Shown here piece by piece: positions 1-35,910 of a DNA stretch of 35,910 nt; positions within the stretch are counted from its first letter, which is position 1, and every line of letters begins with the position of its first letter. The translations under genes were made by a program, and so were the position numbers. The stretch covers positions 1 through 35,910 of the forward strand of contig JALWNT010000095.1 in NCBI GenBank assembly GCA_027080995.1, in the 5' to 3' direction. This DNA comes from Campylobacteraceae bacterium (GTDB lineage Bacteria > Campylobacterota > Campylobacteria > Campylobacterales > Sulfurovaceae). The notes under the pieces were generated by a model that saw only the letters and a list, made by a program, of their open reading frames with translations, was not told the origin of the DNA and did not search any database.

Positions 1-361
1 CCGGGGCCGATTCGAAGGTCTCCGCCGGCAAAATGTACGCTTTGACGTAGACCGGTTTGCCGTTGATCATCACATCGACGACGATACCGGTCTCCTGGAG
101 AAAATAGTAGAACTTCCGGCGGTATTCGACTTCGAGGGTATTGTCCTCGTGGCGCCCTTGGTCGTAGTAGCCGTAGCTCCAGAGCATCCCCACGCCGACG
201 GTTTTCTGACGCCGGTCGTTGACGCTGCGCATATGCGAGCCGGCCAGGAAGCCGAGGCCTCCGGAGTAAGTCTTGAGGGCCTGGTCGATGGCGAATTCCA
301 TCGAAAAGTAGGCGACGGGTCGTTCAAATTTCGGATCGAATTCGTAGGGAAAGAGATTCAT
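1..361 (-). CDS. glgP: alpha-glucan (glycogen/starch) phosphorylase, N-terminal part (cut by window edge)
   Basis: Only the first 120 residues are present, because the 3' end lies before base 1. Reading from the ATG at 361-359 gives MNLFPYEFDP, then YFSMEFAIDQ and TYSGGLGFLAGSHMRS, the typical N-terminal signature of GT35 alpha-glucan phosphorylases of the short bacterial type. These enzymes phosphorolyse the non-reducing ends of alpha-1,4-glucans to glucose-1-phosphate in the cytoplasm. The start lies 3 nt downstream of the pgi stop codon, so it is the third gene of a pgm-pgi-glgP operon. Its product, glucose-1-phosphate, is the substrate of the Pgm encoded upstream. This supports a role in storage glucan turnover. 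The catalytic PLP-binding part is outside the window, so activity cannot be judged. Confidence 0.85.
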   Translation of the reverse strand, partial: MNLFPYEFDPKFERPVAYFSMEFAIDQALKTYSGGLGFLAGSHMRSVNDRRQKTVGVGMLWSYGYYDQGRHEDNTLEVEYRRKFYYFLQETGIVVDVMINGKPVYVKAYILPAETFESAP

Positions 362-364
362 CTC

Positions 365-1630
365 TCAACGGTCCTTGTTTTGGAATTTTTTGACGAGGAT
401 CTTTTTGCCCAGTTCCACACCGGGCTGATCGTAGGTGTTGATGCCGAGCATCGCCCCGACGATCGAGGTGAGCAGTTCGTAGTAGAGGATCAGCTCCCCG
501 AGATTGCGTTCGCTGAGCCGATCGAAGCGGATCAGGTCGGTGGGGACTCCCACGCCGTTCACCGCTTCGCGGGTGGCGTCGCATTCGGCGTTGAGGAGTT
601 CGCCGAAGCTGTGGCCGTTGATGTAATCGTTCTTCTCGATGTGTTTGAGGGAGATTTTGGGGATCTCGATGTCGAGGCCGAAATCCTCCACCTGGAGGAA
701 GGTGACGGTTTTGTCGCGGGGGCCTTCGATGATGAGCTGTAAAAAGGAGTGCTGATCGACCGAGCCGATGTGTCCGGCGGGGGTGAGCCCGACCGAATTG
801 CCGCTGAGGTCGATCTTGCCGAGGGATTCGCCCCAGAGTTGGACGTACCATTTGGTGAAATCTTCGAAATAACTTCCGTAGGCAAACAGGACGTTGATGC
901 GGTACTGCTCCCAGTTTTCGGCGAAGAAGGCTCCCTTTTCGAGGAGATGATCCGCTTCGCGTTTGAAGAAGGCGTCGACCATCTCCCGGGCACCTTCGAG
1001 GATTTTGCCGGTGTCGTAGCCCGCGAGGGTCAGCGGGACGATCCCCACGGCGCTGAGGACGGAGAAGCGTCCGCCGACGTTGGCGGGGATGAAGTAGCAA
1101 TCGAGTTCGTACTCCTGAGCGAAGCTGTGGAGGATGGAGCCTTTGTCGGTGATGGTAAGAACCCGATGGCGGTCGGCACCTTCGAGGTCGAGCCCGAAGC
1201 GGGCGATGAGGGCTTTGAAGATCGAAGTGGTTTCGATGGTTCCGCCCGACTTGGAGATGACGATGAAGAGGGTTTTCTCTTTGTTGATCCGCTCGAATTT
1301 CGCGTGGATCTCCAGAGGGTCGGGATTTTCGAGGAAGAGTATCTCTTTGGCTTCGGGATGGGCGGGGCGCAGGATTTGATCGAGGGCCTTGGCGCCCAAA
1401 GAAGAGCCGCCGATGCCGACGACGACGATCGTCTCACACCCCCACTGCTCGGGGATCGATGCGGCGCGGGCTTTGACCTCGTCGATGACCAGGGCAGTGT
1501 CGACGGGGAGATTGTAGTAGCCGGTGATCCCCTCTTCACGTTCGCGGACAAGGCGGCCGAAAGCCTCCTCCATCCTCTCTCGGGTGCTGGGAATTGTTTC
1601 GTGGTGTAGGGTCAGTCGATAATCGATCAT
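365..1630 (-). CDS. pgi: glucose-6-phosphate isomerase
   Basis: 421 residues. The enzyme interconverts glucose-6-phosphate and fructose-6-phosphate in the cytoplasm. Visible family signatures are the [12 protein letters not shown] phosphate-binding loop near residue 75, the [11 protein letters not shown] block, [10 protein letters not shown] in the middle, and [13 protein letters not shown] with the catalytic His/Gln region. It is of the short type, about 130 residues shorter than the E. coli enzyme, as is common in Campylobacterota. I chose the ATG at 1630 because it overlaps the pgm stop as ATGA. An in-frame upstream extension to 1783 would read through pgm and gives Arg-rich nonsense. The overlap implies translational coupling with pgm. 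Confidence 0.95.
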
Positions 1631-3285
1631 TGGGGTTCTCCTTTTTCTGCTCCTTGGCCGAACACGTCGGCGACGATGGCTTGGGCTTCTTGCTGCAAGC
1701 GTGCGAGGTGCTCGGCGGAGAGGAAACTCTCGGCGTAGATCTTGTAGATATCTTCGGTACCGGAGGGGCGCATCGCCACCCACCCGCTTTTTGTGACGAG
1801 CTTGAGGCCCCCGATGGGAGCGTCGTTGCCGGGAGCGCGGGTGTAGACGGCGGTGATCGGCTCACCGCCCAGCTCCTTGGCGTGGATCTCCTCGGGGCTC
1901 AGGGCTTTGAGTTTCGCTTTCTGCTCCGGGGTGGCGGGAGCGTCGATGCGGCCGTAGTAGGAGCGGCCGAAGCGCTCTTCGTACCCGGCGTAGATGGCGG
2001 CGGGATCTTTGCCGGTGACGGCGCGGATCTCTGCGGCAAGAAGGGTCATAATGATCCCGTCCTTGTCGGTGCTCCAGGGGCGACGATCGAAGCGCAGAAA
2101 GCTGGCTCCGGCGCTCTCTTCGCCGCCGAAACCGAGCCACCCTTCGTGCAGTCCCCGGACGAACCATTTGAAGCCAACGGGGACTTCGTAGACGTCGCTG
2201 CCGAGGCTCTCGGCGACCCGGTCGATCATCGAGCTCGAGACGAGGGTCTTGCCGACTTTGAGGTCGGCAGGCCAGCTGCGGTGTTCGAAGAGGTAGCCGA
2301 TGGCGACACTCAGATAGTGGTTGGGGTTCATCAGGCCGCCGAAGGGGGTGACGATGCCGTGGCGGTCGGCGTCGACGTCGTTGCCGAAGGCGAGGTCGTA
2401 GTCGTCTTTGAGCTCGACGAGAGAAGCCATCGCCCACGGAGAGGAGCAATCCATCCGGATCTTCCCGTCGTGGTCGAGGGTCATGAAGGAGAAAGTGGGA
2501 TCGACCCAGGCGTGGCGGATGTCGATCCCAAGGCCGTGGATTTCGTTGATTTTTTGATACACCGCAAGCGCCGTCCCTCCGAGAGGATCTGCGGCGAGTT
2601 TGAGCTTGGCGGCTTTGATCGCCTCCAGATCGACGATTTGCCCCAGGGCTTCGACGTAGGGGGTGACGTAGTCGATCGTGCGCAGATGCTCCTGCTCCAT
2701 CGCTTCGTCGAGGGGGAGGCGTTTGACATCGGCGAGGCCGCCCTCGATGAGGGCGTTGGCGCGATCTTGGATCCATCCGGTGACGTCGGTGTCGGCGGGG
2801 CCGCCGTCGGGGGGATTGTACTTGAAGCCGCCGTCTTCGGGTGGATTGTGGGAGGGGCTGATGACGATGCCGTCGGCGGGTTTGCCGCCGGAGGCGTTGT
2901 GCTCGAGGATCGCGAAGGAGATCAGCGGCGTGGGGGTGTAGCCGTTGTTTTCGGCGATGTAGGTGAGAACGCCGTTGGCGGCAAGGACCTCGATCGCGGT
3001 CTCCTGCGCGGGAGTCGAAAGAGCGTGGGTGTCTTTGCCCATAAAGAGCGGGCCGTCGATTCCGTGGGCTTGGCGGTAGTCGCAGACCGCTTGCGTGATG
3101 GCGAGAATGTGGGCTTCGTTGAAGCTGCGCTTGAGCGAACTCCCCCGGTGCCCGGAAGTCCCGAAAGCGACGCGCTCGGCGAGGACTGTGGGATCGGGTG
3201 CGAGGGTAAAATAGGCGGTGATGAGGGCGGGAATGTCCGCGAGCATCTCCTTGGGAGCGGGTTTTCCTGCCAGAGGATGGGGCAT
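1627..3285 (-). CDS. pgm: phosphoglucomutase (alpha-D-glucose-phosphate specific)
   Basis: 552 residues, close to the usual ~546 of the Pgm family. It interconverts glucose-1-phosphate and glucose-6-phosphate. Motifs in order: TSGHRGSS near residue 43, the phosphoserine loop [12 protein letters not shown] near 140, the Mg-binding loop DVDADRHG near 300, the sugar-binding loop [12 protein letters not shown] near 390, and the phosphate-binding [15 protein letters not shown] near the C terminus. It is the first gene of the operon. AAGGAG lies 7 nt before the ATG. Together with pgi and glgP it links glucan storage to hexose-6-phosphate, sensible in an autotroph that stores fixed carbon. A promoter with an embedded dyad precedes it (see 3302-3323). 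Confidence 0.95.
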
Positions 3286-3301
3286 ATTTTCTCCTTCTTC
3301 A

Positions 3302-3323
3302 AATTAGTAGCTCACTAATTATA
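3302..3323 (-). promoter_or_regulatory. pgm operon promoter -10 box with overlapping perfect dyad (candidate operator)
   Basis: On the minus strand a perfect TATAAT (3323-3318) is overlapped by the inverted repeat AATTAGT-GAGCT-ACTAATT (3320-3302), 7-bp arms around a 5-nt spacer. The dyad ends 16 nt before the pgm ATG, so a bound protein would cover the transcription start. No good -35 box is visible, which is normal for Campylobacterota sigma-70 promoters. The TTAGT-N5-ACTAA shape resembles operators of small winged-helix repressors (MarR/HxlR type), but no regulator gene lies nearby. Confidence 0.6.
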
Positions 3324-3554
3324 GTGTGCTTTGATTAAGGAGGCTCTGCGTGGATAGTGAAAGAGCGGTGAAAAACTGATGGAGAGAAGCGAAGCCGTGG
3401 AGAAGCGCCCGTTTCACGGATTGAGCGCTCCTTTGTCGCCATCGAGTGAAACCTCTCTCGTACATTATTCAGAGGGTTCTATTGATTTAAATTAAAGAAT
3501 GAAAGGCTTTCGATGATATCCGAGCGGGATTCACCGAAGAGCCGTTTCCGGTTT

Positions 3555-4106
3555 CTACTTCGATTCTTTGGCGGCTCCGCTGAGAGAGAGGAGCAATATT
3601 CCGTCGAAGAAGAGACTGATCCCCACCAGCAGGCCGACCAGCCAAAGAGAGCTGAAGGGCCAGCCGATCAGGAAGAAAATTGCGATTGCCAGAGAGAGAA
3701 TGCCGTTGAGCAGGGCGATCCACCAGTGTTTTTCAGGGCGCATGGTAAAGGCCAGGGCTGTCGATGCGAAAGTGTCGAGCAGAAAATAGATCGCAAAGAG
3801 CAGACCCAACGCCGCAACCCCCGGAAAGGGGTGAATCACGATGAAAAGACCGGTCAAAAAGAAAATGACCGTTTTGAACCATCCGAGCCAATCTTTGGGG
3901 TTGGTCTTCCAGGTATGCCATCCGATCATGATCCCGCTGAAGACGAAAAGCCATCCGACGAAAATCGCCGTCGTAACCGACATCAGAACGGGCCAGAAGA
4001 TCCCGACCAAACCGATGATCAGAAAGATCACCCCGGTGATTTTGGAATATTTTCCGAAACGCTCCATCATTTCGGGGTTGTTGCTAAAGAGTGTATAGTT
4101 AACCAT
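3555..4106 (-). CDS. HdeD/DUF308-family membrane protein
   Basis: 183 residues with about six hydrophobic segments (around 21-40, 44-64, 79-98, 100-120, 130-150 and 153-173), and the regular GLVGIFWP / GLFIVIHPFPGV helix pairs typical of HdeD (DUF308). HdeD in E. coli is an inner-membrane protein of the acid-resistance island; its mechanism is unknown. Here it is the last of three minus-strand genes with DUF1931 and YfdX. YfdX is also an acid/stress-associated family, which reinforces a stress role. An AAAGGAAA ribosome-binding site precedes the ATG. No clear U-tract terminator follows. The family call is good; the acid-resistance role here is inferred from context. Confidence 0.8.
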   Translation of the reverse strand: MVNYTLFSNNPEMMERFGKYSKITGVIFLIIGLVGIFWPVLMSVTTAIFVGWLFVFSGIMIGWHTWKTNPKDWLGWFKTVIFFLTGLFIVIHPFPGVAALGLLFAIYFLLDTFASTALAFTMRPEKHWWIALLNGILSLAIAIFFLIGWPFSSLWLVGLLVGISLFFDGILLLSLSGAAKESK

Positions 4107-4139
4107 CTTTTTTCCTTTGTATTTTTTACGAGATGCTGC

Positions 4140-4589
4140 TTAGAGCGTCAGATCGATGATGCGTTTCGCTTTTTCGATTACCTCATGGTTGACACGTCGT
4201 TTTTCCGTATCGATCTCTTTGATGATGCGGGCCAGGACGACGAGCAGCGCTCCGGTAATTTCGGGAAGCTTCGCCTCCAGTTCGGCATCCAGAGGATATT
4301 TCAGAGGCGGGATTGTCGTCAGGTAGTTCAGGACATCCTGGATGTCGATTGCCTCTTCGAGTTTTTTGAATGCGATGATCGTCTCCTGCAGCCCCTTGGT
4401 GATGGGGAGGTCTCCTTCCCAGATCACGTCACGGCCGTTGAGGTTGGCGTTGCGCTCTCCGGCGAGGAGCAGATCGACCAGTTTTTTCTCCACGATGTCG
4501 GTGATCTCTTTGGCGTGACCTTTGTCCAGATCGAGTGAAGCCGCCTTGCGGAAAAGTGTTTCGAGTTTGGTGTATCCGATGATTGCCAT
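4140..4589 (-). CDS. DUF1931 family protein with predicted double histone fold
   Basis: 149 residues. The pattern KLETLFRKAASLDLDK, then KLVDLLLAGERNANLNGRDVIWEGDLPITKGLQ split across the first half, then LPEITGALLVVLARIIKEID, matches DUF1931. This is the bacterial family (Aquifex, Thermus and others) whose single chain contains two histone-like helix-strap-helix units. Family structures are known to be histone-like; whether they bind DNA in vivo is not settled. The first unit spans roughly residues 1-75 and the second 80-149. No signal peptide, so cytoplasmic. It lies between HdeD-like and YfdX genes with short gaps (33 and 88 nt), consistent with one stress-related transcript. Confidence 0.8.
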   Translation of the reverse strand: MAIIGYTKLETLFRKAASLDLDKGHAKEITDIVEKKLVDLLLAGERNANLNGRDVIWEGDLPITKGLQETIIAFKKLEEAIDIQDVLNYLTTIPPLKYPLDAELEAKLPEITGALLVVLARIIKEIDTEKRRVNHEVIEKAKRIIDLTL

Positions 4590-4677
4590 GGTATTTCCTT
4601 TGTTGTTTTTTCAAATATCTATCCGATCTCTCCGGAGGCTTAATTTTTCAGCTCCGGAAGAGACACGGCGGTCGTTT

Positions 4678-5568
4678 TTATTTCCGGACCGATTTGACGG
4701 CTTTGTCCGCGAACTCTTTGAGTTTTTCGATCAATTCTTTGAAGAGTCCCTCGGATTTGTTGGCGCCGCGAATCTCTTTTTCAACCTTGTCGATCTCTTC
4801 ATTGAGCATCTTGTAGGTCGTATCGGAGGTACTGGTGTACCCGAGTGCTTCGGCTTTCTTCAAAGCCGCTTTGGCCGCTTCGAGGTGAGCCAGAGCGAGT
4901 TTCTTGTCCGTTTTGGCCGCTTTGCTGGCGGCGGCGATGAGATCCTGAGCTTCCAGAATTCCCAACGGAGTGACCAGATCCACTTCGATGAATGTGTTCA
5001 AGGCTGTGGCTAGAACCTTCCGGGCTTGATCGATTTTGTTCTCATGCAGGAACTTCGCCGCCAGTTTCAGCGCGGCGGGATACGATGCCAACGGCATATT
5101 GATCGTGATGAGATCCACTTCATCTTTGAGCGTCTGGACGATCAGGCGGGCATCCTGTACCCGCTGATGCTGAAGCAGTGCGATGCTGGTGATGACCGCG
5201 TTTTGTACATCGTAAGCCGTCCCTGCGAAGGTGCTGACGACGACCGAGGCATCCAGCGGAATCAGCGCCGGTGCCTTGGGATTGCTCATAACCACTTCCA
5301 TTTTTCCGATGGCTTTTTCCAGGGTCTTGATCGCTACGTCTTTTTTCTTTTGATCGAGTTGCATCAGAACCTGCTGGGTCAGTTTGACCGCCTCGACCGC
5401 CTCTTTGACAATTTTGACATCACCCTTCGCCGTCATGGCGTTGGATTTTGCATGTCGGATTGCGGTAGCGGTGACGGCTTGACTGTCAGCCGCTTTTTTT
5501 TCTGCGGCCTGCAGACCGCTTCCCAGCAGTGCCAGGGCTACGACCGATGAGAGAAAAACCTTTTTCAT
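4678..5568 (-). CDS. YfdX family secreted stress protein
   Basis: 296 residues. A Sec signal peptide (MKKVFLSSVVALALLGSG, probable cleavage after LQA) precedes a mainly helical, Ala/Lys/Glu-rich periplasmic protein. The core with IDASVVVSTFAG-like text (here LIPLDASVVVSTFAG), VYTP/ILEAQDLIAAA and LALAHLEAAKAAL is characteristic of the YfdX family, which is linked to acid and chlorhexidine stress in enterobacteria. It is the first gene of the minus-strand stress trio, with AGGAGG 6 nt before the ATG. The C-terminal ~60 residues form a Lys/Glu-rich helix likely to be coiled coil. The promoter must lie in the 191-bp gap shared with the divergent plus-strand block; I see no convincing -10 on this strand beyond a TAGACT-like hexamer. 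Confidence 0.8.
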   Translation of the reverse strand: MKKVFLSSVVALALLGSGLQAAEKKAADSQAVTATAIRHAKSNAMTAKGDVKIVKEAVEAVKLTQQVLMQLDQKKKDVAIKTLEKAIGKMEVVMSNPKAPALIPLDASVVVSTFAGTAYDVQNAVITSIALLQHQRVQDARLIVQTLKDEVDLITINMPLASYPAALKLAAKFLHENKIDQARKVLATALNTFIEVDLVTPLGILEAQDLIAAASKAAKTDKKLALAHLEAAKAALKKAEALGYTSTSDTTYKMLNEEIDKVEKEIRGANKSEGLFKELIEKLKEFADKAVKSVRK

Positions 5569-5733
5569 TGTGTAACCTCCTAATTGGATTTTTATTTTGT
5601 TTCACATCAAGAACTTTAGTCTATCCTGATTAATTTTGATGCTACTTCGGTCGCAATAGAGGAAAAAATTCAGGATTTTTTCTAAAAAAAACGTCAGAGG
5701 AGAAAGGAGGCATAGATTATTGGGAAAATGGAG

Positions 5734-5739
5734 TATAAT
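5734..5739 (+). promoter_or_regulatory. -10 box (TATAAT) of the plus-strand membrane/stress block
   Basis: Perfect TATAAT 21 bp before the ATG at 5760, with a GGGAG ribosome-binding site at 5750-5754. No -35 match. It would start a transcript running through the genes from 5760 to at least 8706, which are all spaced by 0-12 nt or overlap. Confidence 0.6.
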
Positions 5740-5759
5740 TAAAAGAAAAGGGAGTATGT

Positions 5760-6014
5760 ATGGTTGATTTTCTAAAAAAAATGACCGAATGGATGTTGAA
5801 CAAGGAGGAGGAGATGGCGAAAAATTGCGCCATCTCTCTCGATGAGATCGACAAGCAGATTGAAAAAGTCGAGGAGAAGCGGAAAAATCTCGAAGCCGAA
5901 TGCCGTGACAATCTCGCTGAACTGGACAAGATCATCACCAAGCTCAAATGGATCAGGAGCGAAGAGATCGCCTGCCAGCGGGAGCGGAAAAAGAAAGAGA
6001 GCGAAGGAGTTTAA
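5760..6014 (+). CDS. small charged coiled-coil protein, unknown function
   Basis: 84 residues, cytoplasmic by lack of a signal. After a short amphipathic start (MVDFLKKMTEWMLNKEEE) it is almost continuous charged heptad-like helix (IDKQIEKVEEKRKNLEAE, ELDKIITKLKWIR) ending in a basic tail. I do not recognise a family. GGGAG lies 5 nt before the ATG, and the stop TAA directly abuts the ATG of the next gene, so the two are translationally coupled. It may be a partner of the EI24-like membrane protein encoded next, but that is position only. Confidence 0.6.
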   Translation: MVDFLKKMTEWMLNKEEEMAKNCAISLDEIDKQIEKVEEKRKNLEAECRDNLAELDKIITKLKWIRSEEIACQRERKKKESEGV

Positions 6015-6968
6015 ATGGGAGCGGTTTACGGAATCTTTCACCGGAGCATCCGGGATCTGGTTCGTTGGGAAGTACTGCGTGAGGTACTGGTAACGGGGAT
6101 TCCCATGATCCTCATTTGGATGGGGATCGGTTGGGTCTTTTGGGACAAATTGTTGCAGTGGAGTACCTGGCTGATCAGCTGGGTGCCGTTTTCGGTGGTC
6201 AAAGCCAACGGAGCGATGTTGGTGCTCTTCCTTCTCTGGGCGCTGGCGGTGCTGGTCTCTTATGCTTTTCTGACGGCAATCGTGGGGCCGCTTTTTTTCC
6301 GCCGGATGAAAAAGGGTTACTACTATTACTCTTTCAGTACACTCCTGGGCTTTGCGATTCTCTGGGGTTGGCTGATGATGCTCAACTGGGGAGTACTGGA
6401 GAAGTGGATCGCCAACAAACTGCTCGTCTGGCTGCCGTTTCAGACGGTGGCGGAGGGGAGCGCAGTGCTGCTCAACTTTTATGTTTTTTACAGTTTTTAT
6501 ATCCTGAGTCTTTTCCTGGTTCTTTCACTCTATCGTAAAGATTTCCTCGAAACGGTGCGAGAGATCGAATACCCCGACCTGGAGATCGCCGAGAAAAAGG
6601 TCCAAATCTCTCATCTACCGATTGCCCTGAGAGATTCTCTGCTTTTCATCGTTTTGACGATTCTTTTTTTTCCTCTGCTACTGATTCCCATCGTCAATGT
6701 CCTGATCCAGCTCTTTCTTTGGGCCTGGCTCTACCGCGATGCCAATTTCCGGGGAACCTGCCAGCTCTACTGTTCCGCGGAAGAGTATGAACGCCTGCGG
6801 CATCATCGGGCCGTAATCTGGAGCATCGCTTTTTTCGCTTCCTTGCTCAACTTCGTTCCGATCATCAATATCTTCACGCCCTTCTTCGCCCAGTTGATCG
6901 TCTTTCATTGGATTATGCAGGAGAAGGGAATCGCAGCCGCAAAGGCTTCTTCTGTGAAAGGAGAATGA
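6015..6968 (+). CDS. EI24/CysZ-like multi-pass membrane protein
   Basis: 317 residues with six or seven strongly hydrophobic segments (about 27-45, 64-85, 104-124, 145-170, 203-232, 263-290). The layout, an N-terminal GIFHRSIRDL amphipathic start, paired helices, and the late LPIALRDSLLFIVLTILFF block followed by YRDANFRGTC, resembles the EI24 (Etoposide-induced 2.4/CysZ) family. CysZ is a sulfate permease in enterobacteria. Campylobacterota members are uncharacterised, so I do not assign sulfate transport. It starts at the base after the preceding stop and is followed after 3 nt by a mini membrane protein. Family assignment is from overall pattern, not a diagnostic motif. Confidence 0.6.
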   Translation: MGAVYGIFHRSIRDLVRWEVLREVLVTGIPMILIWMGIGWVFWDKLLQWSTWLISWVPFSVVKANGAMLVLFLLWALAVLVSYAFLTAIVGPLFFRRMKKGYYYYSFSTLLGFAILWGWLMMLNWGVLEKWIANKLLVWLPFQTVAEGSAVLLNFYVFYSFYILSLFLVLSLYRKDFLETVREIEYPDLEIAEKKVQISHLPIALRDSLLFIVLTILFFPLLLIPIVNVLIQLFLWAWLYRDANFRGTCQLYCSAEEYERLRHHRAVIWSIAFFASLLNFVPIINIFTPFFAQLIVFHWIMQEKGIAAAKASSVKGE

Positions 6969-6971
6969 CCG

Positions 6972-7163
6972 ATGGCTGATGATCAAAAAGAGCGCATTAT
7001 TCTCGCGGGCTTGGACGTTCCTTTTTGGGATTTGGTCTGGTTTATGGTCAAGTTTGCTTTCGCTTCCATCCCGGCGATTTTCATTATCTATTTCATTGTG
7101 ACGATTTTCGGAATGATTTTTGCCGGGCTGAGCTCGTTGACTCTGCCCCATCCCGTTCCCTGA
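6972..7163 (+). CDS. small single-pass membrane protein
   Basis: 63 residues. A charged N-terminal stretch (MADDQKERI) and an amphipathic DVPFWDLVWFMVKFAFA segment are followed by one strong transmembrane helix (about residues 33-55, IPAIFIIYFIVTIFGMIFAG). A clean AAAGGAG lies 8 nt upstream, inside the end of the previous gene, and the gene is followed after 11 nt by the Usp gene. No family recognised. The good ribosome-binding site and tight spacing argue that it is a real gene, perhaps an accessory subunit of the neighbouring membrane protein. Confidence 0.65.
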   Translation: MADDQKERIILAGLDVPFWDLVWFMVKFAFASIPAIFIIYFIVTIFGMIFAGLSSLTLPHPVP

Positions 7164-7174
7164 AAGGAGACGAC

Positions 7175-8011
7175 ATGGCAAAAGAACGACGGATCCTGGC
7201 TTTGAACACGGATCCTGGGCAGTTGGATGCATTGATCGAAAAGTGCGCACAGTTGAGTCAAAAATATTCAGCCGGGGTGACACTGCTTTATGTACGGGAG
7301 GAGCGTCTTTTCGATCTGCCGATTTTTGACAAAGCAGCCGGCGGCTCGATGGAAGAGTTGCATGAGCAGCTTTTGGAACATTTGCGCACACGCGGATGTG
7401 AAGAGTGGGCAGTCTTGGCCTATGATAATGACCCGGTGGATCGGGCGAAACTCGAGGCGGAGAGGGAAGGGAGTTTCCTGCTTGTCAGCGACGAACACGA
7501 AGATCTGGACGAACTGGTCGAAAAGATTCCGATCCATCTTCTGATTTTGAAAAAGGGACTCTCCCATTGCTATGAAAGAGTTTTTCTCGCACTGGACAGC
7601 GCCTCCTCTACGGAAGAGGGTCTCGATACGGTTTTGGACTTTGTCGGAAAAGCAGACGTTTCCTGCTACATGGATTATCAATTGATCGTCAGTCTCTCCG
7701 ATCCGACGCTCGATCCGGTGGTCGGTGCGATGACTCCCGACGTGCTGATGGCCGAAGAGAGTGAAGTGATCGATATTCGCAGAAATGCTTTCGAACAACT
7801 CTGCAAAGCCAAGGGACTCCGCGGTCGATTCGAACTCGGAGAGCACGGCCTGGTCGATGACATCCTCGAACGCAGTTGCGAAGCGGAGCCCGATCTTTTG
7901 GCTCTGGTTGCCGAAGATCCCGATACGCTGATGGCTGAAGCGGCCAAAGAGATCGCTTGGCGTTCAAAGGAAGATTTCCTTCTCGTCTACAACCGGTTGG
8001 TAGAGAAATGA
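7175..8011 (+). CDS. tandem universal stress protein (UspA-like) domains
   Basis: 278 residues from the ATG at 7175, chosen for its AAAGGAGA site at 7163-7170. An in-frame longer reading back to 7025 runs through the upstream gene. The start RRILALNTDPGQLDALIEKCAQLSQKYSAGVTLLYV is the classic Usp first strand and helix. A second repeat begins about residue 131 with YERVFLALDSASSTEEGLDTVLDFV. The usual ATP-binding G-x2-G-x9-G-S/T motif is not evident in either half, so nucleotide binding is doubtful. Cytoplasmic; family members act in stress survival. Its location beside HdeD-, YfdX- and DUF1931-type genes fits a general stress block. The next gene overlaps or follows immediately. Confidence 0.75.
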   Translation: MAKERRILALNTDPGQLDALIEKCAQLSQKYSAGVTLLYVREERLFDLPIFDKAAGGSMEELHEQLLEHLRTRGCEEWAVLAYDNDPVDRAKLEAEREGSFLLVSDEHEDLDELVEKIPIHLLILKKGLSHCYERVFLALDSASSTEEGLDTVLDFVGKADVSCYMDYQLIVSLSDPTLDPVVGAMTPDVLMAEESEVIDIRRNAFEQLCKAKGLRGRFELGEHGLVDDILERSCEAEPDLLALVAEDPDTLMAEAAKEIAWRSKEDFLLVYNRLVEK

Positions 8012-8022
8012 GAGAGATAGGG

Positions 8023-8307
8023 ATGAAAAGATGGGGAGGAGTAGGGCTGCTTATCGTCGCCCTGGCCCTGAGCGCCTGCAGTGAGCGGAGCAAAGAGAAA
8101 GCCAAAGAGGCGGCCGCTACCGCCGGCCGGGAGAGTGCAACCGTTGTCCGGCAGCTAAAAGAGAAGAGCTCCGCAGCGATGGAAGAGGCGAAACGGCAAG
8201 CCAAGGAAGCGGTGGAGACGGTGAAAGAGATGGGCCATGAGTTTCATGGAAAAGTGGACGGGGATGAGAAGCGATCCCCGTCTGAGCATGAAACGACCGA
8301 ACACTGA
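8023..8307 (+). CDS. small predicted lipoprotein with amphipathic helix
   Basis: 94 residues from the ATG at 8023. The signal MKRWGGVGLLIVALALSAC ends in a clear lipobox (LSAC, Cys19), so it should be lipidated and exported. The mature part is a long Ala/Glu/Lys helix (EKAKEAAATAGRESAT to EAVETVKEM) with a charged tail, reminiscent of YtxH or LEA-like repeats but without a firm family match. An alternative start at 8008 overlaps the usp stop as ATGA and adds five residues before the signal. I prefer 8023 because it yields a standard signal peptide. It sits 12 nt before the next gene. Confidence 0.65.
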   Translation: MKRWGGVGLLIVALALSACSERSKEKAKEAAATAGRESATVVRQLKEKSSAAMEEAKRQAKEAVETVKEMGHEFHGKVDGDEKRSPSEHETTEH

Positions 8308-8319
8308 GGAGACCGAAGT

Positions 8320-8706
8320 ATGGATGTATTGATCACGACCCATCGGCATTTGGTGGAAGCTTTGCTCCTTGTGATTTTGCTTAACCTCTTCGTACCTGCG
8401 ATGCTGCGTTCCTCTGCGGCGCGCAGAGTACTCTGGACACGCATCGGCTATTTTGCCTTCTGGGCGTTTTGGTCGATGGTGCTTTTTAGCGGGCTGATTG
8501 TTTTTGTCTTTATGCGTGAACGGCTTACGCCGGCGGTTGTCGCTATGCTTGTTGTTGCGGTGCTTCTGCCGATTCTCGACGCTTACCGGGCGATTCGACT
8601 CAAAGCACTTTGGAAAAACGGAGAGGAGGGGTTGAACTTTTCAATGAAAGTTTTGGGGGCGGAGATGCTCCTCGTCCTCGCGGTGACCGGGCTGGCCCTT
8701 CGCTGA
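8320..8706 (+). CDS. four-helix integral membrane protein, unknown
   Basis: 128 residues with four hydrophobic segments (about 12-30, 43-66, 71-91 and 107-127). The opening MDVLITTHRHLVEALLLVILLNLF and the third segment VVAMLVVAVLLPILDAYRA are very hydrophobic, with few charges. GAGGAG at 8306-8311 serves as ribosome-binding site. It resembles small conserved Campylobacterota membrane proteins, but I cannot name the family. It is the last gene of the plus-strand membrane/stress block, and rsmE starts 4 nt after its stop, so the two may be co-transcribed. Confidence 0.65.
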   Translation: MDVLITTHRHLVEALLLVILLNLFVPAMLRSSAARRVLWTRIGYFAFWAFWSMVLFSGLIVFVFMRERLTPAVVAMLVVAVLLPILDAYRAIRLKALWKNGEEGLNFSMKVLGAEMLLVLAVTGLALR

Positions 8707-8710
8707 GACG

Positions 8711-9379
8711 ATGCGTTTTGTCTATCATCCGCAGGCGGGAGCGCCGAGTCTTTCGATCGAAGGTGAAGCCTATCGGCATCTTTTCAAGGCACGACGGATT
8801 CGCAAGGAAAATGCTCTTCATCTGCGCAATTTGAAGGATGATTTTCTTTATACCTACCGAATCGAAACCCTGGATCGTCGGCGAGCGGTTCTTGCTTTGG
8901 AGGAAGAAACCCCGCTTCGTATCGCTCCTGAAAAAACTTTGCATCTGGGGTGGTGTCTCATCGATCCCAAAAGCATTGAAAAGGCATTGCCCTCTCTCAA
9001 CGAGATCGGTGTCGCTCAAATCACTTTTTTTCACTGCGCACGTTCACAGAGGAGCTTCCGTCCTGACTTTGAACGGTGGGAGAGGATCGTTTTACGTTCG
9101 TGTGAACAGTGCGGTCGCAGTGTGAGGATGCGGTTGCGCCAAGTACCGGAACTTACCGATTTTTTGGCCGAAGAGCCGCAAGCCCATCTTCTGGATTTTT
9201 CTTCCCGCAGACTCGGATGCGCAGAGGGGCCGGAGGCGCTCGTCGTCGGGCCGGAAGGGGGGTTCGAGGCCCAGGAGCGTGCCCGTTTCCCGATGGAGCG
9301 GATCTTGGGGCTTGGGACCGCTTCGATCCTGCGGAGTGAAACCGCCGTTTGCGCCGCCGCCGCGCGAATCCTCCTTTGA
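8711..9379 (+). CDS. rsmE: 16S rRNA (uracil1498-N3)-methyltransferase
   Basis: 222 residues, slightly short for RsmE (about 240 in E. coli). The N-terminal PUA-like part (MRFVYHPQ, EAYRHLFKARRIRKENALHL) is followed by the SPOUT catalytic domain. KSIEKALPSLNEIGVAQI, RSCEQCGR and VVGPEGGFEAQE (SAM-knot loop) are the diagnostic blocks, and the end ILGLGTASILRSETAVCAAAA is the trefoil-knot helix. It methylates U1498 in the decoding region of 16S rRNA. It opens a ribosome-centred run (rpmE, rsmI, rlmB). From memory, C. jejuni has the same order. Confidence 0.93.
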   Translation: MRFVYHPQAGAPSLSIEGEAYRHLFKARRIRKENALHLRNLKDDFLYTYRIETLDRRRAVLALEEETPLRIAPEKTLHLGWCLIDPKSIEKALPSLNEIGVAQITFFHCARSQRSFRPDFERWERIVLRSCEQCGRSVRMRLRQVPELTDFLAEEPQAHLLDFSSRRLGCAEGPEALVVGPEGGFEAQERARFPMERILGLGTASILRSETAVCAAAARILL

Positions 9380-9455
9380 GAAATTCGTTATTCGTTGTCG
9401 GGAGGCGCTGGAAAGGGTTTTGACGATAATCCATGGAAGTTTCAAGAAATTTCTG

Positions 9456-9461
9456 TATAAT
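9456..9461 (+). promoter_or_regulatory. rpmE promoter -10 box
   Basis: Perfect TATAAT 150 bp upstream of rpmE, in the 232-bp gap after rsmE. A transcript starting about 9468 would carry a ~144-nt leader, unusually long for a 66-codon ribosomal protein gene. Confidence 0.65.
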
Positions 9462-9476
9462 GCCGCCCTGTATTTC

Positions 9477-9581
9477 CTCGCGAACCGCGAGAGAGTTGTC
9501 TCGCCCCAGAGCGTTGCAGCGCCCCCTGCTTCGGCAGCGGAAGGATACGGTACGCCGTATCGGAATGGGTTGGTTGCCCAT
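9477..9581 (+). promoter_or_regulatory. structured 5' leader of rpmE (candidate L31 autoregulatory RNA)
   Basis: A chain of hairpins fills the leader. CTCGCG (9477-9482) pairs with CGCGAG (9486-9491). GCGAGA (9487-9492) pairs with TCTCGC (9499-9504), sharing bases with the first so the two exclude each other. CTGC-TTCG-GCAG (9526-9537) has a UUCG tetraloop. GATACGG-TACG-CCGTATC (9544-9561) has a UACG tetraloop. ATGGG (9565-9569) pairs with CCCAT (9577-9581). L31 genes in other phyla have RNA leaders thought to bind L31. This one is placed the same way, but its sequence class is unknown to me. Confidence 0.55.
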
Positions 9582-9611
9582 CGTCAATTCTATTTTAAAA
9601 AGGTATAAGCG

Positions 9612-9812
9612 ATGAAAAAAGGTATTCATCCCGAGTATATGGATTGCAAAGTCAGCTGCGCGTGCGGCAATGAATTTACCGTACGCTCCAACAAGCCCGA
9701 ACTCTCCATCGATATTTGCAACGAGTGTCACCCCTTCTTCACCGGATCGGAGAAGATCGTAGACGCTGCCGGACGTGTGGAGAAGTTCCGCAACAAATAC
9801 AAGCTCTCCTAA
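9612..9812 (+). CDS. rpmE: 50S ribosomal protein L31 (bL31, zinc-binding type)
   Basis: 66 residues, the normal length. MKKGIHPEY start and [16 protein letters not shown] end are diagnostic for bL31. The zinc-binding cysteines are kept (Cys16 and Cys18 in CAC, Cys36 and Cys39 in CNEC), so this is the C+ form that needs zinc, unlike the zinc-free paralogue YkgM/RpmE2. The ribosome-binding site AAAAAGG is at 9597-9603, downstream of the leader hairpins and apparently unpaired. It is preceded by a long structured leader and followed by a hairpin that covers the rsmI ribosome-binding site. Confidence 0.97.
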
Positions 9813-9818
9813 TCCTTT

Positions 9819-9834
9819 CGCTCCGTCCGGAGCG
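9819..9834 (+). promoter_or_regulatory. hairpin sequestering the rsmI ribosome-binding site
   Basis: CGCTCC (9819-9824) pairs with GGAGCG (9829-9834) around the loop GTCC. GGAG at 9829-9832, 7 nt before the rsmI ATG, is the only Shine-Dalgarno candidate and is the 3' arm of the stem. No U-tract follows, so this is not an intrinsic terminator. Ribosomes ending rpmE at 9812 would come within 7 nt and could open the stem, giving translational coupling. Confidence 0.55.
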
Positions 9835-9839
9835 TACGT

Positions 9840-10679
9840 ATGCTTACTTTTGTTCCCACACCTCTTGGAAATCTCCAGGACATAACCTTTCGCGCTCTTT
9901 CCGTTTTCCAGGAAGCCACTCTTTTTCTCTGTGAAGATACCCGTGTGACCAAGTCTCTTTTGCGACTGCTTCAGGAACGGGAGATGTTGGCGGATTTTCC
10001 CCGGGCGGATTTTCTCTCTTTCAACGAGCACAACGGGCCGAGTCGATTGGAGACGATTGGAGATCGACTCGAAGCGGAGTCGGTCGTCTATGTCAGCGAT
10101 GCCGGAATGCCGGCGATTTCCGATCCCGGACAGCTTTTGGTACGTTATTGTCAGGAGAGGGAAATCGCTTACGATGTCCTCCCCGGCCCGAGCGCGGTGA
10201 CGACGGTTTATGCAGCCAGCGGCTTTCCTTCCGGGCGCTTTCTCTTTTACGGTTTTTTGGCGCACAAAGGTCGGGCCAGAGAGGAGGCGCTGCGGGCGCT
10301 GATCGCCCAGCCTTTTGACGCAGTGCTCTACGAAGCTCCCCACCGTCTGGGGAAACTGCTCGAAGAGTTGGAACGCACCGTTCCCGATCGTCGGCTTTTT
10401 GCGGCCAAAGAGATCAGCAAGCAGTATCAGCACTATTATCACGGGACGGTTTCGGAACTTCATCGGCAAATTACACAGGAGGGAAAAATCCGGGGAGAGT
10501 GGGCGTTGGTTCTTGAGGGTAAAGAGGAGAGCTCGGATGCTTCACTCTCTTCGGAGGAGATTCTCGCCATGTCCCTGCCGCCGAAAATCAAAGCGAAACT
10601 CCTGGCTCGCCTTCATGGGGAAGAAACTTCACTGTGGTATAAGAGAGTGACGGAAGAGGCGTCAGGAAAAAAAGGGTAA
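9840..10679 (+). CDS. rsmI: 16S rRNA (cytidine1402-2'-O)-methyltransferase
   Basis: 279 residues, normal for RsmI. The start LTFVPTPLGNLQDITFRAL is the tetrapyrrole-methylase-fold signature, followed by EDTRVTKSLL, VVYVSDAGMPAISDPG (SAM site), VLPGPSAVTTVYAASGFP and FYGFLAHKGRAREE. It 2'-O-methylates C1402 in the 16S decoding centre. The ribosome-binding site lies within a hairpin after rpmE. rlmB starts 8 nt after its stop, so rpmE, rsmI and rlmB are probably one transcript. Confidence 0.95.
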   Translation: MLTFVPTPLGNLQDITFRALSVFQEATLFLCEDTRVTKSLLRLLQEREMLADFPRADFLSFNEHNGPSRLETIGDRLEAESVVYVSDAGMPAISDPGQLLVRYCQEREIAYDVLPGPSAVTTVYAASGFPSGRFLFYGFLAHKGRAREEALRALIAQPFDAVLYEAPHRLGKLLEELERTVPDRRLFAAKEISKQYQHYYHGTVSELHRQITQEGKIRGEWALVLEGKEESSDASLSSEEILAMSLPPKIKAKLLARLHGEETSLWYKRVTEEASGKKG

Positions 10680-10687
10680 AATCACTC

Positions 10688-11374
10688 ATGATTATTTACG
10701 GCAAACAGGTCTGCCTCTATGCACTGCGCAGATATCCGGAAAAAGTCCGCACCGTTTATGTGGCAAAAAAGGGCATTTTGCCCCGTGAACTTTTCGAAAA
10801 GTGGAAAGAGCGGATCAAATTCATCGAAAACCGTTGGGCCCAGCAACTCAGTCGCGGGGGGAATCATCAGGGCCTTCTTCTGGAGATCGAGGAGCTCGAA
10901 CCGGTTGCATTCGAGGATCTCAAAAATGCAGAATTCCTTCTTGTCTTCGACGGTTTGACCGATGCGGGTAACATAGGTGCGATCGTTCGGACAGCCTATG
11001 CGCTTGGGGTCGACGGCATCGTCGCCTGTGGAGTGGGACGTCTCAACTTCGCCGCGATTGCCCGGACAAGCTCGGGAGCACTGCTGGATCTGCCCATGGC
11101 GATCCATCGCAACGTACTGGACGTGCTCAACGAATGTCGCCAGGTCGGTTTCACGCTCTATGGAGCATCGATGGAGGGAGAACCGATCGAGGCGAAATAT
11201 TTCGCCCGCCGTCGGGTGCTGGTATTGGGAAGCGAAGAGAAGGGGCTTGCTCCCAAAACACGACGCCGTCTCGACGAGACGATTTCGATCACGATGCAGC
11301 GAGAGTTCGATTCCCTCAATGTCAGTGCCGCCGCGGCAATCATGATTCATAGGATGGCTTATGCAGTTGAATGA
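10688..11374 (+). CDS. rlmB: TrmH/SpoU-family 23S rRNA (guanosine-2'-O)-methyltransferase RlmB
   Basis: 228 residues, a little shorter than E. coli RlmB (243). The N-terminal substrate-binding part starts MIIYGKQVCLYALRRYPEKVRTVYV and includes NHQGLLLEI. The SPOUT domain follows with FDGLTDAGNIGAIVRTAYALGVDGIV (motif 1), LVLGSEEKGLAPKTRRRLD (motif 2) and DSLNVSAAAAIMIHRM (motif 3), all intact. It likely methylates the 2'-O of G2251 in the 23S P-loop, though SpoU specificity cannot be fixed from sequence. It overlaps the next gene by 14 nt. Confidence 0.9.
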   Translation: MIIYGKQVCLYALRRYPEKVRTVYVAKKGILPRELFEKWKERIKFIENRWAQQLSRGGNHQGLLLEIEELEPVAFEDLKNAEFLLVFDGLTDAGNIGAIVRTAYALGVDGIVACGVGRLNFAAIARTSSGALLDLPMAIHRNVLDVLNECRQVGFTLYGASMEGEPIEAKYFARRRVLVLGSEEKGLAPKTRRRLDETISITMQREFDSLNVSAAAAIMIHRMAYAVE

Positions 11375-12647
11375 GATTTTAGAAGAGCATACGCTCGAGA
11401 GTATCAGCGAACGGACAAGAATTCCTATCGAAAATCTCGAGAGCCTGGTCCACGGAGAGTGGGACCGCCTCAAAAAGGTCCAGGCCTTGGGGTTCATTTC
11501 GATCCTGGAGCGGGAGTACGGAGCGGATCTCTCCGATCTACGTCAGGAGTGTCGGAACTATTTCGACAGCCAACGTCCGCCGGAGAGGCAAATTTCCGTA
11601 GCGTCGGAGGAGGCGGTCCATCGGGAGGGACATCCTCTCTCCAAGTTTTTTATCCTTCTTATCCTTCTGGGATTGGCGTATGGAAGCTGGTATTTTTTTG
11701 TCGCGCAGAACCGGGAACTGGAGAGCAACGCCACCGCACCCAAAAAAGAGGGATTTTACGAGACGGTTCTGCAGATGGCCAACGGATGGTTTGGAGGCTC
11801 CGCAGAGAAGAAAGAAGCCGTAGAGTTCGCGGAGAGCAACGCATCGAATGTCTCTTCCGAAACGGGTGAAAAATCGCCCCTCGCGGCCCCTCCCGTTCCA
11901 AAGAAAGAGGAAAAAAGCATGAAAAGCGAAGAGAAAGAGACGGGCGGGGAGAAGAAAAGTCCCCCCGAAACGACTCCTTCCTTCGACAAGGTTCCGAAAA
12001 CTGCAGCACCGATCCATGCAGATACAGGGAATGAGACGCAACAGCCGAAAGAGGAGGAAGAAGAGCAGATCATCGCCCGCGTGAAGAGTGAGCAGGCCGC
12101 GGCGGAGCAGAAATCTCAAGGCGAAAACAGCCAGACCGGTACAGGCAAAGCGCAACAGACCGGAGAAAATCTTCCGAAACTATCCGGGAACTCCGAGGGT
12201 GTCGCTACGATGATCGCTCAGGCGACGGAGGAACCGGCTGCACAGACCGAAGCGACAGAGGCGGAGAAAGAGAAACGTTCCATCAAAAATATGCAGGCCG
12301 CTGTGACCGAGCCCGAAGCAAAAAGCGCAGAAGCCTCTCCGACAAAAGCCGTGGATTCCGGCCGAATCGTTTTGCATCCCCGCTCCAAGGTTTGGATCGG
12401 CTATACGGAACTTCGCAGTATGAAGAGGGTGGCGACCGTTACTTCCAAGGAGATTCCTTTCGATACTACCAAGGGAGATTACATCGTCGCGGTAGGGCAC
12501 GGCAAACTGGAGTTCAATGACGCCCAAGGCAAGACGCTGCTGAAGCTTGCCGACGGCAAAAAACATTTTTTCATGGTTGCCAGAGGCGGAGTGCGTGAAA
12601 TTTCCCACGAAGCTTTCCAGCGACTCAACAAAAGCAAGGTATGGTAA
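11361..12647 (+). CDS. RodZ-like bitopic membrane protein (N-terminal HTH-like, TM, linker, beta C-domain)
   Basis: 428 residues. Residues 1-75 are helical and HTH-like (EILEEHTLESISERTRIPIE, then LESLVHGEWDRLKKVQALGF). One transmembrane helix lies at 95-115. A long low-complexity Glu/Lys/Gln/Ala linker covers about 120-335. A compact beta-type domain ends the protein (GRIVLHPRSKVWIGYTEL to IVAVGHGKLEF). This is the topology of RodZ, which ties the MreB cytoskeleton to the cell-wall machinery, but sequence similarity is weak and this is an inference. Two Glu-Ser-Asn-Ala-Thr/Ser sequons (N123, N160) sit just outside the membrane, fitting N-glycosylation. From memory, C. jejuni encodes a membrane protein at the same place. 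It overlaps rlmB and abuts the aminotransferase. Confidence 0.6.
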   Translation: MQLNEILEEHTLESISERTRIPIENLESLVHGEWDRLKKVQALGFISILEREYGADLSDLRQECRNYFDSQRPPERQISVASEEAVHREGHPLSKFFILLILLGLAYGSWYFFVAQNRELESNATAPKKEGFYETVLQMANGWFGGSAEKKEAVEFAESNASNVSSETGEKSPLAAPPVPKKEEKSMKSEEKETGGEKKSPPETTPSFDKVPKTAAPIHADTGNETQQPKEEEEEQIIARVKSEQAAAEQKSQGENSQTGTGKAQQTGENLPKLSGNSEGVATMIAQATEEPAAQTEATEAEKEKRSIKNMQAAVTEPEAKSAEASPTKAVDSGRIVLHPRSKVWIGYTELRSMKRVATVTSKEIPFDTTKGDYIVAVGHGKLEFNDAQGKTLLKLADGKKHFFMVARGGVREISHEAFQRLNKSKVW

Positions 12648-13889
12648 ATGTTCGACGAAATACAGTTCAATAAAATCGATCGACTTCCGAAGTATGTCTT
12701 CGCTGTCGTCAACGAGCTCAAAATGGCTGAACGACGTGCCGGTGCCGACGTCATCGATTTTAGTATGGGTAATCCCGACGGACCGGCGTTTGAACCGGTG
12801 ATCGAGAAGTTGGTCGAGAGTGCCCGGAAGCCTCATACTCACGGCTACAGCGCCTCCCGAGGGATCTACAAACTCCGTTTGGCGATCTGCAACTGGTATT
12901 TGCGTAAATACAATGTCGTTCTCGATCCCGAAACGGAGGCGGTAGCGACGATGGGAAGCAAAGAGGGATACGTCCATCTGGTTCAGGCGATCACCAATCC
13001 CGGCGATGTTGCCATCGTCCCCGACCCCACTTATCCGATCCACTCCTACGCCTTCGTCCTTGCCGGCGGGAATGTCGAGAAGATGGAACTGACGTTCGAC
13101 GAAGAGACTTTTCGGGTGGACGAGGAGCGTTTTTTCCACGATCTGGAACGGGCGCTGAAAAATTCCGTCCCCCGTCCCAAATACCTGGTGGTCAACTTCC
13201 CTCACAACCCTACGACCACGACGGTGACGCTGGATTTTTACGAAAAACTCGTGGAAGTGGCCCGAAAAGAGCGCTTTTATATCATCAGTGACATCGCCTA
13301 CGCCGATATCACCTTCGATGGATACAAAACCCCCTCGATTCTCCAGGTCGAAGGGGCCAAAGATGTAGCGGTGGAGAGTTTCACCCTCTCCAAGAGCTAC
13401 AATATGGCCGGTTGGCGGGTCGGTTTCATCGTGGGAAATCCGAAGCTGGTGGCCGCTTTGCAAAAGATCAAATCCTGGCTGGATTACGGGATGTTTACAC
13501 CGATTCAGGTCGCAGCGACGGTGGCATTGGATGAATACGAACATCTCGTCGAAGAGATTGTCATCCCGAAGTATCAGCGTCGTCGGGATGTCCTCATCGA
13601 TGCCTTCGGCAAAGCCGGCTGGAAAGTGGGACGCCCCAGCGCCAGCATGTTCGTCTGGGCGAAAATCCCGGAAATCGCGCGGGATATGGGATCGTTGGAG
13701 TTTTCCAAAGAGTTGCTTCTACGGGCCCAGGTAGCGGTGAGTCCGGGTATCGGTTTCGGAGAGTACGGAGACGAATACGTCCGCATCGCCCTGATCGAAA
13801 ACGAAAAGCGGATTCGTCAAGCCGCCAAAAATATCAAACGCTATCTCAAAGAGCTCGAAGAGGAAAAGAAAAAGGCTGTACATGGTTAA
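12648..13889 (+). CDS. class I/II aminotransferase (AlaC / LL-DAP aminotransferase-like)
   Basis: 413 residues. A PLP-dependent fold-type I aminotransferase: MGNPDGPAFEPVIEKL near the start, the substrate loop HGYSASRGIYKLR, VPDPTYPIHSYA, NFPHNPTTTTV (PLP-contacting Asn), ISDIAYADITFDG (Asp and Tyr to PLP), and SFTLSKSYNMAGWRVGF containing the Schiff-base lysine. The closest families I know are AlaC-type glutamate-pyruvate aminotransferases and LL-diaminopimelate aminotransferase-like enzymes; sequence alone does not separate them. It follows directly on the previous stop and overlaps hom by 8 nt. The neighbour hom suggests aspartate-family or alanine amino-acid metabolism. Confidence 0.9.
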   Translation: MFDEIQFNKIDRLPKYVFAVVNELKMAERRAGADVIDFSMGNPDGPAFEPVIEKLVESARKPHTHGYSASRGIYKLRLAICNWYLRKYNVVLDPETEAVATMGSKEGYVHLVQAITNPGDVAIVPDPTYPIHSYAFVLAGGNVEKMELTFDEETFRVDEERFFHDLERALKNSVPRPKYLVVNFPHNPTTTTVTLDFYEKLVEVARKERFYIISDIAYADITFDGYKTPSILQVEGAKDVAVESFTLSKSYNMAGWRVGFIVGNPKLVAALQKIKSWLDYGMFTPIQVAATVALDEYEHLVEEIVIPKYQRRRDVLIDAFGKAGWKVGRPSASMFVWAKIPEIARDMGSLEFSKELLLRAQVAVSPGIGFGEYGDEYVRIALIENEKRIRQAAKNIKRYLKELEEEKKKAVHG

Positions 13890-15144
13890 AGTGGGAATAC
13901 TCGGTGTCGGAACCGTGGGTGAGAGTGTCGCGAAGATCCTTTTGGAAAATGCCGACATCATCGAGGCGCGAGCCGGGCGGAAAATCGTCCCGGTTTTGGG
14001 GGTTGTCCGGGATCTGTCGAAAAAGAGAAACGTCGACATTCCTCTGACCGACGATCCCATGGCATTGATTGAAAGCGCCGAGGTGGATATCGTCGTCGAA
14101 TTGATGGGCGGAGTGGAAGAACCCTACCGTCTTGTCCGCAAAGCGCTGAAAGAGAAAAAACCCGTCGTCACGGCCAACAAAGCGCTTTTGGCCTATCACC
14201 GCTACGAACTTCAAGAGATCGCGGGAGAGACTCCTCTCTTCTACGAGGCCAGTGTTGCCGGAGGAATTCCGATCATCGGAGCGCTACGCAACGGACTCAG
14301 TGCCAACCACATCGAATCGATCAAGGGGATTATGAACGGGACTTGCAATTACATGCTGACCAAAATGATCCGGGAGGGAGTGGAGTACGAACGTGTCCTC
14401 CGGGAGGCTCAGGAGCTGGGCTATGCCGAAGCCGATCCCACCTTCGATGTCGGCGGGTACGATGCGGCTCACAAGCTGCTGATCCTGGGGTCCATCGCTT
14501 ACGGGATCGACGCCAAACCCGAAGATATTATCATTGAGGGGATCGAAAACATTTCACCCACGGATGTGGAGTTCGCCCGTGAATTCGGCTACGAGATCAA
14601 GTTGCTCGGTATTGCCAAAAAGGTGGAAGAGGGAGTGGAGATGCGGGTACATGCGACGATGATTCCTGCCGAGAGTATGATCGCCAAAGTCGACGGGGTG
14701 ATGAATGCCGTGAGTGTCGTCGGCGATCGAGTCGGTGAGACGATGTTCTACGGTCCCGGTGCGGGAGGAGACGCGACCGCCAGTGCCGTCATCGCGGACA
14801 TCGTGGAGATCGTCCGGGGCAACAGCGGTCCGATGCTGGGCTACAAGAAGGGGCTTGAGAGCGGTCTGCATCTCGTTCCCCCTTCAAAGATTCGCAGCCA
14901 ATACTATCTGAAACTCAAAGTGATCGATCGTCCCGGGGTCCTGGCTGCCGTCACCTCCACGCTCGGCGAACACGGTATTTCCGTCGAGTCGATGCTCCAA
15001 AAGCCCTCCCGCCTTGCCGACAGGGTCCGTCTGCTCTTTACAACCCATCGCTGCAGGGAGTCAGAGATGAAGGGAGCCATCGAAGCCCTCAAAAGACTTG
15101 ATGTCGTCGACGACAGTGTAACGATGATCCGCATAGAGAAATAG
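13882..15144 (+). CDS. hom: homoserine dehydrogenase with C-terminal ACT domain
   Basis: 420 residues, normal for the monofunctional enzyme. It reduces aspartate-4-semialdehyde to homoserine, the branch to threonine and methionine. Rossmann motif GILGVGTVGESVAKIL at residues 5-20; VVTANKALLAYH near 96; GGIPIIGALRNGL and IMNGTCNYMLTKM around 130-155; EADPTFDVGGYDAAHKL near 190 (catalytic region). An ACT domain occupies about 345-418 (YYLKLKVIDRPGVLAAVTSTLGE split across it), so feedback control by threonine is likely. It overlaps the aminotransferase by 8 nt and is the last gene of the run. Confidence 0.95.
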   Translation: MVKVGILGVGTVGESVAKILLENADIIEARAGRKIVPVLGVVRDLSKKRNVDIPLTDDPMALIESAEVDIVVELMGGVEEPYRLVRKALKEKKPVVTANKALLAYHRYELQEIAGETPLFYEASVAGGIPIIGALRNGLSANHIESIKGIMNGTCNYMLTKMIREGVEYERVLREAQELGYAEADPTFDVGGYDAAHKLLILGSIAYGIDAKPEDIIIEGIENISPTDVEFAREFGYEIKLLGIAKKVEEGVEMRVHATMIPAESMIAKVDGVMNAVSVVGDRVGETMFYGPGAGGDATASAVIADIVEIVRGNSGPMLGYKKGLESGLHLVPPSKIRSQYYLKLKVIDRPGVLAAVTSTLGEHGISVESMLQKPSRLADRVRLLFTTHRCRESEMKGAIEALKRLDVVDDSVTMIRIEK

Positions 15145-15246
15145 AAAGATCTGAAAAATCTATTCTATCTGAGGACCTGGCTCAAGACGATCAGATGAAA
15201 TTGTTTCATTGTTCATTTTCCATAAAGATTACCCAAGGAGATTTGT

Positions 15247-15750
15247 ATGGCCAAAGCCAAAGAACACTATTTTGACATCAGTGCCAAACTCGACATGATG
15301 GAGATGAAAAACGCCATCGAACAGGCCCGGAAAGAGGTATCAACCCGGTTTGATTTCAAGGGGATTCAGACCTCCATCGATCTCAATGAAAAGGCCAAGA
15401 CTCTCTCCCTCACCAGCTCCAGCGATTCAAAGATCGACGCTCTTAAGGACATTCTACTCTCGAAAATGATCAAAAGAGGACTCTCTCCAAAATCACTGGA
15501 CGAAGTCAAAAAAGAGGGGATCAGCGGCGGCAACGTCAAAGTAGTCTATCGGATTGTAGACGCCATCGACCGGGACGAAGCCAAGCAGATCGTCAAAGCG
15601 ATCAAAGAGCTAAAACTCAAAGTCACCCCCGCCATTCAAGGCGATGAAATCCGTGTCAGCGGCAAAAAGATCGACGATCTACAGCAGGTAATGGCTGCCG
15701 TGAAAAAACTGGATCTCAAAGCTCCCCTTGTCTTTGGAAACTTCCAGTAG
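15247..15750 (+). CDS. yajQ: YajQ family nucleotide-binding protein
   Basis: 167 residues, the usual length. AKEHYFDISAKLDMMEMKNA at the start, STRFDFKGI, SGGNVKVVYRIVDAIDRDEAK and IRVSGKKIDDLQQVM are diagnostic. The protein has two RNP-like ferredoxin folds. YajQ homologues in Xanthomonas and Pseudomonas are reported c-di-GMP-binding effectors, while other members bind nucleotides or nucleic acid; the ligand here is unknown. Its own AAGGAG lies 6 nt before the ATG, and the 102-bp gap after hom suggests a separate promoter. A c-di-GMP riboswitch lies 2 kb downstream, which may be coincidence. Confidence 0.93.
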   Translation: MAKAKEHYFDISAKLDMMEMKNAIEQARKEVSTRFDFKGIQTSIDLNEKAKTLSLTSSSDSKIDALKDILLSKMIKRGLSPKSLDEVKKEGISGGNVKVVYRIVDAIDRDEAKQIVKAIKELKLKVTPAIQGDEIRVSGKKIDDLQQVMAAVKKLDLKAPLVFGNFQ

Positions 15751-15772
15751 ACTCCTCCTTTCAAACAACTTC

Positions 15773-15800
15773 GTGCTCCGCGTTCCGTGTTCCGGATTCC
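15773..15800 (+). repeat. degenerate 7-bp tandem repeat (four units)
   Basis: Units GTGCTCC, GCGTTCC, GTGTTCC and GGATTCC follow each other without spacers, consensus G-N-G-T-T-C-C, in the 204-bp gap between yajQ and ppk2. The next seven bases (GGGTATT) already diverge. No gene, and no U-tract to make it a terminator. Confidence 0.6.
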
Positions 15801-15830
15801 GGGTATTACTCTCCGAACGAGGACGTTGAG

Positions 15831-15852
15831 CCAACCCCCAACCCCCAAAACC
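15831..15852 (-). other. C-rich tract; G-rich on the minus strand (two-tetrad G-quadruplex candidate)
   Basis: Plus strand has CC-AA-CCCCC-AA-CCCCC-AAAA-CC, so the minus strand offers four G-runs of at least two with loops of 2-4 nt. It is followed by an A-rich stretch to about 15880. Only two runs reach three or more Gs, so a stable three-tetrad quadruplex is not possible here. Confidence 0.35.
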
Positions 15853-15954
15853 AAAAATAAAAATCAAAAAAAACGAATATCAAAACGGAGTTTTTATTTC
15901 ATTATCGGCTAAGTCACTGGGGAGTACAATCGAAAAAAGGCATCAAGGAGAGGA

Positions 15955-16866
15955 ATGAAAACTATCTATGAAGATCTCAAATATTTGGAAGATCATGTCG
16001 AAGACAAAGAGGCGAAGAGGGTTGTCAAGGATCTTGTAAAACGCTTCCAACTCTTAAGAACCAAGAGCGGTCTCTCTCAACTGCTCAAAAAGAAAAAATT
16101 GGCTAAAATCGTCCGTAACGTAGAATACGAACAGGAGCTCGAAGCCTTGCAGGTGGAACTCATCAAACTGCAAAACTGGGTGTATGACAATAAAAAACGG
16201 GTAATGATCATCTTCGAAGGGCGTGATGCCGCGGGGAAGGGGGGAGCGATCAAGCGCTTCATCCAGTATCTCAACCCTCGGAAATTCCGGGTCGCCGCCC
16301 TGCCGAAACCGACGGAGGTGGAGACGGGGCAATTTTATTTCCAGCGCTATTTCAAGCATCTCCCCGATCCGGGAGAGATCGTCTTTTTCGACCGCAGTTG
16401 GTACAACCGTGCGATCGTCGAGCCGGTCTACGGCTTTTGCACCGAAGAGCAGTACGAGAAATTCATGATGGAAGTCCCTGAGATCGAGCACGCTCTCGTC
16501 GATGATGGGATTATCTTGATCAAATTCTGGTTTTCCATCAGCAAAGAGACGCAACAAAAACGCTTCAAGGAGCGGATGAGCAATCCTCTCAAACACTGGA
16601 AACTCAGCCCGGTGGACCAGAAAGCCCAGGAGATGTGGGACAAAATCACCTACTACAAAGAGGAGATGTTTAGCCGGACCCATACTGGATACGCTCCTTG
16701 GATCATCGTCGACAGCAACGACAAAAAGAGTGCTCGCCTCGAATCGATACGTTACGTACTCTCCCAGATTCCCTATGAAGGTCGGGAAGATGCCAAGATA
16801 AATCTCCACCATGACCCTGAAATTGTCGAACGCTACCATCGCCGTACGCATCAGGAAAAGGGTTAA
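15955..16866 (+). CDS. ppk2: polyphosphate kinase 2 (PPK2 family)
   Basis: 303 residues, single-domain PPK2. It transfers phosphate between polyphosphate and nucleoside mono- or diphosphates in the cytoplasm. Walker A GRDAAGKGG at residues 89-97, KPTEVETGQFYFQRYFKHLP as substrate/lid region, Walker B FFDRSWYNR at 144-152, and KERMSNPLKHWKLSP in the lid. These are intact. The class (NDP versus NMP as substrate) cannot be decided by eye. AGGAGAGG lies just before the ATG. The gene stands alone, converging with hpf. Polyphosphate metabolism and ribosome hibernation are both starvation functions. Confidence 0.93.
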   Translation: MKTIYEDLKYLEDHVEDKEAKRVVKDLVKRFQLLRTKSGLSQLLKKKKLAKIVRNVEYEQELEALQVELIKLQNWVYDNKKRVMIIFEGRDAAGKGGAIKRFIQYLNPRKFRVAALPKPTEVETGQFYFQRYFKHLPDPGEIVFFDRSWYNRAIVEPVYGFCTEEQYEKFMMEVPEIEHALVDDGIILIKFWFSISKETQQKRFKERMSNPLKHWKLSPVDQKAQEMWDKITYYKEEMFSRTHTGYAPWIIVDSNDKKSARLESIRYVLSQIPYEGREDAKINLHHDPEIVERYHRRTHQEKG

Positions 16867-16943
16867 AAAGTCCTGTAACTTCTAGGCGGAAGATAGGAGA
16901 GAAAGAGAGTCGCAATTTAAGAGAGAAGAGAAGAAAGATAAAG

Positions 16944-16968
16944 CAAAAAAAGGGGGAAGGCCCCCTTT
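16944..16968 (-). terminator. intrinsic terminator of hpf
   Basis: On the minus strand, 3 nt after the hpf stop: AAAGGGGG-CCTT-CCCCCTTT (16968-16949), a perfect 8-bp stem, then TTTTGC. On the plus strand it is preceded by seven As but lacks a following U-run, so it serves mainly hpf; it may also stop ppk2 weakly. Confidence 0.85.
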
Positions 16969-16971
16969 GAA

Positions 16972-17520
16972 TCAATAAAGACCGTATTTGCCGTCGGCAC
17001 GCTTGTACATGACGCGAAGCCGACCTTCGTTATCGTTGAAGACGAGGAATTGACGCTTGGGGTCGGAGGCGAGGATCTCGCGAGCCTCTTCGAAATCCAG
17101 AGGTTTGTGCATCTCCAAATCCATGGGGACGATGTCTTCGTCGATGTCGTTGATGTAGTCGAGCTGCTCTTCGGCTTCTTCGATTTCACTCTCCAATTCT
17201 CGAATGCTGAGATTACCGCTTTTGTCCTTGATTTTGTCGGCGAAACGGCGCAAGCTTTTTTTCATCCGCTCGAGAGCGAGGTCGATGGCGGCGTAGACAT
17301 CTTTGTCCCGCTGGGTGATGACGACGGTATTTTTATCTTTCAGATTGACGACGAACTCGACGCTGTAACCCTTCTTTCCGTTTTTTGTGTCTCCGGAGAC
17401 GATGCAGTGAACAGAGATGATCTCCAGGTTGTACTTCTCCAGGCTGTCGATAGCATTCTCAATGTAATTTTTGATAGGTTCGGTGAGCTCGAAATGTCTA
17501 CCTGCAATATGTTTGTTCAT
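16972..17520 (-). CDS. hpf: long-form ribosome hibernation promoting factor
   Basis: 182 residues, the long HPF type that dimerises 70S ribosomes into 100S particles. The N-terminal ribosome-binding domain runs about 1-100 (HIAGRHFELTEPIKNYIENAI, VVITQRDKDVYAAIDLALERMKKSLRR). An acidic linker spans about 105-130. The C-terminal dimerisation domain is about 130-182 (FEEAREILASDPKRQFLVFNDNEGRLRVMYKRADG). AAAGGA lies upstream of the ATG. It is monocistronic, with its own TATAAT promoter and a strong terminator. Confidence 0.95.
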   Translation of the reverse strand: MNKHIAGRHFELTEPIKNYIENAIDSLEKYNLEIISVHCIVSGDTKNGKKGYSVEFVVNLKDKNTVVITQRDKDVYAAIDLALERMKKSLRRFADKIKDKSGNLSIRELESEIEEAEEQLDYINDIDEDIVPMDLEMHKPLDFEEAREILASDPKRQFLVFNDNEGRLRVMYKRADGKYGLY

Positions 17521-17556
17521 TCAGCAATCCTTTGTCGATGTTTAGATTTATATAAA

Positions 17557-17562
17557 ATTATA
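17557..17562 (-). promoter_or_regulatory. hpf promoter -10 box
   Basis: Perfect TATAAT on the minus strand (17562-17557), 36 bp before the hpf ATG. The sequence from 17563 to about 17700 holds no gene or structure I can support. Confidence 0.65.
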
Positions 17563-17707
17563 GCCTAAGACGCCTCAGAATATGATGGATAGGGGTAAAG
17601 AGCCATTCCTTTTGGAGCATTGAGAAGAGTAGGTCGGAGCTTAAAGTGATGAAGCAATCGGTTTTTTTGAGCTTGGGGATTTCCGGAATGAAAATGGATT
17701 TCCTGTA

Positions 17708-17736
17708 TTGCTTTTTTTGCTCCTCTGTAATATACT
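17708..17736 (+). promoter_or_regulatory. sigma-70-type promoter of the riboswitch-pilin operon
   Basis: TTGCTT (17708-17713), a 17-nt spacer, then TATACT (17731-17736). Transcription would begin near 17743, a few bases before the aptamer, leaving a ~167-nt leader before the ATG at 17910. A recognisable -35 at the right distance is unusual among the promoters in this window. Confidence 0.6.
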
Positions 17737-17750
17737 ATTAAAATGTACTC

Positions 17751-17830
17751 TATGATGAAAAGCCAAACCCGTCGTGAGGCGGGGACGGAAAGCCACGGAT
17801 CCCAAGAGGATGGCCGGGTTGCCAAGCAAA
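17751..17830 (+). promoter_or_regulatory. c-di-GMP-I (GEMM-I) riboswitch aptamer
   Basis: The conserved blocks of GEMM-I occur in order: CAAACC (17764-17769), stem CCCGTC/GGCGGG (17768-17783) capped by the GNRA loop GTGA, then GGGACGGAAAGCCACGG (17782-17798), a hairpin ATCC-CAAGA-GGAT (17799-17811), and GCCGGGTTGCC (17813-17823 region). The tetraloop and its receptor block are both present. Compared with Vc2 (numbering from memory), the base before the 21-position is G17762, the Gua expected for c-di-GMP. The 21-46 pair appears swapped from G-C to C17763-G17788. The expression platform is 17824-17909. I see no intrinsic terminator there, so control may be at translation of the AAGGAGGAG site (17895-17903). 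Confidence 0.88.
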
Positions 17831-17909
17831 AACTCTGCAGGTTTTATCCATCGTATGTAGTATAGAAATCAAGAGGCAAGAGTCTTTCGGAGCCAAGGAG
17901 GAGATAAAG

Positions 17910-20900
17910 ATGAAGAGTTTGAGTGCGCGCATATATGACGGTTTGTATCTTTTTCCAATAGTATTCTTTGGAAAAATTTCTTCATTAAAGAAGAAAATCA
18001 ATACATATAACTTGCTACCATTGGTAGCAGTATTGTTCTTTAGTGCTTCCATCAATTTGTATGCTGCTACATGCAATGGATGTGATTGCAGTCTTGATAC
18101 GTCGGCCAACGACAATCTTCCGGGTGTCGTCATACCGGGGCTTGACGGAGCCACCGGTAATGTGACCAAATGCATCAGCGGTTCTTCTGAAAACGATGAC
18201 AAAGATTATTATTATTTCAGGGTTGAAACAGACGGTATTTTAAAGATTGATACTTCATCTCCCAATGGACACAACTATTATTTGAAAGTTGGGAAGACTC
18301 CTGGAGGAGATGAATATTATGAAGGTCTACTCCCCGCTCAAAATCATGAAGTCCCAACCGTTGTTTTAAAAGCCGGAGATCTTGTCTATATCTATGTCAA
18401 AGATTTTCTCTTAGATGATCCCGGTGAATATCAGATCCAGTTTGATTTTCAAGCGATGAAAGTTGTCGAGGATGCCGATGATCTTTGTTATGAAGAGCCT
18501 CCGAAACATAGTGGCATGTTTTGTATAGATATGGGTTTTTGTAAAGGAGGAATAGGGTGCAAGACTACTTACACATTAAAAAACATTGGGGATAGCCCTT
18601 TGACCGGGGCACAAGCGATTTATGATGAAACTGGATTGGGAGGGACGTTTGCGAGTGACTGCGGCGTTGATCCCTCCGGAAGTTGTCAGCAGGAGAGCGG
18701 TATAGATATGGGACCGTTTGTGGGAGTGTTGGGCAAAACGACTGTTTTTGATATCGATGGACCGATACAACCGGATCAGAGCTCGGACATATGGACGGTG
18801 GCAATGTTCAGCGGAAGTTGTTTTAACGGAAGCAATCTTTACGGAAGTTATATCAAAGACGGAGAGTACCATCGAGGAAAACTCAAAGCATGTAATGGAG
18901 GATACCGCCCCTTTACCCTGAGACATCGGGAAGTTTTACGCGGAAATATGCTGACGATCGGCAATACCATCCTGGTAGCTCCAGAGGATCAAAGCAGCAA
19001 TGTATGTAAATCGTATAGAGATGGCCCCTATCTAAATGATACGGAGTCTTCGAATACCGATTACGAGCTTTGTGCTTATTACGACGACAAAAATGTAGAT
19101 TTCCCGACAACGACGGCACAGTTGCCTTTGCCAAATGGGAAGGATGTGGAAATTGTTTGGGCCGGACTCTATTGGCAGGCTTTAGTGGATGATAGCTATG
19201 ATGTTTCACAGATGCAGATTAAAATCAAACACAGTGGTGAAGAGGTCTATTATCCGGTCAAGTATGATCAATTAGATTCGCTGAAGGACGTCGGAGCAAA
19301 AGGATACATAAGCTATTCGGCGTTTGCCGATGTGACAAATCTTTTTAAAGAAAACGGTTGGAAAGCCGGGAATATCACAGTAGGAGATATTCCAGTTGTA
19401 GAAGGAAAAGGTTTTGGTGGATTGGGTACATACGGTGCCTGGACTCTGGTCGTCATTTATAAAAAGGATGATGAGAAATTTCGGGCGATCAATGTTTACG
19501 ACGGATGGCAACAGGTAGATAGTGATCATCCGGAAGTCGATATTCCGATTTCAAACTTCATCACCCCCAAGACAACGCCGATCTCAGCGCAAACCTCTGT
19601 ATTTACCGCGGAAGGAGATAAATACATTTGGCATGATTATCTGAAAGCCAAACCCTCCAAAAAAAGTACATGGACTCTGCTCTCACATACCACGGATCAA
19701 ACATTTTATTCGGCGATCGTCTCTCCTGTCAGTTTCAATCGATCTCCGGACCCTGTCAACAATCAAGGGATAGACATTCAGACGTTCGATCTTGGGACGA
19801 GCGGTTTGAATATCATCGAACCGCAAGAGACGAAAATAGATTTCAAATTCGGGTCGGATCAGGATAGGTATTGGCCGTCGATGATCTCCTTTAGTGCGGA
19901 ATTGAGAGTCCCGAATCTCTGTTATGACTATGCTTATAAGCAGGATGGAAGATATTTCACTGAAGAAAATAACGGATCTCAGGACCCCCGCTTGAAAGGA
20001 CAGCTTTTTTCTCTGGACCCTATCGACATGTCTTTGTATATCAAAAACAGGGAAGAGTCGGATCTGGTCCTCAAAAACATAGAGATCAATGTCAGCGACA
20101 TCGATACGCAGCAAGCCACCTATATTCAGGATTCTGCGAAATACATCCCGCCGGGGGCCGTCAAAGAAGAGACGCCCTCCAACGTTTCATCGAGTGATTC
20201 ATTCGTTGCAGCGGATATCGGAGGCCTGGGAAGCAAAGAGGCTCTATACTTCTATTATCAATTGAAGCCGAAAGTTTCTTCTGTTGATATGCCGATCAAT
20301 GCGGCATTGGCTTACGATATGATCATCACTCTCCCGGATGGCAGTGGAACGCTTACGTTCCACTATCCCAAAGAGGAGCTCAACGCCAGAATTCCTTTTT
20401 GTGCGAAGGGTGGTTTCCAATACAATCCCGTCTATGGGAATTTCAACGTCGAAGAGATGGGCCTGGGGGCTTACAATCTCTTTACGCAAGTTTCCAAACG
20501 TATCGATGATTTTGAGATCAAAGCCTATCAGGATGACGGAACGGGAAATTACGATACACCGCTCAATCATTTGAGTACGATTGTTGCGGTGGAAGTGATC
20601 GATATGGGGGCTTTCCATGAAACGTCAACCAACTGTGAAGAACCGATCAACACACTCACCCCCCGTGTCTGGATGATCTTTGATGATACGGATTCGGTTC
20701 CACTGAACAAGGAGACTATCCAAGCGGCAATAGATGGCGGTATGACATCCGATCAGATGATCAATACTCCTTTTTTTCTGGCAGAAGCGAGGGATTACTT
20801 TACCGAGGTGAGGAGAAATGCTGCCTTTAGAGTCAGTTATAGTTCAGCGAATGACGGGTCATTATTGACATTTACCAAACTCCAGAACGGAAAATACAAG

Positions 20901-22775
20901 CCAAACAATTTTCCCGATTATGGAACTCAAAATTGCAATGAAGCCTTTTCGCAGACCCATCAGGGTGCCAAAGTGAGTGACTATTGCCATACAAACGGAA
21001 TGAACGCGCAGGAGTTGGCCGAATGTATGGAGTGCATCTATGGAAGCAATCTTCATTATGTCTGCTCTCGTGACAATTTTGCCATTCGCCCCAAAGCAAT
21101 CAAAGTTTCCCTAACCGACGACAATACATCGACGATAAGAGAGGATTTTGCCAACAACTTCTCCAATGGTCCCGGCAAATCTACAGGTATCAATCTCATT
21201 TCCGGATATCCCTACCGATTTGATATCAACGCGACTGACTATATGGACAAAGGACCGGTGAAAGGTTATGTGCAGAGATTTGACAGTACGGATCCTCTGA
21301 AGAGGGCTTATATGCAGTGGAGCCCCAAGAACGGAAGAGACGTAAGCGGCTGTAACGCGCCGGATGACAGAAACATGACTTTTTCTTTGGTGAACGGTAC
21401 CAATACGAATCTCAATCCTTTGAATACATGGGGGGATAGACACGATACACTCAATAATGTGGGAGAGTACGCCTTTGGGGTGGTGGATGAAGAGTGGACG
21501 AGATATGACTGGGAGAGCAATCTCACGGCTCATCACAATCATTCCCATTTCTATACCTCTGCGGATTGTATCAGACATTCCAACAAAATTCCCAAAGGAT
21601 TCGATGAAAGAGTAGGGTGTGAAACAAACAGTACATTCGGATCTTACAAGTTGATTCAGATTCGTAGTTATCCCGCACGATATGATGTTTCAGGCTTGAA
21701 AAGCGGAGCACGTCCTGCCAACATCACTTCCGATACGTTCGTCTATATGAATACGATGGATATAAGCGCTTATCCGAATGTGAGCAAAGACGAGAACATG
21801 TCCTACAACATTCAGGGGATTTTCCGAGCAGTGGGAGATGACAACAAAACATTGAGCAATTTTGTCAATGGTTGTTATGCCGATGACACCAATATGACTT
21901 TGAAGTTTGAACCGATTGTTTTAGATGAGAATACAACGGGTATGTATTATGATTTGTATGATTATAATCTTTCGAATTTCATACGCGAAGATTATAAACT
22001 TCCTGATAGTAACACAGCTACCCAAAGTAAAAATAGATTCGCTAAACTTCTTAAAGGGAGTATTAATATGGATTTAGGATACAACTATATTCGTACCTAT
22101 AATACTGTAGTTAATCCGATCTATATCCATTTCAGCGAGTTGAACATCACCGACGCCGAAAAACCCGCCACACTTTATGCGCACGGTGTAAACAATTATA
22201 AAATCCAAGGCTCGTATAAATTAGATCAAAATATCACGTTTATTTATGGTAGAGCAAAACCAAATCGATTTATCTATGATGATGTAAATGAAAGTAATAT
22301 TACGACACCGATCTCTTTGGTCGCTTACTGTGATTTGGGGTTGAATGGATGTCTAAATCGAGGTTTGGACGTCATCGCCAGCGGTATGTTGAAAGATGCC
22401 GAGAGTGAGGAGAGTTCCTGGTGGGTAGTACAGAAACATAACCAGGATGCCGGGGACGGGAATGTACTGTTGAAATCAACATCGAACGGGAAAGTTTCTC
22501 CGGCAGCTCCTACACCGATCGATCCGACGGGGGGAATTGACAGCAATATTCTGGTAAGTCATACGGTAGCGATTCTTCCCGATGTCGTCGATATTAATCT
22601 TGCGACGGGTACCGATCGATGGCTAATTTACAACAAAAACGGTGATACGATACCGTCTCCTTTTTATCGGGTACGTTTTATCGGAGCCGGAAGCGGATGG
22701 ACAGGATACGGAAAGACAGGTCATGTGACGGGGGGAAGCTTGAACTCCAAAAAAACCAGACGTTTGGAGTGGTAA
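17910..22775 (+). CDS. giant secreted Cys- and N-sequon-rich surface protein (candidate pilus-tip adhesin)
   Basis: 1621 residues. An unusually long signal region (1-53) has a hydrophobic stretch at 13-20, a KKK at 27-29 and a second core NLLPLVAVLFFSASINLYAA; cleavage is likely near residue 53. The mature protein opens with a Cys cluster (Cys55, 58, 60). A pre-peptidase-C-like beta domain lies about 95-180 and a CARDB/DUF11-like stretch (TYTLKNIGDSPLTGAQ) near 220. A WAGLYWQ...AWTLVVIY domain spans about 410-520, resembling surface-repeat domains. Residues 1072-1463 carry 14 Asp/Glu-X-Asn-X-Ser/Thr sequons. The end is GSGWTGYGKTGHVTGG followed by RRLEW. No VWA MIDAS or PilY1 propeller seen. 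AAGGAGGAG precedes the ATG. It stands where pilY1 stands in pilin cassettes. Function is inferred. Confidence 0.85.
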   Translation: MKSLSARIYDGLYLFPIVFFGKISSLKKKINTYNLLPLVAVLFFSASINLYAATCNGCDCSLDTSANDNLPGVVIPGLDGATGNVTKCISGSSENDDKDYYYFRVETDGILKIDTSSPNGHNYYLKVGKTPGGDEYYEGLLPAQNHEVPTVVLKAGDLVYIYVKDFLLDDPGEYQIQFDFQAMKVVEDADDLCYEEPPKHSGMFCIDMGFCKGGIGCKTTYTLKNIGDSPLTGAQAIYDETGLGGTFASDCGVDPSGSCQQESGIDMGPFVGVLGKTTVFDIDGPIQPDQSSDIWTVAMFSGSCFNGSNLYGSYIKDGEYHRGKLKACNGGYRPFTLRHREVLRGNMLTIGNTILVAPEDQSSNVCKSYRDGPYLNDTESSNTDYELCAYYDDKNVDFPTTTAQLPLPNGKDVEIVWAGLYWQALVDDSYDVSQMQIKIKHSGEEVYYPVKYDQLDSLKDVGAKGYISYSAFADVTNLFKENGWKAGNITVGDIPVVEGKGFGGLGTYGAWTLVVIYKKDDEKFRAINVYDGWQQVDSDHPEVDIPISNFITPKTTPISAQTSVFTAEGDKYIWHDYLKAKPSKKSTWTLLSHTTDQTFYSAIVSPVSFNRSPDPVNNQGIDIQTFDLGTSGLNIIEPQETKIDFKFGSDQDRYWPSMISFSAELRVPNLCYDYAYKQDGRYFTEENNGSQDPRLKGQLFSLDPIDMSLYIKNREESDLVLKNIEINVSDIDTQQATYIQDSAKYIPPGAVKEETPSNVSSSDSFVAADIGGLGSKEALYFYYQLKPKVSSVDMPINAALAYDMIITLPDGSGTLTFHYPKEELNARIPFCAKGGFQYNPVYGNFNVEEMGLGAYNLFTQVSKRIDDFEIKAYQDDGTGNYDTPLNHLSTIVAVEVIDMGAFHETSTNCEEPINTLTPRVWMIFDDTDSVPLNKETIQAAIDGGMTSDQMINTPFFLAEARDYFTEVRRNAAFRVSYSSANDGSLLTFTKLQNGKYKPNNFPDYGTQNCNEAFSQTHQGAKVSDYCHTNGMNAQELAECMECIYGSNLHYVCSRDNFAIRPKAIKVSLTDDNTSTIREDFANNFSNGPGKSTGINLISGYPYRFDINATDYMDKGPVKGYVQRFDSTDPLKRAYMQWSPKNGRDVSGCNAPDDRNMTFSLVNGTNTNLNPLNTWGDRHDTLNNVGEYAFGVVDEEWTRYDWESNLTAHHNHSHFYTSADCIRHSNKIPKGFDERVGCETNSTFGSYKLIQIRSYPARYDVSGLKSGARPANITSDTFVYMNTMDISAYPNVSKDENMSYNIQGIFRAVGDDNKTLSNFVNGCYADDTNMTLKFEPIVLDENTTGMYYDLYDYNLSNFIREDYKLPDSNTATQSKNRFAKLLKGSINMDLGYNYIRTYNTVVNPIYIHFSELNITDAEKPATLYAHGVNNYKIQGSYKLDQNITFIYGRAKPNRFIYDDVNESNITTPISLVAYCDLGLNGCLNRGLDVIASGMLKDAESEESSWWVVQKHNQDAGDGNVLLKSTSNGKVSPAAPTPIDPTGGIDSNILVSHTVAILPDVVDINLATGTDRWLIYNKNGDTIPSPFYRVRFIGAGSGWTGYGKTGHVTGGSLNSKKTRRLEW

Positions 22776-23462
22776 ATGTTTCTGAAAGATAAAAGGCAGG
22801 GGGTTGCATTGATCGAATTGATCTTCGCGATTGTCGTCATTGCGATCGCGTTGATGTCCGCTCCCACGCTGATGGCGACGTCGGCAAAAAGTGCGTCGGT
22901 GGCTCTACAGCAAGAAGGTATCAACGAAGCGGCTTCACGTATCAGTATGATTTTGACTTACGCCTGGGACCAGAACGATACAATGAATACTTGCATTCCT
23001 CCTGTTCTTCATGTAAATCAAGGTGACAGTGAGTTGGAGGAGGCGAGTGCCAATCGACGGATCGGCGTACCTCTTCAGACCAATTCGCGTACCTTTCTTT
23101 GCGATGGCAAAGAGTACAATGCTTCAGCAATCGCCGTGGACGGGATGGACGATATCGATGATTTTATAGGGGATGATACACTTCAATTCGTCAATGTGGG
23201 ATCGGGAGGAGTTGATTACATTGAAAAAACCACGGTTAATATGCATACAAACGTGGCGTATATCGGTGATGCGGCAAACTACGATTCTACAATCATAACT
23301 TATTCACCTCCTGCGACGGTGAGCGGAACCAGTAACATCAAGCATATCACTGTCACGTTGACCAGTACAAGCGGGAAGTCGGCACTGAACAAAAAAATTG
23401 TTTTGAAAGCTTTCAGTTGCAATGTCGGCGGATATAAATACGTTCACCAGGTCTTGCAATGA
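22776..23462 (+). CDS. minor pilin, PilV-like (prepilin N terminus)
   Basis: 228 residues. Leader MFLKDKRQG is followed by the cleavage motif G/VALIELIFAIVVIAIALM, with Gly at -1 and Glu at +5 (Glu14), a normal type IV prepilin start. The C-terminal globular part contains several Cys and two extended N-glycosylation sequons (Asp-Gln-Asn-Asp-Thr and Glu-Tyr-Asn-Ala-Ser). It begins at the base after the stop of the giant protein and ends overlapping the next gene as ATGA. Order and N-terminus suggest the PilV/GspI slot of a minor-pilin set. Confidence 0.85.
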   Translation: MFLKDKRQGVALIELIFAIVVIAIALMSAPTLMATSAKSASVALQQEGINEAASRISMILTYAWDQNDTMNTCIPPVLHVNQGDSELEEASANRRIGVPLQTNSRTFLCDGKEYNASAIAVDGMDDIDDFIGDDTLQFVNVGSGGVDYIEKTTVNMHTNVAYIGDAANYDSTIITYSPPATVSGTSNIKHITVTLTSTSGKSALNKKIVLKAFSCNVGGYKYVHQVLQ

Positions 23463-24307
23463 TAAAAAAGAGAGTGAGATATAAGAAAGCGTTTTCGTTG
23501 ATAGAATTAATCTTTGTCATTGTTGTGTTGGGGATTGTCGCTTCGCTCGGCTCTCAAGTGATTGCCAAAGTATATGAAAGTTATGTACTGCAAAGAGGAA
23601 TGTATCGAGCGACAATGAAAACCGAGTTGGCGCTGGAGCAGATCGGAAACCGACTGCGTTACGCCATCCCGGGAACGGTCGGTGCGAGAGCAAACATTTC
23701 TAGCACATGGGAAGAGATCAGCACCGTGACAGCCCCCAACGACAAAGTACTTCAATGGGTGGCTTATGACGGAGACAGCTTCGAGGCGATTCCTCAGAGT
23801 GGACGGACCCCCGGATGGAGCGGTTTTTGTGATCTAAATACCAGTAGCAAAAGCACACTTTCGAGTCCTGGATCGAAATTTTCATTGGCAAATAAAATCA
23901 TAAAAAACCTCTCAGGCAAAACTAAAGATATCAATAATTCCGTTGTCTATTTTATGGGGGTTTACGATGAAAGTACCGGTTTGCCGAGATATTATGGAGT
24001 TTATGATTCCGATGATACCCATTTGTCTTTCACTGATTCGAAAGAGAAAAATGCTACAGAGCGGTACAAACTAGCCTGGAGCTCTTATGCTCTTTCTGTG
24101 GAAAGCGGAGATCTCTATCTGTATTACAACTTCTCTCCTAATCCCGGAGCTTCACTCAATAATGCAAAAAAAAGTTTGCTTTTGAAAAATGTCAGCAACT
24201 TCAGGTTTAAAGGGGGAGAAGGATCAATCCGTGTCAAAATTTGTCTGCAGGAGCCTATCGCCGCGGATGCAAATGTGACGGCATGCAAAGAGAAAGTGAT
24301 TTTTTGA
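23459..24307 (+). CDS. minor pilin, PilW/GspJ-like
   Basis: 282 residues, the longest pilin of the set, as PilW and GspJ usually are. The prepilin motif is A/FSLIELIFVIVVLGIVASLG with Ala instead of Gly at -1 (Ala11) and Glu at +5 (Glu16). Ala at -1 is tolerated by some prepilin peptidases but is less usual. Sequons: four of eight Asn-X-Ser/Thr sites have Asp or Glu at -2 (for example Glu-Lys-Asn-Ala-Thr and Asp-Ala-Asn-Val-Thr). It overlaps the upstream gene by 4 nt and the downstream gene by 1 nt (TGATG), so translation is coupled. Confidence 0.83.
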   Translation: MIKKRVRYKKAFSLIELIFVIVVLGIVASLGSQVIAKVYESYVLQRGMYRATMKTELALEQIGNRLRYAIPGTVGARANISSTWEEISTVTAPNDKVLQWVAYDGDSFEAIPQSGRTPGWSGFCDLNTSSKSTLSSPGSKFSLANKIIKNLSGKTKDINNSVVYFMGVYDESTGLPRYYGVYDSDDTHLSFTDSKEKNATERYKLAWSSYALSVESGDLYLYYNFSPNPGASLNNAKKSLLLKNVSNFRFKGGEGSIRVKICLQEPIAADANVTACKEKVIF

Positions 24308-24780
24308 TGAAACTATTGATAAAACGACGTGGATTTTCGATGATCACTGCGATAGTCGTCATCGTTCTGATGGCGACGGTAGCGGTCTTTGTACTTAGTC
24401 TCAGTGGAAAAGTTGTCAAAAGTTCGACCGCACAATATCAGCATGAACAAGCAGTCCTGTATGCAAAAAGTTATACGGAGTATGCGATTCTTGCTGTAAC
24501 GGGCAACAACCGTACCGATAAATGTCTGCAAACAATCAAGGGGAGTATCGGGAGCTCTCCGAGCAATGGAAAGGGATACCGGATTCGCACGCATATAGCG
24601 TATATCGGACCGGCATCGGTCGTGGGGAATTGTGCATCCACGCGAATTTTGAGCACTGATGTGAATACTACGAGTACTCCTTTGACGATTATTATCGATG
24701 CATATGTCGATTATAAGGATCCGGACAATCCATCGGGTCCTTGGTTTACAGTGCATCGTCGTACAATTCAAAAGATATAA
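24307..24780 (+). CDS. minor pilin lacking Glu5, PilX/GspK-like (candidate tip initiator)
   Basis: 157 residues from the ATG at 24307, which shares one base with the preceding TGA. A longer in-frame start at 24241 would lie inside the upstream gene and lacks a leader. The prepilin motif is G/FSMITAIVVIVLMATVAVFVLSL: Gly at -1 but Thr, not Glu, at +5 (Thr14). Loss of Glu5 is the hallmark of GspK-type tip pseudopilins, which have no subunit ahead of them. The middle part (EQAVLYAKSYTEYAILAV) fits PilX. One Asp-Val-Asn-Thr-Thr sequon lies in the C-terminal half. Confidence 0.8.
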   Translation: MKLLIKRRGFSMITAIVVIVLMATVAVFVLSLSGKVVKSSTAQYQHEQAVLYAKSYTEYAILAVTGNNRTDKCLQTIKGSIGSSPSNGKGYRIRTHIAYIGPASVVGNCASTRILSTDVNTTSTPLTIIIDAYVDYKDPDNPSGPWFTVHRRTIQKI

Positions 24781-24783
24781 ATA

Positions 24784-25446
24784 ATGGACTTTAGAATGAG
24801 ACGAGCATTTACAATGATTGAAGTTGTGATGGTAATGATTGTATTGGCAATCCTGGCATCGTTTGCAATCCCAAGAATGGAAAGGGATCTAAAGCAGGAG
24901 GCTGCAGACAATGTCCTCTCCGCGATACGATACACTCAGCATTTGGCACAGATGGATGACAAACACAAATTTGACAATCCCAAGTGGCAACAGAGGTTCT
25001 GGCGTATCTATTTCGGGACTTGTGACGATGGAAAATTCTATGTTATCGGAAGCGATGACAATATGGATTCAGCCAACAATGGTCGAGTCGATTTTAATGA
25101 GAGTGCGTTGGATCCCGCCAACGGTAAACATATCTGGGCCCATGACGGTGGAAGTTGCGAAGGAAATCATCAATTGAGTGAATTGAGCCCCAACATTTTT
25201 CTTGGGAAAAAATATGGAGTTACCAATATTGCCGAAAGTGGAGGTTGTGGCCTAAGTTACCTCGGTTTCGATCATCTCGGGCGCCCTTACAGCAGTGCAT
25301 TTACCGACTCAAATGAGTCAGACAATAAAGGATATATGACATCTCAATGTAAATTGGTTTTTACGCTTTCTGACGGCTCAAGTTTCCAGATCAATATCGA
25401 GCCAGAAACCGGTTATGCTTATATCAGTGATGAACTTGGATCTTGA
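24784..25446 (+). CDS. minor pilin, FimT/FimU/GspH-like
   Basis: 220 residues. The prepilin motif is A/FTMIEVVMVMIVLAILASFAIPRM with Ala at -1 (Ala8) and Glu at +5 (Glu13). The GspH/FimT pattern LAILASFAIPRMERDLKQEAADNVLSAIRY follows. A second ATG at 24796 would give a shorter leader, MRRA; neither has a strong ribosome-binding site, so the start is uncertain by four codons. The C-terminal domain has Cys residues and two extended sequons (Asp-Phe-Asn-Glu-Ser and Asp-Ser-Asn-Glu-Ser). It starts 3 nt after the previous stop and is the last gene of the operon. Confidence 0.85.
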   Translation: MDFRMRRAFTMIEVVMVMIVLAILASFAIPRMERDLKQEAADNVLSAIRYTQHLAQMDDKHKFDNPKWQQRFWRIYFGTCDDGKFYVIGSDDNMDSANNGRVDFNESALDPANGKHIWAHDGGSCEGNHQLSELSPNIFLGKKYGVTNIAESGGCGLSYLGFDHLGRPYSSAFTDSNESDNKGYMTSQCKLVFTLSDGSSFQINIEPETGYAYISDELGS

Positions 25447-25519
25447 TAAAAATAATTTGGATATCTTTTGATCGTAAAATTGATCAGAACATATTCAAAC
25501 TCTCCACAAAGGTAGTTTT

Positions 25520-26812
25520 GTGAATGATCCTCATGTGGAAGAGTTGATGGAGACGCTGGAGCGGGAAAACCTCTTTCTCACCGGGGCGGCGGGCACGGGC
25601 AAAAGCTATCTGAGCAACGCCCTGATCGAGCGGTACCGGGAAGAGGGGAGGACGGTGATTCCTCTGGGGTCCACGGGAGTCAGCGCCGTCAACATCGGGG
25701 GGTTGACGTTGCACAGCTTCTTTGCGCTGGGGATCTGCCGGAATTTCGACGAACTGAGGGAACAGGACCGCCGCAACCGCAAGCGTCTGGCGGATCTCAA
25801 GCGGATCCTCAAAGCGACGGATCTCATCGTCGTCGACGAAGTGAGTATGGTCGGGGTCGAGACGATGGAGATGATCCGCTATCGGCTGGAGAGCCTGGAT
25901 TTCCGGGGGCGCATTATGTTCGTCGGGGACTTCTATCAGCTGCCTCCCATCGTCCGACGCAGCGAAGGGGGGAACCTCTTCGGGGAGGCACTCTACGCTT
26001 TCGAGAGCGGAGCCTGGGGGGCTTTCGCCCCGCGGACGGTGGAGCTGCGCACCGTCCACCGCAGCCGGGACCCTGAGTTTATCGACATCCTGGCCCGGAT
26101 TCGCCGGGGGGAACGAAGCCCGGAGCTGGTGGATTATCTGCTGGGGCTTTGCAACCACGATGAGGTTTACGCGCTGGAGCCGACCTTTCTCTTCGGGCGC
26201 AACCAGGAGGTGGATCGGATGAACCGCGAAAGCCTCGACGCTCTGGCTGGAGAAGAGCGTCTGCTCGCCGCCGAAGTCGAGCTACGGCAGCGGGTCCACG
26301 AAAAGCGCCTGGAGAGTTGGAAAAAGCTCCTGCCCGTGCACGAAGAGCTGCGCCTGAAGGTGGGGGCTCCGGTGCTCTTTACCGTCAACAAATGGGGCAG
26401 TTACGCCAACGGAGAGCGGGGGATCGTCCGCGCGATCGAGGAGGAGTTTATCCTCGTGGAGAAAGAGGAGGGCTTTGTGAGGGTGGAGCGCCACGACTTC
26501 GATCTGCACGAGCTCGACGTTGCCGCGGACGGCTCCATTGAGATGGCGGCGCCGGCGACGCTGCGGCAGTACCCGCTCAAGCTCGCCTGGGCGGTGACTA
26601 TCCACAAATCCCAGGGGATGAGCCTCGATCGCTTGGTTTGCAACGTCGATCATATTTTCGCTCCGAGCCAGTTTTACGTGGCGATTTCGCGTGCCACCGA
26701 CCCGAAGCGGCTCAAGATCGATTTCAACCGGGGCAATCTGGAGCACTATCTGCAACGGGCGATTCGAATCGATGAGAGGGTGGAGCGTTTTTACGCTTCG
26801 TTGGAAGCGTAA
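25520..26812 (+). CDS. Pif1/RecD2-like superfamily 1B DNA helicase
   Basis: 430 residues with a GTG start at 25520 (AAAGGTAG 5 nt upstream); the first in-frame ATG is nine codons later. Motifs: Walker A TGAAGTGKS at 21-29, GSTGVSAVNIGGLTLHSFF (Ia), LIVVDEVSMVG (Walker B), FVGDFYQLPP (III), a Pif1-like linker, then AWAVTIHKSQGMSLD (V) and FYVAISRATDP (VI). All ATPase motifs are intact. Pif1-type helicases unwind DNA 5'-3' and help with replication past structures. The gene has the higher-GC codon use of the chromosome, in contrast to the pilin operon ending 74 bp upstream. Confidence 0.93.
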   Translation: MNDPHVEELMETLERENLFLTGAAGTGKSYLSNALIERYREEGRTVIPLGSTGVSAVNIGGLTLHSFFALGICRNFDELREQDRRNRKRLADLKRILKATDLIVVDEVSMVGVETMEMIRYRLESLDFRGRIMFVGDFYQLPPIVRRSEGGNLFGEALYAFESGAWGAFAPRTVELRTVHRSRDPEFIDILARIRRGERSPELVDYLLGLCNHDEVYALEPTFLFGRNQEVDRMNRESLDALAGEERLLAAEVELRQRVHEKRLESWKKLLPVHEELRLKVGAPVLFTVNKWGSYANGERGIVRAIEEEFILVEKEEGFVRVERHDFDLHELDVAADGSIEMAAPATLRQYPLKLAWAVTIHKSQGMSLDRLVCNVDHIFAPSQFYVAISRATDPKRLKIDFNRGNLEHYLQRAIRIDERVERFYASLEA

Positions 26813-26844
26813 AAACGCGCAATGAGAAATTTCGGAAAGTTACA

Positions 26845-27306
26845 ATGAAAATCGAAATCTATATCATCGACAAAAAAGGAAAGAGAGAGCTCTATGATCC
26901 CCTGATCGAGCACTACCGCAAGCTCTGTCGCCCCTGGGCGCAGGTAGAGGTGCATGAGCTTTTCACCAAAGAGATCGCCAAAGCCCAGGAGCGAAGCCCC
27001 GCGGCGGCGCAGGCAGCATACGGTGCCGCGCTGGAGCGCTATCGGTCCGGAGCGTACAACATCGTCCTCGATCCGAAGGGAGAGGCGGTCGACAGCCACC
27101 GCTTCGCGAAACTGCTCGAAGGGCACTCCACGATCCGCTTCTACATCGGCGGCGCTTACGGGTTCGAAAGGGATTTTTTGCGCCACAGTGACAAAACGGT
27201 TTCCTTTGGTAGAATTACGCTTTCACATAAACTGGTGAAGGTGGTTTTAATGGAACAGATCTTTCGGGGTCTTACTATAATTAACAACCATCCCTACCAT
27301 AAATAA
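26845..27306 (+). CDS. rlmH: 23S rRNA (pseudouridine1915-N3)-methyltransferase
   Basis: 153 residues, typical RlmH. The SPOUT knot shows in IVLDPKGEAVDSHRFAKLL, FYIGGAYGF (SAM loop) and ITLSHKLVKVVLMEQIFRG, and the conserved C-terminal NNHPYHK is present. It methylates pseudouridine 1915 in helix 69 of 23S rRNA on 70S ribosomes. Upstream spacing to the helicase is 32 nt, with a weak GGAAAG site. It is followed after 18 nt by a DksA-like gene, an order I recall from C. jejuni. Confidence 0.95.
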   Translation: MKIEIYIIDKKGKRELYDPLIEHYRKLCRPWAQVEVHELFTKEIAKAQERSPAAAQAAYGAALERYRSGAYNIVLDPKGEAVDSHRFAKLLEGHSTIRFYIGGAYGFERDFLRHSDKTVSFGRITLSHKLVKVVLMEQIFRGLTIINNHPYHK

Positions 27307-27324
27307 AACTTAGCAGGAGCGGAA

Positions 27325-27684
27325 ATGCTGACGAAGGAAGAGATGCACGAATTCGAAAAGGATCTGTTGGCCCGAAAGGAGCAGATCCTCAAAAACCTGG
27401 AGCATAGTCATCAGAAGATCACAATGATGCAAAATCAGGATCCCAAGGACGAAGGGGATTTCGCCACCTTGGCCACCGAAACGGATATCGACAGCCGGAT
27501 TATCGAACAGCAGCGCAAAGAGCTCAACGAGATTGAAATCGCTTTGGGTAAAATAAAAAACGGAACCTATGGGATCTGCGAAATGTGCGAAGAGCCCATC
27601 GGAAAAGAGCGTCTGATCGTGAAAAATTACGCACGTTACTGCATCGGCTGCCGGGAGATCAACGAACGGGAAAATCAGATTTGA
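27325..27684 (+). CDS. dksA: DksA/TraR-family zinc-finger transcription factor
   Basis: 119 residues, shorter than E. coli DksA (151). A coiled-coil N-terminal half (about 10-75) carries DEGDFATLATETDIDSRI. The zinc finger has four Cys (CEMC and CIGC) with the ICEMCEEPIGKERL and YCIGCREINE context of DksA. DksA binds the RNA polymerase secondary channel and works with ppGpp. The acidic tip residue pattern (Asp-x-x-Asp) appears in the coiled-coil loop region. AGGAG precedes the ATG. Confidence 0.9.
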   Translation: MLTKEEMHEFEKDLLARKEQILKNLEHSHQKITMMQNQDPKDEGDFATLATETDIDSRIIEQQRKELNEIEIALGKIKNGTYGICEMCEEPIGKERLIVKNYARYCIGCREINERENQI

Positions 27685-27727
27685 GGGGGAGAGTAAAAGC
27701 GTTCACCCCCGTAACGAGGAGAGAGAA

Positions 27728-28759
27728 ATGCGCATAGGGACCTACATCTTTTCGGGGCTGGTACTCATCACGCTGGTTGCGGGGGGAGTCTACCTGCTCA
27801 ATCCGGGGTATTACTCCGTCACAGTGTTGGGAGTCACGATCAACCTGCCCGTGGCGGCCTGGTTCGCTCTGGCAATGGGGCTGCTCTTTTTGGCGACTCT
27901 GCTACATATGGCCTATCACGGGACCCGTAGCTATTTCAAGCGTCGTCGCTATCTCGACGACATCGAAGAGCTCAAAGACGCTCTCTACTGGAGCCTGCTG
28001 CAAGAACCCAAAGAGCATCGCTACCGGATTCCTCAAATGCGCGAGGGGGCTCCCCTACTCAACGTCGCACGCCTGCAGACCGTCGGATCCGTCTCGGGCC
28101 TGAGCGAGAAATTGACGAAAGCGCTGGAGTGGGTCACACGGATTGAAAACGGTGAAGTGGTCGACCTGAAAGAGAAAAAAATAGAGCGTTTTCTCTCCAA
28201 AGAGAACCCTCTGCTTGTCCGCAATCAGCTCAACCGGCTCCAAAAAGAGAAAGGTTTCGCCGAAAAGGTCCTCCAGGCCCGGGAATCCTACGACGAGAAG
28301 GTCGTGCAGGAGGCGCTGGAGATTCTGGTCTCGAAAGAGGATCTGGGCAAACTGAAAAAGTTCATCCCTTTTTTGGAGCGCAAACATCTGTACCGGCTTC
28401 TCGAGCGGGCGGACCGCAAAGAGGAGATCGGCCTCACTCCCGACGTGCTCGAGACGCTGGCTGAAGCGCTGGAGCTGGAGTGCGGCGACTATGTTCGCAT
28501 CGCACAGACGACGGTACGGCGCTTCACGCCCGACGAGAACCTCGCTCTTTTCAAGCGCCTTTCCCACAAGGACGAAAAGGCCCAAAACGCCTATCTCTAT
28601 CTCCTTTTCGAATATGAAATGGTGGACGAAGCCAACCGTTTTCTCGAAGAGCACGACGAGCGTGAGTTCCTCCCCTTCCGGGCTTTCGCCGTCCTCAAAA
28701 ACGGAAAACACCCCTTCAAAATCGACGACCTTCTCGATACCGAGATCGCTTGCCGATGA
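27728..28759 (+). CDS. conserved membrane protein, unknown (two N-terminal TM helices, long cytoplasmic helical part)
   Basis: 343 residues. Two transmembrane helices (about 5-25 and 40-63) surround a short loop; the remaining 280 residues are helical and charged with no recognised motif. The topology resembles LapA/LapB-type proteins: two helices, then soluble helical repeats. I cannot confirm TPR repeats. It stops by overlapping the ATG of dusB (ATGA), so the two are translationally coupled. From memory, C. jejuni has a membrane protein at the same position. AGGAGAGAG precedes the start. Confidence 0.65.
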   Translation: MRIGTYIFSGLVLITLVAGGVYLLNPGYYSVTVLGVTINLPVAAWFALAMGLLFLATLLHMAYHGTRSYFKRRRYLDDIEELKDALYWSLLQEPKEHRYRIPQMREGAPLLNVARLQTVGSVSGLSEKLTKALEWVTRIENGEVVDLKEKKIERFLSKENPLLVRNQLNRLQKEKGFAEKVLQARESYDEKVVQEALEILVSKEDLGKLKKFIPFLERKHLYRLLERADRKEEIGLTPDVLETLAEALELECGDYVRIAQTTVRRFTPDENLALFKRLSHKDEKAQNAYLYLLFEYEMVDEANRFLEEHDEREFLPFRAFAVLKNGKHPFKIDDLLDTEIACR

Positions 28760-29718
28760 CCCCGGACTTTTCCAAACCTCTCTATGCGCTCGCCCCGTTG
28801 GCGGGCTTTACCGATCTGCCGTTTCGTTCCGTCGTCAAAAAGTTCGGCGTCGATCTGACCGTCAGCGAAATGATCAGCTCCAACGCCCTGGCTCACGGCA
28901 GCAAAAAGACACAGAGGATGCTGGAAAAATCTCCGCTCGAGACTCCCTACAGCGTTCAGATCGCCGGCAGTGATCCTGAGATCATCAAGCGGGCGCTCGA
29001 TGTACTCAATGCCAGGGAGGGGATCGACGGGATCGATCTCAACTGCGGCTGTCCCGCCCCCAAAATCGTCAACAATCTCCAAGGAAGCGCGCTATTGGGA
29101 GATCCCGAAAGCTTGGGACGGGCCATCGAGACCATCAAGAGCTATTCCAACAAATCCTATACCTCCGTCAAAATGCGTTTGGGGGTACGGGAGAAAAACC
29201 ACGTGGAGCTGGCCAAAGTGATGGAGGAGGCAGGAGCGGATTTTATCGCCGTGCACGGTCGTACCCGGGCAGGGCGCTACAAAGCCCCGGTGGATTACGA
29301 CGCCATTCGAGAGGTCAAAGAGGCGGTCTCCATTCCGGTCATCGCCAACGGCGACATCGACTCTCCCCAGAAGGCCCGATGGGTATTGGAGTACACCGGC
29401 TGCGACGGGGTGATGATCGGCCGGGCCGCCGTGGGCAGGCCCTGGATCTTCGCCCAAATCAAAGAGGGGATCGATACTCCGTCGCCTGCGCTGATCCGGG
29501 AAGTGGTGCTGGAGCATTTCGATCGGATGATCGAGCATTACGGCGAGTACGGGATTTTCCTTTTCCGCAAGCATCTGCACACCTATTCCAAGGCGGGGCT
29601 TCCCGGCGCAGCGGCTTTTCGCAACGCCGTCAATACGATCACCGATCCGATCGAAATGCGTCGGGTGACGGAGGAGTTTTTTTCCCAAGAGCCTTTCGAT
29701 AAAATATCCGCCACTTAA
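28756..29718 (+). CDS. dusB: tRNA-dihydrouridine synthase
   Basis: 320 residues from the ATG at 28756, which overlaps the preceding stop. A TTG two codons upstream is less likely. It is an FMN-dependent TIM barrel: LAPLAGFTDLPFR at the start, DLNCGCPAPKIVNNLQGSAL with the catalytic Cys99, SVKMRLGVREKNHVELAK, IAVHGRTRAGRYKAPVDY, VIANGDIDSP and GVMIGRAAVGRPWIF. It reduces uridine to dihydrouridine in tRNA D-loops. The exact Dus subgroup (A, B or C) is not certain from sequence; DusB-type is the common bacterial form. Confidence 0.92.
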   Translation: MTPDFSKPLYALAPLAGFTDLPFRSVVKKFGVDLTVSEMISSNALAHGSKKTQRMLEKSPLETPYSVQIAGSDPEIIKRALDVLNAREGIDGIDLNCGCPAPKIVNNLQGSALLGDPESLGRAIETIKSYSNKSYTSVKMRLGVREKNHVELAKVMEEAGADFIAVHGRTRAGRYKAPVDYDAIREVKEAVSIPVIANGDIDSPQKARWVLEYTGCDGVMIGRAAVGRPWIFAQIKEGIDTPSPALIREVVLEHFDRMIEHYGEYGIFLFRKHLHTYSKAGLPGAAAFRNAVNTITDPIEMRRVTEEFFSQEPFDKISAT

Positions 29719-29734
29719 GCTCAGAGGAATAATC

Positions 29735-30304
29735 ATGGTCCTAATGATCGACAACTACGACAGTTTTACCTACAACATCGTTCAATACTGCCGGGAGCTC
29801 GGAGCCGATCTGCGGGTGATCCGCAACGATGAAATGACGGTGGATGAGATTGCGGAATTGGAGGCGGAGAAAATCATTCTCTCCCCCGGTCCATCCACTC
29901 CCGACGAGGCGGGAGTAACCCTGGAGGTGATCGAGCGCTTCGGGAGAGAGACCCCGATCTTCGGGATTTGTCTGGGGCATCAGAGCATTGCCCAAGCTTT
30001 CGGCGGCGAAGTGATCCGTGCAAAACGGATGATGCATGGGAAAACATCGCAGGTGAGGGTGACGGCCGAAAGCCCTCTCTTCCGGGGGCTTCCCGATGAG
30101 TTTCGTGCGACGCGTTACCACTCGCTCACCGTCAATTCTGAAAATCTCTCCGATAGGATCGTCCCGACCGCCTACAGTACCGACGACGGAGAAATCATGG
30201 CGCTTCAGATCCGGGATCTCCCGATCTATGGTGTGCAGTTTCACCCGGAGTCGATCATGAGCGAATACGGCCATGAGATGCTGGACAATTTTTTGAAACT
30301 TTGA
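29735..30304 (+). CDS. trpG: anthranilate / aminodeoxychorismate synthase glutamine amidotransferase component
   Basis: 189 residues, the classic single-domain GATase. The triad is intact: nucleophile Cys79 in GICLGHQSIAQAFGG, His170 and Glu172 in QFHPESI; MIDNYDSFTYNIVQYC starts the protein. It supplies ammonia from glutamine to chorismate-using synthases. Without trpE or pabB next to it, it may serve both tryptophan and folate synthesis (TrpG/PabA dual use), as known in several bacteria. AGAGGAA precedes the ATG. It follows dusB by 16 nt. Confidence 0.92.
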   Translation: MVLMIDNYDSFTYNIVQYCRELGADLRVIRNDEMTVDEIAELEAEKIILSPGPSTPDEAGVTLEVIERFGRETPIFGICLGHQSIAQAFGGEVIRAKRMMHGKTSQVRVTAESPLFRGLPDEFRATRYHSLTVNSENLSDRIVPTAYSTDDGEIMALQIRDLPIYGVQFHPESIMSEYGHEMLDNFLKL

Positions 30305-30311
30305 GCTCTCC

Positions 30312-31415
30312 ATGATGGAGATTTGGAAAAACGAAAAAATTTATTGGACAGGGGTTTTCCTCTATTTTGCCGCTTCCGCTTTTTTGCTGCTGACGACACC
30401 GTTGAATCCCGCTGAAGCGAAGCTCTTTTTCTCCGGGCTTGAAACGCCTACGCTCTGGATGGCCCGGCTTGTGCACCAATGGATCCCGGGACCGGTCGGT
30501 GTACGGCTCTTTCCATATCTCCTCGGCATAATCAACGCGTATCTCTATTGGCGGATCGTGCGCAGTTATTTTGCCCGTCGGGATGATGCCCGCTTTGCTT
30601 TTGTCATTTATCTGCTGCTTCCGGGAGTCATCGCCTCAAGTGTTCTGCTCAACGAGGCGACTTATGCCTTGACGGCTGTATTGTCCTTTCTGCTGGCTTA
30701 CCGGCGTGACGATCTTCTCCTTTTGCAAATTTTTATACTCTCGATGCTGCTTCCTTCACCGACGGCCACTTTCTCCTTTTATGGAATGCTCGCACTTTAC
30801 GGATATCGCAAGGAGAGACGTAAAACAATGTGGTTGGGTCTCCTGTTTCTTCTCCTCTCTCTCGGAGTGGGGAATTACGATTTTCGGGGACGCCCCCAGG
30901 GGCATTTTCTCGAGTTGATGGGGGTTTACGCCGCGCTCTTCTCCCCACTTTTTTTTGTTTACTATTTCTATTCACTCTATCGGGTTTCGCTGGAGGGTCC
31001 TCGAGACATCTATTGGACCGTCGCTTCCGGAGCTCTGGTGATCTCCATCCTTCTTTCGGTGCGTCAGCAGGTTCTGATCGTCGATTTCAGTCCCTATCTT
31101 CTTGCCGGTGCGATGATCCCGGTGGCGGTCTATCTTCGCAGTCTTCGGGTACGAATCCGTCGATTTCAGCGTGCATATCGTTTGGCGGGAGGCGTCGTGA
31201 TCCTTTCGATGGTTTTGAGTGCCCTGCTGCTCTTTTTGCATCGTCCTTTATACGAAGTATTGGGAAAGCCGAAGCATTTTTTTGTCGCGCCGCTCTATCA
31301 GAATCAGGCGGAAATCGACCGTCTGCTTCAGGAGGGAGCTTCTTGCCATCCACCGGTGAAAAAACGGGAAGAACCGGTCTATCGCTTTTATGATCTTCTC
31401 CCCTGCACGCGCTGA
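30312..31415 (+). CDS. polytopic membrane protein, GT-C-like, unknown
   Basis: 367 residues with about nine hydrophobic segments between residues 10 and 310. The start WTGVFLYFAASAFLLLTTPLNPAEAKLFF, with an acidic residue after the first helix, recalls the first loop of GT-C glycosyltransferases (ArnT/PMT fold), and LLPGVIASSVLLNEATYAL fits the same fold. I see no definite catalytic motif. If a glycosyltransferase, it would use a polyprenyl-phosphate sugar donor at the inner membrane. Two adjacent ATGs (30312, 30315) are possible; there is no strong ribosome-binding site. It follows trpG by 7 nt. Confidence 0.55.
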   Translation: MMEIWKNEKIYWTGVFLYFAASAFLLLTTPLNPAEAKLFFSGLETPTLWMARLVHQWIPGPVGVRLFPYLLGIINAYLYWRIVRSYFARRDDARFAFVIYLLLPGVIASSVLLNEATYALTAVLSFLLAYRRDDLLLLQIFILSMLLPSPTATFSFYGMLALYGYRKERRKTMWLGLLFLLLSLGVGNYDFRGRPQGHFLELMGVYAALFSPLFFVYYFYSLYRVSLEGPRDIYWTVASGALVISILLSVRQQVLIVDFSPYLLAGAMIPVAVYLRSLRVRIRRFQRAYRLAGGVVILSMVLSALLLFLHRPLYEVLGKPKHFFVAPLYQNQAEIDRLLQEGASCHPPVKKREEPVYRFYDLLPCTR

Positions 31416-31518
31416 ACTATCAGCTTTTCTCCTCTTTCGTCTGTTCCCATAATACACAGCATCGATGAAAAAACCGGTCCATATTTTTCACTTTCATAAC
31501 TTTAAAAGAATCTAATGA

Positions 31519-31524
31519 TAAAAT
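31519..31524 (+). promoter_or_regulatory. aclB promoter -10 candidate
   Basis: TAAAAT 33 bp before the aclB ATG in an A/T-rich stretch, with AAAGGAGA at 31545-31552 as ribosome-binding site. The 142-bp gap 31416-31557 shows no clear terminator for the upstream gene. Confidence 0.4.
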
Positions 31525-31557
31525 CTAGCCAACCCTAACCAGACAAAGGAGAAGCCG

Positions 31558-32874
31558 ATGGCTCAACGAGCAATACGCGAATATGACGGAAAGCAGCTCT
31601 TTGCCAAGCATTGGAACGAATATTTTGACGGATTCCACTACCCCTTCAAGTCGGTCCTGGTCACCAGTGCCGACGAACTGCGCCAAAAAGCCAAAGAACA
31701 CGGATTCGAGTGGCTTAATCAGGAGCCTCTGGTTGTCAAGCCCGATATGCTCTTCGGAAAGCGCGGGAAGAATGATTTGGTTCTTTTCAAAGTCAACAAG
31801 CCCGGTGATGTGACCCTGGAAGATGCCGCCAAATGGATCGAAGAGAAGCAGGCCCACGACGTCACGCTGCTGAGCGGCCAGCACGGTCACCTGACTCACT
31901 TCATCGTTGAGCCCTTTACTCCCCACACTCAGGATCAGGAGTATTATATTGCTGCGACAACTGTCGGCGAGGATGATGTCCTCTATATGTCGGCCGAAGG
32001 AGGTATGGAGGTTGAAGAGGGATGGGATGAGAAGGTTAACGAAGTTCGCATTCCCATTAACATGAATGAAGCCGACATCGAAAAAGCAATCCGGGCCAAC
32101 GTTCCCGAGGATATTCCCGCCGAAAACCGTGAAGCCTTCGTCTCCTTTGCGATCCAATTCTTCAAGTTCTTCCGGGATATGCATTTTGCTTATCTGGAGA
32201 TCAACCCGCTGGTTCTCATCGGCACCGATGCCCACATTCTCGACCTGGTGGCCCGTCTCGATGATACCGCCGGCTTCATGATGAAGGACAAATGGGGCGA
32301 CATCGAGTTCCCCACCGCTTTCGGGATGGAGGATCAGTCTCCCGAGGAGAAAGCGATCGCCGAGGCCGACAGCAAGTCGGGCGCTTCGCTCAAACTGACG
32401 ATTCTCAATCCTCAGGGACGCATCTGGACGATGGTGGCCGGAGGAGGCGCCTCAGTCGTCTATGCCGACACCATCGCCGATATGGCCGGAGTCAAGGATT
32501 TGGCGAACTACGGAGAGTACTCCGGAGGTCCTACGACCGGTGAGACCGAGTTCTATGCCGAGACGATCTTCGATCTGATGACCCGCTATCCCGATCCGCG
32601 AGGCAAGATCCTCATCATCGGCGGCGCCATTGCCAACTTCACCGACGTGGCCAAGACCTTCACCGGCATCATCAACGCCCTGGAAAAGTGGGCGCCCAAG
32701 CTCAAAGAGAACAACACCAAGATCTACGTACGCCGGGGCGGCCCCAACTATGAAAAGGGTCTGCAGGATATGAAAGAGGCGGCGGAGCGTCTGGGACTGG
32801 AGATCCATGTTTACGGCCCTGAGACCCACGTAACCGACATTGTCCGCATGGCACTTGAAGACGAGAAGAAGTAA
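31558..32874 (+). CDS. aclB: ATP-citrate lyase, small (beta) subunit
   Basis: 438 residues. It carries the ATP-grasp, SucC-like part of bacterial ATP-citrate lyase: MAQRAIREYDGKQLFAKHW start, KPDMLFGKRGKNDLV (nucleotide region), FFKFFRDMHFAYLEINPLVL and the C-terminal PTTGETEFYAETIFDLMTRYPDPRGKIL. With AclA it cleaves citrate to acetyl-CoA and oxaloacetate using ATP and CoA, the key step of the reductive TCA cycle in Campylobacterota autotrophs. It is followed by aclA after 17 nt with its own GGGAGGAG site. Codon use is GC-rich, as expected of a highly expressed core gene. Confidence 0.95.
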   Translation: MAQRAIREYDGKQLFAKHWNEYFDGFHYPFKSVLVTSADELRQKAKEHGFEWLNQEPLVVKPDMLFGKRGKNDLVLFKVNKPGDVTLEDAAKWIEEKQAHDVTLLSGQHGHLTHFIVEPFTPHTQDQEYYIAATTVGEDDVLYMSAEGGMEVEEGWDEKVNEVRIPINMNEADIEKAIRANVPEDIPAENREAFVSFAIQFFKFFRDMHFAYLEINPLVLIGTDAHILDLVARLDDTAGFMMKDKWGDIEFPTAFGMEDQSPEEKAIAEADSKSGASLKLTILNPQGRIWTMVAGGGASVVYADTIADMAGVKDLANYGEYSGGPTTGETEFYAETIFDLMTRYPDPRGKILIIGGAIANFTDVAKTFTGIINALEKWAPKLKENNTKIYVRRGGPNYEKGLQDMKEAAERLGLEIHVYGPETHVTDIVRMALEDEKK

Positions 32875-32891
32875 GGGAGGAGAGGAATATT

Positions 32892-34709
32892 ATGAGCAGA
32901 CTTTTTACACGGGATACCCAGGCGATTTTCTGGAACAACAACAAGAGTGCGATCCAGCGGATGCTGGACTATGACTATGTGATCAATCGGGAGACGCCTT
33001 CCGTCGCCGCGATCGTGGCGCCGACCAGCAGTGCCAAGTTCGAGAAGTTCTTCTGGGGTCCCGACGAGATCATGATCGATGTCTTCCGCAGCACCAAGGA
33101 GGCGGTGGAGGCCCATCCCAATGCGGATGTTCTGCTGAACTTCGCCTCCTTCCGGACGGCCTATGACGTGACCATGGAAGCGATTGCCATCCCCAATCAA
33201 TTCCGGGTGATCATGGTCACCGCCGAAGGGATCCCCGAGCGGTTGGCACGGACCATGAACCAGGCGGCCAGAGATGCCGGCGTTACCGTCATCGGACCCG
33301 CGACCGTCGGGGCCATCGCTCCCGGTGCCTTCAAGATTGCCAATATCGGCGGAACCATCGAGAACATCATCAAGTCCAAGCTTCACCGTGCCGGAAGTGC
33401 CGGTTTGGTGACCCGCTCCGGCGGTCTGTTTAACGAGCTTTGTAACATCATCGCCCTCAACGCCGACGGTATCGCCGAGGGGGTGGCGATCGGTGGCGAC
33501 CGCTTCGTCGGTTCGGTCTTTATCGACAATATGCTCCGCATGGAGAGCAACCCGGATGTGAAATATATGATCCTCCTGGGTGAGGTCGGAGGAACCGAAG
33601 AGTACAAGGTAATCGAAGCGGTCAAGTCGGGCAAAATCACCAAGCCGGTCATCGCCTGGTGTATCGGAACCATCGCCAAGCATTTCAGCAGCGGCGTCCA
33701 GTTTGGCCATGCGGGGGCCTCCGCCAATGCCGATCGTGAAACAGCCGAGGCCAAAAACCGCGCGATGGCCGAAGCGGGAATCCATGTCCCCGAGAGCTTC
33801 AACGATCTGCCCCGTGTCATCAACGAGGTCTATACCAAGCTCTACAACGAAGGGGTGATCTTGGAGATCGAGGAGCCCGAGATCCGTACCATTCCGAAGG
33901 TCCGTCGGCCCAAGAACTTCATCTGTACCATCAGTGACGACCGGGGCGAAGAGGCTACCTATGCAGGCTATCCCATCAGCTCCGTAGCCACTCCCGATAC
34001 CGGCAAGACCATCGGGGACGTCGTCAGCCTGCTTTGGTTCAAGAAGGTCTATCCCCGCTGGGCGGTCGATTTCATCGAGACCGTCATCAAGACCGTCGCA
34101 GATCACGGCCCCGCCGTCTCCGGTGCCCACAACGCCAAAGTAACCGCCCGTGCCGGCAAGAGCGTCGTGGAGTCCCTCGTAACCGGACTGCTCACCATCG
34201 GTCCCCGCTTCGGCGGTGCCATCGACGGAGCGGCCAAATACTTCAAGTATGCCCATGACAACGACATGACTCCCGCCGAGTTCCTGGCGTATATGAAAAA
34301 AGAAGGGATTCCCATTCCCGGTATCGGTCACCGGATCAAGTCTCTGCGTAATCCCGACCTGCGGGTCGAAGGGCTCAAGAAGTTCGCCGCGGAGCATTTC
34401 CCCGAAACGCCGCTGCTGGATTATGCCCTGACCGTCGAGCAGCTGACCACCTCCAAAAAGGACAACCTGATCCTCAACGTGGACGGGACCATCGGAATTC
34501 TGATGGTGGATATGTGGCGCTCTCTGGGCTATCATGAAGAGGAGATCGACGAGTTCATCGAGTCGGGAACCCTCAACGCCTTCTTCATCCTGGGACGGAC
34601 CATCGGCTTCATCGGCCATGTCCTGGACGAGAAGCGCTTGGCGATGCCCATGTACCGCCACCCCTGGGACGACATCCTCTACGACGTCCACAAAGCCGAA
34701 GAGCTTTAA
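32892..34709 (+). CDS. aclA: ATP-citrate lyase, large (alpha) subunit
   Basis: 605 residues. The N-terminal SucD-like CoA-ligase part (about 1-330) contains GPATVGAIAPGAFKIANIGG, VTRSGGLFNELCNIIALNADG and the phosphohistidine loop FGHAGASA with His273. The C-terminal citrate-synthase-like part (about 350-605) contains GPRFGGAIDGAAKYFK, GIPIPGIGHRIKSLRNPD and LNVDGTIGILMVDM. All expected catalytic regions are intact. The two genes together form the usual two-subunit heteromeric enzyme. An intrinsic terminator follows. Confidence 0.95.
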   Translation: MSRLFTRDTQAIFWNNNKSAIQRMLDYDYVINRETPSVAAIVAPTSSAKFEKFFWGPDEIMIDVFRSTKEAVEAHPNADVLLNFASFRTAYDVTMEAIAIPNQFRVIMVTAEGIPERLARTMNQAARDAGVTVIGPATVGAIAPGAFKIANIGGTIENIIKSKLHRAGSAGLVTRSGGLFNELCNIIALNADGIAEGVAIGGDRFVGSVFIDNMLRMESNPDVKYMILLGEVGGTEEYKVIEAVKSGKITKPVIAWCIGTIAKHFSSGVQFGHAGASANADRETAEAKNRAMAEAGIHVPESFNDLPRVINEVYTKLYNEGVILEIEEPEIRTIPKVRRPKNFICTISDDRGEEATYAGYPISSVATPDTGKTIGDVVSLLWFKKVYPRWAVDFIETVIKTVADHGPAVSGAHNAKVTARAGKSVVESLVTGLLTIGPRFGGAIDGAAKYFKYAHDNDMTPAEFLAYMKKEGIPIPGIGHRIKSLRNPDLRVEGLKKFAAEHFPETPLLDYALTVEQLTTSKKDNLILNVDGTIGILMVDMWRSLGYHEEEIDEFIESGTLNAFFILGRTIGFIGHVLDEKRLAMPMYRHPWDDILYDVHKAEEL

Positions 34710-34721
34710 TCTCCCATCGAC

Positions 34722-34760
34722 GGCGGAAAGGGCCTCCTTCCCGCCCGTGCCTTTTCTCCT
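34722..34760 (+). terminator. intrinsic terminator of aclBA
   Basis: GGCGGAAAGG (34722-34731), loop GCCT, CCTTCCCGCC (34736-34745): a 10-bp stem with one A-C mismatch, followed after 5 nt by CTTTTCTCCTCTTTC. The U-run is imperfect. Confidence 0.65.
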
Positions 34761-34780
34761 CTTTCAAACCCCCCTTTCGC

Positions 34781-34786
34781 TATAAT
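34781..34786 (+). promoter_or_regulatory. leuS promoter -10 box
   Basis: Perfect TATAAT 34 bp before the GTG start I assign to leuS. It directly follows the acl terminator, so leuS begins a new transcription unit. Confidence 0.65.
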
Positions 34787-34814
34787 CACGCCAATTTCAC
34801 TTATGGAGAACAAT

Positions 34815-35910
34815 GTGAACAACGGCAGTTATGATCCTCTATCGATCGAGAAAAAGTGGCAGAAGATCTGGGAAGAGGAGAAAGCCTTCGAACCTTCCCG
34901 TGATCGGAGCCTTCCCAAAAAATATATCCTGAGCATGTTCCCCTACCCGAGCGGGCGGATCCACATGGGGCACGTGCGTAACTACGCCATCGGTGACGCC
35001 CTGGCCCGCTACTGGCGCAAGCAGGGGGTCAACGTCCTGCACCCCATCGGATGGGATGCCTTCGGGATGCCTGCCGAAAATGCCGCCATCAAACACGGTC
35101 TGCACCCCAAGAAGTGGACCTACGAAAACATCGACTACATGCGCAAGGAGCTTGCGGCTCTGGGCTTGAGCTTCTCCAAAGAGCGGGAGTTCGCCACCTG
35201 CGATCCGCTCTATACCCGCTGGGAGCAGGAGTTTATCATCCGAATGTTCGAAGCGGGCCTGATGTACCGCGAAAGCACCACCGTCAACTGGTGCGAGAGC
35301 TGCCACACCGTTTTGGCCAACGAGCAGGTGGAGGAGGGGTGCTGCTGGCGCTGTGACAACCCCGTCGTGCAGCGGGAGATGCCCGGCTACTACATCGATA
35401 TCGTCCGCTATGCCCAGGAACTGCTGGACGATCTGGAGCAGCTGGAAGGCAAATGGCCCTCCCAGGTGCTCACGATGCAGCGCAATTGGATCGGCCGCAG
35501 CCAGGGGCTGCAGTTTCGCTTCGAACTAAGCGACGCAAGCAAGAGCAAACTCCACGGCTGCTTCGACGGCTACGATGTCTTCACCACCCGTCCCGATACG
35601 ATCTTCGGGGTGACCTATTCGGCTCTGGCCCCCGAGCATCCCATCGTCAAGCACCTCATCGACCACAAACTCCTCGATGATGAAGTAATCAAACGCATTC
35701 AGGCCATCATCAATATGAGCGAGCGGGAGCGTTCCCAGGCCGAAAAAGAGGGGTACCCTCTGGGGATCAGCGTCATCCATCCCCTCACCGGCGAGGATAT
35801 CCCCGTCTGGACCGCCAACTTCGTCCTGGCCAGCTACGGCGGCGGGGCGGTGATGGCGGTACCGGCCCATGACGAGCGGGACTACGAATTCGCCCAAAAG
35901 TACGACCTGC
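34815..35910 (+). CDS. leuS: leucyl-tRNA synthetase, N-terminal part (cut by window edge)
   Basis: 365 residues are visible from a GTG start at 34815. GGAG at 34805-34808 is 6 nt before it. The in-frame ATG at 34803 has no ribosome-binding site and overlaps that GGAG, so GTG is preferred. HMGH class I motif at residues 50-53 in [28 protein letters not shown]; zinc-ribbon-like WCESCHTVL and CCWRCDNPV; the CP1 editing domain starts at [20 protein letters not shown] and continues to [19 protein letters not shown]. The KMSKS motif and anticodon-binding parts are beyond the window. Confidence 0.96.

Follow-up and report, generated by a model that had tools for sequence, protein, structure and literature searches.

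A PglB-type sequon cluster in the C-terminal domain of a giant, putative type IV pilus tip protein of Campylobacterota

The stretch of DNA analysed here (35,910 nucleotides, hereafter the window) encodes a giant, predicted exported protein whose C-terminal third is crowded with PglB-type N-glycosylation sequons (D/E-x-N-x-S/T). The question raised by this locus is whether such a density reflects selection for glycan attachment and, if so, in what kind of protein. The reason for protein N-glycosylation in bacteria is still debated, and its effects in Campylobacter jejuni are spread over dozens of proteins. In this study, we add to the sequon count the specificity of the motif, its conservation, the pilus operon in which the gene lies, a remote relation to MshQ and an imperfect comparison with genomes that have lost PglB.

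Sequon content of the giant protein and motif controls

A direct count gave 27 N-X-S/T sites (X not P) across the 1621 residues. The original prediction had placed 19 of them, 14 with D or E at position -2, within the 392 residues 1072-1463, and the recount of this segment, which corresponds exactly to window positions 21123-22298, agreed in full: each of the 14 listed acid-type positions, from N1072 to N1463, was present with D or E at -2. Residues 1-1071 were also as described, with eight sites of which only N688 and N727 are of the acid type. The chance expectation had been put at under one site, and the permutation of the sequence that had been proposed as a check was consistent with this figure. 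Composition-preserving shuffles of residues 1040-1480 gave a mean of 0.78 PglB-type sites, with none of 20,000 trials reaching the 14 observed (maximum 6-7), and 6.9 N-X-S/T sites of all kinds vs. the 19 observed. Chance and Asn-rich composition, Asn making up 11.5% of the sequon-rich region, were ruled out by these shuffles as sources of the cluster. Elsewhere in the giant, PglB-type sites were at chance, with two vs. 1.03 expected in residues 1-1071 and none in residues 1464-1621. The coordinates of the features are provided in Table 1.

Table 1. Features of the giant gene and of the pilin-like genes that follow it (window coordinates). Orthologue counts refer to the set of 19 family orthologues and to the broad set of 103.
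Feature	Position	Strand	Remarks
Giant predicted-exported protein	17910..22775	+	1621 aa; first gene of operon; 16 PglB-type sequons
Conserved C-terminal domain, beta-rich, remote DUF6701/MshQ relative	21027..22772	+	residues 1040-1621; alignments A1/A2, AlphaFold2
Sequon cluster, 14 D/E-x-N-x-S/T	21123..22298	+	residues 1072-1463; shuffle expectation 0.78
Core sequon N1072	21123..21125	+	same column in 14/19 orthologues, 59/103 broad set
Core sequon N1107 (DINAT)	21228..21230	+	17/19 orthologues, 64/103; absent from PglB-less G500
Core sequon N1155	21372..21374	+	11/19 orthologues, 28/103
Core sequon N1353	21966..21968	+	12/19 orthologues, 53/103
Core sequon N1412	22143..22145	+	12/19 orthologues, 41/103
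Core sequon N1441	22230..22232	+	8/19 orthologues, 38/103
Minor pilin-like protein	22776..23462	+	228 aa; 2 sequons (N67, N115); N_methyl E=3e-4, just below cutoff
Minor pilin-like protein	23459..24307	+	282 aa; 4 sequons (N127, N159, N198, N272); N_methyl above cutoff
GspK-like minor pseudopilin	24307..24780	+	1 sequon; NF037980 T2SS_GspK E=2.8e-5, below curated cutoff
Minor pilin-like protein	24784..25446	+	220 aa; 2 sequons (N105, N177); N_methyl and TIGR02532 above cutoff

The excess concerns the PglB motif specifically. In the C-terminal domains of 20 orthologues, D/E-x-N-x-S/T was found 205 times vs. 21.4 expected, whereas the corresponding values were 161 vs. 183 for N-X-S/T without the acid, 23 vs. 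21 for the mirror motif and 5 vs. 5.6 for D/E-x-Q-x-S/T. A nonredundant set of 74 orthologous domains, at most 60% identical, held 850 PglB-type sequons vs. 82 expected (10.4-fold), with DxNxD, DxDxD, [DE]xNx[AG], [DE]xNx[VIL] and [KR]xNx[ST] all below expectation. It must be noted that these domains are related and their counts are not independent, and therefore the controls within each set are what bears the argument. An acid was present at -2 in 59% of the N-X-S/T sites, compared with 7-11% at all other offsets and 9% at -2 of other Asn residues. In addition, D was preferred to E at -2 in the 74 domains (4.1 vs. 2.3 by composition), and Thr to Ser in the sequons (501:350). PglB itself shows both of these preferences.

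The background of the genome itself was estimated from a 430-kb sample of stretches containing 388 ORFs, which were divided into classes by a crude hydrophobicity rule. Cytoplasmic-like proteins had 21 sequons vs. 27.7 expected, other signal or anchor proteins had 25 vs. 9.4 (about 2.7-fold), and the giant-pilin operon, sampled as four ORFs with 2351 aa, had 24 vs. 2.5, while the mirror motif was at expectation in the large protein classes. The enrichment extends to the pilin-like genes downstream of the giant, a point absent from the original prediction. Since exported proteins are enriched and cytoplasmic ones are not, the sequon signature follows export. The same rule assigned the giant to the cytoplasmic-like class, probably because its signal-type hydrophobic stretch, recognized by eye at about residues 30-53, starts so far from the N-terminus. 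The excess in exported proteins (sample L080-L099 and L141-L160) amounts to a genome-wide PglB footprint that is usable to call substrates.

PglB and the distribution of the sites among genomes

A search for pglB, also suggested in the original prediction, was carried out in the source genome (1.97 Mb, 99.95% complete). The only STT3-family protein encoded there is an intact PglB whose match to C. lari PglB (E=6e-125) spans the full length, with E values from 1e-121 to 1e-125 for 5ogl, 6gxc and 3rce. Its alignment to the C. lari enzyme retains the WWDYG motif and R331, the residue in contact with the -2 acid, and R331, WWDYG and MxxI are all retained in PglB from 20 related genomes. The gene lies in a pgl-type cluster, its neighbours encoding a flippase-like protein, GT1, GT9 and GT2 glycosyltransferases, a PglC-like sugar transferase and a DegT-type aminotransferase. 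The -2 rule is not fixed by R331 alone (PMC4894442), but selection for an acid at this position is evident from the substrate-side statistics. According to a secondary source, a study of OTases from deep-sea vents characterized the PglB of Sulfurovum lithotrophicum (Mills 2016, cited in PMC6025236).

The giant was present in 120 of the 175 genomes of its own family, in 11 of 11 genera. Of the 397 genomes of the class that are near-complete, 181 carried the C-terminal domain. The named relatives that carry this domain include Sulfurovum, Nitratifractor, Sulfurimonas, Sulfuricurvum and Sulfurospirillum, together with other Campylobacterota MAGs. Conservation of the sites in orthologues had been named as a further check, and the pattern was found to be kept at about 25-57% identity. 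Nearly all of some 90 domain copies from named genomes were enriched, the clear exceptions being L172 (from genome G035) and L201 (from G500).

STT3 was found in 178 of the 181 near-complete genomes with the domain vs. 99 of the 216 without it (Fisher 1e-35, a value that overstates the association because each trait is concentrated in certain parts of the phylogeny). For the three genomes with the domain and no STT3 (G036, G500 and G580), a recheck with the PglB sequence as query was also negative. G500, which is 99% complete, has a single sequon in the domain vs. 1.0 expected, and its core site DINAT is replaced by TVRAV; the near-complete G036 keeps five C-terminal sites vs. 0.76 expected. 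Conversely, the PglB-bearing G035 has two sites vs. 1.0, with no enrichment, and six further genomes without detected STT3 retain dense sites, gaps in these MAGs being possible. The dense pattern is thus kept in most relatives that make PglB, and its association with PglB, although strong, has exceptions. An unexplained exception is found in genus g13 of family f3 (L325, L326, L327, L342 and L356-L358), where STT3 is present and eight giants hold 12 sequons vs. 13.7 expected. Four of these giants had no sequon, but the idea that the f3 proteins avoid sequons was dropped in view of the pooled count.

Judging from the alignments, six core sites are widely common and the remaining ones turn over by lineage. 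Among the 19 family orthologues, the sequons at N1240, N1312, N1341, N1460 and N1463 were not shared. Mean conservation in the broad set did not differ between sequon Asn and other Asn (0.34 vs. 0.30, P=0.36), and hence site conservation is confined to the core. Of the refuting conditions named in the original prediction, the two open to computation, similar counts in shuffled sequences and absence of a PglB homologue, were not borne out. Together with the conservation in orthologues, this supports the initial proposal that the C-terminal third was selected as a putative glycan carrier.

Several relatives deserve a separate mention. A giant of 4078 aa (L333 779-13015, genome G296) has 96 PglB-type sequons, 14 DUF11 repeats and a LamG lectin domain, and another of 4061 aa (L334 667-12852, genome G283) has 67 PglB-type sequons. 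At eight loci (L165, L176, L197, L202, L216, L218, L219 and L223) at least two giants lie close by, which suggests tandem duplication of the putative tip protein. Campylobacterota-type giants were also found on contigs labelled 'Thermoproteota archaeon' (L164, JAADCY010000223.1) and 'Bacteroidia' (L226, RZYM01000064.1), which are probably misbinned.

The pilin operon and the C-terminal domain

The giant gene is followed without a gap by a pilin-like gene, then by a second one with a 4-base overlap, by an overlapping GspK-like gene and by a fourth pilin-like gene. The listed ORF of the GspK-like gene begins at 24241, and the ATG at 24307, which overlaps the preceding stop, was taken as its start. 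Pilin-motif genes lie downstream of the giant at 25 of the 26 loci with room downstream, L075 being the exception. Elsewhere in the genome, the T4P core is represented by PilO, a secretin, an MshEN-type ATPase and T2SSF. As for the rest of the window, a PIF1-like helicase with a UvrD-type C-terminus (25520-26812) comes directly after the pilin operon, and two genes at 31558-34709, with succinyl-CoA ligase-like and citryl-CoA lyase/citrate synthase-like domains, are consistent with ATP citrate lyase subunits and with a reverse TCA cycle.

The C-terminal domain was modelled by AlphaFold2, with good confidence, as beta-rich (pLDDT 81.8, pTM 0.79), and about half of the sequon Asn fall in predicted beta-strands. 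No PDB counterpart of this domain was found by sequence, and the best global fold comparison reached a TM of only 0.20. The middle region of the giant showed weak resemblances to beta-sandwich adhesins and pilins of solved structure, with query TM of at most 0.18. A Pfam/NCBIfam search with the 1621-aa giant gave no match. Direct membership of DUF6701 (PF20419), presumably the Pfam family of MshQ, was consequently discarded for the window protein, although one orthologue matched this family at 0.004. Membership of the PilY1 family was likewise discarded, since the window protein had no PF05567 beta-propeller match; the genome search for PF05567 was run with no positive control. The relative L361 matches PF20419 with E=8.1e-23, and alignment A2 of the window family matches L361 with E=5.9e-39 over 438 columns, that is, most of the domain. 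Through this intermediate, the C-terminal domain is homologous to DUF6701 as a remote relative.

In relatives, the same domain is preceded by LamG, Calx-beta, Big_9, cadherin-like, DUF11, weak PA14 or beta-helix modules, a variety that is to be expected of adhesins whose heads are exchangeable. The operon and the DUF6701 link sharpen the earlier designation of the giant as a surface protein to that of a probable type IV pilus tip-type protein.

Proposed role and comparison with known systems

The explanation that we favour, with a probability of roughly three in four, is that the giant is a hyper-N-glycosylated, MshQ-like type IV pilus tip adhesin in which glycans on the C-terminal domain stabilize it. 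Observed here are the sites with their motif-specific enrichment and conservation, the operon, the intact PglB with its pgl-type cluster and the T4P core of the genome; the location at the tip, by analogy, the occupancy of the sites and the stabilizing role are inferred. The giant would be exported by Sec, and PglB would add N-glycans in the periplasm to many of the C-terminal D/E-x-N-x-S/T sites and also to the minor pilins. It may then assemble with the four minor pilins as a priming or tip complex and be displayed, with a role like that of Vibrio cholerae MshQ or PilY1. In PilY1, the C-terminal domain is shaft-proximal and the N-terminal domain is at the tip (PMC7541494), and by this analogy the glycosylated domain would lie nearest the pilus shaft. 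The glycan coat could serve to maintain the solubility and stability of this exposed multidomain protein, and to protect it from proteases, both in the course of export and once it is at the tip. Stability and protease resistance are favoured as the benefit, since part of the sites are fixed and, outside these, it is the density that is maintained.

The glycans of a PglB-glycosylated tip protein might instead serve mainly to shield the cell from phages or predators that use pili or to act as a decoy for them, or else as adhesion ligands. Pili are common phage receptors, and the lineage-specific turnover of most sites at maintained density fits selection for coverage, but the conserved core (N1107, N1072 and N1353) also points to a structural role that is fixed, and we regard this alternative as possible although somewhat unlikely. 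That the giant, bearing true PglB targets, is no pilus tip adhesin and instead serves a type II secretion-like machine with a pseudopilus, as its substrate or as an accessory, would agree with the GspK-like gene in the operon, with the components common to T4P and T2SS and with a second T2SSF gene in the genome; this is improbable given the DUF6701/MshQ link, the adhesin-type modules in relatives, and the PilO and MshEN-type ATPase among the core machinery found. Finally, an origin of the motif in structure or composition with no glycosylation, through calcium loops or alternating polar residues in D/N/S/T-rich beta-strands, where -2, 0 and +2 face alike, could draw on the predicted strands and the Asn content of the region, but is hardly credible, both readings being largely refuted by the motif controls, with mirror and calcium-type motifs unenriched, an acid excess restricted to -2 of N-X-S/T and absent from other Asn, and a signature that recurs in unrelated exported proteins and is missing from cytoplasmic ones.

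The giant belongs to a widespread protein family where selection for PglB sites is so strong that it shows in sequence alone, and genomes with and without PglB offer a natural series of site gain and loss, imperfect as an experiment. A full-text search found no literature linking PglB N-glycosylation to type IV pili in Campylobacterota. The present reading would connect the tips of type IV pili with N-glycosylation in bacteria and provide a single protein for testing the role of the glycan. A more doubtful extension is that, in free-living Campylobacterota, the tip adhesin complex might be the main PglB client and its dedicated, densely glycosylated stalk domain might, by requiring glycans, help to retain the pgl pathway.

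With regard to known systems, the sequon type and the enzyme family are identical to those of the C. jejuni PglB N-glycoproteins. Most of the latter carry one or two sites, unlike the window protein, with its 14 sites in 392 residues and no match in the named libraries. The glycoproteins reported in C. jejuni number 53 (PMC6478998). Like the PilY1/minor pilin tip-priming complex of Myxococcus and Pseudomonas, the locus combines a large protein with several minor pilins; unlike PilY1, the giant lacks the PF05567 beta-propeller. To our knowledge, no N-glycosylation of PilY1 is known. MshQ is the putative MSHA pilus adhesin of V. cholerae, and fewer MSHA pili are present on the surface when mshQ is lost (PMC7096442). 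Within the literature searched, a PglB-sequon-dense C-terminal domain is not described for MshQ, and the window protein differs from it in having no direct DUF6701 match. Like MshQ, the giant is large, predicted to be exported and encoded with minor pilins, and its C-terminal domain is related to DUF6701 through the intermediate L361.
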